Shown here one piece after another: positions 1 to 64,000 of a stretch of DNA of 64,000 nt. The notes below the pieces were generated by a model. It saw only the letters and a program-made list of their open reading frames with translations. It searched no databases and had not been told where the DNA came from. Both the position numbers and the translations under genes were made by a program. Source of the stretch: Pontibacter sp. G13 (GTDB lineage Bacteria > Bacteroidota > Bacteroidia > J057); NCBI RefSeq assembly GCF_031851795.1, contig NZ_CP134696.1, positions 3,492,501 through 3,556,500 of the forward strand, in the 5' to 3' direction. Positions within the stretch are counted from its first letter, which is position 1. Every line of letters starts with the position of its first letter.

Positions 1-24
1 GGGCCTTGGTCGGCAAAGCAGAGG

Positions 25-252
25 CATTTGGGCGTATCCCCGCGGGCTTGGCCGATGCATGTTTCTTGGCAAATGAATCGCGGGGTCAGGCCCTTTCGGT
101 CTACGCGGTCGCTTCGGTCGGTGGAAAGATGACCCCTAACCTTCCATCCGCTCTCTGCATTTCGTCAGACACCTAGCATGAATCCCCCACCGACTACACC
201 TTCAGACCCTTTACGCCGCCACAGACAGCCGCACAGGGAGATCTGGCATGTG
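25..252 (+). repeat. Dispersed structured element, copy A
   Basis: First of six copies of a noncoding element in this window. It opens with ATTTGGGCGT and closes with a tail reading CCGCACAGGGAG then CATGTG. Stem 1 pairs CCCCGCG (38-44) with CGCGGGG (79-85). Stem 2 pairs GTCGGTGG (117-124) with CCACCGAC (187-194) around a long variable loop. Its first 74 bases and last 46 bases are almost identical to copy B at 1912-2096. No convincing ORF lies inside. I cannot match it to a named RNA or mobile element family; similar dispersed sequences are, from memory, common in Bacteroidota genomes. Confidence 0.8.
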
Positions 253-283
253 AAGAAAACTCGATTGAAGCTATTGACGTTTA

Positions 284-319
284 GTTGACAAATTTCTATT
301 TTACTACATATTTGTCAAC
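284..319 (+). promoter_or_regulatory. Inverted-repeat operator and promoter of the XRE/PIN unit
   Basis: A perfect 10-base inverted repeat, GTTGACAAAT (284-293) and ATTTGTCAAC (310-319), separated by 16 bases, lies 11 bases before the XRE gene start. The left arm contains TTGACA, so the repeat overlaps a likely -35 or -33 region. XRE-type antitoxins usually bind such palindromes and repress their own operon; autoregulation here is an inference from position and symmetry. Confidence 0.65.
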
Positions 320-330
320 CAAACTTGGAG

Positions 331-1392
331 ATGAACCCTCAAATTGCCCAGCGTATCAAACGAGCCCGATTGCTTAACTGCCTATCTCAGCAAGAGTTAG
401 CGGAGGCACTAGGGATATCCAAGCAAATGGTCAGCAGATACGAAAAAGGAGACACTATACCTGCCAGCCAGAAATTGATTCAATTGGCCAATTTGTTTGA
501 GGTGAAGGTGGATTTCTTCTTCCAAACCCTCAATCTAGAGCTAGGCGAGATCCGGTTTCGCAAAAAATCTACCCTTTCCCAAAAGCGAATTGCATCCATC
601 AAAGAGCAGATTCGGACCCGACTTGAACATTATCTCTGGATTGAAAATTTGCTGGGCATTGACTTCCAATTTGAATCACCGCTCAAACATTTCAACCCAA
701 AAAATCTAGGTGATCTGGAGGAAGCCGCCCTGAAAATTCGCAGGGCCTGGGACATTGGAACCGATCCCATCTTCAACCTGATCCAGATGCTCGAAAACCA
801 AGAAATCAAAGTGATCGAGCTTACTGACATCCCCGAAAATTTTGACGGATTGGCCACCTTCGCAGACGATAAATACCCCGTGATTGTACTCAATGGAGCT
901 TTTCCGGTCGAACGCAAACGATTTACCCTCATGCATGAATTGGGGCATCTCCTCCTGAATCTCTCCAGTTTTGCTCCCAAAGAAGAGGAAAAATTCTGCA
1001 ACCGATTCGCCGGAGAGATGCTATTCCCCAAACCAGATGTGATCAGGGAATTTGGCGGCATTCGGCGAGAGATCAACCTACAAGAGCTGATCGCCATCCA
1101 AAAAAAATATGGATTGAGCATTCAAGCAATCGTGTACAGGCTGGTGGATTGTGGCGTATTCAATCAGCGTCAACACGCCCAGTTTTACAAGATGCTCAAA
1201 GCCCATCCTGACTTGCAAGAATTGGTGGATGCATCCCGATTCGAAACCCCTGAGCGATCGGATCGATTCGAGCAATTGGTCTATCGTGCACTCGCCCAGG
1301 AGGACATTTCCATCAGCAAAGCCGCAAGTCTCCTCGATCAATCCATATCCCTCGTCAAGGAAACCGCACTCATCCACCTCGGCGCTTCATGA
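331..1392 (+). CDS. XRE-family regulator with ImmA/IrrE metallopeptidase domain (antitoxin-like)
   Basis: 353 residues. The N-terminus (about 7-63) is a Cro/C1-type helix-turn-helix with SKQMVSRYEKG as the recognition region. The middle holds an ImmA/IrrE (COG2856) zinc peptidase domain with HELGH at 202-206 and a downstream acidic stretch that can supply the third ligand. In this family the HTH part represses the operon and the peptidase part cleaves or senses a partner. The ATG at 331 is preferred to a TTG six bases upstream. The last codons overlap the PIN gene by four bases (ATGA), so the two are translationally coupled. An almost perfect palindrome sits just upstream. The pairing with a PIN protein points to a toxin-antitoxin-type unit, with this protein as the antitoxin or regulator. 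Confidence 0.85.
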   Translation: MNPQIAQRIKRARLLNCLSQQELAEALGISKQMVSRYEKGDTIPASQKLIQLANLFEVKVDFFFQTLNLELGEIRFRKKSTLSQKRIASIKEQIRTRLEHYLWIENLLGIDFQFESPLKHFNPKNLGDLEEAALKIRRAWDIGTDPIFNLIQMLENQEIKVIELTDIPENFDGLATFADDKYPVIVLNGAFPVERKRFTLMHELGHLLLNLSSFAPKEEEKFCNRFAGEMLFPKPDVIREFGGIRREINLQELIAIQKKYGLSIQAIVYRLVDCGVFNQRQHAQFYKMLKAHPDLQELVDASRFETPERSDRFEQLVYRALAQEDISISKAASLLDQSISLVKETALIHLGAS

Positions 1393-1898
1393 ATATACTG
1401 GTCAACGATGCCAACATTCTCATAGACCTCATCAAACTTGACTTCATGGATGCCTTCATGAAGCTGGAGGCCCGACTCATGACTACAGATTTTGTCCTCA
1501 ATGAGCTTGATCCCGATCAACAAAAACTGCTAGGGCCCTACTTAGAAAATCACTCCCTAACCTCCATTTCCACCGAATCCGTGGATGATTTTCAGGGAAT
1601 TTATCAACTTCTGGGGGCGCACACTGGATTGAGTTTTGAAGATTGCTCCGTCTGGTATTACAGCATACAACTGGCCGCTACATTGGTCACGGGAGATGGC
1701 AAGCTTCGAAAAACGGCTCGCAAAAGTGGGGTAGAAGTACGAGGAATCATTTTCCTCTTCGATGAGATGCTTGCTCAAGGGGTGATCACGAAGCAACTGG
1801 CCATTGAAAAAATGCAAGCATTACGTGCACTGAACCCCCGTCTTCCACAGCAAGAAATGGAGCGCAGACTGAAACAATGGCATGATGGCGAAGCCTAG
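1389..1898 (+). CDS. PIN-domain protein (toxin-like ribonuclease)
   Basis: 169 residues. The fold signature is that of PIN nucleases: an N-terminal strand ending in Asp7, then Glu39, Asp85 within LSFEDCSVW, and Asp103 in TGDGKLR. These four acidic residues are the usual metal-binding set, so the enzyme looks intact. PIN proteins of toxin-antitoxin systems cleave RNA, often tRNA or mRNA. The start overlaps the stop of the XRE/ImmA gene by four bases, and no other gene separates it from the flanking repeat at 1912. The predicted role is toxin of the pair; the target RNA is unknown. It is more divergent than classical VapC, resembling the DUF3368-like PIN branch. Confidence 0.75.
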   Translation: MNILVNDANILIDLIKLDFMDAFMKLEARLMTTDFVLNELDPDQQKLLGPYLENHSLTSISTESVDDFQGIYQLLGAHTGLSFEDCSVWYYSIQLAATLVTGDGKLRKTARKSGVEVRGIIFLFDEMLAQGVITKQLAIEKMQALRALNPRLPQQEMERRLKQWHDGEA

Positions 1899-1911
1899 GA
1901 TGGTGAATGAT

Positions 1912-2096
1912 CATTTGGGCGTATCCCCGCGGGCTTGGCCGATGCATGTCCCTTGGCAAATGAATCGCGGGGTCAGGCCCTTTCAGGCTCGTCGATGACT
2001 CGGTCCCTCCGCTTGGGCTCCGGGACTTCGGCTGCGCCTACCCTTACAGGCCCTTTACGCCGCCACAGACAGCCGCACAGGGAGATCTGGCATGTG
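1912..2096 (+). repeat. Dispersed structured element, copy B
   Basis: Second copy in the same orientation as copy A, beginning 14 bases after the PIN stop codon. The left 74 bases differ from copy A at only about three positions and the right 46 bases (2051-2096) are identical to 207-252. The middle is shorter and different: a stem of GTCCC with GGGAC replaces the longer stem 2. Together the two copies form direct repeats around the XRE/PIN unit, 1887 bases apart. Confidence 0.8.
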
Positions 2097-2132
2097 CTAA
2101 TTTTGTGTATCTTATCATACCAACAGATCCGT

Positions 2133-2708
2133 ATGAATCCGATCATCACCAGCAAAATCTTGGGCCAACTCCCCGACGATGCTTTTGCACAATTCTGCGC
2201 AGAGCAACGGGATCTCCGGATCGAGCGGAACTCGGATGGAACCGTCATCATCATGGCCCCTACCTTCTCTGAAAGCGGTCGCATCAATATGGCCATTGGC
2301 GCAGCCGTTTACTTTTGGAATCAACAATCCAAAGCAGGCGTTGTATTCGATTCCTCCGCAGGATTTTCACTCCCCAATGGCGCGCTCAGATCTCCAGATG
2401 TATCTTGGGTATCTCAAGATCGGCTCGATGCTCTGGAGAATCGGACAGGCTATCTACCGCTTTGTCCGGATTTTGTGATGGAGTTGAGATCTGAATCAGA
2501 TCGCCTTCCCTTGCTACAGGAGAAAATGGCGGAGTACCTCTCTCAAGGCGCCAAGCTCGGGTGGCTTATCGATCCTGTCGAGAATCAGGTCTTCATCTAT
2601 TCAGCAGAAAACGGAACCTCCCAACAGATTGGCTGGGAAACTCCGCTTTCAGGTGATCCCGTTTTGCCGGGGTTCACTATCGACATGTCCGACATTATCC
2701 AGCCGTAA
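2133..2708 (+). CDS. Uma2-family (DUF820) restriction-endonuclease-fold protein
   Basis: 191 residues from the ATG at 2133; the reading frame stays open upstream through repeat copy B, but that part is not protein-like. Diagnostic pieces are RSPDVSW, FVMELRSESD and the stretch QEKMAEYLSQGAKLGWLIDP, which carry the Asp and Glu-x-x-Ser/Lys-like positions of the PD-(D/E)xK nuclease fold of Uma2 proteins. Uma2 genes are abundant in cyanobacteria and Bacteroidota; their biological role is poorly known and many look like accessory genes. The 3' end overlaps the convergent oxidoreductase gene by 14 bases. Its position directly after the bracketed toxin-antitoxin unit suggests it belongs to the same accessory insertion. 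Confidence 0.8.
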   Translation: MNPIITSKILGQLPDDAFAQFCAEQRDLRIERNSDGTVIIMAPTFSESGRINMAIGAAVYFWNQQSKAGVVFDSSAGFSLPNGALRSPDVSWVSQDRLDALENRTGYLPLCPDFVMELRSESDRLPLLQEKMAEYLSQGAKLGWLIDPVENQVFIYSAENGTSQQIGWETPLSGDPVLPGFTIDMSDIIQP

Positions 2709-3762
2709 CTGGCGCGGGAGCATCCAGCCATTCCGACCCTTCCACCTCAAACACCAAATCCTTCCCGTAAGCATTGGAAGGGGTCTGAAACCCTGCTTTC
2801 CAATTTCCAGCCATCACCTTTTCCGCAATATCCAGTGCCATGATAGAGGTCAATTTGTACCCTTCCATCGTCTTGAGTCGCGCCGTGATGTGATTTCCCT
2901 GATCGTCCCAAGCCTCACCCCAAAGTAGCACATAGCCGCTCGTACGGGTATTCTGATCGGGGCCAGCTGGACGTTTGTCGATTTGCTTTTTGAGGTAGCG
3001 CTTGACGAATGGCATTCCCAGCAGCCAACCGAGATAGCGCCCGCGCTTCATATTGGCGATGGTTTTGGGAGGCATGGCGAGGAAGACTTTGATATTGGGA
3101 ATTCCTGTGCTGTAAAACCCTGTAGACACATCGCCCCAAGGAATCGTCACAGCACTCAATTCCCCTTCTCCAAAATCAATTTTCCGGACTTCGTAGGCAT
3201 TGGGTACCACCCGAATTCGGCCATCTTCGCGGATCATCCCTCCTTTTTCCATGTGTTCAACCGCGGTTTTGGCGGTACCTCGGGAGAGCCCCCCTTTGGT
3301 TTTGAATCCGAGATTGAGGTGGGTCGCAGACGGAAGTGCTGCCTTCAGATTCGCTGCTAGGCTATCGGTAGGCACCACATCAAATCCCGTCCCCGGCAGG
3401 ATCATGATATTTTTTTGCTTGGCTTGGCTGTCCCGAGAGGCAGCTGCTTCAAACACGGGAATCTCCCCGGTGATATCCAGATAATGAATGCCCAATCTCA
3501 AGCAAGCATCCATCATCGGGCCGGCTGTATGAACAAATGGGCCTGCACAGTGCAAAACCACCGTGATACCAGCCAAACCAGCATCTACCTGAGCAGGCTG
3601 ATCCAGTGAAAAAATGCGCGCTTCAAAACCGAGGGAATCCGCAATTTCCTGAACGGCAGCGGCATTTCTGCCAGCCAAGATCACTTCAGTTCCGCGGGAT
3701 TTGGCCAATTCGGCGATCAGTTCGCCGGTATATCCATTGGCTCCATAAATCAAGATAGCCAT
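2695..3762 (-). CDS. Saccharopine dehydrogenase-like NAD(P)-binding oxidoreductase
   Basis: 355 residues. It begins with a Rossmann nucleotide-binding loop, GANGYTGELIAELA at about 6-19, followed by VILAGRN and a second conserved patch, VLHCAGPF, both typical of the saccharopine dehydrogenase-like / trans-acting enoyl reductase family (COG3268). Members reduce or oxidise unknown, often lipid-linked, substrates, and most are not true lysine-pathway enzymes. No signal peptide is seen, so it is probably cytoplasmic. It lies 30 bases downstream of the hydrolase gene on the same strand, so the two are probably cotranscribed. Its stop lies inside the end of the convergent Uma2 gene. The substrate cannot be predicted. 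Confidence 0.8.
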   Translation of the reverse strand: MAILIYGANGYTGELIAELAKSRGTEVILAGRNAAAVQEIADSLGFEARIFSLDQPAQVDAGLAGITVVLHCAGPFVHTAGPMMDACLRLGIHYLDITGEIPVFEAAASRDSQAKQKNIMILPGTGFDVVPTDSLAANLKAALPSATHLNLGFKTKGGLSRGTAKTAVEHMEKGGMIREDGRIRVVPNAYEVRKIDFGEGELSAVTIPWGDVSTGFYSTGIPNIKVFLAMPPKTIANMKRGRYLGWLLGMPFVKRYLKKQIDKRPAGPDQNTRTSGYVLLWGEAWDDQGNHITARLKTMEGYKLTSIMALDIAEKVMAGNWKAGFQTPSNAYGKDLVFEVEGSEWLDAPAPVTAG

Positions 3763-3792
3763 GTAGCAGCAGTTAGGTTGATGAGAGAATGA

Positions 3793-4479
3793 TTATCCAA
3801 AGAATTGGAGGGCGTGATAGGCGAGGGGTTCCAGATTCACCTTTTCGATAGGATGTGGTGTTTCTGGCAACACCATGAGGTGCGCATTGGGCAGATGCTC
3901 ATAGGCCCAATTACTTCCGGGCAATCCGGCCATCTTGTCCTTGTCTCCGACTCCAATAACCACGGGATGGTCGATCGCTTCCAAGGTCGGCTGGGTCAGA
4001 TCGGGCTGATTGCCCAGATGAAGCATCATTTCAGCTGTTTTTTGGAGGACAATCTTCCAATCTTGAGGAGCATGTCTTTGTTCTAGAACTTGAGCGAATT
4101 TGGGCACCTTTTCCAGAATCACGTCCGGGTTGAGCATTTTTACTTCCTTGGCAGCACCTTCTGGTGTCCAGTCAAATTTGGTCCCAAGCGTCATGATTTT
4201 GCCGACCTTCTCCGGGAAGTTCTTGGCTAGATATAGCGCCACGTATCCGCCCATCGAGTATCCAAACAGATCGATCTGCTCAATTCCCTGATTGGCCATC
4301 CATCCGAGGACGTCATAGGCAAAGGTCGAAATGCGGAATGGCTCATCTGTGAGCGGATTGCCACCGTGCCCGAAGAAATTGAGGGTGTGGACCTCATAGT
4401 CATCCTTGAGGAGGGATGCCAAGGGTTGTAATTGATCTTGCGCACCGATAGCGCCATGTAGGAGTAGGAGCGGTTTCAT
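3793..4479 (-). CDS. Alpha/beta hydrolase
   Basis: 228 residues from the ATG at 4479. The frame is open a further 139 codons upstream, but that part is translated from intergenic sequence including the repeat element, so it is rejected. The protein has the alpha/beta hydrolase layout: LLLLHGAIG near the N-terminus (oxyanion-hole region), the nucleophile elbow GYSMGGY, an Asp in GVGDKDKM and a C-terminal catalytic His in PETPHPIEK. The Ser-Asp-His triad is therefore complete. It is likely a small cytoplasmic esterase or carboxylesterase of the MhpC/BioH type. It precedes the saccharopine dehydrogenase-like gene by 30 bases, which suggests a shared metabolic step of unknown chemistry. Confidence 0.85.
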   Translation of the reverse strand: MKPLLLLHGAIGAQDQLQPLASLLKDDYEVHTLNFFGHGGNPLTDEPFRISTFAYDVLGWMANQGIEQIDLFGYSMGGYVALYLAKNFPEKVGKIMTLGTKFDWTPEGAAKEVKMLNPDVILEKVPKFAQVLEQRHAPQDWKIVLQKTAEMMLHLGNQPDLTQPTLEAIDHPVVIGVGDKDKMAGLPGSNWAYEHLPNAHLMVLPETPHPIEKVNLEPLAYHALQFFG

Positions 4480-4563
4480 ACTCGTAAGGTAATGAGCAAA
4501 ATCAGAAATCACCACGCTAATTTTCTGACGGGGGAGGCCACCTTCCTGAGCAGGTTCACTACT

Positions 4564-4756
4564 CAGGTGCGGCTGGCTTGTGGGGGGTGAGCTGCCTGAA
4601 GTAGCCTCCCTTGGGGAGGAGTCCCCGATCGGTTGGCGGCGATATCTCGCCAACCGATCGGGACCGAGCGTCAGCGAGTACGCAAGGCAGCGACCCGGCG
4701 ACTTATTTGTTCGGAGAATCCTGAATGTCAAGCACGCCGGGGCACCTCCAAATATA
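4564..4756 (-). repeat. Dispersed structured element, copy D
   Basis: Minus-strand copy whose 5' end (TATTTGGAGGTGCCCC) lies near 4756. Stem 1 pairs 4735-4741 with 4694-4700 as CCCGGCG/CGCCGGG, a different sequence from copy A but still perfectly paired. Stem 2 is unusually strong: a perfect 15-base pairing of 4624-4638 with 4648-4662 around a 9-base loop. The right end carries the CAAGCCAGCCGCACC version of the tail. It sits in the gap between the hydrolase and dsbD. Confidence 0.75.
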
Positions 4757-5024
4757 GATCTGCTAAAACCGAAAGGAGCTTCCTCATGACTGAGAAAGCT
4801 CCATACCATTTTTATAATCACACAAACTAGGATGCATAACACCATCGCATACCTATTGTTTTTCATGCCGCTCCAGTAAAGCGTACAGAGCGCCATGCAA
4901 ACGAGGTTTTCAGGTATTGTTTACCCAGTCAATTCAAGATACATGATTTTCCCACCGACTCAACTAACACACTTAGGATCAATCTAGTATCTGTTGTAAG
5001 ATTTCCCTTTGGGTGTCACCCAAC
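4757..5024. other. Intergenic remainder, nothing recognised
   Basis: Between repeat copy D and the dsbD terminator I see AT-richer sequence without a convincing gene, tRNA or further repeat. Short open frames here have no protein-like features. It may contain the promoter of the hydrolase gene, but no clear TAnnTTTG box was found. Confidence 0.4.
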
Positions 5025-5025
5025 T

Positions 5026-5068
5026 GTCCAAAAACAGAAACCGGGAACCTCCAATTGGAAGTTCCCGG
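5026..5068 (-). terminator. Rho-independent terminator of dsbD
   Basis: Read leftward, the stem CCGGGAACTTCC pairs with GGAGGTTCCCGG around AATT (5041-5068) and is followed by a T-rich run TTTCTGTTTTTGG. It lies 25 bases after the dsbD stop codon. The stem is nearly perfect. Confidence 0.85.
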
Positions 5069-5092
5069 TTGTAAGATTTTCGGATTTCTCGA

Positions 5093-7630
5093 CTAAGGAT
5101 GGCGGCGTTTGAATTCCTCCAATCCACGCTTGAAGAAGTCGCGGAAGTAGATCTCGTCAGAAACCCCATCATACCCTGTTGGATCAATCAAGTTGGATTT
5201 GTCATGATCCATCAGCACATAGTACGGCTGGGAATTGTTGCCATATTGCTCAAATTGGAAATTGATCCATTTGTCTCCGACTGTTCTCAGTTTTTTACCA
5301 GCGGCAGTGGTGAGCTTTTTGGGCAATTTCTCGCGATCATCCGTGTAGAGCGAAATCAGTACATACTCCTCGGTGATCATTTGTTTGATCGCTGGATCTG
5401 GCCAAACGGATTTTTCGAGATGGCGGCAATTGCTACAAGTATGCCCCGTGAAGTCCAAGAATACGGGCTTGTTGACTTTCTTGGCATATTCGAGCCCTTG
5501 TTCCAAGTCATAGAATGCACAGAATCCGAGCGGGGTATCTTTGGACAAGTGGCCATTGACCTTGTCTGGATAATTGCAGATGTCATGTTGTGAACCTTTG
5601 GCACCGCCGCTTCCTTGGATCAGGGCCAGTTGATCTTGGTTGATCAAAACCCCAATATCCTGAGTTCCGGACGGGAAGAATCCGCCCAACATCTTCAAGG
5701 GGGCTCCCCAAAGACCGGGTACGAGATACAACACAAACCAGAAGGAGATCATGGACAAGATCAAGCGCGGTACAGGAAGCTGCTCAACTTCGGTGTAGTC
5801 ATGTGGCAGACGAATCTTGCCGAGCAAGTACAAGCCTACCATGGAGAAAATCACGATCCAAGCTCCGATGAAGATTTCGCGATCGAGCAATCCCCAGTGC
5901 ATAACCAGATCCGCACGGCTGAGGTAGATCAGTGCGAGGGCCAATTCTCCGAAGCCCAATACTACTTTCAGTGAATTCATCCATCCTCCAGACTTGGGCA
6001 TGGATTTCAGCAGAGATGGGAAAATCGCCAAGAGCATGAATGGAATCGCCATCGAAGCAGAATATGCCAGCATCACCAAGATCGGCACAGCGACCTCTCC
6101 CGTAGTTGCGGCAGTTCCCAACACACTCGCGACAATCGGTCCGGTACAAGAGAAGGAAGTAACGACCAATCCAAGGGCCAAGAGGAAAATTCCGATCAAT
6201 CCACCTCGATCACTTCCTTTGGAGATGGAAGTAGACCAAGAAGACGGCAGGGCAATCTCGAACATTCCCAGGAAGGAAAGTGCGAAAATGACCAATACCA
6301 CGAAGAAGAATACATTGAAGGTCGGGCTATTGGCGATCTCCTGAATGACTGGAGCCCCGAATAGGACGACCAAAATCGTCGTCAATCCCGTGTAGATGAC
6401 GATGATGGACAGGCCGTAGATGATCGCATTCCGAATTCCTTTGGCTCGGCTCCCGCTCTGTTTCGTGAAGAAGGAGATGGTAAACGGAATCATCGGGAAT
6501 ACACAGGGGGTCAGCAAGGAACCGAATCCTAGCACAATGGCCAATACGATCATTCCCCCTAGGGTATCTTCTTTCTTTTCTCCGCCATTCGTGGGCGTTT
6601 CGGCACCGGCTTCGGCCGATGCGGGAGCTGTTGTTGCCTCGGACTTGAACTCCACAAACAACTCCACCTTGCCTTTGGTGCATTTCGTTTCATCGCAGAC
6701 TTGGTAGGACAAGTAGCCATCGAGCACAGGTGCTTCCTCGGTGATCTCGATTACCTGCCTGAAGGTCACCTTATTTTGGAACAGGGTGACTTCTTCGTTG
6801 GTACCCCAGATCTCGTCTTTTTCACGAATGGGGGTCCCAATTTCTTCCAGCTTGCCGATGACTTTCACGCCTTTGGACCGGCCATTGAGGTTGAAGGTAG
6901 TCGGAAGGCCCATGGGTTTCTTGGGCGGAATGGAAGAATAGACGTGGAATCCATTGTCGATTTTTGCGGAGAAAACCAGCGTTACCTGATCACCCATCTT
7001 CAGATTCTCTGAGTCCTCAACCGTGGTCGTCCAATGAATCGAGGAGAGTAATTCGTCATCTGTACGCTGCTTGGGGGTAGGAGTGGCTACTTGCTCAGGC
7101 TCCGGTTGGCGCTCAGTTGCGGCTGGGGAAGTGGGTGCGGCTTGCTGGGCGACCTTGGTTTCGATGGCTTGGTCGACATCGAAAGTCCCCGGTACACATC
7201 TTGAGTCATCACAGACCTGCAAACGCATATACCCTTTCAATTGGGCGTTTTCAGCTGTTACCTTGATCTTCTGCTTATAGACGACATGATCGTGATACGT
7301 GGTTATCTCAAATTCGAAGACATCGTCAAAGACCGTTTCCTTGTGTCCTTCATCATAAAATTTTCCTACCAGTTCAACCCCAGTTGCATCTTCAAGGTGA
7401 AAGGTAGCCGCAACCATCTGTGCTTCTTCCTTTTGAATGGCGCCATACATGTGATACCCTTTATCGATATCAGCTTGGATGATGAGGGTGGCTTCTTGTC
7501 CTACTTCCAGCGCTCCAGCGGGCTCAATGGAATAGGTCATGTTTACAGCATCTGGAACTCCTTGCCCATAGGAGGCGGCAAATACCGCAACCAAAAGCGT
7601 TGAGAACAGAAATTTCAAATGTCGGATCAT
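5093..7630 (-). CDS. dsbD: Protein-disulfide reductase DsbD with duplicated N-terminal domain
   Basis: 845 residues from the ATG at 7630 (signal peptide through about residue 20). DsbD moves electrons from cytoplasmic thioredoxin across the inner membrane to periplasmic thiol proteins. Domains in order: two tandem DsbD-alpha-like immunoglobulin domains (about 28-135 and 185-330, each with a Cys pair, VCDDSRC and VCDETKC), a membrane core of about eight helices with the paired cysteines in LTPCVFPMIP and SFSCTGP, and a C-terminal thioredoxin-like domain with CSNC at 732-735. E. coli DsbD has only one alpha domain, so the duplication is notable. A free-standing alpha-domain paralogue lies 434 bases upstream on the same strand. 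A strong terminator follows. Confidence 0.92.
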   Translation of the reverse strand: MIRHLKFLFSTLLVAVFAASYGQGVPDAVNMTYSIEPAGALEVGQEATLIIQADIDKGYHMYGAIQKEEAQMVAATFHLEDATGVELVGKFYDEGHKETVFDDVFEFEITTYHDHVVYKQKIKVTAENAQLKGYMRLQVCDDSRCVPGTFDVDQAIETKVAQQAAPTSPAATERQPEPEQVATPTPKQRTDDELLSSIHWTTTVEDSENLKMGDQVTLVFSAKIDNGFHVYSSIPPKKPMGLPTTFNLNGRSKGVKVIGKLEEIGTPIREKDEIWGTNEEVTLFQNKVTFRQVIEITEEAPVLDGYLSYQVCDETKCTKGKVELFVEFKSEATTAPASAEAGAETPTNGGEKKEDTLGGMIVLAIVLGFGSLLTPCVFPMIPFTISFFTKQSGSRAKGIRNAIIYGLSIIVIYTGLTTILVVLFGAPVIQEIANSPTFNVFFFVVLVIFALSFLGMFEIALPSSWSTSISKGSDRGGLIGIFLLALGLVVTSFSCTGPIVASVLGTAATTGEVAVPILVMLAYSASMAIPFMLLAIFPSLLKSMPKSGGWMNSLKVVLGFGELALALIYLSRADLVMHWGLLDREIFIGAWIVIFSMVGLYLLGKIRLPHDYTEVEQLPVPRLILSMISFWFVLYLVPGLWGAPLKMLGGFFPSGTQDIGVLINQDQLALIQGSGGAKGSQHDICNYPDKVNGHLSKDTPLGFCAFYDLEQGLEYAKKVNKPVFLDFTGHTCSNCRHLEKSVWPDPAIKQMITEEYVLISLYTDDREKLPKKLTTAAGKKLRTVGDKWINFQFEQYGNNSQPYYVLMDHDKSNLIDPTGYDGVSDEIYFRDFFKRGLEEFKRRHP

Positions 7631-7734
7631 AGGACGATAGGTTAAATCAGAAGCTAAGTATCTCGAGACATTCGTGGCGAAAGTGGCCCTGAATGGACGA
7701 GAGGTACTTCGAGTAGTCAATAGTGCCTTTTGCC

Positions 7735-7762
7735 AAAAAAGCCGGCTCTTGACGAGCCAGCC
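7735..7762 (-). terminator. Candidate terminator after the free DsbD-alpha gene
   Basis: Leftward, GCTGGCTC and GAGCCGGC form an eight-pair stem (one G-T pair) around TCAA, followed directly by TTTTTT. It lies about 300 bases after the stop of the gene ending at 8065 and about 100 bases before the start of dsbD. It would separate the two transcripts. Confidence 0.65.
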
Positions 7763-7850
7763 GAATTTCAAAGGTGTTTCATGGTCAGCATGCGGTCTTG
7801 CGCGGCTCCAGTCTCGGACAAGTCATGTGCCTTTTTGCCAAAGATTCCGC

Positions 7851-8050
7851 ACAAGCGTCCTTCAAAGGCGCCGAGATCTTGGGAGGAAGACGGCAAATAA
7901 ACCCAGATTAGGATGTGTCCAAATGAGGATTTATCTGATGATGTATCCGCTCAAACAACCTGCATAGGCGCCGAGATCTTGGGGGGAGACAAGGAAGATA
8001 AACCGAGTTTGGTGTGGCCCAAATGAGGATTTATCTGACGATGTATCCGC
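7851..8050. repeat. Two 100-base tandem repeats
   Basis: Two diverged units of exactly 100 bases, 7851-7950 and 7951-8050, each containing GGCGCCGAGATCTTGGG near its start and ending in ATTTATCTGA then GATGTATCCGC. The boundary TCCGC recurs at 7846, 7946 and 8046. The array begins 15 bases past the 3' end of the DsbD-alpha gene. Open frames through it are not protein-like. Function unknown. Confidence 0.75.
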
Positions 8051-8064
8051 ACAAGAGATCAAGC

Positions 8065-8538
8065 CTAAAGGGCTTCTTCGATGTCATAGGTCCCAGGCAC
8101 ACACCGCGAGTCGTCGCATACCTGATAGCGCATATACCCCACGAGTTGGGGATTGGCAGAGGTGACCTTTACCTTTTGGTAGAACACCACTTCCTTGTGG
8201 TAGAAGGACAAGTTGAAGCCAAACACATCATCGAATTCGGTTTCCTTCTCTCCTTTATCCGTCAAGCTCCCCAGCAATTCGATTCCGCTCGCTTCCTCAT
8301 CCAACTGGAAGGTAGTCGCCATCATCTCGGCATCTTCCACCTGATTGGCAGAATACACGTGATAGCCAGGCTCCAGCTTCATTGTGATCTTCAACAAGGC
8401 TTGCTGGCCGGGCTGAAGTCCCGCTTCGGGGGTCAATTCGTGAGAGATTGCCGCGTTGGACATCCCTTGGGCGCTTACTTGCAAGACCGCGAATACGGCC
8501 ACCAGCAGCGTGGACAGGGTTTTCAAGGTTCGGATCAT
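8065..8538 (-). CDS. Secreted single-domain DsbD-alpha-like protein
   Basis: 157 residues with a signal peptide (MIRTLKTLSTLLVAVFAVLQ, cleaved near VSAQG). The rest is one immunoglobulin-like domain closely similar to the first N-terminal domain of the neighbouring DsbD, including GYHVYSA, the acidic FDDVFGF patch and the Cys pair VCDDSRC. In DsbD the alpha domain receives electrons from the membrane core and passes them to periplasmic partners. A soluble copy could act as an extra shuttle or accept electrons from the full-length protein. It follows purQ by 56 bases and has no membrane or thioredoxin domain. It reads as a local gene duplication followed by domain loss, or as the source of the duplicated domain. 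Confidence 0.8.
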   Translation of the reverse strand: MIRTLKTLSTLLVAVFAVLQVSAQGMSNAAISHELTPEAGLQPGQQALLKITMKLEPGYHVYSANQVEDAEMMATTFQLDEEASGIELLGSLTDKGEKETEFDDVFGFNLSFYHKEVVFYQKVKVTSANPQLVGYMRYQVCDDSRCVPGTYDIEEAL

Positions 8539-8594
8539 GGGTATCTGAAGTTTGCCCCGGATACGTGAATACCCGAGGCGTAGTTGGTTTTCGA

Positions 8595-9272
8595 TCAGAC
8601 GACAAGTGTCTCCAACAAGAATTTGCCATCCAGATTTCCGAGCAATTCGTCGGAAGCACGCTCTGGGTGAGGCATCATGCCGAATACATTTTTGCCGGCA
8701 TTGGTAACGCCTGCGATGTTCATCAAGGAACCATTCGGATTCGCAGCTTCGGTTACCTGACCTACCTCGTCACAGTATTGGAACAAGATCTGGTCATTGT
8801 CCTGCAACATTTTCAAATCCTCTTGGGAGCAATAGTAATTGCCTTCGCCGTGCGCTACTGGGATCAAATAAGGGCGATCTTCCAGAGTGGCAGTCAGCTT
8901 GGCGGATTTGCTCACGGGCTTGATGTGGACATTTTTGCAAATGAAGTTGGTGGTGATGTTGTGCAACAAAGCACCGGGCAACAAGCCTGCCTCAGTCAAC
9001 ATCTGGAATCCATTACAGATTCCCATCACATATCCACCTTTGTTTGCGTGGGCAATCACCGCATCCATGATGGGAGAAAAGCGGGCAATCGCACCTGACC
9101 GCAGGTAATCTCCATATGAAAATCCTCCTGGCAAGAAGACAAAGTCACATCCTTGCAAATCAGTGTCCTTGTGCCACAGATGTACGACCTCTTGTCCCAA
9201 GTTCTTGCTCAGGCTGTAGATCAAGTCGTGGTCACAGTTACTACCAGGAAAAGTAATGACGCCAAATTTCAT
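8595..9272 (-). CDS. purQ: Phosphoribosylformylglycinamidine synthase, glutaminase subunit
   Basis: 225 residues, the normal length for PurQ, the class-I glutamine amidotransferase subunit of FGAM synthase in purine biosynthesis. It supplies ammonia to PurL for the conversion of FGAR to FGAM. The nucleophile Cys86 lies in MGICNGFQM, and His202 and Glu204 of MPHPERA complete the triad. The PurQ hallmarks FPGSNCD, LPGGFSYGDYLR and VAHGEGNY are all present. The gene lies 35 bases after the upstream membrane-protein gene and 56 bases before the DsbD-alpha gene on the same strand. No purL or purS is in the window. Confidence 0.96.
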   Translation of the reverse strand: MKFGVITFPGSNCDHDLIYSLSKNLGQEVVHLWHKDTDLQGCDFVFLPGGFSYGDYLRSGAIARFSPIMDAVIAHANKGGYVMGICNGFQMLTEAGLLPGALLHNITTNFICKNVHIKPVSKSAKLTATLEDRPYLIPVAHGEGNYYCSQEDLKMLQDNDQILFQYCDEVGQVTEAANPNGSLMNIAGVTNAGKNVFGMMPHPERASDELLGNLDGKFLLETLVV

Positions 9273-9307
9273 GTGTATTTCTGTTTAGGGGCGGACATTT
9301 ACCTCAA

Positions 9308-10855
9308 CTAAAGTCCTTCCCCGATCTCTGCTTTAGAATAAACGCGGTACTTCCCAATCGTCTTGGCTTGATAGCTAGAAAACAAACTGGGAAAACGTTG
9401 CTGCAAATACGGAAAATTCTCCCAAGGATCTAGAATCAGATCTGGGGGATTTTCAGCGAAAGTTTGAAAGATTTGTCGGTCTTGTTCAGTTTTCGACAAC
9501 AGCGAAACTTGCGAATGCCCGGGAAGTGCCGGAAATTTGTAGTAGGCGATCCGAAAATCGGTGTATTTGTTGGCGCAAGTCTTGTCAAGGCTGTGGTACA
9601 TCCCCGGCTGGTCATTCATGATCCAAACCCCATTGGGAGCATCCACTGATCGAATTGCTTGATAAATCGGGTCAGCTTGTGTCAACGCATCCAAGGTCCC
9701 TCCGTGTCGCCATTTGGCTTCTTCCGTCGGCTGAATCCAACTGAATGTCTCAGGAAATCGAATCCCCGCATAGCTTCCATACAGATAGAGCGGAACGGCC
9801 ATTGTCCCCAAGACGAGCAATACACGTAGCTTCCGAATCAATCTAAAGTCAAAGGTCTGACTCGCGTAAAACACCACGGGAGGTACCAACAGGGTGAAAT
9901 CAGGCAGGCCCAGTCGTTTCCATTTAAACAACAGCATCATGGTCACCGAAAGCAGCCATACGACCATGGTCACATCTACAGCACGAATACTGGCTACATA
10001 GCTGTAGAATTTCGCATGAAAATGCATGAACCCGACCGTGGAGAGAAACAAGATCAAGCCCCAAGACATGGCCCAAGCGCGGATCGTCGTTCCCACATCG
10101 TATTGGTACACGAGCGAATCAGAGATTCCTACCCGATCCCAATAGTACAATACCCCCAGATCCCAGAAGTCCGATAGCGAACCACTGAAGAAAAGCGGGA
10201 CCAGTACAATAAACAGACACGTAACAAATCCCCCGAACATGGAGGCCAATTCTTCCAATCGCGGGCTTCGCAGCGAAAAGTACGCAACCAAGACCCCGAG
10301 GAGAATGAAGACAGATTTGTACGTCGCGAGAATACAGACCGTCATCCAGAGCCCCACTTGAAACATCCGCGCAAAATTCTGTGTTCGCGAATCTCCCAGT
10401 TGTAGCATCGAATGAAAGGAAATACACATCGGCAACAGCACGAAGAGCGATGCACTCAATTCCTGCCCATACCACGGCACCGAAACCAACAGCACAAAGA
10501 GCAATGACATCAAACCCACATGCTTACGAAATGGCTTGTATTGGCCGATCATGCCCGTGAAATACACCGCGGAAAGGTAGATGTACATGCAGGTGAACAC
10601 CCGAATCAGCGTCAAAGCAGCACTTCCAAATAGGCTGTGGAAAAAATAATAGATCCACACCATGAGTGGCGGACCGGCGAGCCAAGCATCTGTGTAGAGT
10701 TGTGCACCGCCACCTAACTGCTGCGCATTCAGGAGATAGAGGGATTCTTCCGGGAGGAAGAGCTCGGCATGGAAGGATGGAAATCTGAGCAGCGGAATCA
10801 CCACCCACAATAGTAGGTGAATTCCAGGAGGGATATTTGTCAGAAGCCGAAGCAA
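9308..10855 (-). CDS. Polytopic membrane protein, GT-C glycosyltransferase-like
   Basis: 515 residues with about nine to eleven hydrophobic helices in the first 360 residues and a soluble C-terminal part of about 150 residues. The early loop carries acidic residues (ELFLPEESLYL) followed by LYTDAWLAGPPLMVWIYYFF, the arrangement seen in GT-C (ArnT/PMT-like, GT39/GT83) lipid-linked sugar transferases. The match is weak, so the call is tentative. The only start in frame before the first helix is TTG at 10855; the next in-frame stop upstream is at about 10904. It is divergent from pyrF, which also starts with TTG. It probably heads the purQ transcript. Confidence 0.55.
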   Translation of the reverse strand: MLRLLTNIPPGIHLLLWVVIPLLRFPSFHAELFLPEESLYLLNAQQLGGGAQLYTDAWLAGPPLMVWIYYFFHSLFGSAALTLIRVFTCMYIYLSAVYFTGMIGQYKPFRKHVGLMSLLFVLLVSVPWYGQELSASLFVLLPMCISFHSMLQLGDSRTQNFARMFQVGLWMTVCILATYKSVFILLGVLVAYFSLRSPRLEELASMFGGFVTCLFIVLVPLFFSGSLSDFWDLGVLYYWDRVGISDSLVYQYDVGTTIRAWAMSWGLILFLSTVGFMHFHAKFYSYVASIRAVDVTMVVWLLSVTMMLLFKWKRLGLPDFTLLVPPVVFYASQTFDFRLIRKLRVLLVLGTMAVPLYLYGSYAGIRFPETFSWIQPTEEAKWRHGGTLDALTQADPIYQAIRSVDAPNGVWIMNDQPGMYHSLDKTCANKYTDFRIAYYKFPALPGHSQVSLLSKTEQDRQIFQTFAENPPDLILDPWENFPYLQQRFPSLFSSYQAKTIGKYRVYSKAEIGEGL

Positions 10856-10992
10856 ATTCCTTTGGTTGATTTATTTTTGTGGTCCGACCTTGTGATCCAT
10901 TCTCAATGCGTATCCAAATGTCTTCGTAAAGAATCATTTGGCCGCATGGGCACCGCCTTGGAGGGAAGCACAAAGTTAATATTTTTCTCTGG

Positions 10993-11000
10993 TACCTTTT
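10993..11000 (+). promoter_or_regulatory. Candidate -7 box before pyrF
   Basis: TACCTTTT is one base from the Bacteroidota -7 consensus TAnnTTTG and ends 16 bases before the pyrF start, so it would give a very short leader. No convincing -33 TTTG is present at the right spacing. Confidence 0.35.
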
Positions 11001-11016
11001 TCAAAGAATCCGAATC

Positions 11017-11823
11017 TTGAAACCTGAAGCACTCTGGAGTCAGATCCAAGCCAAAAAATCCTTTCTGTGTATCGGACTCGATACCGCAATGGACCGCATT
11101 CCCAAGCATTTGCTGGAGCTCGAAGACCCAATCTTCGAATTCAACAAGCAGATCATCGAAGCCACCAAAGACTATGCGGTGGCCTACAAACCCAACCTCG
11201 CTTTCTATGAAGCATTGGGCCCCAAAGGCTGGGAAAGTCTCCGCAAAACCATGGAGTTGATTCCAGAGGAGATCTTCACCATCGCAGATGCCAAACGCGG
11301 CGATATCGGCAACACCTCCCGGATGTATGCCAAGACGTTTTTCGAAACCTACAACTTCGATTCCGTCACGGTCGCTCCCTACATGGGGCGTGATTCGGTG
11401 GCTCCCTTTCTCGAATTTGAGGACAAATGGGTCTTCCTCCTCGCGCTGACCTCCAATCCCAGCGCTGCGGATTTCCAATACGTGGACGACAACGGCCAAC
11501 CGCTCTACCAGACGGTCCTTCAAAAAGCCCAAGGCTGGGAGCAGGAATTGCCCGGACATGTGGGATTTGTGGTCGGCGCCACCAAAGCCGAAAAAATGCA
11601 GGAAGTCCGCAAGGTCGCGCCTGAGTCGTTTTTGCTCGTGCCCGGCATCGGTGCCCAAGGCGGAGACCTTAAAGCCGTTCTCGAATTTGGCAAAACTCAG
11701 CAAGGCGGTCTCCTGATCAATAGCAGCCGAGGCATTATCTACGCCGGCGAAGGAGAGGATTTTGCCGCCAAAGCCGCCGAAGCAGCCAAAGCCTTGCAAG
11801 TCCAGATGGCCGAATACGTGTAG
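11017..11823 (+). CDS. pyrF: Orotidine-5'-phosphate decarboxylase
   Basis: 268 residues, matching the longer type-2 PyrF branch. It decarboxylates OMP to UMP in the last step of de novo pyrimidine synthesis, in the cytoplasm. The strand LCIGLDT at 17-23 begins the TIM barrel, and the catalytic Asp-Lys-Asp tetrad is visible in DAKRGDIGNT (Asp91, Lys93, Asp96). VPGIGAQGG and NSSRGIIYA supply the phosphate-binding loops. The start is TTG at 11017: the first in-frame ATG, at 11089, would remove the first barrel strand and Asp22. A long opposite-strand ORF (10903-11931) is a shadow of this gene. Confidence 0.95.
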   Translation: MKPEALWSQIQAKKSFLCIGLDTAMDRIPKHLLELEDPIFEFNKQIIEATKDYAVAYKPNLAFYEALGPKGWESLRKTMELIPEEIFTIADAKRGDIGNTSRMYAKTFFETYNFDSVTVAPYMGRDSVAPFLEFEDKWVFLLALTSNPSAADFQYVDDNGQPLYQTVLQKAQGWEQELPGHVGFVVGATKAEKMQEVRKVAPESFLLVPGIGAQGGDLKAVLEFGKTQQGGLLINSSRGIIYAGEGEDFAAKAAEAAKALQVQMAEYV

Positions 11824-11844
11824 ATCAACATATTCCTTTTTATT

Positions 11845-11867
11845 GGGGCGCCTCTCGTAGGCGCCCT
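11845..11867 (+). other. GC-rich hairpin after pyrF
   Basis: GGGCGCCT pairs perfectly with AGGCGCCC around CTCGT. There is no T-run after it on the plus strand, so it is not a standard intrinsic terminator. Its position just after pyrF would still allow a weak transcription stop or mRNA 3'-end protection. Confidence 0.4.
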
Positions 11868-12013
11868 GAAAAAGGCCAAGGGTTGGAAACCCTTGCCTGT
11901 GCCATGTCGCGCCTACAGCGCTTGCAAACATGCTAAACCTCTATTTCCTGCATCATCCCGCAAAATACCGAAGCGATGGCACCGGTGCGGCTGGGAAATT
12001 TATGCGGGATCTC

Positions 12014-12138
12014 GCTAAGGCGGATTTCGGCCCGTGCATCGGCCCGTGGGTAATCCGGCTCTGCTGAGGCGGATTTCGTCCGGTGCTCCGGCCCGTGGGC
12101 AATCCGGCTCCTGCTAAGCGCCCGCAGGGCTGAATGGA
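12014..12138. repeat. Short tandem repeats of about 49-50 bases
   Basis: Units starting at 12014, 12063 and (truncated) 12113 share GCT[A/G]AGGCGGATTTCG and the run GCCCGTGGG then AATCCGGCTC. The truncated third unit leads into GCGCCCGCAGGGCTGAATGGA-like sequence, whose first 20 bases recur exactly at 12452-12471. Alternate frames are open but not protein-like. The block reads as decayed noncoding repeat DNA. Confidence 0.65.
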
Positions 12139-12157
12139 GTTCTCCGCGCCGCACACC

Positions 12158-12302
12158 ATGTCATCCTGAACGGCCATAGCCGCGGCACGAGCGTTGGGGC
12201 CGATTCAGGATCTTGTGGTGAGTTGGCCATGCATCCATCCCAAGATTCTGAATAAATCCCCTGCGCACACGCCAGCCCTTCAGATTTTTCAGAATGACAC
12301 AT
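12158..12302 (-). repeat. Second repeat family, copy 1 (palindromic ends)
   Basis: A roughly 145-base element read on the minus strand from GTGTCATTCTGAA to TTCAGGATGACA. The two ends are near-inverted copies of each other, and two internal TTCAGAATC / GATCCTGAATC segments repeat the motif. A second copy lies at 18391-18529 with the same order of segments. This looks like a nonautonomous, MITE-like or REP-like palindromic element. No transposase is in the window. Confidence 0.75.
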
Positions 12303-12517
12303 GGGGGGAGACTGACATTCACCTACGCGCTCAGGAGATCCCCGATCGGCGCCACCACACCAGCCAAGGCCCATTGCCGTCGAGGATGACGTACAAGACT
12401 TGGGCTGGATAAACTGTATCCCCCGTCCCTACAACAGGAGTTGCAGATTGGGCGCCCGCAGGGCTGAATGGATGAAAATGAACCGTCATCCACGCCCTAA
12501 GGAGATTCCCACCCAAA
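12303..12517. other. Intergenic remainder before mqnC
   Basis: No convincing gene. It contains another exact copy (12452-12471) of the motif GCGCCCGCAGGGCTGAATGG and fragments resembling the other repeats of this gap. It appears to be a graveyard of small repeats. Confidence 0.45.
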
Positions 12518-12550
12518 CTTTCAATAATTCCTGAAAGTTTTGTACCTTTT
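12518..12550 (+). promoter_or_regulatory. Candidate promoter region of mqnC
   Basis: A small inverted repeat, CTTTCA and TGAAAG (about 12518-12538), is followed by TTTTG and TACCTTTT (12543-12550), close to the Bacteroidota -7 box. It lies about 70 bases before the mqnC start. The -33 element is not clear. Confidence 0.35.
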
Positions 12551-12617
12551 CAGCGCAAAATCCGTTTGGGATTGTGCCCAGAAAAAGAACTATTTTTGCA
12601 GGCCAAATGCGCTGTGT

Positions 12618-13757
12618 ATGAATACCTCAGAATTGCTCAAAAAGGCGTTGAATTTCGAGTTCCTGACCATGGAAGAGGGGATACATCTCCATCACCACGC
12701 GGGGACCGACGAACTCATGTTCATCGCCAACGAAATGCGGAAAATCCACAAAAAAGACACCCTCGGGATCGTCACTTGGCAGATTGACCGCAATGTGAAT
12801 ACCACCAACGTCTGTGTCGCCAATTGCAAATTCTGCAATTTCTTTGTCCCACCGACCGAGAAGTTCAAGGACAAGGCCTACATCACCGACGACGAGACCT
12901 ACCAGCGCAAGGCCAAGGAGACATTCGCGCTAGGCGGTGATCAGTTCTTGCTGCAAGGAGGCCACCACCCAGAATTGGGCGTGGAATATTACGAGGAAAC
13001 GTTCAGCAAGCTCAAAGGCTGGTTCCCAGAATTGCGCCTTCACGCGCTCGGGCCACCGGAAATCGTCCATATCGCGGAACTCTCAGGCATTTCCTACGAG
13101 GAGACGCTCACGCGATTGATGGCCGCGGGGATGGATTCCATGCCGGGTGCCGGTGCAGAGATCCTCAACGATCGCGTCCGCCGCATCATTTCCAACGGCA
13201 AATGCTCCGGCCAAGAGTGGCTCGACGTGATGCATGTCGCCCACAAAGTTGGCCTTACCACCTCCGCGACCATGATGTTCGGCCACATCGAAACCATCGA
13301 GGAACGATTCGAGCATCTAGTCCGCATCCGCGAGGTTCAGGCGATGCGCCCCGAAGGTAGCAATGGTTTCAAAGCGTTTATCCCATGGCCATACCAAGAT
13401 GACGGCACGCTCCTGAATCGCGTCAAAGGCGTCAAAAACAACGTCTCTGCCGACGAATACATCCGCATGATCGCCCTCAGCCGGATTATGCTCCCCAATA
13501 TCGAAAACATCCAAGCGAGCTGGCTTACGGTCGGTCCAGAGGTTGCGCAAGTGTGTCTCCACGCCGGAGCCAACGACCTCGGTTCCATCATGATCGAAGA
13601 AAACGTCGTCTCCGCTGCGGGTGCTCCATTCCGCCTCTCCAGCGAGCAGATCCAACAGATCATCGTCGACGCGGGCTTCCAGCCACAGCTCCGGACACAA
13701 CTCTACGAATTCCGCGAGACGCCTCCAGCATTGGAAGGCAAAATCTTGGCGGTCTAG
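12618..13757 (+). CDS. mqnC: Cyclic dehypoxanthine futalosine synthase
   Basis: 379 residues from the ATG at 12618. MqnC is a radical SAM enzyme that cyclises dehypoxanthine futalosine in the futalosine route to menaquinone. The [4Fe-4S]/SAM motif CxxxCxxC is formed by Cys66, Cys70 and Cys73 (CVANCKFCNF). The conserved MFGHIET, KAFIPWPYQ and GSIMIEENVVSAAGA stretches match MqnC better than its relative MqnE. The enzyme is cytoplasmic and implies that this organism makes menaquinone without the MenFDHCEB pathway. The gene stands alone between repeat-rich gaps, as is common in Bacteroidota, where mqn genes are scattered. Confidence 0.92.
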   Translation: MNTSELLKKALNFEFLTMEEGIHLHHHAGTDELMFIANEMRKIHKKDTLGIVTWQIDRNVNTTNVCVANCKFCNFFVPPTEKFKDKAYITDDETYQRKAKETFALGGDQFLLQGGHHPELGVEYYEETFSKLKGWFPELRLHALGPPEIVHIAELSGISYEETLTRLMAAGMDSMPGAGAEILNDRVRRIISNGKCSGQEWLDVMHVAHKVGLTTSATMMFGHIETIEERFEHLVRIREVQAMRPEGSNGFKAFIPWPYQDDGTLLNRVKGVKNNVSADEYIRMIALSRIMLPNIENIQASWLTVGPEVAQVCLHAGANDLGSIMIEENVVSAAGAPFRLSSEQIQQIIVDAGFQPQLRTQLYEFRETPPALEGKILAV

Positions 13758-13785
13758 CGTCCAGCTATCGTTCCAAACATATTCA

Positions 13786-13826
13786 AGGCCCTTTTCCGAG
13801 CATGGAAGAGGGCCTGATTGTTTGTC
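13786..13826 (+). terminator. Terminator of mqnC
   Basis: AGGCCCTTTTCC pairs with GGAAGAGGGCCT (one G-T pair) around GAGCAT, starting 28 bases after the mqnC stop and followed by a modest T-rich stretch (GATTGTTTG). Confidence 0.7.
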
Positions 13827-13836
13827 ATTCTCCTGA

Positions 13837-14086
13837 TTTGGGCGTGCCCCGGCGTGCTGGGAATTCGGTTTCCTCCAATCCGATCAGTCGCCGGGTCGTG
13901 CTATTCGGGGGTCCGCTGGCGCTCCCGTCCTCCGCTCGGTAGCTGAAAGAATGGCCGAAATTAATTTGAGTAGCATTCAGAAAGAAGGTCAAGTCCCCTC
14001 AACTTACTGGTTCAGCTCCCGAGACTCCGGACCTCGCCAAAGGCTCGCCCCTTCTATCACTCACGCCACACCTGCCAGCCGCACAT
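13837..14086 (+). repeat. Dispersed structured element, copy E
   Basis: Begins TTTGGGCGTGCCCC and ends ACGCCACACCTGCCAGCCGCAC. Stem 1 pairs CCCGGCG (13848-13854) with CGCCGGG (13889-13895). Stem 2 pairs CTCGG and AGCTGAA (13935-13947) with TTCAGCT and CCGAG (14011-14023), a sequence unlike the other copies but again complementary. It lies just after the mqnC terminator. No gene is seen from 14087 to 14267. Confidence 0.75.
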
Positions 14087-14267
14087 TTTCCTCAATTCCC
14101 CTTCAAAAGAGTCAAATGATCCGTCTTTAATCGCTGGACACAAACACCCCCTGATTGAGAAGATCCTCACACCTAGATTTCCAAAGTTCGTAGTACCTTC
14201 CCACATACGATAGCGGCTTCTCTGCATCCGATGCATGGTTTCCGCAAGGACTACTCATTGATTCTCT

Positions 14268-17200
14268 ATGCTTCCCTATGCTCGCCTGATCCTTGGGCTG
14301 ATGCTGCTCGGTATGCTCTCTGCCTGCCAGCGACAGCCCATCCTAGATTTGCAACCCCAAGATCACATCGTCCTGCTCGGCAACAATCTCCCCGCCCGGA
14401 TGATGGAATATGGATTCTTTGAAACAGAATGCCATGTACTGTATCCCAATCACCACTTGTTGATTCGCAACATGGGAGATGGGGGAAATACCCCCGGTTT
14501 CCGACCGCATTCAGGCCGTGATACGCCTTGGGCATTCCCGGGCGCAGCGGCATTTCAGACCGATCTGGCACGCCCGAGCGGCAGCAAAGGAGATATGGAA
14601 TATCCAGATGAATGGCTCACGCGATTGTCTGCTGATGTGCTGATCTGCTTCTTCGGATATGGCGAATCCTTTGGAGGGCTCGATCAACTTCCCCTTTTTC
14701 AACAAGAGCTTGCCGCTTTCCTCCGTCACAGTCTCCAGCAGACATACAATGGCTCCACGCCCCCCAAGCTCGTTTTGGTAGGCCCACAAGCTTTCGAAGA
14801 CCTTTCCTCGATTCGCGATTTGCCCAATGGCAGCGCAGCCAATCACAGGCTGAATATATACACGAAAGCGATGAAACAGATCGCCGATTCTATGGGAATA
14901 CCATTTGTCGATCTCTTCCACGAATCTCAAAATTGGTACCTCAAGGAAGAAAGCCCCTGCACCATCGACGGTTTTCAATTCAATGAGGCCGGTAATCAAA
15001 AGCTTGCCCAATTCCTCGCCAAGGAATTGCTGGGAAGTTCTGGCAAAAGCAGCCCCCACCGAGATTTGATCCAATCAGCCGTTCAGGAAAAGAACTGGAT
15101 GTGGCACAACGACTTCAAGATCCCCAATGGCGTCCATGTGTTTGGCCGGAGACACAAGCCATTCGGTCCAGACAATTATCCCCAAGAACTCAAGAAAATA
15201 CGCGAGATGACCGCCATTCGCGATTCGGCGATTTGGCTGGCTGCTCAAGGAATTGAACTGGATCTGGAGAGCGCGGACGGCCTTACTTCCCCCATGCCGA
15301 CCATAGCATCCAATTATCGGATATCGCCCGATGGCCCGGCACCTCGGTATTTGTATGGAGCAGAAGCACTCGAAAGCATGACGATGGCCGAGGGGTTTAA
15401 GATCGAACTATTTGCTTCGGAAGAGATGTTCGAGGAATTGGCCAATCCCCTTCAAGTGGCATTCGATGATCGCGGCCGCCTCTGGGTTGCCGTTGCGCCC
15501 AGCTATCCGCATTACCAGCCCGGCCACACCAAACCCAATGACAAACTTTTGATTCTGGAGGACACAGACGGAGACGGCCGCGCAGACAAGCAGACAATCT
15601 GGGCAGATGGATTGCATCTTCCAATGGGCTTCGAATTGACACAACATGGCGTGTTCATTTCTCAAGGCACACATTTGAAATTGCTTCGAGACACAGATGG
15701 CGATGATCACGCAGATACTTCAGAGATCGTCCTCAGTGGATTCGACGATCACGACACCCATCATGTGATCAGTGCTTTCTGCGCTGATCCAAGCGGGGCG
15801 ATTTATATGGGAGAGGGGCTTTTCCTCCACTCCAATGTTGAAACTCCCTACGGAGTCGTCCGAGCTACTCAAGGGGGATTTTTTCGATACGATCCTAACC
15901 GCGGGCAACTTGAACGAACCGCCCAAATTTCCATTCCCAATCCTTGGGGAACCGCATTTGATGAATGGGGTCAGCCCTTTTTCCTGAGTACCTCGGGTCC
16001 TGCCATGCGCTGGTTGATGCCGAGTACTATTCGTCCAGAGTATGGCAAAATGTCTCCGATGCCTCCCAGCCTGATTCCACAGGATTACAAGGTGCGTCCA
16101 ACTTCTGGACTGGAATTCATTTCAAGCAGGCATTTCCCTGAGGAGGTTCAAGGTGATCTACTTTTGGGCAATGTAATTGGCTTTCGAGGAGTGAGGCAGC
16201 ATCAGATTTCGGAAGCGGGAACGGGCTACGAATTGGATTTTCGGCAGGATTTGGTTTCCAGCTCTGATCCAAATTTCCGCCCCGTGGATTTCGAATTTGC
16301 GCCGGATGGTTCTCTGTATCTCGCCGATTGGCACAACATGCTCATTGGCCACATGCAGCACAATGCCCGAGATCCATACCGAGATCATGCCCACGGCAGA
16401 ATCTACCGAATCACTTATCCAAGTAGACCATTGATCAAACCTACCCAGATCGCAGATGCATCCATTCGCGAATTGCTGGACGTGCTGAAATCACCTGAAT
16501 ATAGAACGCGGTACCGAGCCAAACGGGCGTTGCGGGGCCGTGATCCGCAGACAGTCATCCAGGAAATCACGGATTGGGTACATAGCCTAAATCCCTCCGA
16601 TCCCCAGTATGAGCGGCACCTCCTCGAAGCGCTTTGGGTATCCTGGGGACTGAACCGAATAGACCGAAAATTGCTTCAACGGCTTTTGCAATCAGAGGAT
16701 CACCGAGTCAGAGCTGCGGCTGTGATGGCAGTTCGATACAACGGGCACCAACTTCCCTATCAGATTGCCTATTTGAAAACAGCGGCCGCCGATCCGCATG
16801 GTCGGGTGAGACTTTCTGCCGTAGTGGCGGCTTCATGGCTGAACCCTGAGACAGCGCTGGAAATACTCGAAATTGCGGAACAGCATCCCGTGGATCCATG
16901 GATGAAGAAATTCTACCGCGTGATCAAAAAGCGCAATACCCCTCCCGATCAATATGTCGAAACTAACCCGGGCCAATCTGATGAAGTCATGCACCCGTTG
17001 GCCATTCCCAATTTCAAACTTGGGAAAAGCATCTATCACGAAGAAGGCAACTGTGTGACCTGCCATCAAGAAGATGGGAAAGGGCTTCCAGCATCTGGAT
17101 TCCCACCAATCGCAAAAAGCGAATGGGTCACCGGAAATCCCGAAACCCTCATCAAAATCACACTCAAAGGATTGATGGGGCCGATTCAGGTGTCAGGCAA

Positions 17201-17396
17201 ATCCTACCCCGGACAAGTACCCATGACCCCGTTTGGGGGCATGCTCAATGATACCGAGGTGGCCGCAGTCCTCAATTATGTGCGGAATTCATTTGGGAAC
17301 AAGGCCGCGATTATTTCAGAGGATCAAGTAAAAGCCGTCCGTGCGCAAGTTTCCGACAAAGAAGGATTCTATCTTGCCAAAGAACTCAACCCGTGA
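14268..17396 (+). CDS. Lipoprotein with SGNH-like, PVC-type dehydrogenase propeller, HEAT and cytochrome c domains
   Basis: 1042 residues. A lipoprotein signal ends in LSAC near residue 20. Next comes an SGNH-hydrolase-like domain (about 33-250) whose block I reads LLGNNLP instead of GDS and whose last block reads DGFQFNEAG instead of DxxH, so it is probably not catalytic. The middle (about 370-740) is a beta-propeller of the membrane-bound dehydrogenase family (TIGR02604-like) with calcium loops DTDGDGRAD and DTDGDDHAD. HEAT-like helices follow, then a cytochrome c domain with CVTCH at 929-933 and a likely axial Met near 986 (PMTPFGG). It should be an envelope redox enzyme acting on a sugar or similar substrate. 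The ThuA-like gene follows after three bases, so they form an operon. Confidence 0.82.
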   Translation: MLPYARLILGLMLLGMLSACQRQPILDLQPQDHIVLLGNNLPARMMEYGFFETECHVLYPNHHLLIRNMGDGGNTPGFRPHSGRDTPWAFPGAAAFQTDLARPSGSKGDMEYPDEWLTRLSADVLICFFGYGESFGGLDQLPLFQQELAAFLRHSLQQTYNGSTPPKLVLVGPQAFEDLSSIRDLPNGSAANHRLNIYTKAMKQIADSMGIPFVDLFHESQNWYLKEESPCTIDGFQFNEAGNQKLAQFLAKELLGSSGKSSPHRDLIQSAVQEKNWMWHNDFKIPNGVHVFGRRHKPFGPDNYPQELKKIREMTAIRDSAIWLAAQGIELDLESADGLTSPMPTIASNYRISPDGPAPRYLYGAEALESMTMAEGFKIELFASEEMFEELANPLQVAFDDRGRLWVAVAPSYPHYQPGHTKPNDKLLILEDTDGDGRADKQTIWADGLHLPMGFELTQHGVFISQGTHLKLLRDTDGDDHADTSEIVLSGFDDHDTHHVISAFCADPSGAIYMGEGLFLHSNVETPYGVVRATQGGFFRYDPNRGQLERTAQISIPNPWGTAFDEWGQPFFLSTSGPAMRWLMPSTIRPEYGKMSPMPPSLIPQDYKVRPTSGLEFISSRHFPEEVQGDLLLGNVIGFRGVRQHQISEAGTGYELDFRQDLVSSSDPNFRPVDFEFAPDGSLYLADWHNMLIGHMQHNARDPYRDHAHGRIYRITYPSRPLIKPTQIADASIRELLDVLKSPEYRTRYRAKRALRGRDPQTVIQEITDWVHSLNPSDPQYERHLLEALWVSWGLNRIDRKLLQRLLQSEDHRVRAAAVMAVRYNGHQLPYQIAYLKTAAADPHGRVRLSAVVAASWLNPETALEILEIAEQHPVDPWMKKFYRVIKKRNTPPDQYVETNPGQSDEVMHPLAIPNFKLGKSIYHEEGNCVTCHQEDGKGLPASGFPPIAKSEWVTGNPETLIKITLKGLMGPIQVSGKSYPGQVPMTPFGGMLNDTEVAAVLNYVRNSFGNKAAIISEDQVKAVRAQVSDKEGFYLAKELNP

Positions 17397-17399
17397 CCT

Positions 17400-18356
17400 A
17401 TGAAATTGCTCTTCATGTTGCTGCCGTTCCTCGTGTTGTGGGGCTGCGCGATGCAACCTTCCCAATCGAACAAAGCCCCTCACATCGTCTTCGTCATCGG
17501 GGATGAAGAGTACCGCTCCGAGGAATCCATGCCCATGCTCGCCCAGATCGCAAAACGCGAACTGGGGGCTGAGATTTCACTTTGCTATTCGGTGGACTCG
17601 GCAGGATTCATCGATCCCAACCGACTCGATCACATCCAAGGATTGGAGGCGCTGGAGACCGCTGATCTGATGGTGATGTTCACGCGATTCCGAGCATTGC
17701 CTTCACAAGAGCTCGCCATGATCACGGACTATGTGGAATCGGGACGCCCCATCATGGGATTCCGAACCTCCACGCATGCCTTCAAGTACAAGGCCGATTC
17801 TGCATTTTTTCACATGAATGACGAGTGGCCTACGCAGGTTTTCGGGCAGCAATGGATCTCGCATCACGGTCATTTTGACGATGGGGCTCATCCGCTGACA
17901 TCCGTTTCTCCCTTAGCGGAAACCAAGCATCCCATCTTGACGGGGGTAGAACCATTCGAAGCATATTCGTGGCTATATCACGTAGATGGCGGCAAATGGA
18001 AGCTATTCGGAGATTGCAAACCGATCCTCACGGGGCATTCTCTCAAGTCCAATCACGAGATGAAAGGGCGTTTGGACAAATTTCCGCTTGACAACCCAGT
18101 CGCTTGGACCAAGACCTACACCGGCGAAAGTGGCATTCCAGCCAAGGTGTTTTTCACGACTTTGGGGCATCCATACGATTGGCGGATTCCCTATATGCGT
18201 CGGCTGGCGTTGAATGGAATTGCATGGACGCTCGATCTGCCGATTTCTCCAGATTTCTCGGTGGAATTCGCAGCACCTTATGAACCGAACAATTCCGGAT
18301 TTGGCGATCGATTCAAACCCAATCAAAGGCCAGTGCAGATATCTGGGCTTGAATGA
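17400..18356 (+). CDS. ThuA-like lipoprotein
   Basis: 318 residues with a lipoprotein signal (LVLWGCAMQ). The body has the ThuA/trehalose-utilisation fold, related to class-I glutamine amidotransferases: HIVFVIGDEEYRSEE near the start, LMVMFTRFRALP, GRPIMGFRTSTHAF in the nucleophile-elbow region and a late VFFTTLGHPYDW. The elbow has no cysteine, as usual for this family, so it is not an amidotransferase. ThuA-like proteins accompany PVC-type propeller/cytochrome proteins in many Bacteroidota and Planctomycetes and are linked to sugar oxidation, for example 3-keto-sugar metabolism. It starts three bases after the preceding gene, so the two are certainly cotranscribed. The exact substrate is unknown. 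Confidence 0.82.
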   Translation: MKLLFMLLPFLVLWGCAMQPSQSNKAPHIVFVIGDEEYRSEESMPMLAQIAKRELGAEISLCYSVDSAGFIDPNRLDHIQGLEALETADLMVMFTRFRALPSQELAMITDYVESGRPIMGFRTSTHAFKYKADSAFFHMNDEWPTQVFGQQWISHHGHFDDGAHPLTSVSPLAETKHPILTGVEPFEAYSWLYHVDGGKWKLFGDCKPILTGHSLKSNHEMKGRLDKFPLDNPVAWTKTYTGESGIPAKVFFTTLGHPYDWRIPYMRRLALNGIAWTLDLPISPDFSVEFAAPYEPNNSGFGDRFKPNQRPVQISGLE

Positions 18357-18357
18357 G

Positions 18358-18384
18358 AATTTGGGCGTGCCCCTTGATTCGCCA
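18358..18384 (+). repeat. Solo left-end fragment of the dispersed element
   Basis: AATTTGGGCGTGCCCCTTG directly follows the ThuA-like stop codon but has no stem partner or right end. The second repeat family begins at 18391. It looks like a remnant of the first element cut by the second. Confidence 0.55.
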
Positions 18385-18390
18385 AAACCA

Positions 18391-18529
18391 TGGTGTCATT
18401 CTGAAAAATCTGAAGGGTTGACTCCTGCGATGGGGATTTATTCAGAATCAGAGAATGGATGCATGTGCGAGATCCTGAATCGCCCACCAACGCTGTAGGC
18501 CTCGACTAGCGCCGTTCAGGATGACATGT
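18391..18529 (+). repeat. Second repeat family, copy 2
   Basis: Plus-strand partner of the element at 12158-12302, beginning GTGTCATTCTGAAAAATCTG and ending GCCGTTCAGGATGACATG. Internal segments GGGGATTTATTCAGAATC, GGATGCATG and GAGATCCTGAATCG occur in the same order. The copies differ in the spacers but preserve the inverted TTCTGAA/TTCAG motifs. Confidence 0.75.
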
Positions 18530-18601
18530 AGGATTGGCGTTCCCATCTACCTCCCAAACCCATATTTCCTTAAGGGAATGGTAAATCCCTGCTCCATCTC
18601 C

Positions 18602-18844
18602 ATGTGCGGATGGCCTGCGGGGCGTGAGGTGCTTGGAGGGTTCAGTCGGTGGTGTGTTTCATCCATACTGAGCATTCAGGAAGTCTACGTGGAAACATTT
18701 TTTGAGGAGAACCATTTTTCACTCCGACCGGAGCGCCAGCGAAGCCCGGAAAGGATCCCCGGATCGAGTCCGGGGCAAGCGACCCGACGACTCATTTGCC
18801 CAGAAGAGACATTCATATCCAGTACGCCGAGGCACGCCCAAATA
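18602..18844 (-). repeat. Dispersed structured element, copy F
   Basis: Minus-strand copy starting TTATTTGGGCGTGCC near 18844 and ending CCGCAGGCCATCCGCACATG near 18602. Stem 1 (18825-18831 with 18783-18789) reads CTCGGCG/CGTCGGG on the minus strand, with two G-U pairs. On the plus strand the same positions would be A-C mismatches, which supports the minus strand as the functional RNA strand. Stem 2 keeps GTCGG/CCGAC. Confidence 0.75.
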
Positions 18845-18957
18845 ATCCCAAGCATCTACCGAAATGCCAAACCTTGGCTAGTGATTCGCATTTTGCAATT
18901 CAACGCCAAAATCCTCGCTATCGTCCAAAATGCCTATCTTCGAGGCAAAATTCTCCC

Positions 18958-20127
18958 ATGGCATCGCAATCCCGCCTTCTGTTGATTTTTGTAAAAGATC
19001 CCATTCCCGGTCAAGTTAAAACGCGTTTGGCGGCCGATATTGGGCATGAAAAGGCATTGGCGGTCTATCGTGAATTGCTGGCTCACACAAGACGATTGGC
19101 GGCATCCGTGGATGCACATCCTTGGGTTTGGTACGGCAATCGAGTTCCGGAGAATGACCTGTGGTCGGAAGCTGGGTTTGAGCGGACCTTGCAAACGGGA
19201 GATGATCTGGGCGAGCGAATGGAGCTTGCATTTGCGGATGGGTTTGAACGGGGCTTTCGGGAAATCTGCATCATCGGTTCAGATTGCGCCCAGCTCACTG
19301 CCGAGATTCTGACGGACGCATTTGACCAGCTGACCAAGCAGGATGCGGTGATCGGACCAGCCCAAGATGGGGGCTATTACCTCATCGGAATGAACCGCCT
19401 CCACGCTGGGGTTTTTCGAGGAAAGACTTGGAGTACGGATACGGTTTTTGAGGAAACGGTGGCTGATTTGCAATCTGCGAACCTCTCCATTCATCAGCTT
19501 CCCACGTTATCTGACGTCGATCATGCGTCGGATCTACGGGGTACATTTCTCGAATCATATTTGACGAGCGAATCGGACATGAAAGATATTTTGGACAAGT
19601 TGAATCACGGAGATAAGCGATCACTGGAAGGCGTGGAAGAGGTATTGGCGATGGCCGAATCTCAGCCTGAGCTATTGCCAGTGCTGTTTGATGGGATGTA
19701 TGACCCTCGTCCGCTCGTGCGGATGAGAGCTGCGGATATCGTGGAGAAATTGACCAAGAAGAATTATTCGCTTCTAGCGCCTTTCAAGGATCGCCTAATC
19801 GGAGATCTCGGTAAGTTCCGCTTGGATGAGGACACCCAGATGTCCATTCCGATTTTGCTGGGTCGATTGCAATTGGAGGGGAATGAAGTTCCGTTGGTGG
19901 TGGACAACTTGATCGATTGGCTGTATGATACGCCCAAGAAGTTCGTCAAGGTATTCTGCATGCAATCGATGGTGGATCAAGCCTTGAAGCATCCGTGGTT
20001 GTTGGAAGAAGTCGAAATGATCGTCCAGTCCCAAATGGAAGAAGGCACCAACGCGATCAAGGCACGTGGTCGCCATCTGCTCAAAGCGATTGACAGATAT
20101 CGCACCAAAACGAAGGATTCGCAATAG
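18958..20127 (+). CDS. TIGR04282-type glycosyltransferase fused to a HEAT-like domain
   Basis: 389 residues from the ATG at 18958; upstream codons lie in the repeat and are rejected. The first about 210 residues are a DUF2064/TIGR04282 nucleotide-sugar transferase-like domain, shown by LLLIFVKDPIPGQVKTRLA, IIGSDCAQL and QDGGYYLIGM. The family includes arsenosugar-biosynthesis transferases and MobA/GT-A-like nucleotidyl enzymes. The remaining about 180 residues are helical HEAT-like repeats (PLVRMRAADIVEKL, FVKVFCMQSMVDQAL), starting at about MKDILDKLNHGDK. The joint has no stop or frameshift, so it is a real fusion in this sequence. No arsenic genes are nearby. The second part may have arisen from a separate gene. 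Confidence 0.75.
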   Translation: MASQSRLLLIFVKDPIPGQVKTRLAADIGHEKALAVYRELLAHTRRLAASVDAHPWVWYGNRVPENDLWSEAGFERTLQTGDDLGERMELAFADGFERGFREICIIGSDCAQLTAEILTDAFDQLTKQDAVIGPAQDGGYYLIGMNRLHAGVFRGKTWSTDTVFEETVADLQSANLSIHQLPTLSDVDHASDLRGTFLESYLTSESDMKDILDKLNHGDKRSLEGVEEVLAMAESQPELLPVLFDGMYDPRPLVRMRAADIVEKLTKKNYSLLAPFKDRLIGDLGKFRLDEDTQMSIPILLGRLQLEGNEVPLVVDNLIDWLYDTPKKFVKVFCMQSMVDQALKHPWLLEEVEMIVQSQMEEGTNAIKARGRHLLKAIDRYRTKTKDSQ

Positions 20128-20172
20128 GGGGCTTTTGTAACTTCTATCTAAACATGACCTAGCCTACACCTC

Positions 20173-21273
20173 ATGAACGTACCCGGATCTCAACCATCCT
20201 GTACGCTTCTGTATCCCGGCAAACAATCCATCGAAACCATTCTTGGCAAGCCCGCTCGGGCATTTGATTGGGAAAATCCCTTTGAGCAGAATCTCTTGTT
20301 CTTTGGTGACAATCTCCCCATCCTGCGCGCCATGCAGCCTCAATGGCATGACAAAATTGATCTCATTTACATAGATCCTCCTTTCGGAACTGGCCAGCGA
20401 TTTGAAGATCGGTCCAAGCAGCTCGCTTATGAGGACCCAATCGCAGATCACGAATACTGGGAATTTATCCGGGAAAGGGTGGTACTGCTACGGGAGCTGC
20501 TTTCGGAATGTGGCAGTCTCTACCTCCACATCGACAAGAAGGCGGGTCATTACCTCAAGGTGATTTTGGATGAAGTATTCGGTCCGGAAAACTTCATCAA
20601 TGATCTCACCCGCATCAAGTGCAATCCCAAGAACTTTTCCCGGAAGGCTTTTGGCAACTATTCGGACATGATCCTGTACTACGCCAAAAACAGAGATCAG
20701 CAAATCTGGAATCCCATTCGCGAACCTTTGGCATCTGCGGACATCGAGCGACTCTACCCTCGGACAGACCCACAACGAGGCCCATACACCACCCATCCGC
20801 TTCATGCCCCCGGCGAAACTCGTAATGGCGATACTGGGCAGCCATGGCGTGGCATGACACCTCCCAAAGGCAGACATTGGCGATACAAACGTGCGAAGCT
20901 GGAAGAGTTGGAGCAGCAAAATATGATCGAGTGGTCCAGCACGGGCAATCCTCGCAAGCGGTCATTTGCCAGCGAGCATCCCGGCAAAAAGATTCAGGAT
21001 GTCTGGACCTTCAAGGACAAGGGAATTGCTTACACACAGTATCCCACCGAAAAAAATCACGATTTGCTAGAGAGGATCATCGCGCATTCTTCGACCCCAG
21101 ATAGCTGGGTCTTGGATGCATTTGCCGGTTCAGGAGGCACATTGGCCACAGCAGAAAAGATGGGAAGGAAATGGGTAGGAATGGATTGTTCGCCATTTGC
21201 GATCGAGGTGGCCCAAAATCAATTATCCCGCATTTCGGCCACCTACCGATATGAAATCCATCAGGAATCCTGA
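20173..21273 (+). CDS. Solitary beta-class DNA methyltransferase
   Basis: 366 residues. Motif IV is IDPPFGTG (DPPF at 68-71) and the SAM-binding motif I is FAGSGGT at about 317-323 near the C-terminus. This IV-before-I order defines the beta class of amino-methyltransferases (N6-adenine or N4-cytosine), as in type III Mod and M.RsrI. The region between (about 130-300) should hold the target recognition part. No restriction, Res or specificity gene lies nearby, so it is an orphan regulatory or remnant methylase. A MmcQ/YjbR DNA-binding-fold gene converges on it with a 13-base overlap. The recognition site cannot be read from sequence. Confidence 0.88.
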   Translation: MNVPGSQPSCTLLYPGKQSIETILGKPARAFDWENPFEQNLLFFGDNLPILRAMQPQWHDKIDLIYIDPPFGTGQRFEDRSKQLAYEDPIADHEYWEFIRERVVLLRELLSECGSLYLHIDKKAGHYLKVILDEVFGPENFINDLTRIKCNPKNFSRKAFGNYSDMILYYAKNRDQQIWNPIREPLASADIERLYPRTDPQRGPYTTHPLHAPGETRNGDTGQPWRGMTPPKGRHWRYKRAKLEELEQQNMIEWSSTGNPRKRSFASEHPGKKIQDVWTFKDKGIAYTQYPTEKNHDLLERIIAHSSTPDSWVLDAFAGSGGTLATAEKMGRKWVGMDCSPFAIEVAQNQLSRISATYRYEIHQES

Positions 21274-21635
21274 TCAGCAGCCCATGCCTTGAGTTGCTCT
21301 CGGTCGGCCTTCTTGAGCTTGGCGACGACCAATTCGTAGGAATGTGTGATCAGGTGTTGGAGAAATCGGTTGTCGTAGCTTCCTTCGAATGACACCGTAT
21401 TCCAATGCTTCTTGTTCATGTGGAAGCCCGGCGTAATCTCCTCAGGATATTTCTCCCGAAGTTCCAGCGCATATTCCGGATCGCATTTGAGATTCATGGA
21501 TACGGGTTCGGACAGCGAAGTCAGCGCGAACATTTTCCCCATGACTTTGAAGACGAGCGTGTCTTCGTCAAACGGAAACTCTTCAGTCACCCCCAGTTTC
21601 AGGAGACAATATTCGCGCATTGATTCTATGTTCAT
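21261..21635 (-). CDS. MmcQ/YjbR family protein
   Basis: 124 residues, the usual length of MmcQ/YjbR (CyaY-like fold, DUF419) proteins. Signature pieces are EEFPFDEDTLVFKVMGKMFAL, SMNLKCDPEYALELRE, GFHMNKKHWNTV and LITHSYELVVAKL. The family is thought to bind DNA in some members, but its function is poorly defined. Its ATG overlaps the stop codon of the upstream 22192-21632 gene by four bases, and its 3' end overlaps the methyltransferase convergently. Confidence 0.9.
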   Translation of the reverse strand: MNIESMREYCLLKLGVTEEFPFDEDTLVFKVMGKMFALTSLSEPVSMNLKCDPEYALELREKYPEEITPGFHMNKKHWNTVSFEGSYDNRFLQHLITHSYELVVAKLKKADREQLKAWAADQDS

Positions 21636-22192
21636 AGAGAAGCTCGATCAGTGTTCTGGATGCCTTTTGCAATATTGACGCCCGCACGCTGAACAGTCAC
21701 ATCCGCGACTTCACGGCTATCCAACCGATGGTAGGGGAGTTTGTAATCTTGTAGCGGACTGGATTCGACGAGGATGGCCCCGTTGATCTCGATCTTCATC
21801 ACTTGGCTACAAGCTTGAACATCGTCCTTCACGAATACATGATCCATGTAGGAGATTTTCATGGTCAGGTTGGTGGATTGGATAATTTCGGGAGCAATGT
21901 GGCAAACGAAATTTCCTTGTTTGTCGGCTTTTTGGGTAGTCAGCACGCGGTCTCCACTCTTGATAAGGATTCGGGCATCTTTGAGTGGATTGCCAGTGGT
22001 CCGTTCGATTAATCTTCCGGAGATCCTCAAGACACAACCCAATGATTCTGGAGAATCATGAGATGGTTCAGGGTTTTTCCAGAATTGAGAGAAGCCTACT
22101 ATCGGATAAGCGCTTGAAGCAGCAGATCCCTCCAACCAGCCCAACATGCATACAAGCAGACACAGCAGGGACTTGACGCATAGGTGATTCAT
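21632..22192 (-). CDS. Secreted protein with carboxypeptidase-regulatory-like domain
   Basis: 186 residues. A signal peptide (hydrophobic LLCLLVCMLGW) is followed by about 25 residues of linker and then a carboxypeptidase-regulatory (CarboxypepD_reg) beta-sandwich, visible in ISGRLIERTTGNPLKDARI, which is the typical first strand pair, and in the later LTMKISYMDHVFV. Such domains occur at the N-terminus of TonB receptors and as stand-alone envelope proteins. There is no plug or barrel here. It is translationally coupled (ATGA) to the MmcQ/YjbR gene, which is an odd pairing. Function unknown. Confidence 0.65.
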   Translation of the reverse strand: MNHLCVKSLLCLLVCMLGWLEGSAASSAYPIVGFSQFWKNPEPSHDSPESLGCVLRISGRLIERTTGNPLKDARILIKSGDRVLTTQKADKQGNFVCHIAPEIIQSTNLTMKISYMDHVFVKDDVQACSQVMKIEINGAILVESSPLQDYKLPYHRLDSREVADVTVQRAGVNIAKGIQNTDRASL

Positions 22193-22538
22193 AGCTTAGG
22201 AAAGGTCTCAGTTAAAACACACAGAATAGAGATAGAACAGATCGGGGTCTTGAATGCATATTTGGAAGTCGTACTTCCAGATAAGGTAAAGGTTACAAGG
22301 GGGGACGGAGGTTGTAAACAATCCGCAGGTTCGCCCCATCAATCATTCAAATTCGCATTTTTGACATCCTTTTATCATCAGAAGACGATCACGTGGAATC
22401 AAATGCTGCGGGTCGAGCCAAAAGTTTCCTTCACCTTAATATTCAGCATTTTTTCGCAGCTTGGCATCCCCTGAATGTGTGGTTGTGGAGAATCTGGATG
22501 TGTTTCCTTTCCCTAGGCCCAATCTAGCAATCAAACAT
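22193..22538. other. Intergenic, nothing recognised
   Basis: No gene, tRNA or repeat was found. It should contain the minus-strand promoter for the gene starting at 22192; a TAACCTTT sequence on that strand (about 22285-22300) is only loosely like the -7 consensus. Confidence 0.4.
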
Positions 22539-22572
22539 AAAAAAAGCTGGAAATTGTTCGAAATTTCCAGCT
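22539..22572 (-). terminator. Terminator of the dicarboxylate/amino-acid symporter gene
   Basis: Leftward, AGCTGGAAATT and AATTTCCAGCT form a perfect stem around a short loop, followed by TTTTTTTATG. It lies 26 bases after the symporter stop codon. Confidence 0.9.
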
Positions 22573-22597
22573 ATCAATATTTTGTTAATCGACAGAT

Positions 22598-24067
22598 CTA
22601 TACTGCCACGTGATCGGGTTTGAGCTCGATCGTTTCACCTTCGGATTTAGCCATGACCAAGGTCAAAGTCAAATCGCCGATGATGTTCACCACGGTCCGG
22701 CACATATCCAGAATTCGGTCCAATCCAAAGATCAAAGCAATCCCTGATTCGGGTACCCCCACAGTCGCCAATACCAAGGCCAACGTAATCATCCCAGCAC
22801 CCGGTACGCCAGCAGCTCCCACCGAAGCCAAGGTCGCCGTCAAAATGATCGTCATCTGTGCAGCGAAATCCAACTGAATGTCATAAACCTGTGCAATGAA
22901 CAATGCGGCTACCGCCTGATATAGGGCAGTACCATCCATGTTGATCGTCGCACCCAAGGGCAATACGAAGCTTGCGGTCTGACGTGAAACGCCAAGATTT
23001 TCCTCCGCTACATTCATGGAAATGGGCAGCGTCGCACTGGACGAACTGGTCGAAAATGCCATGACAATCGCCTCTTTGATAGCCCGCAGGAAATCAATGG
23101 GATTCTGCCGTGCATAGAACATGATGAAGGAACCATGTGTGATCGCAATATGCAAAGCGAGACCAACCAGCACGACCACCGAGTATTTGAGAAGCAAATA
23201 CATCACATCCAATCCCAGCGTTGCCACGACATTCAGCATCAAAGCCGCAACCCCGTAGGGTGCAGTTTCCATAGCCAGCGTTACCATTTTGATGATGGCA
23301 TCGTTCAGGCCGTCAAACATGGAAATCAGCGGTGCAGACTTATCTGGAGGAATGATCGTGATACAAATCCCCAAGAACAATGCAAAGAAAATCACCCCGA
23401 GCATATCGCCATCTGCGAGGGCCTTGAAGGGGTTGGTCGGAACGAGCCTAATGACCAGATCTACGACCTTTTCGAAGGCGGTTTGCTCCTTCATTTTGGC
23501 GGTCTGATCTGCCCCGCTGTCCACTTTGGATTGGGCGGCAGACTGGTACTGAGAGACGAGTTCCTCCTTGGCAGATTCGGGGAGTCCCACACCGGGCTGG
23601 CCAATATTTGCCACGGCAATACCGATCATGGAAGCCACAGCCGTCGTGAGCATGAAAAAGCCAAAGGCTTTTGCGCCCATTTTACCGACCTTATTGATAT
23701 CCCCAAGGGAAGCCGCCCCTAGGACGAGCGATACCAACACCAGCGGCACCACCAGCATTTTGACAAGCCGGATGAAAATGGTCCCAATCCAGTCGGTGTA
23801 GACCGTATATCTTTGTGCGCCAAACTTGGCTTTGTATTCGCCCAAACTGACAACTCCATCCCCGCTTCGATCGATATTCGCAAAATCCGATTCACTACTG
23901 GTGAGTCGATCAGATTCACTTGCGGCAAAGTTTTCCTCCCAAGAGATCTTTTCATCTCCATTGGTATCGAGGGTGGCAAAGCGGTCGCGATCATAGCTGA
24001 AGTTGAGAATTGTCCCGATGACAATCCCCACCAACATGCCAATCAAGATTTTGGTGTAGAGTTTCAT
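22598..24067 (-). CDS. Dicarboxylate/amino acid:cation symporter with two EF-hands
   Basis: 489 residues of the DAACS (GltP/GltPh) family, which imports glutamate, aspartate or dicarboxylates with Na+ or H+. Family hallmarks are the HP1 serine-rich FSTSSSSATLP, the TM7 NMDGTALY motif and the HP2/TM8 region ending LDRILDMCRTVVN. The unusual part is the loop after TM1: two canonical 12-residue EF-hand loops, DTNGDEKISWEE (34-45) and DRSGDGVVSLGE (66-77), each with ligands at 1, 3, 5, 9 and 12. By topology this loop faces the periplasm, so calcium may stabilise or gate the carrier. The second loop after TM2-TM3 is also long and polar (about 165-205). A terminator follows. Confidence 0.93.
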   Translation of the reverse strand: MKLYTKILIGMLVGIVIGTILNFSYDRDRFATLDTNGDEKISWEENFAASESDRLTSSESDFANIDRSGDGVVSLGEYKAKFGAQRYTVYTDWIGTIFIRLVKMLVVPLVLVSLVLGAASLGDINKVGKMGAKAFGFFMLTTAVASMIGIAVANIGQPGVGLPESAKEELVSQYQSAAQSKVDSGADQTAKMKEQTAFEKVVDLVIRLVPTNPFKALADGDMLGVIFFALFLGICITIIPPDKSAPLISMFDGLNDAIIKMVTLAMETAPYGVAALMLNVVATLGLDVMYLLLKYSVVVLVGLALHIAITHGSFIMFYARQNPIDFLRAIKEAIVMAFSTSSSSATLPISMNVAEENLGVSRQTASFVLPLGATINMDGTALYQAVAALFIAQVYDIQLDFAAQMTIILTATLASVGAAGVPGAGMITLALVLATVGVPESGIALIFGLDRILDMCRTVVNIIGDLTLTLVMAKSEGETIELKPDHVAV

Positions 24068-24157
24068 ACCAGTTTTAGTAGGTCAGTACAATGGGTCGAA
24101 TGATCAAGATGCACAAACGAACTCAATATTCCGAGTAACGGGAATAATTTCAGCCGA

Positions 24158-24643
24158 TTAGCGGTTGAGGCAATCAATCAACGTTTTGAGGAAAACGATC
24201 ATCACCCCTTTGTTGCGGTCGCGAATGGCGAATTCGTCTTCTTCCAAAATGGACTCCACGACAAAAAGCAAGATTTCGCGCTGCGGATATCCTTCCAGCC
24301 AATCTTTGGCGAGTGATTCCAGGGTACCTTCTTCGGCAGCTTCCAAGTCCTCCAACAAGGGGAGATTGAGGGATTTGACCTCTTCAAGGGTCGCCTCGTC
24401 GATCGGTGCCAATTGCGTATTGGCCTGATACATCATTTTCCAGACGCTTGCACCAAGGAAGAAGAGCAATTCGCCTTCATCCTCATTGAAATCTTCTGAT
24501 TCGGCAAGGGTAAGTAGGTAAGTAAATGCGAAGGGCTGTTGTTCGCCAAATTCATCCAAGAAGCCTTCGATTTCGGCTTCTTCTTCCAAATTGCTGATCC
24601 AAAGCTCAACGTCTTGTACCTGGGATTCTGTAACGGGATCCAT
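24158..24643 (-). CDS. Acidic protein of unknown function
   Basis: 161 residues, strongly acidic (many Glu-rich runs such as NLEEEAEIEGFLDEFGEQ), mostly helical by eye, with no signal peptide or membrane segment. It has no motif I recognise; it may be a Bacteroidota-specific cytoplasmic protein. A minus-strand TACATTTG box (24661-24668) matches the -7 consensus TAnnTTTG and lies 17 bases before the ATG, which supports it as an expressed gene. It is 91 bases upstream of the symporter gene on the same strand. Confidence 0.65.
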   Translation of the reverse strand: MDPVTESQVQDVELWISNLEEEAEIEGFLDEFGEQQPFAFTYLLTLAESEDFNEDEGELLFFLGASVWKMMYQANTQLAPIDEATLEEVKSLNLPLLEDLEAAEEGTLESLAKDWLEGYPQREILLFVVESILEEDEFAIRDRNKGVMIVFLKTLIDCLNR

Positions 24644-24660
24644 CTATTTATTTTTGCTGG

Positions 24661-24668
24661 CAAATGTA
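24661..24668 (-). promoter_or_regulatory. -7 box of the acidic-protein gene
   Basis: On the minus strand this reads TACATTTG, a full match to TAnnTTTG, with a short leader of about 10 bases. The -33 element is uncertain (a TTG lies about 24 bases upstream). Confidence 0.5.
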
Positions 24669-24844
24669 CGAATAATGAAGCAGGAACGGGACCCAACTGC
24701 TGCCAGATCTTTTTGTCTGAAAGGATGGTCCATTCAGGCTCAACTTCCCACTAGAGATAGATTTACACTTGGTTATCTAACAAAACCTCACAACATTTGC
24801 CCCAAGTCCCATGCCCCTGAGTAGACCTACAATTGCTGACACTT

Positions 24845-26500
24845 ATGAAATCCATTCATCCCAATGAAACCCCAGCCTGGAAAGCTTTGAATGATCATTT
24901 CGAAGACGTTCAGGACCTGCATATGCGGGATCTGTTTTCGGCAGATTCCGATCGATTTGACACCTTCACAGCAGCGTTTGAAACCATTCTGCTTGATTAT
25001 TCCAAAAACCGAATTACCGAAGAAACCCTCGGCTACTTGTTTGACTTGGCTGAAGCCTGCGAACTCAAGGATGCCATTGAGGAAATGTTCTCCGGAGGAA
25101 TCATCAACCAAACCGAAGGCCGCGCCGTCCTCCACACCGCTCTCCGCAACATGGGTGATCAACCCGTTTTGGTCAATGGCCAAGATGTCATGACCGATGT
25201 CCGCGAAGTGCTGGGACGGATGGAGACCTTCACCAATCGTATCCACAGTGGAGAACATGTGGGATACACCGGCAAGCCGCTGACCGATATCGTAAACATC
25301 GGGATCGGTGGTTCCGACTTGGGTCCTGTGATGGTGACGGAAGCACTTCGTCCGTACTGGAAGCCCAACATGAACGTCCACTATGTTTCCAATGTGGACG
25401 GAACGCACATTGCCGAGACCCTCAAGCGTGTGAATCCTGAGACTACCTTGTTCATGATCGCCTCCAAAACGTTCACCACGCAGGAGACGATGACCAATGC
25501 GCACACCGCTAGAAATTGGTTCTTGGAGCAAGTCGGAGATGAATCGCATATTGCGAAGCACTTCATCGCACTCAGTACCAATGCCACCGCAGTGACCGAA
25601 TTCGGAATCGACCCAGCCAATATGTTTGGATTCTGGGATTGGGTAGGCGGTCGCTACTCTGTCTGGTCCGCAATCGGGATGAGCGTTGCATGCACCATTG
25701 GGTTTGACAATTTCAAGGAATTCCTTGGAGGGGCATATTCGATGGATCAGCACTTCCGCGAGACCGATTTCATCAACAACCTACCCGTGATCTTGGGCTT
25801 GTTGGGAATTTGGTACAACAACTTCTTCGGTGCCGAGTCTCAAGCCATTCTTCCTTACGATCAGTACATGCATCGCTTCCCAGCCTACTTTCAGCAAGGA
25901 GACATGGAGAGCAATGGCAAATACGTCGGAAGAGATGGAAAGCCGATCCAAGTGCAGAGCGGTCCCATCATTTGGGGTGAGCCGGGTACCAATGGCCAGC
26001 ACGCATTCTACCAGCTGATCCACCAAGGCACCAAGCTGATTCCATGCGACTTCATTGCTCCGGCCATTAGCCACAATCCGATTGGCGACCACCATGACAA
26101 ATTGCTGTCCAACTACTTCGCCCAGACCGAAGCCTTGATGCAGGGCAAAGATGAGGCGACCGTCGTGGCAGAACTCAAGGCTTCCGGCAAGTCAGATTCG
26201 GAAATTGCGATGCTCGCTCCTTTCAAGGTGTTCCAAGGCAATAAGCCGACAAACTCAATTTTGGTCAAACAGATCACGCCACGTGTCCTGGGGCAGCTGA
26301 TCGCGATGTACGAGCATAAGATTTTTGTGCAAGGTGTCATCTGGAATATCTTCTCCTTTGACCAGTGGGGCGTAGAATTGGGCAAGCAATTGGCCAAAAA
26401 GATTCTTCCGGAATTGTCAGATGCGACCCCAGTCGATACGCATGATGCCTCTACCAATGGACTGATCAATGCGTTCAAGTCCATGAGAGCAGACGCTTAG
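24845..26500 (+). CDS. pgi: Glucose-6-phosphate isomerase
   Basis: 551 residues from the ATG at 24845; a TTG 12 bases upstream is not needed. The enzyme interconverts glucose-6-phosphate and fructose-6-phosphate in glycolysis and gluconeogenesis. Conserved blocks are [74 protein letters not shown] and [18 protein letters not shown], all matching the long PGI branch with intact active-site Glu, His and Lys regions. It is cytoplasmic and monocistronic, divergent from the acidic-protein gene. Confidence 0.97.
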
Positions 26501-26591
26501 TTTTTTTTGATCTAAAATAACCTCCAAATGGATGTTGAGAAGGCATCCCTTTGGTTTCGGATACTCCGTGTAAAAATGCCTATATTATTAA

Positions 26592-26620
26592 ATGAAGACC
26601 CGGTTCCTCGCCGGGTCTTC
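26592..26620 (+). other. Strong hairpin between pgi and the next gene
   Basis: GAAGACCCGG pairs perfectly with CCGGGTCTTC around about seven bases. It is not followed by T residues on the plus strand; leftward it is followed by a T/A-rich run. It may end pgi transcription weakly. An ATG inside it opens a long upstream extension of the next gene, which I reject. I see nothing else in 26501-26810. Confidence 0.5.
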
Positions 26621-26810
26621 CCGTCTCATCAGGAAATTCCGATCCGTATTTAATATCATTCCATCACGGTTCATTCCATACATTGCCTTTTTGAATTTTT
26701 GGATATGTCCGTGGGTAAATCGATCCGGTTTGGTGTCGTATAGATACCTATCTCCCAAACCGACTCATGCTGAACTGAGATCGCCCTTAGATCCAAACCA
26801 TCATTTGCTT

Positions 26811-29800
26811 ATGCGAGCCCGATACTTGCTGTTGATTGTCCTCATGCTCCTCTCGTCCGGATCTGTTATCCGGGCACAATTTGCCAATCCTCACTCCAAT
26901 CTGCAGGATTGGGATATGGTGACGACTGAATTCTTCGACATCTATTATTTTGGAGCCAATCGCACCTCTGCCGAACAAGTTGCCCGATACGCAGAACTTG
27001 TCAGGTACGAACTAGGTGTGCTATTTGACTACAAACCCACCAGCAGGTATTCATTGGTTTTTTCTCCGAGTGCCGATGCGCTCATGCAAACCAACCTCCA
27101 GATATTCACCCAAGAAAAGCGGTACGGGACCTTGAAGTTCCCCCGAGGGTATGGTTGGGTCGTTCACCCCGGTACACATACCGAACTTTATCGGGAAACC
27201 AAGCGGATGGTCGCCAACCTGATTTTGCAGGAATTCGCCTATGGTTCACAGTTGGGTTCTACCCTTCAAACCAAATTGCTCCTCCATAATGCCACATGGT
27301 TCCATGAAGGGCTCGCAGAATACGTCGCTTCCGGATGGACCTATGAGGACGAAATGAAGATCAGCAGTCTTCGCAACAACCGATACTTGTTGGAACTTGC
27401 ACTAGAAGGCGATGAGGAAATCAATCGGGTGGTCCGCAAATCCATTTGGCACTACATCGGGCACGAATACGGCGACCAGAAAATCTCAGAAATCATCTAC
27501 CTAGTCTACATCTCCAATACCATCGAGGACGGGGTCATCTCGGTGCTGGGGATTACGCTGAATACCTTGACGGAAAGATGGCGAGAGTATGTCCTCAACA
27601 TCAGCAGTCAGCAAGCCAAGAATCGCTACGAACTCACCAATGAATCCAATAGCGACCGAATTCCTGTTCCAGCAGATCACTACATCTCCGGATTCGCATT
27701 TAGCGAATCAGAGAACCGGGCCGCAGTCTGGCTAACCAAGAATGGCCACTCCACGCTTCAGATCTATCATTTTGGCGAAGAAAGCTGGACCCCTACCCAT
27801 GTCAAGATGGGTGGCAAAAGAAGCGACGCTCGCCAATTCGTCCAACACTTCCCCATTACCTTCTCCCCAAGCGGCAACAAAATTGCCACGGTCTATTTCG
27901 AAGATCACCAATGGCACATGCTGTATTATGATCTGGCTGAAGAGACAAGTGAAATCGTAGAAATGGGCAACAAAGTCAGCGCGGTATTCGACTTGGCATG
28001 GTCTCCCGAAGGAAGCCAGATAGCCATGAGCGCGCTGAAAGCTGGGGACATCGATATCTACACCACCAAGTCTGGAAGTGCGAATTTGACCGCAATTACC
28101 CAAGACAAATTCGATGATCGAGACCCCGCTTGGACGGCAGACGGTTCACAATTGGTCTTCGCTTCCAACCGGGATACCATCCTCTATCTGGAAGACGATT
28201 ATATGGATTGGTACCAATACGAGCGCAATTTCGATCTATACCGATACGACACCTCCACGGATTCGCTTTTTGCGATTACCCAGTCCCCCCTCAACAACGA
28301 TCGGCACCCAAGACCCATCAGCTCGTTTGAGGTGCTATTCTTGTCCGATGCATCTGGAATCTACAACCTAGAACGTGCCAATATCTTCCGTGCGGAGACC
28401 ATGCCTGTTTCAAACGTCGTGGCGGGAATTGCCAATTTCGAAGTAGGAGAAGCGCGCGCCTTAGTCGAGACTCCTTATGTCGGCAAGCAGTCCTTGTTTC
28501 TTTTGGACATCAACCAACTCCAAAGTCCGACATTACCCGCTCCGACTTTGTTGAGGCTCGACAAGGAGACGGAGCTACGCACGAAATTAGATCGGATCTA
28601 CAACCTGAACGCACAAGAAGCGGAAGTAGCTTCCACCCCAGAACCAGCTCAGACCGAGCCACTGGTTCCGCAGGATTCGATCAAATCTCCAGCAGCAGAC
28701 AACCCAGAGGAAGTCATCGAGGAAGCCAAAAAGCCGATCCGGTACTACATTTTCGATGAAGATGAGGAACCCTATGAACTCCCAAAGGTAGACCGTACGC
28801 AATTCGAGCCGGTCTCCCAAACCGTCAATCGGATCATCACCACCGTATTTGGCCAGCAGCCAGCTCCGGTTTTGGACGAAATTGATGTAGACGACAACGT
28901 GAAACTCAAGAATCCTTGGTCGTCCGACTTCTTGGGATTGAATCTCTACTATGACCCGCTCATGGAGTGGAGTTTGGACTTTGGGCTGTCATACTCTGAT
29001 TTGCTGAAAAATCATCGACTCAGCTTCTTGGTGCGACCATCGTTCAATCTGCGCAACAACTGGGCAGCGGTCCGATATGAATACACCAAGTATCGCCTCA
29101 ACTTTTCGGGAGAACTGGGATACAAAACGTGGCGAGTTCGTCAAGAAGGCGTTGCCAGCAATGATTCAGTCGCATTTAGATATGATCAGACCTATCTGAA
29201 TCTCGGCGTCTCCTATCCGATCACCCCCCGATTGGTGGCTACCGGAAATCTACGAGGGTTCTATATCAACCGTCGAGACCAGAACACTTCTACGCGCTTC
29301 TTCTCTGGCCAGCTTCAGGACAATGAAGATATTGTCGGCAGTATCGAAGCGGGTATTCACTTCAACAATGTCGAATACGAAGAGGGATTTAGGTACGCAG
29401 GCTTTGAGGCACACGCATCGGTAGGTGCTTATTTCTCGGTGCAAGACGGTGGTCTGGCCTTCGGTAGAGGAGCGTTGGAAGTGAAGCATTACCGCAAAGT
29501 ATTCGACAAGATGGTGCTGGCCATGAGACTCTCAGGAGGCGTCACCACCAACAAGTCCCTTCAGCAGTATTACATGGGCGGGGTTCCGAGACAGCTTCAT
29601 CCGCCGATTTCCTTTCAGGATCGCGAGAGCCGACCTACGCTCAACACCATCACAGATACGACCTTGACGGCGGTGCATTTCATTGAGTTCAACACGCCTG
29701 TTCGAGGATTTTTGTACAATTCCAGAAACGGAACGCAACACGTGGCCCTGAACCTCGAATTGCGAATCCCCATCTCCAGATTGCTCAAAACCGGACTGAA

Positions 29801-30089
29801 CTCCAATTCGCTCTACAATCTTGAGCTGATTCCCTTCGTGGATGCGGGAACGGTTTGGGTCGAGGGGAATCCATTCTCCCAACGCAAACCCACCGACACC
29901 CAATTCATCACCAACGGCCCCGTGCTGGTCAAACTCCAGACGCTCAAAAGTCCCTTCCTCATTGGAGTCGGTTCCGGCATTCGTACCAATCTGCTGGGCT
30001 GGTCCCTGAGATTTGACTTCGCTTGGGGCATCGACGATTACACCCTTCAGCCACCGATGATGACCACCAGCTTGGCCAAGAATTTCTAA
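26811..30089 (+). CDS. Envelope protein: peptidase-MA-like domain, TolB-like propeller and outer-membrane beta-barrel
   Basis: 1092 residues from the ATG at 26811, which opens a clean signal peptide (LLLIVLMLLSSGSVIRAQ). The N-terminal 300 residues resemble the peptidase MA/gluzincin family, with WFHEGLAEYVA carrying the usual second Glu. The expected HExxH helix appears as ILQEFAYGSQ, so zinc binding is probably lost. WD40/TolB-like repeats follow (FSPSGNKIATVYF, WSPEGSQIAMSAL, WTADGSQLVFASN). The last 370 residues form alternating hydrophobic strands typical of a BamA/Omp85-like 16-strand barrel, ending in Phe. Proteins of this layout are common in Bacteroidota and unassigned. It likely sits in the outer membrane with its propeller in the periplasm. 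Confidence 0.78.
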   Translation: MRARYLLLIVLMLLSSGSVIRAQFANPHSNLQDWDMVTTEFFDIYYFGANRTSAEQVARYAELVRYELGVLFDYKPTSRYSLVFSPSADALMQTNLQIFTQEKRYGTLKFPRGYGWVVHPGTHTELYRETKRMVANLILQEFAYGSQLGSTLQTKLLLHNATWFHEGLAEYVASGWTYEDEMKISSLRNNRYLLELALEGDEEINRVVRKSIWHYIGHEYGDQKISEIIYLVYISNTIEDGVISVLGITLNTLTERWREYVLNISSQQAKNRYELTNESNSDRIPVPADHYISGFAFSESENRAAVWLTKNGHSTLQIYHFGEESWTPTHVKMGGKRSDARQFVQHFPITFSPSGNKIATVYFEDHQWHMLYYDLAEETSEIVEMGNKVSAVFDLAWSPEGSQIAMSALKAGDIDIYTTKSGSANLTAITQDKFDDRDPAWTADGSQLVFASNRDTILYLEDDYMDWYQYERNFDLYRYDTSTDSLFAITQSPLNNDRHPRPISSFEVLFLSDASGIYNLERANIFRAETMPVSNVVAGIANFEVGEARALVETPYVGKQSLFLLDINQLQSPTLPAPTLLRLDKETELRTKLDRIYNLNAQEAEVASTPEPAQTEPLVPQDSIKSPAADNPEEVIEEAKKPIRYYIFDEDEEPYELPKVDRTQFEPVSQTVNRIITTVFGQQPAPVLDEIDVDDNVKLKNPWSSDFLGLNLYYDPLMEWSLDFGLSYSDLLKNHRLSFLVRPSFNLRNNWAAVRYEYTKYRLNFSGELGYKTWRVRQEGVASNDSVAFRYDQTYLNLGVSYPITPRLVATGNLRGFYINRRDQNTSTRFFSGQLQDNEDIVGSIEAGIHFNNVEYEEGFRYAGFEAHASVGAYFSVQDGGLAFGRGALEVKHYRKVFDKMVLAMRLSGGVTTNKSLQQYYMGGVPRQLHPPISFQDRESRPTLNTITDTTLTAVHFIEFNTPVRGFLYNSRNGTQHVALNLELRIPISRLLKTGLNSNSLYNLELIPFVDAGTVWVEGNPFSQRKPTDTQFITNGPVLVKLQTLKSPFLIGVGSGIRTNLLGWSLRFDFAWGIDDYTLQPPMMTTSLAKNF

Positions 30090-30115
30090 TCCCGCAAATA
30101 TCTGTCAAGACTTCC

Positions 30116-30158
30116 ATCATGGGCTAGCTCAATCATCGAGACTAGCCCATGATTTTTT
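30116..30158 (+). terminator. Terminator of the propeller/barrel gene
   Basis: ATCATGGGCTAG pairs with CTAGCCCATGAT around 14 bases and is followed by TTTTTTGG. It is a perfect 12-base stem, 27 bases after the stop codon. Confidence 0.92.
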
Positions 30159-30163
30159 GGTGG

Positions 30164-30383
30164 AATTTGGGCGTATCCCAGCGAGCTCGGCATGTGACCT
30201 CCTCCTTTCCTCAGATTCGCTGGGTCAGCACCTTCCGGACTCCGCTGAAGCTACGGTCGGTGGACGCTAGTTTGTCGCCAGATTAAACCAAGCATCTGGG
30301 TTCTCTTCCCCTATTTGAGCATCTGGAAGTCCCCACCGACTACTCCTTCAGGCGCTTTACGCCCCACAGGCCATCCGCACATC
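30164..30383 (+). repeat. Dispersed structured element, copy C
   Basis: Begins AATTTGGGCGTATCCC immediately after a terminator and ends CCACAGGCCATCCGCACATC. Stem 1 pairs CCCAGCGA (30177-30184 region) with TCGCTGGG (30217-30224), different bases from copies A and D but perfectly paired. Stem 2 pairs GTCGGTGG (30256-30263) with CCACCGAC (30333-30340), the same as copy A although the loop between is unrelated. Confidence 0.78.
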
Positions 30384-30757
30384 AGAGAGATTCTATATTT
30401 TTCGAGAGAAGATATCCCCCGATTTTCAAGGTTCATCAGCCAAAAAGCCCCTTTCCTTCGCTTGAAATGCGAGGTTCCTCAATTTGCAAATCAGCTCATT
30501 TTGCATTGTTGCGAATAATTGGCAACTTCGACTTTATTCCTTCCTCCAAGGGGATGGATGGATGAAACGGGAGATTTGGTGCAGAGATAGATTCCAGCAT
30601 CGTCAGAATCCTCCCAACATTTGGTCCTTTCCCCTACAGCAGTTACTATCTTTTCTCGACTCAATATCTGAGAGCCTGCCCTATCGGCATGGTTCCCAGA
30701 ATGAATTCACCCTCGTTTGGGGAAGGAATTCCATATTGTTTCCAAAGCTAAACTTAC
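30384..30757. other. Intergenic, nothing recognised
   Basis: No gene, RNA or repeat was seen between element copy C and the hexosaminidase start. Short frames are not protein-like. The promoter of the hexosaminidase operon should be here but no clear -7 box was found. Confidence 0.4.
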
Positions 30758-33364
30758 ATGTTTCGACTGCTGACTACCATGTTGCTGGCCGCTATACTTG
30801 GGGGTTGTGCGCAACCAGATTCCGAGCAATCCCACTCCGGCACAGCTCCTTTTTCCGTCAAATGGACCTTGCTCTCCAATACCGACCCCTCGGTGGATGG
30901 GCACAAGGCACAATTCATCCTGACCTCGACTGCTTCTGATACCTTGGGCGCTGATTGGGTCATGTATTGGAATATGGTCCCAAGATCCTTTCGCAAGCAA
31001 CCAGAAGGGCTCCCGATCACACTCACCTGGATCAATGGAGATTACTACAAGATGGAACCCCAACCGGGCTTTTCGCTGGCACCGGGAGCCTCCATCACGA
31101 TCCCTTACGAAGGTTCAGCCTTCATGATCAAGGAATCCGATGCGCCCTGTGGGCTGTTTGTAGTGGATCGCAATGACAAAGGCGTAGAATCTCATCCTCG
31201 CCCCATCACCGCGTATGAAGTGACACCCTTCACAGAGCCAGAGCAAATTGATCGATATGCGGATGATTTTGCCGAAATCCCGACCGCCACTACTCGATTT
31301 GCCAATAACCAATCCCAATCCAAACTGACAGAAGAGGAACTGATCCCCATCGTTCCCACCCCTCGCGAATTTACCCGCGGGGCAGGAACTGTCACATTGA
31401 CCCAACAAACCCAAGTGGTCTATGCCGAAGGGATGAAGTTGTCTGCGGAACTATTGGCGGCGCAACTGACAGAATTATTCGGCAAGGTCATTGGCATCGA
31501 GCAAGGCAACGAAGCTCGCGAAGGGCAGATCTTCCTCGGACTCAATTCGGGCGATCCAGAGAGCTACCGACTTTCCATCCAGGCCGGTCAAGCGATTGAG
31601 ATTCTAGGGGCAGATAGAGCTGGGGCATTTTATGGTTCACAGAGCTTGCTGGCCTTGTTGCCCCCTGCTGCATTTGCTGTGCCCATGTCCGAAATGACCT
31701 TGATGGAAGTGGAAGTCGAGGACGCCCCTGCATTCCCCTACAGAGGCATGCACTTGGACGTAGCCCGGAATTTCCATAGCAAAGCAACCGTCAAGAAGCT
31801 CATTGACGCCATGGCATTCTACAAGCTCAACAAACTTCATTTGCACCTGACGGAAGATGAAGGCTGGCGTTTGGAGATTCAGGCCCTACCAGAACTGACA
31901 GAAATCGGCGGTTTTCGAGGTCATTCGCAAAATCCGAATCAGCGACTTCTTCCCGCTTATGGCTCTGGCCCCTTTGCTGATCCGTCGGATTCTTGGGGAA
32001 GTGGCTATTATACCCGCGGGGATTATCAGGAAATTATCCGATACGCTTGGGATCGAAACATCGAAGTCATCCCGGAGATCAATATTCCAGCCCATGCACG
32101 TGCCGCCATTATAGCCATGGAAGCTCGATATGATCGATTCATGGAAGCGGGAGATCCTGCCGCTGCTGAGGAGTATCGTCTCGCAGATCCAGAAGATGCT
32201 TCCGAGTATCGCTCAGCCCAATGGTGGACAGACAATGTCATTTGCGTATGCAAGCCCAGCGCCATGAAGTTCGTGAATACAGTTCTCACGGAATTGATCG
32301 ATATGTACCAAGAGGTCGATGTCCCACTGACTATGGTCCACACAGGTGGGGATGAAGTACCAAGGGGCGCGTGGGCAGGCTCACCGATCTGCGAGGAATT
32401 CCTCCAATCTCATCCCGAGGTGGACAATCCCCAGAATCTGCAGATCTACTTTTTCCGTCAGGTGGTGGACCTATTCAAATCCAAAGGTGTCGAAACCGCA
32501 GGCTGGGAGGAGATTGCCATGGACTTCCAGACAGATGGTTCGTGGACTGCAAACGAGGAATTCTCAGGGCAATCGGTGGTCCCATACATCTGGAATAGCC
32601 TATGGGGCAACCAAGACCTCGGGTACCGCCTCGCCAATGCTGGATACCCTGTGGTACTCTGCAATGTGAGTAACTACTATTTCGATTTGGCCTACGACAA
32701 AGATCCACTGGAACCTGGCCTATACTGGGGAGGATTTGTAAATACCCGTGATGCCTATGTCTATGATCCATTGGATCTATTCTCCACGACTTTGGAAGAA
32801 GCCAATAGCAGACCGATCGATCCGGTCAAGGAGTACGCCAAGATGGAGCGTTTGACTGAAACTGCTCGAAATAATGTCCTCGGAATTCAGGCGCAATTGT
32901 GGAGCGAGACGGTCAAGGGACCTGAAATGGTAGATTACTACATCTACCCCAAAATCCTCGGTTTGGCGGAGCGCGCTTGGTATGGCGTCCCCAAATGGTC
33001 CAAATCGGGAGACCCGGCAGTTCGCGAACAGCAAATAAACGCGGACTGGAACCGATTTGCCAATACACTCGGACAGCGTGAATTCCCACGATTGGATCAC
33101 ATGAGTGGCGGAATTAGCTATCGAATTGATGTGCCCGGTATCCAAATTGACGGCGGTCTGCTGCACATCAACACCCAATTCCCGGGGCTTGAAGTCCGCT
33201 ACACGATGGATGGTTCAGAACCCACAGCTGATTCTCCAATCTACGATGGCCCAGTCCCATTCACGGGCAATATTGTGAAAGCACGCGCATTCAGTTCATC
33301 CGGCAGAGCAGGTCGCACCTCGACTTGGGCTGCTCCACTTTGGAACCAAACCGAGTCCCAATGA
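30758..33364 (+). CDS. GH20 beta-N-acetylhexosaminidase lipoprotein
   Basis: 868 residues. A lipobox LGGC at 14-17 predicts an outer-membrane-anchored lipoprotein. Domains: a chitobiase-type N-terminal beta-sandwich (about 30-160), a GH20b domain (about 195-320), and the GH20 TIM barrel (about 325-745) with YRGMHLDVARNF, HLHLTEDEGW and the catalytic Asp532-Glu533 pair in HTGGDEVPRG. A C-terminal chitobiase C domain (EVRYTMDGSEPT) ends the protein. It removes terminal GlcNAc or GalNAc from chitin oligomers, glycans or peptidoglycan fragments. The next gene starts within its stop codon (ATGA), so the pair is translationally coupled, and its product is a NagX-like membrane acyltransferase. Confidence 0.93.
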   Translation: MFRLLTTMLLAAILGGCAQPDSEQSHSGTAPFSVKWTLLSNTDPSVDGHKAQFILTSTASDTLGADWVMYWNMVPRSFRKQPEGLPITLTWINGDYYKMEPQPGFSLAPGASITIPYEGSAFMIKESDAPCGLFVVDRNDKGVESHPRPITAYEVTPFTEPEQIDRYADDFAEIPTATTRFANNQSQSKLTEEELIPIVPTPREFTRGAGTVTLTQQTQVVYAEGMKLSAELLAAQLTELFGKVIGIEQGNEAREGQIFLGLNSGDPESYRLSIQAGQAIEILGADRAGAFYGSQSLLALLPPAAFAVPMSEMTLMEVEVEDAPAFPYRGMHLDVARNFHSKATVKKLIDAMAFYKLNKLHLHLTEDEGWRLEIQALPELTEIGGFRGHSQNPNQRLLPAYGSGPFADPSDSWGSGYYTRGDYQEIIRYAWDRNIEVIPEINIPAHARAAIIAMEARYDRFMEAGDPAAAEEYRLADPEDASEYRSAQWWTDNVICVCKPSAMKFVNTVLTELIDMYQEVDVPLTMVHTGGDEVPRGAWAGSPICEEFLQSHPEVDNPQNLQIYFFRQVVDLFKSKGVETAGWEEIAMDFQTDGSWTANEEFSGQSVVPYIWNSLWGNQDLGYRLANAGYPVVLCNVSNYYFDLAYDKDPLEPGLYWGGFVNTRDAYVYDPLDLFSTTLEEANSRPIDPVKEYAKMERLTETARNNVLGIQAQLWSETVKGPEMVDYYIYPKILGLAERAWYGVPKWSKSGDPAVREQQINADWNRFANTLGQREFPRLDHMSGGISYRIDVPGIQIDGGLLHINTQFPGLEVRYTMDGSEPTADSPIYDGPVPFTGNIVKARAFSSSGRAGRTSTWAAPLWNQTESQ

Positions 33365-34557
33365 GCCAATCCATCTCCAACCGAATCATCTCGCTCGATG
33401 CCCTCCGGGGTTTCACGATAGCAGGAATGGTCATCGTCAACAACCCCGGAACCTGGGGCAGTGTATATGATCCACTCCTCCACGCCAATTGGCATGGAAT
33501 CACCCCCACAGACCTGATCTTTCCATTTTTTCTGTTCATGGTCGGGGTTTCGATCTCATTCGCATATACCAAACGACTCGCTCAAGGTGCCGACAAGCGA
33601 GCGCTATACAAGAAGGTGTTTGTCAGGTCCGGCAAGATCATGTTGATCGGATGGTTCCTGGCGCTCTTTCCGTTTTTTGACTTTGCCAATATCCGACTAG
33701 CAGGCGTCCTTCCTAGAATTTCGCTGGTGTTCCTCGCATGCGCATGCATTTTCTTGAATACGCGGTGGAAGCAACAGCTCTGGATAGCCGGAGGACTGCT
33801 CGTAGGATACTGGTTACTGCTGGCATTTGTCCCAGTCCCGATTGATGCAGTGATCGAACAAGCATTGGCGACGGGGACCATTTTGCGCAGTGGGGATCGG
33901 ATTGTGGAATTGGAAGCCATTCACCAAATATCTGATCATTGGATAGCGGCCAATTACCAACCAGGTATTAATTTCGCGGCCTGGTTTGACCGAATGGCAC
34001 TTCCGGGTCGTTTCTGGGAAATCACCTGGGATCCAGAAGGCTTGCTCAGCACAGTACCAGCGATTGGCAGCGGAATGTTGGGAATGTTGGTCGGCACGCT
34101 TTATCAGCGAGAATCCGATACCTATCGCAAACTGACCTATCTGTTCTTTGTGGGATTTGTCATGATCACACTGGGCACGATCTGGGGATGGTTTATGCCA
34201 CTCAATAAAAACCTCTGGTCTTCGTCTTATACACTCTGGACAGCTGGCGCAGCAACACTGGGATTCGCGGCCTGTATCTTGGTGGTGGATGTCTGGGGTT
34301 ACACACGCTGGACCCAGTTGGGACGGGTTTACGGTGCCAATGCCATCACCTCGTTTGTACTCTCTGGATTGCTCACATGGGTATTTTACCGAGACATCTG
34401 GTTTGGCCATTCACTGAGTCAGATGTTCATGGGTGGCATGACGGGACTTGGAGTTGGGGCTAAATTTGCCTCCATGCTATATGCAGTTCTGTATATGCTC
34501 GTGATCTACCTGCCAGCCCATTGGCTGTATCGCAAAGAGATCTTTATCAAAGTATAA
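33361..34557 (+). CDS. NagX/HGSNAT-like membrane acyltransferase (DUF5009 type)
   Basis: 398 residues, about ten membrane helices. It opens with RIISLDALRGFTIAGMVIVNN, the signature of heparan-alpha-glucosaminide N-acetyltransferase-like proteins (COG4299, NagX), and continues with NWHGITPTDLIFPFFLFMVGVSI, of which the His of WHG corresponds to the active-site region. These inner-membrane proteins are thought to transfer acetyl groups to glucosamine-type sugars or to act in GlcNAc uptake. The start overlaps the hexosaminidase stop codon, so both proteins are made together. This supports a role in handling amino sugars released outside the cell. The frame opens 12 codons earlier, inside the preceding gene; that start is rejected. 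Confidence 0.85.
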   Translation: MSQSISNRIISLDALRGFTIAGMVIVNNPGTWGSVYDPLLHANWHGITPTDLIFPFFLFMVGVSISFAYTKRLAQGADKRALYKKVFVRSGKIMLIGWFLALFPFFDFANIRLAGVLPRISLVFLACACIFLNTRWKQQLWIAGGLLVGYWLLLAFVPVPIDAVIEQALATGTILRSGDRIVELEAIHQISDHWIAANYQPGINFAAWFDRMALPGRFWEITWDPEGLLSTVPAIGSGMLGMLVGTLYQRESDTYRKLTYLFFVGFVMITLGTIWGWFMPLNKNLWSSSYTLWTAGAATLGFAACILVVDVWGYTRWTQLGRVYGANAITSFVLSGLLTWVFYRDIWFGHSLSQMFMGGMTGLGVGAKFASMLYAVLYMLVIYLPAHWLYRKEIFIKV

Positions 34558-34580
34558 TCGAATAACTTTCCTTATATCCG

Positions 34581-34616
34581 TAGAGGCTGCCTGCTTTGTA
34601 GGTAGCCTCTTTTTTA
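34581..34616 (+). terminator. Terminator of the hexosaminidase-NagX operon
   Basis: AGAGGCTGCCT pairs with AGGTAGCCTCT (one G-T pair) around about seven bases and is followed by TTTTTTAT, 25 bases after the stop codon. Confidence 0.88.
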
Positions 34617-34631
34617 TCCTCATTCTCAAAA

Positions 34632-34667
34632 CGCAAAAGAGCTGCCCTATCTGGACAGCCCTTGAAT
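34632..34667 (-). terminator. Weak terminator of the type IX cargo gene
   Basis: Leftward, GGGCTGTCC and GGGCAGCTC form an imperfect stem followed by TTTTG. It lies about 21 bases past the stop of the large gene ending at 34688. Confidence 0.5.
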
Positions 34668-34687
34668 TTCTATCAGCTAAAGATCCA

Positions 34688-37600
34688 TTATCGCAAGAGG
34701 GTCACATCTCCTCTGAATGTCTGCGATCCAATGCTCAAGGCATAGAAATACACGCCCTCGCGGTCACCTTCTCCTGTCCAGCGATCATCCGGGGATTGGC
34801 TCTCGAATACCTTTTTGCCCCATCGATCATAGATAATCAATTGGAACGAATCCGCCCCCCTGTACCGAATATCCAAGGCATCATTGACTCCATCACCATT
34901 TGGCGTAAGGACATTTGCAATTTGCAAATCAGGCATTTCAACCGTGAGAAACTGCGAGGCGGTATCACGGCATCCCAACGAACTCATGGCAATTTGGACG
35001 ATTTCGTAGGTCCCGGCAGTTTGGTACTGATAAGTTGGATGGGCATTCTGCGAAGCAGCTCCATCTCCAAACGCATAGTACCAACTGGTTGCTCCGGTTG
35101 ATTGATCCATAATCGAAATTTCGGCATAAGGTAGATACAAGATCTCCGAACCATCGGGCGTCAAATCAAATCCTGCAATCGGTGGCTCCTCGACAAATAC
35201 TTCTTGATCTACGACAGAATCAGCACAGCCTCCCGCACCTATTACCGTGAGAGATATCGGATAGGTACCGGGCAAATCGTATATCGCAAATGGATCAGAC
35301 TCATTGGAGATAGGATCACCATTGCCAAATTCCCAGATATAGGATATCCCATTTTGAGCAACTTCTTGGAAGTCCACCAGCAAGGGAGGACAGCCTTCCA
35401 ATGACGAAGACACAAATTCCGCTTCAACGGGTGGGTGTACATAGATGAATACCGATGCAGTATCTTGACATACCCCCTCTGAAACTGTCAGCAAATAGGT
35501 CGTTGATACGCCTGGCTGCGCGTATGTATCGAAGGAATCGGGATTGGACACTGTACCACTCGGCAACCATGAAAATTGCGCATTGCCCAATCCGCCCAAT
35601 CCTGTCAAGCGAACCGAATCATCCGCACAGATCACGGTAGTATCTGGAAGGATCGAGGCATCCGGTTTTGGCACAACAGTCACCACGAGAGATTCCGTCG
35701 TTGGACAATCATTGGAACTAATCGAAGTTTTGACCGTGTAGGTGGTGGTCTGTGCAGGACTTACGCTTACGATAGAATCTCGACTTCCTGCAAGCGTCTC
35801 CAATTCTGGCTCCCATTGATAAATAACCGGGCTTCCCACAGCCGTCCTGAATGAATGCGAAGCTTTCAACGAAATGGTATCTCCCGCACAAATGGTTGTG
35901 TCTTGAGAGAGCAAGGCCACTTCTGGCGTGGGTTCTATTGTGAATAGCACACTGTCTTGATTGGAACCGCACCCAAACTCCGACGCACCTGTCAGGTAAA
36001 ACCATGTTGTAGAATCGGGGAATGCGATCGGATTGGCAGCAGAGGGATTAGAGACAAGATGAGCAGGGGTCCATTGGAACTGGTACCCAACCGCATCTGG
36101 ATCTCCGGCTATCGTGCCATTCAGCTGAACCGAATCAAACAGACAAACTGTGATATCAGATCCTGCATCTACGGTCGGAAGCGTGTGAACGGTTACGGTC
36201 ACCTGATCGCCATCACTTTTACAGCCATTCGAAGTCACCGACAAAGTAAATGTGCGGGTCTGGCCAGGAGAGACGAAGGGTTGCGCAACGCTCGAATCTG
36301 AGATTTCATTCACATTGGCAGGGGTCCATGCGTATTGGTAGTCCGGCCCTGCTCCAGTGGCAAATCCTTGGAGTCGCAAGGTATCCCCCAAGCACATCAC
36401 CGTATCCCGTCCAGCGTTGGCCACAGGCTTAGGTAAGACCGTGATTTGAACGGTCGAAAGCGTATCAAGAGTGGTCGCTTCACTTGTACAACCATTCGCA
36501 GAAACCCCAATCAAGGTATAGATCGTGGTGGTATCAGGTCTGGCAAATGGGCTCCAAGCATTCGGATTATTCAGGCCATCAGCGGGAGACCATTGAGGTA
36601 AAATCGGTTGAGGAGCTTGATTATCTGCCGCCACTCCCCCCAACAAAAAGGCTCCGGGCGCATCAGGAGAACAAATCGAAGTATCTCGACCAGCATCCAT
36701 TCTGGGTTTTGCCTTCACACGGACGACGACCGAATCCACATTTCCTGCGCAACCTTGAGCGTCCACCACTTGGAGATAGTAAGTTACCTCTTCAGGAGCT
36801 AGCGTAAAATCAGGATTGACGATTGGGTCCTCGACATTGGCATTTCCAATTCCGCAGTCAGGAGCAATTCCACAAGTCCATTGATAAAAATAAGGCTGAT
36901 TCCCCCCCAAAACGGTTGCATCGAGCTGTACCCCTCCTTCGCCTTCGCAGAAAGAGGTATCCGTACCGGCGGAAACCACAGGTCCTTGATTCACGATCAC
37001 ATTTTGAGTGGACTGAACGACGCAGCCAAGGTGTTCCACGGTGAGCGTAATCGGGTAAGTCCCAGCATTGGGGAAAGTCACACAAGGTGGCAAAGGCAAT
37101 GTGGAAGCTTGTGGAATAGCCTGCGTCCCGAAATCCCAGCTGAACGCCTGATTTGGTCCGAGAATATTTCCCAAATAGGTGAAGGTGATACAGCTATCCA
37201 CACATCCGCCACTTCCGACAATTTGGAAATCCGCAGATGGCGGGCTGAATACTTCGAATGTGATCGTATCTGGTTCACCCACGCATCCATCACGTGTTAC
37301 CTGTAAAATCACCATTTTGGGACCGGGATTCTGGAAAGTCACAGGACCGGGATTGGGCAAGGAAGACAATGCCGGAAGCGCGTCTGCACCAAAATTCCAT
37401 TGATAGGAATCGGCAGTATCACCAGTCGTCGTAAAGGTAAATGAATTGCCAGGCAAGCACTGATCGTCAACGGGATCGATCGATACTTTGGGCGCCTCCA
37501 AAATCTCTACTTGTTGGCAATTGGGCAGAGATGTACAGCCCTGATTGTCCACGGTCAAACATACATTTTGGCTTCCAGCATTGTCCCAAGTGACCACATA

Positions 37601-39121
37601 GGGTCCAATGGTCGTACTGGGATTGGTATTCACTTGAGAACTAGCACCTGCAAAAGTCCACACAAATGAGTAATCGGGATCATTAGGTCCTGCATAGGTA
37701 AACACCCCTCCATCTCCCTGGCAGATTTCGGTAGGAGCTGCGAATGCATTCGAGGGATACTCCAAAATCTCAATCGTATCCCGGACTATGTCACTGGCGC
37801 AACCATTGGATATTACCTGCAGGGTAATCTCCTTGAAACCCGGAGTGGAATATGTCACTTGATAAGGCCCTGCTCCTGAACCTGTTGCTACGGAAGGATT
37901 GTCAAAATCCCAAAGGTAGGAACTTCCCGATCCGCCTCCGCCGACATTGAGGATGAGGAAAGATTGATTCACACACCTCTGATCGGGAATTGAGAACAAA
38001 ACCGAAGGGACTGTCTGTACGGTGACTGTGGCAGCACCTTGTAATTGACAACCACCTGGTCCTGTCACAGTGACTGGATAATTCGTGGTAGCAGTCGGTG
38101 TTACCGTCAAGGTAGGCGTGGTGATTCCCGTTGTTCCCCATTCAAAAGTATACCCGGGAATATTGGAGAGATTCGTGGTGAGGGTAGTGGCTTGACCTGC
38201 ACACACCGTACTGGGCGAAGCCGTAACGATGAGTGGATCAACATTGACATAAAAGGAGAGCGTATCAAAAAGCGCGACATTTCCGCAGTTATCCACTACT
38301 GTATCCACCAAAGACAAGATGTAATTCCCAGATTGGTTGATAGGCGGAATGGTTTGCAATTCGAATACGCGCTCAAAATTGGCACCCGCCTGACAAGCTG
38401 CTCCGACCACTCCAGTAACAGTCAATAATCCGCTCGGTCCTTCCAACGTGAAATCGCTTCCCTGCACGGAACTGCACACCACATTCTCGGAGAATTCAAT
38501 CACCAATTCTGTAGAACCACAGGCTACATAGGCAGAATCCAACGTGGGAGGGTTGTTGTCAAAGATATCCGCAGTCGAGGCCGTGAAATCCAACACATAT
38601 CCACTGGTGCTTCCGGAAAAGTTACTGACATTCAGGACCAAGGTCTGGCCTGCAACTACCGGAATGGTGGGTTCATTAGGCGCACCGGGGAGGCCATTGG
38701 CACCTGTAACCCCAGGAAAGCCAGCGAAGTTGCAGCTCACTTCCAGAGTCGCATCATTGAAAATATCCGAGCAATTGGCATTCGTCAGGTCGTATACCGC
38801 CCAGTCATAATCATCTGTTGGAGTGAGCGGATTGATGGAGAAAGCCAGTTGGCCTCCTGACTGCACAGTAAAGATGTACCATGTATCATTTCGCTCACCA
38901 GAGAGCAGGCAGGAAGTACCTCCATTGATCTCATTGGGATTCAAGCCTTCCCCTTGGTAGGAATTGGCTTGGGTGAAGACGGATTGGCATACAGCTAGGG
39001 CGCCGAAGCAATCCTGCTCAGGTTGGTTCGCCGGCAATTGTGCCCAAAGATTCGGGCCCAAAATGAGCGCTGCAACCATCAAGAGCCATCGAAAAGTCAA
39101 AGCAATACGGGTCGTGTCCAT
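34688..39121 (-). CDS. Large type IX-secreted multi-PKD protein with type-B sorting domain
   Basis: 1477 residues. A signal peptide (WLLMVAALILGPNLWAQ) is followed by a jelly-roll/proprotein-like region and then many PKD or Ig-like domains; the clearest contain YLWDFDNP, YQWNFGADAL, FSWDFGTQAI, YIWEFGNGDP and WYYAFGDGAA. The last about 80 residues are a gliding motility-associated C-terminal domain (TIGR04131): NVLTPNGDGVNDALDIRY, IYDRWGKKVFES, DDRWTGEGDREGVYFYAL. This is the type-B signal for the type IX secretion system, so the protein is exported and attached to or released from the cell surface. It is probably an adhesin or matrix protein. A small secreted protein gene lies seven bases upstream in the same transcript. 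Confidence 0.92.
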   Translation of the reverse strand: MDTTRIALTFRWLLMVAALILGPNLWAQLPANQPEQDCFGALAVCQSVFTQANSYQGEGLNPNEINGGTSCLLSGERNDTWYIFTVQSGGQLAFSINPLTPTDDYDWAVYDLTNANCSDIFNDATLEVSCNFAGFPGVTGANGLPGAPNEPTIPVVAGQTLVLNVSNFSGSTSGYVLDFTASTADIFDNNPPTLDSAYVACGSTELVIEFSENVVCSSVQGSDFTLEGPSGLLTVTGVVGAACQAGANFERVFELQTIPPINQSGNYILSLVDTVVDNCGNVALFDTLSFYVNVDPLIVTASPSTVCAGQATTLTTNLSNIPGYTFEWGTTGITTPTLTVTPTATTNYPVTVTGPGGCQLQGAATVTVQTVPSVLFSIPDQRCVNQSFLILNVGGGGSGSSYLWDFDNPSVATGSGAGPYQVTYSTPGFKEITLQVISNGCASDIVRDTIEILEYPSNAFAAPTEICQGDGGVFTYAGPNDPDYSFVWTFAGASSQVNTNPSTTIGPYVVTWDNAGSQNVCLTVDNQGCTSLPNCQQVEILEAPKVSIDPVDDQCLPGNSFTFTTTGDTADSYQWNFGADALPALSSLPNPGPVTFQNPGPKMVILQVTRDGCVGEPDTITFEVFSPPSADFQIVGSGGCVDSCITFTYLGNILGPNQAFSWDFGTQAIPQASTLPLPPCVTFPNAGTYPITLTVEHLGCVVQSTQNVIVNQGPVVSAGTDTSFCEGEGGVQLDATVLGGNQPYFYQWTCGIAPDCGIGNANVEDPIVNPDFTLAPEEVTYYLQVVDAQGCAGNVDSVVVRVKAKPRMDAGRDTSICSPDAPGAFLLGGVAADNQAPQPILPQWSPADGLNNPNAWSPFARPDTTTIYTLIGVSANGCTSEATTLDTLSTVQITVLPKPVANAGRDTVMCLGDTLRLQGFATGAGPDYQYAWTPANVNEISDSSVAQPFVSPGQTRTFTLSVTSNGCKSDGDQVTVTVHTLPTVDAGSDITVCLFDSVQLNGTIAGDPDAVGYQFQWTPAHLVSNPSAANPIAFPDSTTWFYLTGASEFGCGSNQDSVLFTIEPTPEVALLSQDTTICAGDTISLKASHSFRTAVGSPVIYQWEPELETLAGSRDSIVSVSPAQTTTYTVKTSISSNDCPTTESLVVTVVPKPDASILPDTTVICADDSVRLTGLGGLGNAQFSWLPSGTVSNPDSFDTYAQPGVSTTYLLTVSEGVCQDTASVFIYVHPPVEAEFVSSSLEGCPPLLVDFQEVAQNGISYIWEFGNGDPISNESDPFAIYDLPGTYPISLTVIGAGGCADSVVDQEVFVEEPPIAGFDLTPDGSEILYLPYAEISIMDQSTGATSWYYAFGDGAASQNAHPTYQYQTAGTYEIVQIAMSSLGCRDTASQFLTVEMPDLQIANVLTPNGDGVNDALDIRYRGADSFQLIIYDRWGKKVFESQSPDDRWTGEGDREGVYFYALSIGSQTFRGDVTLLR

Positions 39122-39128
39122 GATGGAA

Positions 39129-39659
39129 TCAGAATGCTTGATAGGTGGTTGGTCCCCAGGAAATCTCCCAATTGTCGCCCATTTCGGCTTCGGAATTGCT
39201 TGGCAATACCATTCCCAGCTGGGCGATGCTGATCGTCATGTTGCCGGACAGCTCGTATGATTCTCCTTTTTGGCGAATGCTCAACTCCATCGGCACTTGA
39301 ACTTGGCGGCCATTGAAATTCACCATCCCCATCAGCTTTTGGGTTCCTTTGCGCAAGGCCACCCCTTCTGAACGAATAATGATCAGTCGGTCCCCCCCAT
39401 CTACCCAGAGTGCTTGCATCTGGGCTTGCACAGCAGGATCAGCATTCACGACCAGAACATCTGTCTTGGCCATCCATTCAAATGCTCCAGTGGTAAGGTT
39501 GAGTTTCATTGCGCCGGGTGCATCATTGACCTTGACTTGAGCACTCTGTCCCTTGGAATTCCAATCCAGCAACATGCTCCCTTGAATCTGTTGGGAAAAG
39601 CTTTCGGTCCAAATCAGGGTACTCAGCCCAAAGACCAGCAGAAGTTTGTAGAGATTCAT
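39129..39659 (-). CDS. Small secreted protein, possibly YceI-like
   Basis: 176 residues from the ATG at 39659 (MNLYKLLLVFGLSTLIW signal peptide, cleaved near FSQQ). The mature part is all-beta by eye. The order of strands with KGTQKLMGMVNFNGRQVQVP and then a final GNMTISIAQLGMVLP is reminiscent of YceI-like lipocalin-type domains, but the match is weak and offered only as a possibility. It ends seven bases before the large type IX cargo gene, so it is probably cotranscribed and could support its surface function. Confidence 0.6.
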   Translation of the reverse strand: MNLYKLLLVFGLSTLIWTESFSQQIQGSMLLDWNSKGQSAQVKVNDAPGAMKLNLTTGAFEWMAKTDVLVVNADPAVQAQMQALWVDGGDRLIIIRSEGVALRKGTQKLMGMVNFNGRQVQVPMELSIRQKGESYELSGNMTISIAQLGMVLPSNSEAEMGDNWEISWGPTTYQAF

Positions 39660-39819
39660 ACTAAACAATTAAACAAGTTGGGGAGCGCCAATCCAGCTAG
39701 TTCTATTCTCGAACCTTCATTCGAAGAAGGAAAAGAAACCTGGACAGCCTCCAGATATATGGGACCCGATATTGTTTTACGTGTAGCACTAAAATATTTC
39801 AGAAGTTCAAGGTAATACA

Positions 39820-39856
39820 AAAAAACCGCCCATCTGAAATACAGATGAGCGGTTGA
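39820..39856 (-). terminator. Terminator of the pheT-rny operon
   Basis: Leftward, ACCGCTCATCTG pairs with CAGATGGGCGGT (one G-T pair) around TATTT and is followed by TTTTTTTG. It lies 32 bases after the rny stop codon. Confidence 0.92.
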
Positions 39857-39887
39857 GTTTCTTAAAAATTCGCAGTCGGGCAAAACC

Positions 39888-41483
39888 CTATTTGGCGTAG
39901 GCAATCGCGCGCTTCTCGCGGATCACGGTCACCTTGATATGTCCAGGATATTGCATATCCTTCATGATCTTCTGGGAGATTTCGAATGCCAAGTCCTCGG
40001 CCTTCTCATCAGATACTTTCTCACTTTCCACAATCACGCGCAATTCACGACCAGCCTGAATCGCATAGGTCTTCATGACGCCGGGGTAGGACAGTGCCAA
40101 TTCCTCCAGCTCTTTCAAGCGTTTGATGTAGGATTCGACAATCTCACGACGTGCTCCTGGGCGAGATCCAGAAATCGCATCACAAGCCTGTACGATTGGA
40201 GAAATCAGGCAAGTCATTTCGATTTCGTCGTGGTGGGCACCGATCGCGTTGCAAACATCTGCATGCTCACCAAATTTCTTGGCCATCTCCATTCCCAACA
40301 ATGCGTGAGGGAGATCGGAGTGTTCTTCGGCTACTTTCCCGATATCGTGAAGCAAACCAGCTCGCTTGGCCTTTTTGATATCTAAGCCCAACTCAGCTGC
40401 CATCACAGCACAGAGGTTGGTCACCTCGCGAGAGTGCTTGAGCAAGTTCTGACCATAGGAGGAGCGGTATTTCATCCGGCCGACCATTTTGATCAACTCA
40501 GGATGGAGTCCGTGGATATTCAGGTCAATCACGGTACGCTCTCCGGTTTCGATGATTTCTTCTTCGACCTGTTTGGTGGTTTTCTTCACGACCTCCTCGA
40601 TACGAGCGGGGTGAATACGACCATCGGTCACCAATTTGTGCAAGGAGAGACGTGCAATCTCACGGCGTACTGGATCAAATCCAGACAAGATAATTGCCTC
40701 AGGAGTATCATCAACGATGATTTCGATTCCTGTAGCCATCTCAAGCGCCCGGATGTTACGACCTTCACGACCGATAATACGACCTTTGATTTCGTCATTT
40801 TCGAGCGGGAAGACGGTGACGGTATTTTCAATCGCATGCTCAGCGGCAGTCCGTTGAATGGTCTCGATCACCACCTTTTTGGCTTGCTTGGAAGCAGTCA
40901 TTTTGGACTCTTCCATGATCTCCTTGATGTAAGCAGATGCTTCGGTCTGGGCTTCCTGCTTCAGGGCTTCGACCATGCTAGCTTTGGCTTCCTCAGCAGA
41001 GAGACCCGCAATTTTCTCGAGATCCTTCACCTGCTTGGCTCGGAGTTGCTCGAGTTCTTCTTGCTTTTTGCTGATAATTTCGAGCTGCTTGCCGAGGTTT
41101 TCCTTCATCGCATCAATTTGACCTTGCAGGGTCTTGACACGCTGATGTTCCTTTTTGGATTTTTCCTCGCGCTCTTTGAGGTTGGTTTCGCGTTGGCGTA
41201 GTTGATTCTTTACCTGATCAAGCTTTTCTTTCTGACGCTTGGCGTCCTTTTCAAACTTGTTTTTCAGCTGCTGGTATTTCTCGTTGGCCTTGGCGATCCG
41301 ATCTTGTTTGATGTTTTCGCCTTTCAACTCAGCTTGTTGAACGATACTTTCCGCCTTGATCTTTGCGGCTTCTTCCATCCGCTTGTTGGCATTAGAAAGA
41401 ATCCAACGGTTGATCATGTATGTTATTACCACACCTAACAGGAGTCCTATTCCAACTCCCAACGCGATGTTCCCTATATCCAT
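39888..41483 (-). CDS. rny: Ribonuclease Y
   Basis: 531 residues, typical length. RNase Y is a membrane-anchored endoribonuclease that starts mRNA decay. It has one N-terminal membrane helix (about 5-25), a long coiled coil (about 30-200), a KH domain with [15 protein letters not shown], and an HD hydrolase domain with LLHDIGKV and the metal-binding HAL/AHHDE residues. All parts are intact. It is the last gene of the pheT - coiled-coil - zapA - rny transcript, a gene order I associate with Bacteroidota, and is followed by a strong terminator. A 255-residue opposite-strand ORF over its coiled coil is a shadow. Confidence 0.96.
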
Positions 41484-41565
41484 TGGTTATACGTGTTAAA
41501 TGGTGTTCACAAATGGCGAATACCACTGGCACGAACTCCCTATTTGGGGCAGATAGCGGGTAGAT

Positions 41566-41880
41566 TTAAGGATTGCGTACAGGTTTGTCCTGTGTATCCA
41601 GAATTTGATCCAGTTTCCGGTCCAAGGTGGCCACCTCCGAAAGGGCTGATTGGACTTGCCGACTTTGGAGATCTTGCTCCTTGAGTGTGTCGGTCAATAT
41701 TTCTATGCAGCAACCTAACGCGAGGTCCAACTCTGATTGATTTCTATATTGAGCTTGAAACTCCCTGAGTTTTTGATCTATGATTTGAGCAGCTTTTTGT
41801 ACATACACTGCCTCCTCTTGATCCACTTTGGTCGTAAACTGGCGATCTAGCACGCGAATCTGGATGACTACCTTATCCAA
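41566..41880 (-). CDS. zapA: Cell division protein ZapA
   Basis: 104 residues. ZapA binds FtsZ and cross-links its filaments at the division ring. The N-terminal globular part (VVIQIRVLDRQFTTKVDQEEAVYVQKAA) and the following long helix (QIIDQKLREF ... LALGCCIEILTDTLKEQ) are the normal ZapA arrangement. It is 22 bases after the coiled-coil gene and 83 bases before rny in the same transcript. Confidence 0.9.
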   Translation of the reverse strand: MDKVVIQIRVLDRQFTTKVDQEEAVYVQKAAQIIDQKLREFQAQYRNQSELDLALGCCIEILTDTLKEQDLQSRQVQSALSEVATLDRKLDQILDTQDKPVRNP

Positions 41881-41901
41881 TGTTCCAATTATTGCCAGCG
41901 A

Positions 41902-42192
41902 TCATGATCCACCAAAATTCTTCAAACAAATTTCGATCTCTTGGATGAAACGGTCGAGGTGTCCTCGAACGATTTCACGGTCTTCCAGGCTGTGCAAGCT
42001 TTTGACAAGCTTGAGCGCTTCATATCGCTCCTTCAAAGCCTCCAGCTCCCTCGTTCTGCCATCCAAGCTTTGTCTAAGCGTTTCATTCTCCGATTGCAGG
42101 TCTTCTGCGACCTCGGAGAGCTCTTGATTGACAGTTTCCAATTGGGAGACTTTGGAGTGGAGCGTTTGTAAACGCAGGAGTAATTCTTCCAT
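41902..42192 (-). CDS. Small coiled-coil protein, probable division-associated (ZapB-like)
   Basis: 96 residues from the ATG at 42192; a GTG two codons earlier is possible but less likely. Residues 1-65 form one continuous coiled coil with heptads of Leu (LLLRLQTLHSKVSQLETVNQEL). No other motif is seen. In Bacteroidota a gene of this size and type commonly precedes zapA and is annotated as hypothetical or ZapB-like; position next to zapA is the only functional hint. It lies 150 bases after pheT. Confidence 0.7.
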   Translation of the reverse strand: MEELLLRLQTLHSKVSQLETVNQELSEVAEDLQSENETLRQSLDGRTRELEALKERYEALKLVKSLHSLEDREIVRGHLDRFIQEIEICLKNFGGS

Positions 42193-42341
42193 AATCACAA
42201 CCCCAAAGCCTAAGTTACCATTTTTTTATCCACAATCCCAAGACTGAAAACTCTGGCAGGACAAATCCCGCCAAAGTTCCCGTGGCTTTTCCAACATCCA
42301 ACCCACTTGCGAAGTTGAATCCGGATGCTATTTCTCATGAA

Positions 42342-44744
42342 TTATTTGCGAATCTCCGCTCCTAGCTGATTTTCAAGCAATTGAAAGGCACGTTGCATAA
42401 TCTTTTCAGCCGCTTTATCCGCCAACGTCTTGTTGTCATCACGCATTTCCACAGATACTAGGTAACTCTTTTTACCCTCAGGTATTCCTTTACCCATGTA
42501 GATATCGTGGAGATCCACCGTCCGAATCAATTTAGGATTTGCCTTCAATACGGCATCCTTGATCTCCGCAAAAGAGGTCGGGCGATCGATCAACATGGAA
42601 ATGTCACGACGGATAGATGGGTACTGAGGTACAGGCTTGTACTTCACGTCTACTGCGAAATAGATATCGACCAATGCAGCCCAATCCACGATCATGTGGA
42701 AGACTTCATTTCTCAGGTCGTATTTCTCCATAAGTTCCTGATTCACACGACCATAGGTCAACAGGACACGCCCATCCACAACCATTTCCAAGGCGTACTC
42801 GAAATCTTCATGCTCGGCTTCGCGAACTTTTCCTTCGAATCCGACCCATTTCTGCAATCGCTCAATCACGGTCGTCAAAGTTGCCAAGCTGGATTTGGGA
42901 GATTTGGATTCCCAATGGAAATCATGCACACCACCGCTAACCGTTACCGCAAGCTGAGATTTCTGGGCATATTCTCCGGCTTTGTTCTTGTACACATGGC
43001 CGAATTCATACAGCGCCAAGTTCTCATTCTGACGATTCTGGTTGTAGCGAACGGTCTCCAATGCACCATAAATCATCTTCTGACGAAGGATTCCAAGATC
43101 CTCACTCAAAGGATTGACAATTTCTACCGCAGAATCATCTCCAAGCTCACGCGCCTCTAAAGAGTTGTTCATGATTTCATAGAAGCCGGTAGCGCTCAAA
43201 TGATTGGCGATATGCTCTCTGAAACGGAACTCATCTTTGTATTGAGTGAACGTGAGGGTAGCATTGATTTTCTCCGGAATCGCCACGCTGTTGTATCCAT
43301 AGACGCGAAGAATATCCTCGATGACATCAACATCACGCTGTACATCCACACGGTATGGGGGAACTTTGAGCTTCAGCGTATCGCCAGACTCTTCAGTTTG
43401 AATCTCAAGGGCATGTAGGATCTCTAAAATCGTATCCTTCCCAATATCCTCACCGATCAGACGATTCGTTTTTTCCAGTGAAAGGTCCACTTCGAATGGA
43501 AGGAACTCGCCGATTTGCTGATCCGCAACCTGTGAAGCAGTACCTCCAGCGATTTGAAGGATCAAATCCGTCGCTCGCAAAGCCGCATTCACGGTCATGT
43601 GTGGATCAGCTCCGCGCTCAAAACGGAAAGAAGAATCCGTACTTAAGCCAAGTCGCTTGGACGTTTTCCGAACTGAGCCTGCATCGAAGTAAGCAGATTC
43701 CAAGAAAACTCGGGTGGTGCTTTCGGTCACGCCTGAGTTCATACCTCCCATCACCCCAGCAATGCAAAGAGGCTTCTCGGCATCGCAGATCATGAGATCC
43801 ACATCAGCCTTCATTTCGCGCTCCACTTCATCCAGTGTGGTGAATTTGAAGTCTTCTGCGAATGTGCGGACATGTACCGCTCCTCCGCTGATTTTGTCGG
43901 CATCAAACGCGTGCATCGGATGCCCGAGTTCGTGCAGGACAAAGTTGGTGATGTCTACAATATTGTTGATCGGACGAAGGCCAATTTTCCGAAGGGCCTT
44001 TTGCATCCATTCGGGGCTTTCCTGGACGGTTACTCCTTCAATCAGAATGGAGGTATATCGACGGCACCTTTCCGTGTTGTCAATCTTGACTGGAATCGCG
44101 TTGGCAGGACCAGTTGCGAGCGATTCGACACTCACAGACATTTCAGGCAAATGAGCAGGCTTTCTCAGGTAAGCGCCCAAATCTCTCGCTGTTCCATAGT
44201 GGGAAGCTCCATCGATTCGGTTTGGCGTAAGCTCTACTTCCAAAACGTGATCGGTGTCCCATTCCATGGTTTCCACGAAAGGAGTTCCCGGTACGAGAGA
44301 TTCTTCGAGTACCATGATTCCATCATGGCCTTCTCCCAATCCCAGCTCATCTTCAGCGCAGATCATCCCAAAGGAAGCTTCTCCTCGGATTTTGCCTTTC
44401 TTGATTTTGAAAGACTCCTCCTCGGTTTTCCCAAATGGCGTAAGAATCGTGCCGATGGTCGCTACAGGGACTTTTTGTCCGGCAGCCACATTCGGGGCAC
44501 CACAAACGATCTGGACGGATTCGGCTTCACCAATATTTACTTGGCACACCCGAAGTCTGTCTGCATTAGGATGCTGAACAGCTGATTCGACCAAACCGAC
44601 TACGACCCCATCCAAAGCAGGAGCAGCTCCCACTTCTTCAATCTTACCAATTTCCAGGCCCAACATGGTCAGGATGTCGGCCAGTTCGCGGGGGGAAAGG
44701 TCAAAATCGATATAGGATTTCAGCCAGTTATAGGAAATTTTCAT
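42342..44744 (-). CDS. pheT: Phenylalanyl-tRNA synthetase beta subunit
   Basis: 800 residues from the ATG at 44744; the frame stays open 15 codons upstream. PheT pairs with PheS to charge tRNA-Phe. The order is the normal one: a start of MKISYNWLKSYIDFDLSPREL, an EMAP/tRNA-binding domain (about 40-150), the B3/B4 editing region, B5 (EVDLSLEKTNRLIGEDI) and a C-terminal anticodon-binding FDX-ACB domain (FAEIKDAVLKANPKLIRTV). pheS is not adjacent, which is usual in Bacteroidota. The minus-strand promoter box TACCTTTG lies 20 bases upstream. It heads the coiled-coil - zapA - rny transcript. Confidence 0.96.
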   Translation of the reverse strand: MKISYNWLKSYIDFDLSPRELADILTMLGLEIGKIEEVGAAPALDGVVVGLVESAVQHPNADRLRVCQVNIGEAESVQIVCGAPNVAAGQKVPVATIGTILTPFGKTEEESFKIKKGKIRGEASFGMICAEDELGLGEGHDGIMVLEESLVPGTPFVETMEWDTDHVLEVELTPNRIDGASHYGTARDLGAYLRKPAHLPEMSVSVESLATGPANAIPVKIDNTERCRRYTSILIEGVTVQESPEWMQKALRKIGLRPINNIVDITNFVLHELGHPMHAFDADKISGGAVHVRTFAEDFKFTTLDEVEREMKADVDLMICDAEKPLCIAGVMGGMNSGVTESTTRVFLESAYFDAGSVRKTSKRLGLSTDSSFRFERGADPHMTVNAALRATDLILQIAGGTASQVADQQIGEFLPFEVDLSLEKTNRLIGEDIGKDTILEILHALEIQTEESGDTLKLKVPPYRVDVQRDVDVIEDILRVYGYNSVAIPEKINATLTFTQYKDEFRFREHIANHLSATGFYEIMNNSLEARELGDDSAVEIVNPLSEDLGILRQKMIYGALETVRYNQNRQNENLALYEFGHVYKNKAGEYAQKSQLAVTVSGGVHDFHWESKSPKSSLATLTTVIERLQKWVGFEGKVREAEHEDFEYALEMVVDGRVLLTYGRVNQELMEKYDLRNEVFHMIVDWAALVDIYFAVDVKYKPVPQYPSIRRDISMLIDRPTSFAEIKDAVLKANPKLIRTVDLHDIYMGKGIPEGKKSYLVSVEMRDDNKTLADKAAEKIMQRAFQLLENQLGAEIRK

Positions 44745-44764
44745 TGCTTCTTTCGAAATTTTGT

Positions 44765-44772
44765 CAAAGGTA
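44765..44772 (-). promoter_or_regulatory. -7 box of the pheT operon
   Basis: On the minus strand TACCTTTG is an exact match to the Bacteroidota -7 consensus TAnnTTTG. A TTTCG lies about 22 bases upstream in place of the -33 TTTG. It places transcription about 10-15 bases before the pheT ATG. Confidence 0.65.
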
Positions 44773-44872
44773 GAAAAAAAAGGAAACAACCCTTCGAAAC
44801 TGCCAGCAAAACCCGCAACAAGACACCAAGATTATCAGCGCGATGTCCAGTCCACCGGATGGCTAGGCTATT

Positions 44873-45574
44873 TCAGCCTTCTGATTTGGCAAATCCCTCG
44901 ATCAAGCGATCCACCTGAGCTTGAGAATTCCAACCAGACAGATCTGTTTGAAGTTGGCCTTCGTTGATGACATATTCCAAAAATGGAAATGGCTGTGGAT
45001 GCGCAAATACGCCTGAGACAATTGCGACTGGGGTCTTCAGCTCGGGAAGTTTTCTTTCCAACTCTTCCTGTATCCTCCGAAATCCGAGTGGTGGAAGACG
45101 CTTTTCCTCATGAAGCCATGTATCGGCAAGCTCTAATTCGGCCATAGATTTCGAGTCAATCGTCAGAAGCCCAATTTGAGGAATTAGGTTTGCCACGTTT
45201 AATTGCTCGAAAAGCTTAGTGTGAAAATTCGGATCAGCACCCTCAGTGACTGCAGCGCCTAGATTCCGAATGACAAGGGTGGTGGCAACTCCATTGGCCT
45301 TCAAGACGCCCACAAATTCGCGGAAATCCGTAGGGGCGACCTCCATCGAAAAAGCCCTAGCCCAGGCTGAAAATAGAGACTGAACATCCCGCCCAAATTC
45401 AGCTAGGTCCAATTCCATCCAGATGGTAGCTGTTCGGCTGAGGGATTTCACATCCGAAAGCAATCGTTCCAACCCAAGAGCTTTTGTTCCTTGGATATGG
45501 AGTGCGGCTCCTCCAGCCAATTTTTGCCACGTCCGCTCTGTGAATACAGGCCTCAACAGGTGAGTAGATTTCAT
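44873..45574 (-). CDS. Unknown protein, possibly a degenerate AAA-type ATPase
   Basis: 233 residues. The N-terminal region FTERTWQKLAGGAALHIQGTKALGLERLLSDV has the layout of an AAA/STAND nucleotide-binding loop, but the P-loop reads GTKALGLE and lacks the Lys-Thr/Ser pair, so ATP binding is doubtful. A later ELDLAEFGRDVQSLF and VATTLVIRNLGA fit strands of such a domain. No signal peptide or membrane segment. A minus-strand TATCTTTG box lies only four bases before the ATG at 45574, which would make the mRNA nearly leaderless. The gene lies 128 bases upstream of pheT on the same strand. Function unknown. Confidence 0.55.
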   Translation of the reverse strand: MKSTHLLRPVFTERTWQKLAGGAALHIQGTKALGLERLLSDVKSLSRTATIWMELDLAEFGRDVQSLFSAWARAFSMEVAPTDFREFVGVLKANGVATTLVIRNLGAAVTEGADPNFHTKLFEQLNVANLIPQIGLLTIDSKSMAELELADTWLHEEKRLPPLGFRRIQEELERKLPELKTPVAIVSGVFAHPQPFPFLEYVINEGQLQTDLSGWNSQAQVDRLIEGFAKSEG

Positions 45575-45578
45575 GCCG

Positions 45579-45586
45579 CAAAGATA
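45579..45586 (-). promoter_or_regulatory. -7 box immediately before the degenerate-ATPase-like gene
   Basis: Minus-strand TATCTTTG matches TAnnTTTG and is separated from the ATG by four bases, implying a leaderless transcript or a later true start. Confidence 0.45.
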
Positions 45587-45653
45587 CTAGGCAATCAGGA
45601 TCTTTTCGAACGAAGAGTCGTAGGATCTTCCAAACCCAAATCTCCCTACCAGC

Positions 45654-46403
45654 ATGAAATTCCTCCGAAAACATTGGCTTAAAATCCTTGGGATCTTTTC
45701 CATTCCTACATTGCTTGGACTATATTTTTTCACTTGGATTTTTGATCCAGTAATAGGACCGATTTACGACCGATTGTCTGGGCAGCAACCCGTGTTGAAT
45801 GAATCGGAAATAGACAAAGCGCTGGAGCAATTCCAGACAATTTCTTATTCAGAATTGCTGAAAACCGATTATGGCCATAAGTACCAGTTGGATGATCCTA
45901 AGCATCGCCACAGGTATGAGGAGCAGAGATTTCTGGTGATTCGAGGGATGGATCGGTACAAATTCTTGGTCGGGAGAAATCGCGTAGAATCGTTCCTCGC
46001 TAAGGACCGAATTTGGAGGGTTCAGATTCCCAACATGGATCACACCCAATATCTACTGATCCAGCGATCGCTTTTAAAGCAAGTCCTGACTTTTTATCAG
46101 CGCCTAGACCAAGCCAACCTCCCACGGTATCAATACCAAATTACGTCTGGGTTCCGTCCACCAGCCTACAATCAAATAGTTGGTGGCAAGCCCAAAAGCA
46201 GGCATTTGGCTGGAGATGCAGTTGACTTGCTCATCGGGGATCTCAATAGGGATGGCCATGCAAATTCAGAGGATCGGGATGTTGCCTATCAGCTTTTGGA
46301 CCAAAAGGTGGTCCGAGCCATGGGCGGATTAGGGAAATATAAAAGCAACACGCGTATCGTGCATATCGATACGCGTGGCTATCGTGCTCGCTGGCACTAT
46401 TGA
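45654..46403 (+). CDS. Peptidase M15-like (DUF882-type) carboxypeptidase with membrane anchor
   Basis: 249 residues. A membrane helix (about 10-29) anchors a periplasmic domain. The C-terminal 90 residues carry the M15/DUF882 zinc-site pattern: TSGFRPPAYN, SRHLAGDAVD (His184, Asp191) and VHIDTRGYRARWHY (His237). Between them lies DLNRDGHANSED (196-207), a dockerin- or EF-hand-like calcium loop with ligands at 1, 3, 5 and 12. The enzyme should trim peptidoglycan peptides (D-Ala-D-Ala-type bonds). It is divergent from the gene at 44873 and convergent with the dioxygenase gene, ending 13 bases before it. Confidence 0.82.
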   Translation: MKFLRKHWLKILGIFSIPTLLGLYFFTWIFDPVIGPIYDRLSGQQPVLNESEIDKALEQFQTISYSELLKTDYGHKYQLDDPKHRHRYEEQRFLVIRGMDRYKFLVGRNRVESFLAKDRIWRVQIPNMDHTQYLLIQRSLLKQVLTFYQRLDQANLPRYQYQITSGFRPPAYNQIVGGKPKSRHLAGDAVDLLIGDLNRDGHANSEDRDVAYQLLDQKVVRAMGGLGKYKSNTRIVHIDTRGYRARWHY

Positions 46404-46416
46404 AGGAAGGAGGCCT

Positions 46417-46944
46417 CTATCCTTTCTTGGCGGGTACTGGCATGACGGTTCCGCACTTTTTGCAAGTACGCGCTTCTTCAGATGCATAGAATTTCTCAAA
46501 TACGCCCTGCATCTGCGTCATGATATTTTCAAGCGGGAAAAATTCCTCATAGAGCTTGTTGTTGCAGTTTTGACAAAACCACAACAATCCATCCGTATGT
46601 GAATTATCGCGTTTACGCTCAATTACCATCCCAATAGATCCTGCCGATCTTTGAGGAGAGTGGGGGACCTTGGCTGGAAGCAAGAACATCTCACCTTCAG
46701 AAATAGGAATATCCACAGGTTTTCCGTCCTCCTGAATTTTGAGGACCATATCCCCTTCAATCATGTAGAAGAATTCCTCCGTTTCGTTGAAGTGGTAATC
46801 GGTCCGTTGATTTGGCCCGCCAACAATCATCACGATGAAGTCATCGGTTTCCTCATAGACCACTTTATTCCCCACCGGCGGTTTGAGCAAGTGGCGGTGA
46901 TCATCTATCCAGTTTTTGAGATCTAGTACAGGAAATTTAGGCAT
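46417..46944 (-). CDS. nbaC: 3-hydroxyanthranilate 3,4-dioxygenase
   Basis: 175 residues from the ATG at 46944; the earlier open frame is not protein-like. The enzyme opens the ring of 3-hydroxyanthranilate on the kynurenine route to quinolinate and NAD. The cupin iron ligands are His51, Glu57 and His95 (DYHFNETEEFFYMIEGDM and VPHSPQR), and the substrate region IERKRDNSHTDGLLWF is typical. Two CxxC pairs (Cys123/126, Cys160/163) form the rubredoxin-like second metal site of bacterial HAO. No other kynurenine genes are nearby. Confidence 0.93.
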   Translation of the reverse strand: MPKFPVLDLKNWIDDHRHLLKPPVGNKVVYEETDDFIVMIVGGPNQRTDYHFNETEEFFYMIEGDMVLKIQEDGKPVDIPISEGEMFLLPAKVPHSPQRSAGSIGMVIERKRDNSHTDGLLWFCQNCNNKLYEEFFPLENIMTQMQGVFEKFYASEEARTCKKCGTVMPVPAKKG

Positions 46945-47061
46945 AAGTATTTGGCTAGATGGGTTCAAGCGGCACAAGGGAACTTGTACCAAATGGTAAA
47001 TTACCAAAAGCCCCTCGAACCCACAACTTCACCATCAAAAAGCTCTCGGAACGAGGAAGTC

Positions 47062-47679
47062 TTACTCCTCAGCCTCTTCCATCATTTCGTGATCTTCCTC
47101 CAATACTTCAGCGGCCTCTTGGATTTCCTGTTTTTCAGCGGCTTCCTGAGACACCTCTTCCAGATTTTCAAGCCCATCTTCAAAGGTACCCCCCAAGATC
47201 ATATCGGCCATCGCGGCAAACATCAGGTCTGAAGGTTTTTTGGTGAAGGTCATCGCCATCGCCCAAGTAACTTCTGTACGATCCGGGCCTTTTTCCACAA
47301 ATTTCCAGGTTCCGTGTCCATCGCTCGATTGCCCTTCAAAATGTAGGGTAGTGTGGATGGATTCATTGGGAATACTCTCATCAATCTTCAGACTCCCGTG
47401 TCCAACATTGGGATCTTCAGACTCCCAACTGTAGGCCGCACCCGGGCCACTAGGGATGTTGGCGTATTCAATCTTCATATTGGGATCGATCTGGTGCCAA
47501 GGGGACCATTTTTCCCAATTGGACATGGTATTGACTTGCTCGAATACCACCCGAATGGGCGCGTTCAGTTCGGCAGTACGACTGACAGTTTTCTCAGTGG
47601 GAATCACTAAGGCCATGATTCCATAAATCACGACTACGACCAAGACGATAGCCAAGAGTATGCGTGTGAGAGTTTTCAT
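47062..47679 (-). CDS. SRPBCC-family protein with membrane anchor and acidic tail
   Basis: 205 residues. An N-terminal membrane helix (LLAIVLVVVVIYGIMALVI) is followed by a START/SRPBCC ligand-binding domain: VSRTAELNAPIRVVFEQVN, NWEKWSPWHQIDPNMKI and the late GTWKFVEKGPDRTEVTWAM are typical of the polyketide cyclase/dehydrase-like group. The last about 40 residues are almost all Glu and Ala and predicted helical. The ligand is unknown; envelope localisation is inferred from the helix. It lies 117 bases upstream of the dioxygenase on the same strand. Confidence 0.8.
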   Translation of the reverse strand: MKTLTRILLAIVLVVVVIYGIMALVIPTEKTVSRTAELNAPIRVVFEQVNTMSNWEKWSPWHQIDPNMKIEYANIPSGPGAAYSWESEDPNVGHGSLKIDESIPNESIHTTLHFEGQSSDGHGTWKFVEKGPDRTEVTWAMAMTFTKKPSDLMFAAMADMILGGTFEDGLENLEEVSQEAAEKQEIQEAAEVLEEDHEMMEEAEE

Positions 47680-48171
47680 ATCTAGTAGATTAGAAGTGAG
47701 TCGATTAAGTGCGGATTGGATTCATATTCAAGATAACATTAAATTCCCCATCTTCAAGCCATTGCACAAAAAATTAGCATGAATTGCACATACTATTAGA
47801 CAGGCCTTCGATATTCTTTCAATAGATTGAATGCGCCCAACAATTGCAGCTTATTTTCTGTTGGAAATTAGCAACCCAGCCCTTACCGTGCCTTCACACC
47901 ATCTGGCAGAAATCATACAGATCAAATGCGTAAAATGCTACCGATGGCGCAGAATTTGAGAGGCACACCCTCACTATGCAGCGGATCTTTGTCAGGAGTT
48001 TCCGCTGGGTGCAATACTGTTCTCAAGGCAGAAAAAAGCTGCTTGATGAACTCAAGACTTTTACCAAGACCACTCACCGGAATCTGTGTAAATATGCGGC
48101 GATTGAAAGTCTCCGTCTTGCGAGTGCATTTGTGTCTATTAATCCTTGATTTTTAGCCGTTTAAACTAGCA
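47680..48171. other. Intergenic, nothing recognised
   Basis: About 490 bases without a convincing gene. A 76-codon plus-strand frame at 47926-48156 has no protein-like features. No tRNA cloverleaf was found. The AT-rich left part may hold the promoter of the SRPBCC gene. Confidence 0.4.
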
Positions 48172-48205
48172 TTGACAATAACTTCACAATTCGACGTTAT
48201 CTTTG
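48172..48205 (+). promoter_or_regulatory. Promoter of the 54-residue membrane protein gene
   Basis: TTGACA (48172-48177) and TATCTTTG (48198-48205), an exact TAnnTTTG, with a spacer slightly longer than usual. Transcription would start about 50 bases before the small ORF. Confidence 0.55.
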
Positions 48206-48260
48206 AGCACAACAAAAACACGCTACGTTTAGCATTTAATCACAGACGAGCGTTACTCTC

Positions 48261-48425
48261 ATGGAAAACTTTTTCGATGCCACCCTCATGCTGTTCTGGG
48301 CATTGTTTTTCCTTGCCACATGCTGGGGAGTTTATTTGGCTTTCATGAGCCATCCTCATCCACCTCGCACGAAATTAGAAGATGACGATCCAGTCTATTT
48401 GACCGGACCCTATCAGAAAGGTTAA
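48261..48425 (+). CDS. 54-residue single-helix membrane protein
   Basis: A short gene with start ATG at 48261 and stop TAA at 48423. Residues 7-29 form one hydrophobic helix (TLMLFWALFFLATCWGVYLA), followed by a His/Pro patch (MSHPHPPR) and an acidic tail (KLEDDDPVYLTG). It has a recognisable -7 promoter box about 55 bases upstream and a strong terminator about 90 bases downstream, so it is a complete transcription unit rather than a chance frame. I do not recognise the family. Small single-pass proteins like this are often subunits or regulators of membrane complexes. Confidence 0.65.
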   Translation: MENFFDATLMLFWALFFLATCWGVYLAFMSHPHPPRTKLEDDDPVYLTGPYQKG

Positions 48426-48509
48426 AGCATTAGGGGCTAATCCAGCTAACGGATCAGTCCCATTTTTCATGAAGCAGTCTTAGGCTTTGGGGCCCAGAGG
48501 GCTTCGAGC

Positions 48510-48554
48510 ATAAAAAAACAGGAGTCGTCTTTAGGGACAACTCCTGTTTTTGGG
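48510..48554. terminator. Bidirectional terminator
   Basis: AACAGGAGTCGTC and GGACAACTCCTGTT form a long stem (one mismatch-like G-T) around TTTAG, with TTTTTGG on the plus side and TTTTTTTATG on the minus side. It serves both the small plus-strand gene and the minus-strand parA pair that converge here. Confidence 0.85.
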
Positions 48555-48572
48555 TGATAAGCCATAAATCGG

Positions 48573-48989
48573 CTAGACCTCTCTTTCGACGTACACCTTG
48601 AGTGCGATATTGATGACATCTTTCACACGGATTCCTTTGGCGATAGCGATCTTCCTCGCACGTTCAAGGACTTCTGTGGTGATCATCGTACTAAATCGAC
48701 TTTCTTGCTTGGTAGGATCAAAAGTGCCAGCCTTTTTTGCTTCCCATGTGCTACGAGAGGGAAATAATTCATCGAACACCTGGTTTCCCAAAGCCTCCTC
48801 CATGGTATCCAATAGGCTATTGGACCCACTTCCCTCTTTACCGACATCCAATGTAGAGACATTGGACTGCCGAGCAGGCTTACGGGTTTGGTTTTGAGGA
48901 ATGACATCATCCAAGACATCTTCCTCAAAGGCTTCACCCAGTATGTCGAGAAATTTTTTTGCCATGCGATTGGGGTTTGCGACCATCAT
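48573..48989 (-). CDS. ParA-partner protein with ribbon-helix-helix-like C-terminus
   Basis: 138 residues. The C-terminal 45 residues (SRFSTMITTEVLERARKIAIAKGIRVKDVINIALKVYVE) have the short strand plus two helices of a ribbon-helix-helix DNA-binding domain, while the first 95 residues are polar and probably disordered with two short repeats (KKFLDILGEAFEED and LLDTMEEALGNQVFDELFP). It lies 39 bases after parA on the same strand, the position of ParB/ParG/RHH partners in partition cassettes. The start may instead be the ATG at 48965 (MAKKFLD); no Shine-Dalgarno sequence decides it. Predicted to bind a DNA site and stimulate the ParA ATPase. Confidence 0.65.
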   Translation of the reverse strand: MMVANPNRMAKKFLDILGEAFEEDVLDDVIPQNQTRKPARQSNVSTLDVGKEGSGSNSLLDTMEEALGNQVFDELFPSRSTWEAKKAGTFDPTKQESRFSTMITTEVLERARKIAIAKGIRVKDVINIALKVYVEREV

Positions 48990-49028
48990 TCAGAAATAGA
49001 GGGTTCTTCTCGTCCGGGGATACATCGA

Positions 49029-49787
49029 TCAAGCCGGTACCTCTGCCTTCAAGCGCTCGACGACCTCGTGGGTCAACTCCATGTAATCGGTCGCACCATT
49101 GCAGTTGGCATCATACTGGAAAATATTCTTTCCGAGGCTCTGAGATTCAGCCAGGGCGATATTTCCGCGAATTTTGGTATTAAATACAGCATCCTCATAT
49201 CGCTCCACAGCCAGTTCCATCACATCTCTGTGAAGCACCTTGCGATTGTCAAATTGCGTAATGACGATTCCCAACAGCTCTAGTTCACGATTCATACGGG
49301 TCTTCACGGTACGAAGAATCCGGATAAAATCGGCCATTCCCTGAAGGGCCAATGACTCGGGCTGAAGCGCAATCAACACCAAGTCACTCGCAGTCAAGGC
49401 TGAAACCGTCAACGCGCCCAAAGATGGCGGACAGTCGATCAGGATGAAGTCATATTCCGGCCGAATGGAATCCAAGCTTTCATGAAGGATAAATTCCTTC
49501 CCGACTTCATTGTTTTTCTCAAATCCTGCCAAATGTACCGAAGAAGGAACGATATCAATGTCCCCTACTCGTTTGACCATTTTGCGGACATCATCCTGGT
49601 AAGCCAGTACATGAAAAATGGTCTGATCCTGCTTTTTCAGGCCCATGGCAAATGATGCATTGGCTTGCGGATCCATGTCGATAACCAAGACCTTGTGACC
49701 AGCCCTAGCCATACCAGCAGCTAAGTTTACTGTAGTAGTGGTTTTACCAACCCCACCCTTGTGATTTGCAATCGAAATGACACTCAT
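49029..49787 (-). CDS. parA: ParA/Soj-family partition ATPase
   Basis: 252 residues from the ATG at 49787; the frame is open 30 codons further but without protein features. It begins with the deviant Walker A motif NHKGGVGKTTTTVNLA (10-17), followed by VLVIDMDPQAN and the Walker B strand FILIDCPPSLG, and contains the switch region typical of ParA. ParA binds DNA as ATP dimers and positions plasmids, chromosomal origins or protein cargo. Its immediate neighbour is a ribbon-helix-helix-like partner instead of a classical ParB, resembling plasmid type Ib partition cassettes. It may be of plasmid origin or position a cellular structure; the cargo is unknown. Confidence 0.92.
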   Translation of the reverse strand: MSVISIANHKGGVGKTTTTVNLAAGMARAGHKVLVIDMDPQANASFAMGLKKQDQTIFHVLAYQDDVRKMVKRVGDIDIVPSSVHLAGFEKNNEVGKEFILHESLDSIRPEYDFILIDCPPSLGALTVSALTASDLVLIALQPESLALQGMADFIRILRTVKTRMNRELELLGIVITQFDNRKVLHRDVMELAVERYEDAVFNTKIRGNIALAESQSLGKNIFQYDANCNGATDYMELTHEVVERLKAEVPA

Positions 49788-49960
49788 AACGGTCAGGAAT
49801 TGTCTGTTTGTCGGACTTCCTAAATGATGTACGTCTGTGAAGGATGCTTCCGTATACCTACAGAGAGGTATTTCCAAATCTATCTCCGCCCATCCTCATT
49901 GCATGCACGGGAATGCGTGATTGGGCAAAAATGCCAGTCCAGAGGCCAATATTGGGATTT

Positions 49961-49991
49961 CAGAAACAGGATTTCTGGGATAATCGATCCC
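49961..49991. promoter_or_regulatory. Candidate palindromic site upstream of parA
   Basis: Two small palindromes adjoin: CAGAAA and TTTCTG (49961-49977), then GGGAT and ATCCC (49977-49991). They lie in the 365-base gap between divergent parA and the TPR gene, the place where a partition site or operator for the ribbon-helix-helix partner would be expected. This is inference from symmetry and position only. The rest of the gap shows nothing else. Confidence 0.35.
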
Positions 49992-50152
49992 GATTTGTGC
50001 TAATATACTTAAAATTGGGTGATATCTGATTGTATGTCTTTTCATTAATATACGATTTATGCAGAAATTTAAGGAGGCATCTCTTTGAGCATCCTAGCTT
50101 TTTTGCCGCTTCCGATCCATCATCTTTCCTGAGAATTTCCGACCTTCTAAAT

Positions 50153-51283
50153 ATGCCTTTACGAACCCTCCTCATCCCATTTGCCAAACCCGCACAAAAG
50201 GTCACCGAACATTGGCTCGCTCGGAAAAAATGGCTCAGATTCCATATTTCCCCGCAGCAAGGAATCAGGCTTTGGCCCAAGCAGCAATTGGATCAACTCA
50301 TCGACGCTCAGTATGAAGTCGGGCATCAATTGGACGGTACCCTTCGCCAAGGATTTACAGGGCTTTATCACCAACAAGCTCAAATCCATCATGCTTTACT
50401 GGACCAAACCGACACCCTAAACGAGTCCCTCAAAGGGATTGCCGTCGAATTGAGGACGAGTCGTGAAGAAATGGGTAAACAACTCTCGGAGCTAACTGAA
50501 AAAACCGAGCAGGTAGGGGATCTCATCGTGGAAACTGGCGCTCAACTTGAAGCGGGCATGGCAGGTCTGGGGGCGCAGATGGATATGGGGTTTTCAGGGC
50601 TAATGTCTCAATTCGAGCTTCAACGTGCGGAAATGCAGGAAGGGCTGGAAAAGATTGCCAACCTACTCAGCAATCAAGAGAAGACAAGGGCTAGGGAACG
50701 ATTTCAGGACGGGAAACTGGCCTATGATCAATATGCACAGCATCCAGATGAGCCTCAATTCCTGATGGATGCTGCCCACTATCTCCAGGAGAGCGTCTCC
50801 ATGTACAGAGGCAATCCTTTTGCGCAAATGCTATTGGGATTTGTCTATCAAGAACCTACAGATCTGTTTGATCTAGGCAAAAGCACAGAACATTGCTTGC
50901 TGGCAGCAACCTATGCCAAGGGAATTCAGCAACCCAAGCTTGCCGCACGAGCCTACTTTCAGGCGGCTTGGAACCAATACCTGCTCGGGGATTTGGAGGA
51001 AGCCATCCGATTGGGTGAATTGTGCCTCTCTATGGATGCATTAGGCATTCCGGAATGCTACTACAACCTCGCTAAATTTCATGGAAGTCTCGGACAAGCA
51101 GAGCAAGCAATTACCTATCTGGATGCAGCCGTCCAAGATTTCGATGCAGCCTATACGATCAAAGCCGATTTGGATAGTGATTTCGAACCAATCAAGGAGA
51201 CCCTTCACGAATATTTCGAAAAAATCAGAAATCAAGCTGCCGCCACTTGGGATCAGCAGATGAAACGATTGGGGATTGGCTAG
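50153..51283 (+). CDS. Coiled-coil and TPR protein of unknown function
   Basis: 376 residues from the ATG at 50153. The first 45 residues are basic, then a long coiled coil (about 75-185) with repeated short units such as GFTGLYHQQAQIHHALLDQ and GMAGLGAQMDMGFSGLMSQ. The C-terminal half (about 190-350) is made of TPR-like helical hairpins (AYFQAAWNQYLLGDLEEAIR, CYYNLAKFHGSLGQAEQAI). No signal peptide. It is divergent from parA and overlaps the convergent cNMP-binding gene by four bases. It could be a scaffold; there is no direct functional evidence. Confidence 0.7.
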   Translation: MPLRTLLIPFAKPAQKVTEHWLARKKWLRFHISPQQGIRLWPKQQLDQLIDAQYEVGHQLDGTLRQGFTGLYHQQAQIHHALLDQTDTLNESLKGIAVELRTSREEMGKQLSELTEKTEQVGDLIVETGAQLEAGMAGLGAQMDMGFSGLMSQFELQRAEMQEGLEKIANLLSNQEKTRARERFQDGKLAYDQYAQHPDEPQFLMDAAHYLQESVSMYRGNPFAQMLLGFVYQEPTDLFDLGKSTEHCLLAATYAKGIQQPKLAARAYFQAAWNQYLLGDLEEAIRLGELCLSMDALGIPECYYNLAKFHGSLGQAEQAITYLDAAVQDFDAAYTIKADLDSDFEPIKETLHEYFEKIRNQAAATWDQQMKRLGIG

Positions 51284-52668
51284 ATCAACGTCAGCTTGTG
51301 ATTCACCTCCAGTGCCATCGCCTCTTGATTCAACTCTCGCTTCAGATGCTTGATATAGTCCACCACTTCGTCGAGATGGCGATTCAGGTCTGAACGCGTG
51401 ATGTAAGAGTGAACGATGTAAATGACTTCGCCCACCAATCCCAGTTTCTCACTGTGCCAAACGCCGCTGGCAACTTTGCAGGTAGCCCCGCCAAATCGTT
51501 CGGCCATGAAGCTCATCGTTTGGTCCATGTGAACAGTCGTGTCCATTTCCTGATCGACATCGGTGGTCGTAGGAATGAAAATTCCCAAACTATTGGTACG
51601 CTCCATCCGCTCGACACATTGGATCAAGACCTTCCTGATAGGGTCGGCCACTTCTTCGTGATCTCGAAACGGAAGTTTGAAAACAGGATAATCCGCGAGG
51701 TAAGGGATCTCAAAATCAGGCGCAAAGCCATCTCCTACAGGCTCAAAGTCAGATCGATGATGGTTCACCACCGTAATCACCCCAGTCTCTTCCGGACGAA
51801 TTTTTCCTTTGAGAAATTTCTGCATGCGTTCTGCTCCTTGAATTCCCTCTTTGGAAGGATCAGTTAGCAGAATGATCTGGCAGGCTTGCTCCACAAATGG
51901 AATGACAGAGGCATCGGGATCTCCCTGAACTTTGATGACAATCTGGGAATAGGCATCCTTGATTTTGTCCATCAAAAGCGTCGCCCGGGTAGTCTCCGGC
52001 AGGTAGGAATCTCCTTGATGGAATAGGATATCAAATCCTCCACCGTGATGGTAGACTTGGGTTCCTTTGGGCAATTGGAATCCCTTGAGGACTCGGAAAG
52101 GATTGGGGTATTCAAGGTAGGCCGTCGGTTTGGGATCAGCTTTGGCCATTTCCTCGGCGAGAAGCGTACCAAAACTCGTCCCGCCATCATTGGTGGTATT
52201 TTCCAAGATGAGGACCATCCGCTGGTTGTCATTGGCACTACTCAGTCTCCGATTGGATTGTACCAGATACCGGCCGAGAATTCGTGCGAGTTCAATGGCT
52301 ACCACGGGATATTGATGAAGGAGATCGAGGAAATCATCTCGGCGAATCGCTAGGGCATCGACCTCACTGAGTGCAACCACACTGGCAGAGCGAGCTTGAT
52401 TTTCGAGGATACCCACTTCTCCAAAGGTATTCCCCGCCATCAAATACGCCAAGACATCCTCTCGGTCATGAGTCATGCGCTTGACAGCGACGATCCCATT
52501 CACAATCAGAAATAGCGCAGTACTAGGCTGGCCTTGCCATACGATGATATCGCCAGGGAAGAATTGGCGAACTTTGGTTTTCCGAGCGACAATTTCCAAG
52601 GCTTGATCATCCAATCCCGAGAAGAGATTGGAATGTTTTAAAGCCTCCTTCATACTGGTTTGGTCCAT
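51280..52668 (-). CDS. Cyclic-nucleotide-binding protein with degenerate MinD/CpaE-like domain
   Basis: 462 residues. Residues about 10-135 are a CRP-type cNMP-binding domain with the phosphate cassette GNTFGEVGILENQARSASVVA; its Arg and Glu are intact. Residues about 155-330 have a MinD/CpaE-like layout (MVLILENTTNDGGTSFGTLLA), but the P-loop lacks the Lys and Thr needed for ATP. The C-terminal about 110 residues (FGGATCKVASGVWHSEKLGLVGE, then ELNQEAMALEVN) resemble a small stand-alone family seen in many bacteria. It is divergent from the adenylate cyclase gene 269 bases away, so cAMP made by that enzyme is a plausible ligand. No DNA-binding HTH is present, so it is not a CRP-like transcription factor. 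Confidence 0.75.
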   Translation of the reverse strand: MDQTSMKEALKHSNLFSGLDDQALEIVARKTKVRQFFPGDIIVWQGQPSTALFLIVNGIVAVKRMTHDREDVLAYLMAGNTFGEVGILENQARSASVVALSEVDALAIRRDDFLDLLHQYPVVAIELARILGRYLVQSNRRLSSANDNQRMVLILENTTNDGGTSFGTLLAEEMAKADPKPTAYLEYPNPFRVLKGFQLPKGTQVYHHGGGFDILFHQGDSYLPETTRATLLMDKIKDAYSQIVIKVQGDPDASVIPFVEQACQIILLTDPSKEGIQGAERMQKFLKGKIRPEETGVITVVNHHRSDFEPVGDGFAPDFEIPYLADYPVFKLPFRDHEEVADPIRKVLIQCVERMERTNSLGIFIPTTTDVDQEMDTTVHMDQTMSFMAERFGGATCKVASGVWHSEKLGLVGEVIYIVHSYITRSDLNRHLDEVVDYIKHLKRELNQEAMALEVNHKLTLI

Positions 52669-52937
52669 AAAACAAGGGCAATAGATTTGCGAAGCGCTCC
52701 CTGCGATGAAAAAGTCTCATCTGGGAGGTTCGACAATTCAAGGTTAAAGTAAAGCCAAAAGCGATCAAGATGCCAACGTTCACGTCCAAAAACGGAATTT
52801 TATCCAATAATGAATATTAAGAGGCAGCTTGATCTAAATGCCTTTGGTGATTTTTTGATTGTTTCGCAATTTACTCCGGCAAAAGTCTTGCTATCTATTT
52901 CGACTTTTCCCGCAAACGATCCGCAAATTCGACCTTC

Positions 52938-54638
52938 ATGAATATTCGCGTCTCCTGTCTATTTGTCCTCAACCTGCTCTTTGCTTTTCATACTGCCTTT
53001 GGTATCACCCCCGAAGAGGTCAAAGAGCGCCTCAAATCTATGGGCGACAACGATCGGAAGGTCAATTTCATGATCGAAAGCTCCCGCAAGCTATTTACCA
53101 CACACCCTACAGAATCTCTCCAGCTTGCCGGAAACGCCATCAAGCTTGCAGAACGCATTCAATCTAAAGAGGGGTTGATCCTCGCCAATTCCCACGCAGG
53201 GATGATGTGGATGAATCGTGCCAAATACCCTTCCGCCATCAAATACTTGGAAAAAGCAATCGCGGACGACAAAAAGCATTTCAATAAGAGAAAAGGCTCT
53301 AAAGTCCGAATCTCCGAGAATTATTTCCGGATCGGGATTTCCTACGAAAAACAAAATTTGAACCACAAGGCCAAAACCGCCTATGAGGAGTCATTGAAGT
53401 ATGCCCGTGAAGCGGATAATGTGGAATTGATCGCTCGCTCCCACAATGCCATCGGGGAGGTGGAAATCAAATTGGAGTCCTATCAGAACGCATATAATTC
53501 CTTTGAACGAGCCCTCTCAAACGCTCGGAACGCCAACAAAAAGGAACTAACCCTCAAAATCGAGAAGAATCTAGGCGCTTGTCTGGCGCTTCTTCAAAAT
53601 TTTCACGAACGTCAGGCATACCAATCCGACATCGCCGTAATCAGCGATGAAATCCAACGCGTGCGAGATAGCTTGGAGATCCAGCAAGAGGAAACACAAG
53701 TTCTCATTACGGAAAAACAACTCTTGGAACTAGAGCGTCTCAAATCTCAGGCTGAGATCCAAAAACAAGAAGAAGAGCAGCGATCACTTGAACTCGGCAT
53801 CAAAAACCGAGACATGGAATTGCGCAACCAAGCTGAGAAAGAACAAAAATTCCTGTTGCTAGCAGGTGGAGTAGGATTGATCTTGTTCATGTTTTTGAGC
53901 TGGTCTATCAGCTCAGGCATTTCTCGTAAAAAGCAGAAAAAGAAGGTAGAAGGGCTGCTCCACAATATTCTCCCGGTGCAGATTGCCGACGAACTCCAAA
54001 AGAACGAAAAGGTCGCTCCGAAACTTCATGAAGAGGTCACGATTCTCTTCACCGATTTCAAGGGGTTTACCCGAATTGCGGCCAAATGGGATCCTGAACG
54101 TCTCGTTGCCACCCTGAACGAAGTATTCGAAGCATTTGACACCATTTCTGAAAAGTATGGACTTGAAAAGATCAAGACCATCGGGGATGCCTACATGGCT
54201 GTGTGTGGTTTGCCAAGTGCAGATCCCAACCATGCGATCAACGTAATCGCCGCTGCCATGGAAATGCAGGAGTACATGTACCAATGGATCGGTCGTGCCA
54301 AAAGACGCGGGGAGGATGTCTGGGAACTTCGGGTAGGCATCCACTCAGGATCTGTAATTGCAGGGGTGATCGGCAAGAAGAAATTTGCCTATGACATCTG
54401 GGGAGACGACGTGAATGTAGCTGCCCGCCTAGAATCTGCTGGTGCGCCTGGCAAGATCAATGTTTCGATTGATACCTTCGAACTCACCAAGCAATACTGC
54501 GAGTTCTCCCGAAAGCGTACCGTAGAGGTGAAAAACCGTGGGGAAATCGAGATGTACTACGTCAAAGATGTAACCGCAACCTACAATCCCAAGAAAAAGA
54601 CCTGGTCGCCTAAAGCCTCTGAAATCGAGGCCGTATGA
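52938..54638 (+). CDS. Membrane-bound TPR adenylate cyclase (class III)
   Basis: 566 residues. Signal peptide (1-22), TPR-like repeats (about 40-225), a coiled coil (about 235-303), one membrane helix (305-326) and a cytoplasmic class III cyclase domain (365-550). Metal-binding Asp373 (LFTDFKGFTR) and Asp417 (IGDAYM), adenine-specifying Lys413 and Asp486 (KIKTIG and YDIWG), and transition-state Asn493 and Arg497 (VNVAARLES) are all present, which predicts ATP and not GTP as substrate. The periplasmic TPR part probably senses an extracellular or envelope signal. The NRAMP gene starts within its stop codon (ATGA), and a cNMP-binding protein gene is divergent upstream, giving a small cAMP signalling unit. 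Confidence 0.9.
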   Translation: MNIRVSCLFVLNLLFAFHTAFGITPEEVKERLKSMGDNDRKVNFMIESSRKLFTTHPTESLQLAGNAIKLAERIQSKEGLILANSHAGMMWMNRAKYPSAIKYLEKAIADDKKHFNKRKGSKVRISENYFRIGISYEKQNLNHKAKTAYEESLKYAREADNVELIARSHNAIGEVEIKLESYQNAYNSFERALSNARNANKKELTLKIEKNLGACLALLQNFHERQAYQSDIAVISDEIQRVRDSLEIQQEETQVLITEKQLLELERLKSQAEIQKQEEEQRSLELGIKNRDMELRNQAEKEQKFLLLAGGVGLILFMFLSWSISSGISRKKQKKKVEGLLHNILPVQIADELQKNEKVAPKLHEEVTILFTDFKGFTRIAAKWDPERLVATLNEVFEAFDTISEKYGLEKIKTIGDAYMAVCGLPSADPNHAINVIAAAMEMQEYMYQWIGRAKRRGEDVWELRVGIHSGSVIAGVIGKKKFAYDIWGDDVNVAARLESAGAPGKINVSIDTFELTKQYCEFSRKRTVEVKNRGEIEMYYVKDVTATYNPKKKTWSPKASEIEAV

Positions 54639-55927
54639 AAGGCCGATACCTGATTTCTATCCTGTTTTGGTCGGTGATCTCGGCAGCCTTCATTGGGCCC
54701 GGTACCGTAACCACTGCGGCAAAGTCTGGAGCTAGTTTCGGGACCTCGCTGCTTTGGGCTTTGGGATTCTCCACCATCGCCTGCATCTTTCTGCAGGAGG
54801 CAGCTGCGCGGCTCAATCTCGCCACTGGAGCAGGACTCGGAGCAGCCATTCGGAAGGAATTAGGGCATCCCATCTGGGCATATCTGACGTTTCTAACCAT
54901 CTTTTCGGGCGGAATTGCCTTTCAAGCAGGCAACATGCTCGGCGCCGTTGCGGGGATTGAACTTCTCCTTCCAAACTCCCAACTCATCAGTGTTCTACTC
55001 ATCGGAGGGATCGCCTTTGGTATGCTTTGGAGTGGCACTCCCAGCAATATTGCCAAGTGGCTGGGAGCAATTGTAGGAATCATGGGGGTGGTATTCCTCT
55101 TGGTGGTATTCAGTCTTCCGTTGGCTTTTTCCGAAGTGATCAGGGGCGCGTTCATTCCCTCGATACCATCAGGCTCTGAATCGTTGGTCCTTGGATTGAT
55201 AGGAACGACCATCGTACCGTACAATCTTTTTCTTGGGTCAGAGCTCCGCAATCAATCCCCGCTCTCAGTCATGCGAATTGGATTGGCAACCGCGGTGTTG
55301 ATTGGAGGACTCATTTCCGGCGCCATTCTCTTGGTGGGAACCCAGATTTCAGGAGATTTTAGCTTTGCCGCATTGGCCGAGGTTTTGAGTCAATCTCTTG
55401 GACCTTGGGCGAGATGGTTCTTTGCCTTGGGGCTATTGATCGCAGGCTTTACCTCTAGCGTTACCGCTCCATTGGCCACAGCACTGACTGCTAGAAGCCT
55501 TTTTCAGGTAGAAGGGAAAGAAGATTGGGAAAGTACCTCTGGCAAATTCAAGCTCATCTGGGGCATCGTACTGATCGTGGGACTAGGATTTGGGATGAGT
55601 AATGTCAAGCCGATTCCCCTCATCATCATTGCCCAGACCCTCAATGGACTTTTGCTCCCTTTCATCACTTCCCTGCTTGTCATCCTAGTCAATCACCCTA
55701 CCTTAATGCCGGACCAGATGAGAAATGGCCTCTGGTCGAATTTCATTCTATTGGCCATCAATGGAGTTATGTGTTTCCTGAGTCTCTTCAAAGTATGGGG
55801 AATTCTCGCGCCTGAATCTTGGGTGGATGCTCCTTCTTCCCAAATCGGTTTTGTACTATTGGCGGTCCTCATTCAGGCAGGCTTGGCATGGCGCATACAC
55901 CAATCAAAAAAGCGATTGGCCGAATGA
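54635..55927 (+). CDS. Non-canonical NRAMP-family metal transporter
   Basis: 430 residues with about 11 membrane helices and the NRAMP/LeuT-fold layout. The usual metal site is altered: TM1 DPGN reads GPGT (21-24), and TM6 MPH reads VPYN (194-197). The ligand Asp, Asn and Met of manganese/iron NRAMPs are therefore missing, as in diverged NRAMP-related clades that carry other ions such as Mg2+ or have unknown substrates. The following LQEAAARL and SGGIAFQAGNMLGA helices match the family. It starts by a four-base overlap with the adenylate cyclase gene, so the two are translated together. The 3' end lies in a bidirectional terminator. The substrate is unknown. Confidence 0.82.
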   Translation: MKGRYLISILFWSVISAAFIGPGTVTTAAKSGASFGTSLLWALGFSTIACIFLQEAAARLNLATGAGLGAAIRKELGHPIWAYLTFLTIFSGGIAFQAGNMLGAVAGIELLLPNSQLISVLLIGGIAFGMLWSGTPSNIAKWLGAIVGIMGVVFLLVVFSLPLAFSEVIRGAFIPSIPSGSESLVLGLIGTTIVPYNLFLGSELRNQSPLSVMRIGLATAVLIGGLISGAILLVGTQISGDFSFAALAEVLSQSLGPWARWFFALGLLIAGFTSSVTAPLATALTARSLFQVEGKEDWESTSGKFKLIWGIVLIVGLGFGMSNVKPIPLIIIAQTLNGLLLPFITSLLVILVNHPTLMPDQMRNGLWSNFILLAINGVMCFLSLFKVWGILAPESWVDAPSSQIGFVLLAVLIQAGLAWRIHQSKKRLAE

Positions 55928-55947
55928 CCAATCGCTTGATTTTCTTT
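55903..55947. terminator. Bidirectional terminator overlapping the NRAMP stop codon
   Basis: AAGCGATTGG (55910-55919) and CCAATCGCTT (55928-55937) form a perfect 10-base stem that includes the end of the transporter gene. On the minus strand it is followed by TTTTTTGATT, a good terminator for gcvH; on the plus strand by GATTTTCTTT. Confidence 0.85.
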
Positions 55948-55966
55948 CGAGGGCTTAGCTTAGAGA

Positions 55967-56353
55967 TTAAGCGTCCGCACCAACTTGCTTCTTGTAGTCG
56001 GCAGCGGCGAGCAGATCAGCAGCATTCGCATCTTCCTCCAACTTCAATTTGATCATCCAGCCAGCACCGTAAGGATCGGTATTGACGAGCTCAGGCTCAT
56101 CAGCCAATGCTTCATTTACCTCAACAATGGTACCCGCAATCGGCATGAACAAATCAGACACAGTTTTCACTGCTTCTACAGTTCCGAAGATTCCATTGCG
56201 TTCTACGGATTGATCCAACGTCTCAATCTCTACATATACAATATCACCCAACTCGTTCTGTGCGAAAGCGGTGATGCCAACAGTTGCGGTATCTCCCTCG
56301 ATGCGGACCCATTCGTGATCCTTGGTATAGAGGAGTTCTTCAGGAAAGACCAT
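55967..56353 (-). CDS. gcvH: Glycine cleavage system H protein
   Basis: 128 residues, normal size. GcvH carries the aminomethyl group between P and T proteins on a lipoyl-lysine. The lipoylation site Lys63 lies in GTVEAVKTVSD, and YTKDHEWVRIEGD, GDIVYVEIETLDQ and GWMIKLKL are conserved. It is cytoplasmic and here stands apart from gcvP and gcvT, as is common in Bacteroidota. The gene follows the GT4 gene by 60 bases on the same strand; a small CGATAAT/ATTATCG palindrome (56399-56419) lies between, overlapping the end of the GT4 gene. Confidence 0.96.
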   Translation of the reverse strand: MVFPEELLYTKDHEWVRIEGDTATVGITAFAQNELGDIVYVEIETLDQSVERNGIFGTVEAVKTVSDLFMPIAGTIVEVNEALADEPELVNTDPYGAGWMIKLKLEEDANAADLLAAADYKKQVGADA

Positions 56354-56413
56354 AGGATGAATATTTAGTAATTCGTGGGCATTAAAGCCCCGAATGTACG
56401 ATAATTTCGCTGA

Positions 56414-57676
56414 TTATCGGCTGTGGTGGTAAGATTTTGATTTGGGAGAATGATTTTTGCGATAGCGTCTGAGCACTTGCTCTGCCTCATGCAAGAAGGC
56501 TTCGATATTGGTATGCAAATGCGCGTGTTTCAGGGTCCATTCCCGGTTGGCTTTCCCAAATTTGGCCTTCAAGGCATCTCCCTGCTCCATGACATTCAAG
56601 ATCCCGTCAGCTAGATGATGGGGAGTCAAAGGATCGACAATCCACCCGTTGTGGTTGTGCTTGATCACCTCCCGATGTGCGGGGATATCATTGACAATCG
56701 GTATCGCTCCAGCATATCGCCCTTCGCACAAAGCATTGGAAAAGCCATCGTAGGCGGGAATATTGATGAAAGCATCCGTTATGCGCCACAACTGGCAAAC
56801 CGTATGTCGCGGCAACAACTCACGGATCATCGTAAAATTAGGGAAATGAGATTCTAGAAATTGCGCCTTTTTCTCGATGCTTGGGGGAATCTCATAATTG
56901 GAGGCCAGCATGACAAACTTCAGGTCGCGAACTCCACGCTTAATCAACATCTCAAAGGCATCCAAGATAATATCGGCCTGATAGACAGGCTTGAGCCCCC
57001 TAGCACTCAGAACGAGTTTTTGCCAAGGCCTGACTCCGAATCGTTCCTTCAGATGGCGAAGTTCTGTCGCATTGGCTTCAAAAAGCGATTCATCTACCCC
57101 CCACCGATTAAGGCTTAATTTGTGAGCAGGAACGCTAAACCAATCCTTCATTGCAGTCAATAGGCGAATATTATCCCCCATGATCAAATCGGAGGCATTG
57201 AGGGCTTCCTGAACCCTCCCTCTGAAAATCCGCCATTTCAATTGGTGAATCCCTTTACTCAAAATGCCCAGATTGGCCTCGGTATCTGCGCTGCTCCAAA
57301 ACCGAGACATCGGTATAACCGACTCTTCTAGGGTAGGTGGATACTCAAGAATATCGGCCCCCATCGCCATATTGATGAGCGGACGGAAGCCACTTCTTGC
57401 CCCCCAGACCCCATAGGGGGTGACATTGATGGCCTGAATGATATCTACTCCATGCCTCGTAAGTTCATGTCTGAGCAGATCACCTGAATATAAAAATGAG
57501 GCGTAAGTCCATTTGCCGTTGATCGCATAGGAGGGAGGAATGTGGACACATGCGATACCTGGAATACGCGATTGGGAAAAACTGAACACCGTGACTTTGG
57601 CCCCAGCTTGTTGGAGGGCCGTCACCCATTTTTGGGTATGAAAACTATCGGGGTCAGAGAGTACTCCGATGTGCAT
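56414..57676 (-). CDS. Family 4 glycosyltransferase
   Basis: 420 residues with the GT-B fold of CAZy family GT4. The N-terminal Rossmann domain begins MHIGVLSDPDSFHTQKWVTAL, and the C-terminal half holds LVLSARGLKPVYQADIILDAF and the sugar-nucleotide site with the E-x7-E-like PAYDGFSNALCEGRYAGAIP and VNDIPAHREVI. It transfers a sugar from a nucleotide donor, probably in capsule, exopolysaccharide or lipopolysaccharide assembly at the cytoplasmic membrane. No polymerase or flippase genes are next to it, so it is an isolated transferase. It lies upstream of gcvH on the same strand, an unrelated partner. Confidence 0.85.
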   Translation of the reverse strand: MHIGVLSDPDSFHTQKWVTALQQAGAKVTVFSFSQSRIPGIACVHIPPSYAINGKWTYASFLYSGDLLRHELTRHGVDIIQAINVTPYGVWGARSGFRPLINMAMGADILEYPPTLEESVIPMSRFWSSADTEANLGILSKGIHQLKWRIFRGRVQEALNASDLIMGDNIRLLTAMKDWFSVPAHKLSLNRWGVDESLFEANATELRHLKERFGVRPWQKLVLSARGLKPVYQADIILDAFEMLIKRGVRDLKFVMLASNYEIPPSIEKKAQFLESHFPNFTMIRELLPRHTVCQLWRITDAFINIPAYDGFSNALCEGRYAGAIPIVNDIPAHREVIKHNHNGWIVDPLTPHHLADGILNVMEQGDALKAKFGKANREWTLKHAHLHTNIEAFLHEAEQVLRRYRKNHSPKSKSYHHSR

Positions 57677-57743
57677 GCAAAGGGGAATTGATGTTTCAGT
57701 TTGTGGTCATTAATCTACAAAAATTTTCGAAGAAAGGGGAATA

Positions 57744-57779
57744 AGAAACCCGGCCCAAACCTCTAGGTTCAAGCCGGGC
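57744..57779 (-). terminator. Terminator of the sugar dehydrogenase-cytochrome pair
   Basis: Leftward, GCCCGGCTTGAACC pairs with GGTTTGGGCCGGG (three G-T type pairs) around TAGA and is followed by TTTCTTATT, about 70 bases after the cytochrome stop codon. Confidence 0.78.
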
Positions 57780-57846
57780 AGTGCTGACATTCCGAATTAA
57801 CCCACTGACCAGCAGCGGTCTTACTCATTTACCAGACGGTTAATTC

Positions 57847-58242
57847 CTATGGTTTTATCTGAGAAACCCAGTCTTGAGTAGCGACGAAATCAGATTCATT
57901 TCCCCAAGATTGCAGGATATAATTCATCACCGCTACAACCTCTTCATCATCGAGTCCCGGGTTGGCCATACTTGTGTTGTAGATTTGACCATTTACTGTG
58001 ATAGGACCATTCAAGCCATATTTGATTGCTCGCGCTGCCTGTTCGGGCTTGTCCAACAGATAGTCCGCTCCTGCCAATGGTGGGTATACCCCCGTTACCC
58101 CTTGCCCGTTGGCCATGTGGCAGGCCATGCAGTACTCTTGATAAATTTCCAATCCGGCCGGGTGTGGCTCAGATTGTGCGGCAGACCAAAGGCTCGTACC
58201 TGCCAAACCAGCCGTGAGGGCTGCAATTACCAATCCTTTCAT
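57847..58242 (-). CDS. Secreted cytochrome c
   Basis: 131 residues. A signal peptide (VIAALTAGLAGTSLW) is followed by a class I monohaem cytochrome c: CMACH at 38-42 binds the haem, GVYPPLAG is the typical loop, and a late Met in NTSMANPGL is the probable sixth ligand. The C-terminal helix EEVVAVMNYILQSWGN is family-like. The gene starts three bases after the PQQ sugar dehydrogenase gene and should accept its electrons in the periplasm, passing them to the respiratory chain. The pairing is seen in other Bacteroidota aldose dehydrogenase loci. Confidence 0.92.
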   Translation of the reverse strand: MKGLVIAALTAGLAGTSLWSAAQSEPHPAGLEIYQEYCMACHMANGQGVTGVYPPLAGADYLLDKPEQAARAIKYGLNGPITVNGQIYNTSMANPGLDDEEVVAVMNYILQSWGNESDFVATQDWVSQIKP

Positions 58243-58245
58243 ATC

Positions 58246-59382
58246 TTATTTGGATTCAGGAATCAACTTCACAATCATTCCCGGCCCCTCAATTGCCAAG
58301 TAAATGTAGCCATCTGGAGCTTGCTTGACGCATCTTACCCGACCGATGTTTTCAAGCAACTGCTCCTCTCCAACCACATTGTCTCCAGATAGAATCACCC
58401 TGTGAAGCCGCCTAAACTTGAGCGACCCTACGAGCAAATCTCCTTTCCATGGACCGTACCTGTTTGATGCTACGAAATCCATGCCGCAAGGTGCAATGGA
58501 TGGACGCCAATACAAAATGGGCTGCTCCATTCCTGTTTTCGCAGTATCCTTGGTAATGATGGAATTGTCGTAATTGATTCCATAGGTGATCTCTGGCCAT
58601 CCATAGTTCGCTCCTGCTTGGACCACATTGATCTCATCTCCCCCTTGAGGACCATGTTCATGCTCCCACAAAGCTCCAGTCTCAGGATGTACTGCCAATC
58701 CTTGAGGATTGCGATGACCATAGGAATAGATTTCAGGAAGTGCTTGGGGTTGATTTACGAAGGGATTGTCAGATGGGATCTGGCCCTCATCAGTGAGTTT
58801 GATGATTTTCCCGCGGTATTTATCCAATGATTGTGCTTCGGGCCTTCCGCCTCGATCGCCGATCGTCAAATACAAATAGCCTTGATGATCAAAGGCGATT
58901 CTCCCTCCGTAGTGATGAGATTTTCGATAATTGGGACTCGCCTTGAAAAGAACTTCTTGATCCACCAAAGCATGATTTTCCAGTCGGGCCCGCATTAATG
59001 CGGTATTGGCTCCTTCTCCGGTTTCTCCTTTCTCCATCGGGGCTGCATAGGTCAAGTAAATCCAGCCATTTTCTTCGAAATCAGGATGGAGCGCTAAATC
59101 AAAGAATCCTCCTTGTCCCTTAGCTTTGACTTTGGGGACTCCAGAAATTGGAGTAGGATCAAGTTTTCCCTCTTTGATTACACGCAACGTTCCCCCTCTT
59201 TCACTGAACAACAGATCTCCATTGGGAAGAAATGCCATACCCCACGGACAGATCAAGTCTGAAACCAAGGTGTCCACGGATATCGATACTTCAGCAGTTT
59301 TCGGTTGGGGATTCTGGGCATGGAGGGAAGGTGCCCAAAGGAATGCGCCGAAAAGAATACACGCAATGAATGTATGGAGCAT
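58246..59382 (-). CDS. Secreted PQQ-dependent aldose (glucose/sorbosone) dehydrogenase
   Basis: 378 residues. A signal peptide (CILFGAFLWAPSLHAQ) is followed by the six-bladed GSDH propeller. Typical pieces are LICPWGMAFLPNGDLLFSERGG, the catalytic-His region SHHYGGRIAFD, GDRGGRPEA, SYGHRNPQGLA, EHGPQGGDEINVV and WRPSIAPCGMDF. These match the soluble aldose sugar dehydrogenase (Asd) branch, which uses PQQ and Ca2+ to oxidise aldoses to lactones. It lies three bases upstream of the cytochrome c gene, its likely electron acceptor. No pqq genes are in the window. Confidence 0.92.
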   Translation of the reverse strand: MLHTFIACILFGAFLWAPSLHAQNPQPKTAEVSISVDTLVSDLICPWGMAFLPNGDLLFSERGGTLRVIKEGKLDPTPISGVPKVKAKGQGGFFDLALHPDFEENGWIYLTYAAPMEKGETGEGANTALMRARLENHALVDQEVLFKASPNYRKSHHYGGRIAFDHQGYLYLTIGDRGGRPEAQSLDKYRGKIIKLTDEGQIPSDNPFVNQPQALPEIYSYGHRNPQGLAVHPETGALWEHEHGPQGGDEINVVQAGANYGWPEITYGINYDNSIITKDTAKTGMEQPILYWRPSIAPCGMDFVASNRYGPWKGDLLVGSLKFRRLHRVILSGDNVVGEEQLLENIGRVRCVKQAPDGYIYLAIEGPGMIVKLIPESK

Positions 59383-59676
59383 GAGGCGAGTGGTTGGGAA
59401 TCTGGTCAGAGATTCAATCGAGAAGTTCTAAGGGTAACAAAATCAGGGTTCTTGATCTAGATTGGACCTGACAGCTATCGTAAAATACCCATTACGGCAG
59501 CAATCCCTAGGAAGAAATATCCAAACAAATGGGCTCTTCAGTTTCTTACCTATAAGTTACCTGAGATATCAAATAAGAGGGCCGCATGCGTGTTTACTAA
59601 GTGAATGAACATGACGAATCGTCATACCTACCAACAACTTTTCACTGTTTTTCACGCTGCGTATCCCTCCACTTTG

Positions 59677-60489
59677 TTATGCAACTTCTGTGGGGGCAGG
59701 CTGGATTTTACGAATGCCGAAAACGCTTAGCCAAGCAAAGACACCTCCCAGCAAGGGACCAGCCACATACACCCACCACCATCCGCCCGGATCTTGAGGA
59801 AAAGCAGCTTTCCCCCAACCCATCCATGAAGCAATCAATCTAGGGCCCAAATCACGAGCGGGGTTCAGTCCCGCTTGGGTAAATGGTGCGATGCAGGTGA
59901 TGATCAATGTCACCACCAAACCGATCATGATCGGCACGATATTGTCTTGTTGATCTCGCCTTTCAGTCAATTGAAAGATGGCCAATATCAACACAAAGGT
60001 TCCAAAACCTTCTAGGGCCATTGCTCGCCAAATCGAAATAGATTCCAAATCCAACTGAGCCGAAAATCCTGGATTTGGATAGAACTCTCCAAACATCACC
60101 GCAGACTGAAAGGATTCAGGTGCTCCACGTGTGATTCCATTGGCCACTTCGAAAGCATCTATGGACGGCTCAAAAATGCTAAAGACGCAAAAGCCTGCGA
60201 GCATGGCGCCCAATATTTGACCCATCAAATAGGGAATAGCCAGCGAAACAGGAAGTCTTCCTGCCAAAATCATGGCCAAGGTGACAGCTGGATTGAGATG
60301 TGCATCACTCAAATTCCGAGATAGGAAAATGGCTAAAGCGACAGCAAATCCCCAGATCAATGCAACTTCCAACAAACTGGAAAATGCATTCAAGGTCACT
60401 GCGCCTGCCACAGCACTACAGCCAAAAAGCACCAATACAAAGGTGCCGAGGCATTCTCCCAACCAGTGCCGTAGGTAGGATGAATTCAT
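59677..60489 (-). CDS. glpF: Aquaglyceroporin (MIP family)
   Basis: 270 residues, six membrane helices plus two half-helices. The two pore motifs are HLNPAVT (Asn66) and GLNPARD (Asn209); Asp after NPAR (Asp213) is a marker of glycerol-conducting GlpF rather than water-only channels. A longer loop between helices 3 and 4 (about 107-150, PSIDAFEVANGITRGAPESF) is also GlpF-like. It passes glycerol or other small neutral solutes through the inner membrane. No glpK is adjacent. Its gap to the dehydrogenase gene (59383-59676, nearly 300 bases) shows no recognisable feature. Confidence 0.92.
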   Translation of the reverse strand: MNSSYLRHWLGECLGTFVLVLFGCSAVAGAVTLNAFSSLLEVALIWGFAVALAIFLSRNLSDAHLNPAVTLAMILAGRLPVSLAIPYLMGQILGAMLAGFCVFSIFEPSIDAFEVANGITRGAPESFQSAVMFGEFYPNPGFSAQLDLESISIWRAMALEGFGTFVLILAIFQLTERRDQQDNIVPIMIGLVVTLIITCIAPFTQAGLNPARDLGPRLIASWMGWGKAAFPQDPGGWWWVYVAGPLLGGVFAWLSVFGIRKIQPAPTEVA

Positions 60490-60748
60490 AGAAATAAGGG
60501 TAGACGCTTTTATGACCCTGTTTAATGGTCAAACATTTATTCTGCAAATTTGAATTAACTCCCGGGAGAATCCAAGGAAAAAATCTGAGAGAATGTGGAA
60601 GGAAAGATGAAACGGGTCCAAAACCTCGCTTGAAACCCGGTCAATCATGACGGATAGGGATTATCAGCGTCAAGTCATCTAAGGATTCGGTCGGCAAACG
60701 AAAGCCGCTTATGATCTTTTAAAGAGGAATATGAAATGTGCCAAAGAA

Positions 60749-62488
60749 CTAAAATCCTGCCTTGGACAATTCATCATGGAGGGCTTTAAGGGCGGGGTTC
60801 GAAGTTCGAAGATGATCAGCCAAGGCTTTCATTTCCTGCACTAATCCTCCATTATTCGCAGCAAAAACCATCCAAGAAATCAATTCAACATACTTTTTGC
60901 GACCGCGTGCAAATCCCAATTCACGTTGAACATACCAAGATACCCAAGCCAAGGTATCAGTAGGAAAATGTGGCGCGACCAATGGGAGTATTTGTTTCCA
61001 ATGGGATTCATCAGCTTGCCCCACGAAATCCTTCAGTGCTTCCATCCGATTTGCGCTCAATAGAACCTCCACATAGAATTTGGCTGAGATCATCCGATTA
61101 ATTTTTTCACTCAGGCGCTCCACCACTTGCTCATTCATTTTGGAGGGCAATTGTGGAAGAAATTCCAAATCCTCCGTTCGAAGCATGTAGGCGATTAATA
61201 CCTCCTCATAAAATGTTGGATCGTCACTAGGGTCAAACCCTCTGACAACTTCCTCTTCCAACTCCACAGGAAATAATTGGACGGTTTTTTTTGCCACCTC
61301 TAATGCATTGGATTTGTTATCATGGGCTAGCTCGTATTTCAGCAAAGCTTTGGCAATCATTGGCTGCTCCGTCATAAATCGCTTAGCAGGAACCGTCCAC
61401 AGCTCATCATTTTCCAGCACCACACCCAAATGATGGATTAACCAAAAGGTGGACAATTCTTGATCAATTCCACTTTTTTGGAGCCATGCGTGGAGATGAG
61501 TAGCAGATTTGGGGGTTAAGCTCAAAGACTTCAGGATAGCTTCCCAGTAGGCAAAATCATAAGCTGCCCCTTGTCCACCTTCAATAGATACCTGCCTCTG
61601 ATCCAACATTCTGTTAAAGAAGGTATCGATCGCCGCATCTATCACTGATACTCTCTGATGTTCGCTACGAATCAGGTGGGCAGCATCCAGAAACATGGGT
61701 TCTACCATTTTCAAAAGTTCAGATTCGAAGTTGGGGAAAATAGACTCTACTGGGTACTCCGGTTCTCCCACATCTTGAATTCCTTCATAAATCCCCAACA
61801 GGATTTCCATCGCCTCGACAATTTGCCCCGCATTCAGGAATTGATCGATCCGCAGCGAATGTCCTGAAAAAATCGGCATAAGATACCTGCGAGTCAATTC
61901 TCTATCTGGCCAGCTGATTGGATTTCGATAGCCAAAATCATATCCGGGATTGATATCGGTAATATCCAAGGTGAGACCTGAACACGCTTGGTGAATTTCG
62001 TTTTTGACCCGATCAATTTCTTCGGAAGATTCCGGAATGGATGGATCTTCCAGAAAACGTACAAACTGCATCCTCAAAGCTGGCTGCTTCCGAAAAAGCA
62101 TCTCCAGAAAGCGATTCTGGATGGTGTGATCTGTCTCTAGAAATAGTTCTTGAAAGAAGTTTGGTTTCATCGCCATTTCCATTTCAGAGCTTAGGCCTCT
62201 GGAGGTTTGTGTTGAAAATTCAGTCTGATCAGATTTCAGTACCAATAGCACTACAGCGACAATGTGCTTGCAGAAACCTCCTTGATCATATGGACAGGTA
62301 CAAGTCGCTTCTGGAGCTCCTCCCTCCTCTTTGATTTTGACTTCGTAAGCTCTTGTTCCCTGAACTTCGGCCTTGATAAGGGCATCAGAGATATGAATAC
62401 GGGGATAGGAAGTCTTCAACAGAGATTCACCACGCCTCATGATTTCAGGTCGCGTATGCTGGGAAAGCCATTGAAGGGAAATATTCAT
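60749..62488 (-). CDS. SWIM zinc-finger protein
   Basis: 579 residues. The SWIM finger C-x-C-xn-C-x-H is formed by Cys63, Cys65, Cys73 and His75 (ATCTCPYDQGGFCKHIVAVVL). The remaining about 500 residues are helical and acidic with no second domain I recognise. SWIM proteins are often DNA-binding or repair-linked, and in some bacteria they accompany Snf2 helicases; no such helicase is adjacent. No signal peptide. A promoter with -33 TTG and -7 TATTTTTG lies 40-75 bases upstream. Function is unknown beyond the metal-binding finger. Confidence 0.85.
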   Translation of the reverse strand: MNISLQWLSQHTRPEIMRRGESLLKTSYPRIHISDALIKAEVQGTRAYEVKIKEEGGAPEATCTCPYDQGGFCKHIVAVVLLVLKSDQTEFSTQTSRGLSSEMEMAMKPNFFQELFLETDHTIQNRFLEMLFRKQPALRMQFVRFLEDPSIPESSEEIDRVKNEIHQACSGLTLDITDINPGYDFGYRNPISWPDRELTRRYLMPIFSGHSLRIDQFLNAGQIVEAMEILLGIYEGIQDVGEPEYPVESIFPNFESELLKMVEPMFLDAAHLIRSEHQRVSVIDAAIDTFFNRMLDQRQVSIEGGQGAAYDFAYWEAILKSLSLTPKSATHLHAWLQKSGIDQELSTFWLIHHLGVVLENDELWTVPAKRFMTEQPMIAKALLKYELAHDNKSNALEVAKKTVQLFPVELEEEVVRGFDPSDDPTFYEEVLIAYMLRTEDLEFLPQLPSKMNEQVVERLSEKINRMISAKFYVEVLLSANRMEALKDFVGQADESHWKQILPLVAPHFPTDTLAWVSWYVQRELGFARGRKKYVELISWMVFAANNGGLVQEMKALADHLRTSNPALKALHDELSKAGF

Positions 62489-62531
62489 GATTTGGGGTTT
62501 TCCGGAATTAAGCCTCTAGGATAGATGCACT

Positions 62532-62563
62532 CAAAAATAAACCTCTCACCAAAACGTAGACAA
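62532..62563 (-). promoter_or_regulatory. Promoter of the SWIM protein gene
   Basis: On the minus strand, TTG (62561-62563) and TATTTTTG (62532-62539) are separated by 21 bases, the usual spacing for Bacteroidota promoters. The leader would be about 40 bases. Confidence 0.5.
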
Positions 62564-62664
62564 TGTTTAAGTATTGAAAACATCTAAGTATTCAAGATAA
62601 TGGCAATTTGACCTAACGAACGAATGAAATATTTGACTATTTTTCAGCATAACCTCGCACCCCG

Positions 62665-63306
62665 ATGAACCCAATACCCATTCGCGTCATGATGGTTGAC
62701 GACCATCAAGTGATCTTGGACGGTCTTGTCTTTATGTTTGAAGGAGAACCAGACATTCAGATCGTGGGCACCTTTCCATCAGCATCAAAATTTCTGGAGG
62801 CTATCCGTTCCAAAGATCTAGAATTAGACATCTTGTTGATGGATGTCGAAATGCCAGAAATCGATGGAATTTCTGCTACCCGTCTTCTCAAAGATTTACG
62901 ACCGGATATCCATGTGATGATTCTCAGCCAACATCACACACGAAAACTGTTGGCTAAGGCCATTGAAGCTGGTGCAGATGGCTATGTCCCCAAGGAAAAA
63001 GGGAAGCAGGAAATCCTGCGAGGAATTCGCGCCTTACATGAGGGAGAAACATATTTTTCGGGAGGCATCCCGGCCAATCCCCTTGTGGAGTGGAAACCGG
63101 CATCATTGACAGAAAAAGAACTGAGCATCGTCCATCTCATCGTCAAGGAGAAAACCACACGCGAAATTGCTGCCGAGCTGAATATTGCACCTACTACTGT
63201 CAATCAGCACCGAAGCAGTATCATGGCTAAAATAGGAGCGAAAAGCGTCGTGGGGATTGTCAATTATGCACACGATGCTGGACTCATTGACGAGCAAGCT
63301 GAATGA
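62665..63306 (+). CDS. NarL/FixJ-type response regulator
   Basis: 213 residues. The N-terminal receiver domain (about 5-125) has the acidic pair Asp12-Asp13, phosphorylation site Asp60 (LLMDVEMPEIDG), Ser88 in ILSQHH and Lys110 in VPKE. The C-terminal LuxR-type HTH (about 145-210) begins LTEKELSIVHLIVKEKTTREIAAEL and has the recognition helix VNQHRSSIMAKIG. It should be controlled by a sensor kinase not seen here, so its partner lies outside the window or it is an orphan. A plus-strand TTTG (62607-62610) and AATATTTG (62628-62635) form a plausible weak promoter. The 63522 gene follows on the same strand after 215 bases. Confidence 0.93.
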   Translation: MNPIPIRVMMVDDHQVILDGLVFMFEGEPDIQIVGTFPSASKFLEAIRSKDLELDILLMDVEMPEIDGISATRLLKDLRPDIHVMILSQHHTRKLLAKAIEAGADGYVPKEKGKQEILRGIRALHEGETYFSGGIPANPLVEWKPASLTEKELSIVHLIVKEKTTREIAAELNIAPTTVNQHRSSIMAKIGAKSVVGIVNYAHDAGLIDEQAE

Positions 63307-63521
63307 AATATCAAAAACAAGCGGCATACATCCCTAAATACTACTATATAAAAAAATAAATACTAGGATGTATCGCATATTTCAAATCTATACCTTAGTG
63401 CCAAGCTTCTGTCAAACAACGACGGATTAAATACCCGTCTTGAAAATCTTTCCTTGCCTGAATATTTGCTCACTACCCAGAGCGCCCATTTGTAAACTGC
63501 CATTCCTAAAACCAATCACTC

Positions 63522-64000
63522 ATGAGCACTATTCCACAAAATGTCCCATTCACCTACCTGAATCGGTCTACTGGAAATGGAACCTGTTCAGCCTACCTAA
63601 GTGTACTCACTCCAGCTGGCAAAAGAGCAGTCAGAGTTATCCCCGAGGGATCCAATAATGGGGTAGTTTCTGTATCCGAAGGATATGAACTTACCATTCA
63701 GATTATCAATGACGGCTCAATTACTTCTGAAACCTTCAATTGGTTTTCGGACGTCTTAAATTTCGATGGAAGTGACAATCAGTTTTTCGAGATCAAAACC
63801 ATCGATGCGGAGGGATTATCCATTGATTTCCAAAAAGTATTTCTAGCAGATGGAGATGATGCTGCTCCTGACGAACCCGTAGGAGATATATTCCAGAATA
63901 CACCTTATTTGTACATTGGAAGTGATTCTACCGGAAAATGTTTCCCATATTGCCTCATCCAGCAAAAAGGGTTCAAACATACCGAGACAGGAGGCTCCCT
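63522..64000 (+). CDS. Unknown protein, partial at window end
   Basis: The frame opens with ATG at 63522 and runs without a stop to the last base, giving at least 159 residues; the C-terminus lies outside the window. The visible part is polar and rich in beta-prone strands (YELTIQIINDGSI, FEIKTIDAEGLSI) with an acidic patch (LADGDDAAPDEPVGD) and then FPYCLIQQKGF. No signal peptide or named domain was recognised. It lies downstream of the response regulator on the same strand, 215 bases away. Confidence 0.55.
   Translation, partial: MSTIPQNVPFTYLNRSTGNGTCSAYLSVLTPAGKRAVRVIPEGSNNGVVSVSEGYELTIQIINDGSITSETFNWFSDVLNFDGSDNQFFEIKTIDAEGLSIDFQKVFLADGDDAAPDEPVGDIFQNTPYLYIGSDSTGKCFPYCLIQQKGFKHTETGGS

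Follow-up and report, generated by a model that had tools for sequence, protein, structure and literature searches.

A DAACS/SLC1-type carrier of Pontibacter sp. G13 with a predicted EF-hand insert between its first two transmembrane helices

The carrier gene and its family

The DNA analyzed, hereafter the window, is a 64,000-nucleotide stretch of the Pontibacter sp. G13 genome (NZ_CP134696.1, positions 3,492,501 to 3,556,500). On its reverse strand, a single open frame with an ATG start (22598-24067 (-)) encodes a carrier of 489 aa. A preliminary description of this DNA had presented the protein as a DAACS transporter, and this was borne out by Pfam, the SDF model (PF00375) matching residues 3-474 (E 1.2e-123; 413.5 bits, cut-off 27.9). 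The structural model of the carrier adopted the elevator-transporter fold, with a whole-protein mean pLDDT of 85.4. By Foldseek, its top match was the ancestral aspartate transporter (E 2.0e-23, target TM 0.88), with GltPh and GltTk next, and these proteins were the nearest solved relatives in the same order by sequence as well as by fold. GltPh, GltTk and the ancestral aspartate transporter (9bgy/9bgz) share with the window carrier the Pfam SDF domain and the substrate and cation residues, the Foldseek matches having 34-40% identity.

Several DAACS/SLC1 signatures were recognized in the protein, i.e., SSSSATLP at residue 341, NMDGT at residue 376 and R457, which we take to be the serine-rich HP1 tip, a family motif and the arginine for acidic substrates, respectively. 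Alignment to GltPh located the substrate and cation motif LDMCRTVVNIIGD at residues 453-465 (22673..22711 (-)), where carrier residues D454, R457, T458, N461 and D465 align to D394, R397, T398, N401 and D405 of GltPh, its substrate- and cation-site residues. Because R457 is present, an acidic substrate is favored. We infer that the protein is a cation-coupled carrier of the aspartate/glutamate type within the DAACS/SLC1 elevator family, the substrate class being taken from its homologues. Where GltPh has Tyr89, a sodium-site residue, the carrier has Phe (residue 138), and the aspartate transporter that heads its solved relatives is an ancestral, uncoupled one; with these two points in mind, the ion coupling of the carrier may differ from that of GltPh. 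The name GltP was considered and rejected. E. coli-type GltP and DctA belong to the same superfamily, and the NCBIfam model for GltP (PRK11283) outscored that for DctA, yet both scores (274.4 bits against a cut-off of 638, and 239 against 513) were far below the curated cut-offs.

The EF-hand insert between TM1 and TM2

TM1 (approximately residues 3-22; 24002..24061 (-)) was assigned by hydropathy, falls within a modelled helix (residues 3-33) and is conserved in eight orthologues. The 70 residues that follow (23-92) are hydrophilic, lie between two hydrophobic segments and contain two EF-hand loops. The insert itself, at approximately residues 23-80 (23828..24001 (-)), is delimited by a gap in four of the eight orthologues. 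Loop 1, DTNGDEKISWEE, occupies residues 34-45 (23933..23968 (-)) and retains its ligand positions in one orthologue (G009), and loop 2, DRSGDGVVSLGE, occupies residues 66-77 (23837..23872 (-)) and resembles the last hand of two orthologues with six hands. Two EF-hand loops between TM1 and TM2 had been described earlier from the letters of the DNA, and we found them at the very same residues. The term "canonical" then applied to them held in part: both loops have 12 residues, with oxygen ligands at positions 1, 3, 5 and 9 and Glu at position 12, but position 6 is Glu in loop 1 (Gly in loop 2), and the Pfam EF-hand pair model (EF-hand_7, PF13499) scored 22.6 bits (E 1.4e-4), below its cut-off of 30. 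Gly at position 6 of an EF-hand loop is common, not obligatory. Because of the Glu at this position in loop 1, a stricter PROSITE-like pattern fitted loop 2 only. The passages of PMC3997525 that were searched held nothing useful on position 6.

A Pfam scan of the window carrier with E up to 1 returned SDF and EF-hand families only. The model for XopAW, an EF-hand effector, matched residues 27-83 (E 3.6e-6; 26.9 bits, cut-off 120), which is read as EF-hand likeness and no more. In the PDB, residues 20-93 had seven distinct sequence relatives with E no higher than 0.01, and these were EF-hand proteins. The nearest was the EF-hand domain of SCaMC-1, with a whole-sequence E of 3.4e-5, although no single aligned stretch passed the threshold alone, and the others included a polcalcin and further calcium-binding proteins. 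Shuffling the whole protein 20,000 times gave two or more loops by chance in 0.165% of cases, and shuffling residues 23-90 alone, again 20,000 times, gave them in 0.025%, as counted with a looser loop pattern that was picked after the protein had been seen. With the PF13499 model alone, the carrier was the sole match at E 0.001 in the 7.67 Mb genome of the window, and the same was true of the orthologues with six hands in their respective genomes (G006 and G002).

The insert had also been placed in a periplasmic loop. This is the side expected for it, and the distribution of charges agrees. Residues 1-6 contain two K/R and no D/E and the TM2-TM3 loop contains three K/R and one D/E, as against eight K/R and 15 D/E in residues 23-92, so that, by the positive-inside rule, the insert would lie outside. 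It is most likely situated on the outer rim of the carrier scaffold, topology and scaffold position being those of the homologues. AlphaFold2, run without calcium on 45 sequences, gave average pLDDT values of 41-59 per ten-residue block across residues 31-90, from an input alignment in which none of the 44 relatives had EF loops at the insert site. Helices were modelled around the loops at residues 3-33, 43-54 and 75-81, with low pLDDT there, and the insert modelled alone reached a pLDDT of 38.9. The helix-loop-helix pair is thus a prediction from sequence, and both models have low confidence in this region. Among the solved DAACS/SLC1 relatives, all of the best stretches listed begin at carrier residue 82 or beyond it, and the insert was unaligned in the three alignments shown.

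Orthologues with and without the insert

We compared the carrier across 13 genomes of the family to which the window's genome belongs, its order being represented by 22 genomes. Orthologues, defined by identity, were present in eight of the 13 family genomes, window included, and more distant SDF paralogues were also present in some of the 13. Six near-full-length orthologues were 65-73% identical to the window carrier over the aligned part, and that of G009 was a fragment at a contig end (63% identity over residues 1-145). The insert was found in four of the eight, with two loops in the window and in G009 and six in both G006 and G002, the count of six being obtained with a pattern that also permits E or Q at position 3 (a narrower pattern gives five each). 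In the other four (G001, G010, G004 and G007), residues 23-80 are missing and TM1 is joined straight to a short pre-TM2 segment. Since half of the orthologues do without the module, transport by the carrier would not need it. The Pfam EF-hand_1 model matched the six-hand forms over its cut-off (E 9.7e-18 and 1.1e-14), as did the EF-hand_7 pair model (55.5 and 47.1 bits; cut-off 30), which gave 18.4 bits, under the cut-off, for the G009 fragment. An insert peculiar to the window protein, a prospect that the preliminary description had raised, was therefore rejected, three further orthologues carrying it.

The window and G009 proteins could be aligned through the insert without gaps. Within residues 23-87, 9 of 10 ligand positions were identical, as against 15 of the 55 other positions (Fisher p 0.0003); outside the insert (residues 1-22 and 88-145), 68 of 80 positions were identical. 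Given this difference between ligand and other positions, the metal ligands of the insert look to be under selection. When all 16 loops were pooled from the four proteins, Asp at position 1, I/L/V at position 8 and Glu at position 12 occurred in all 16, Ser/Thr at position 9 in 14 and Gly at position 6 in seven; the search pattern had fixed positions 1, 3, 5, 8 and 12, and had left free position 9 and the choice of Glu over Asp at position 12.

With regard to the origin of the module, loop 2 of the window scored 64 and 55 against the last hands of the two six-hand forms, and loop 1 scored 47 and 39 against their first hands and 46 against the fifth hand of G006. The comparison favors a shared origin of the two-hand and six-hand inserts. 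G002, with six loops, and G010, with none, belong to the same genus. In both genomes, as in the insert-free G004, the carrier adjoins a purL-like gene, the G002 and G010 copies of which are 74% identical. Since the same neighbor accompanies the carrier with and without the insert, the module has, as judged from these sequences, been gained or lost in place, within one locus. The purL-like gene has AIRS domains and lies at 9783-12017 of L172, 4447-6660 of L174 and 5236-7404 of L175, one of these loci having a carrier with six EF loops and two having carriers with none. Its homologue in the window's genome is some 218 kb from the carrier.

In a tree of 21 rows, a single EF-hand clade was rejected (AU p 0.031). 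A stricter tree, built from TM2 onwards and with the G009 fragment left out, did not reject such a clade (AU p 0.234), with thinly filled columns removed and two of the six outgroup rows uncut at TM2; the seven orthologues formed no clear branching in it. We lean towards either a single origin followed by later losses or exchange between lineages.

EF-hand loops preceding TM2 were detected in six of 170 distinct ORF translations of the SDF type, a set that includes fragments or paralogues, and these six comprised four proteins and two truncated copies from one family of genomes. The idea that EF-hand carriers are common thus lacked support. A GTDB scan, which extended to phyla beyond that of the window, returned no EF-hand carrier among the best 80 of 570 relatives, a set that may lack records close to the window's genome. 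Likewise, two overlapping samples of 395 genomes each, one from the class and one from the phylum, yielded no further EF-hand case among the loci fetched from the matches listed; many matches, some of which span the insert region at low identity, lay outside those loci. Plasmid records gave no carrier match of any kind, and this search carries little weight because even the ordinary carrier gave none. By eye, unrelated TM1-TM2 insertions of approximately 50-110 residues, without EF loops, were apparent in relatives titled Bacteroidota and Ignavibacteriota, among others. Their occurrence in several lineages points to the TM1-TM2 loop of SDF carriers as a general insertion site. Such non-EF insertions were seen at L043 4225-5781, L047 3772-5331, L036 5983-7485, L056 5992-7608 and L089 3640-5097, and also in L140, L142-L144, L167 and L187-L189.

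Among open-licence papers, searched by title and opening abstract, we found no description of EF-hands in a DAACS/SLC1 carrier. Nor was such a carrier described in 12 of the 34 passages on transporters and EF-hands in PMC10574481, which reviewed the calcium proteins of bacteria in 2023.

Proposed role of the insert and alternative explanations

Taken together, the sequences suggest that the insert is a removable, calcium-responsive add-on, the nearest relatives having none, two or six loops. In the mechanism that we propose, the scaffold would have acquired an EF-hand module at its outward-facing end, in the connection from TM1 to TM2. Each loop would bind one Ca2+ on the periplasmic side, and the two loops would fold into a compact pair. 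TM1 and TM2 would form part of the static scaffold against which the transport domain slides; for this reason, the state of the module, folded or unfolded, would tune the carrier, so that its activity or stability would be set by external Ca2+. The parts of this proposal differ in strength. That the insert binds Ca2+ is predicted with good confidence from its loops, the chances that it modulates transport or stability are about even, and for the proposal as a whole, i.e., a scaffold-borne module that binds Ca2+ in the periplasm and so adjusts the activity or stability of the carrier to the external level, we would put the case at evens.

The serious rival, and the main one to sensing, is a module whose loops are always loaded with Ca2+, the metal serving solely to shape an extra domain that contributes stability or offers partners a surface. 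Many waters contain Ca2+ at millimolar levels, which could leave EF sites filled at all times, and EF-hands outside cells are often in saturating Ca2+. The number of loops varies (two, two, six, six and, in four orthologues, none) while the six near-full-length orthologues keep 65-73% identity, other relatives carry unrelated long insertions at the same site, and conservation of the ligands fits a structural role as well as it fits sensing. We regard such a structural module as possible, and somewhat less probable than tuning by external Ca2+. The readiness of the TM1-TM2 loop to accept unrelated insertions of some 50-110 residues (by eye), and the absence of the module from half of the orthologues, would also suit a passenger, the EF-hand segment then being a graft that has no role and is either neutral or in decay. 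A passenger sits poorly, however, with ligand positions that persisted as identity elsewhere in residues 23-87 fell to 15 of 55 positions, or with Asp at position 1 and Glu at position 12 in 12 of 12 loops of the six-hand forms (Asp at position 1 and an acidic residue at position 12 being required by the pattern), and we consider it unlikely. More doubtful still is a module that binds another metal, e.g., a lanthanide, or that uses its metal to hold a surface polymer or a partner protein. Metals other than calcium can be bound by EF-hand loops, but Pro at position 2, the mark of lanmodulin loops, was present in none of the 16 loops, and nothing to suggest such a metal or partner was found among the five neighboring ORFs scanned.

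Tuning by external Ca2+ would have a parallel in mitochondria. Like the window carrier, AGC1/AGC2 and SCaMC-1 (SLC25) have an EF-hand domain attached to a metabolite carrier, calcium regulation having been shown for the SLC25 carriers and being predicted here. PMC4250520 describes human AGCs as aspartate/glutamate carriers under calcium regulation, with eight EF-hands, a mobile unit that responds to calcium and a vestibule that might regulate substrate access. The EF-hands of AGC and SCaMC are N-terminal, whereas those of the window carrier lie inside a loop. Since no mitochondrial-carrier domain was matched in the window protein, the likeness, drawn by analogy, is one of design and not of family membership. 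The SLC1 family, to which the brain glutamate transporters belong, serves as a model for elevator transport. If the proposal is true, a plug-in Ca2+ module together with close, module-free orthologues would make it possible to test directly how the elevator cycle is altered by an accessory domain on the static scaffold, and whether acidic amino-acid carriers came under calcium control on two separate occasions.

Neighboring genes

When five neighboring ORFs were scanned with Pfam, none pointed to calcium and two had no match at all. One of the latter, an acidic-rich ORF of 161 residues (24158-24643 (-)), shares the strand of the carrier and begins the upstream side, 90 bases away. The other, an ORF of 186 residues (21632-22192 (-)), lies downstream of the carrier with a YjbR protein (21261-21635 (-)), and among six relatives flanked on both sides this pair was shared by G006 only. 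An N6_N4 DNA methylase (Pfam PF01555) is encoded at 20173-21273 (+). Finally, a large ORF at 14268-17396 (+), lipoprotein-like by eye, contains the acidic stretches DTDGDGRADK and DTDGDDHADT and a CxxCH motif.
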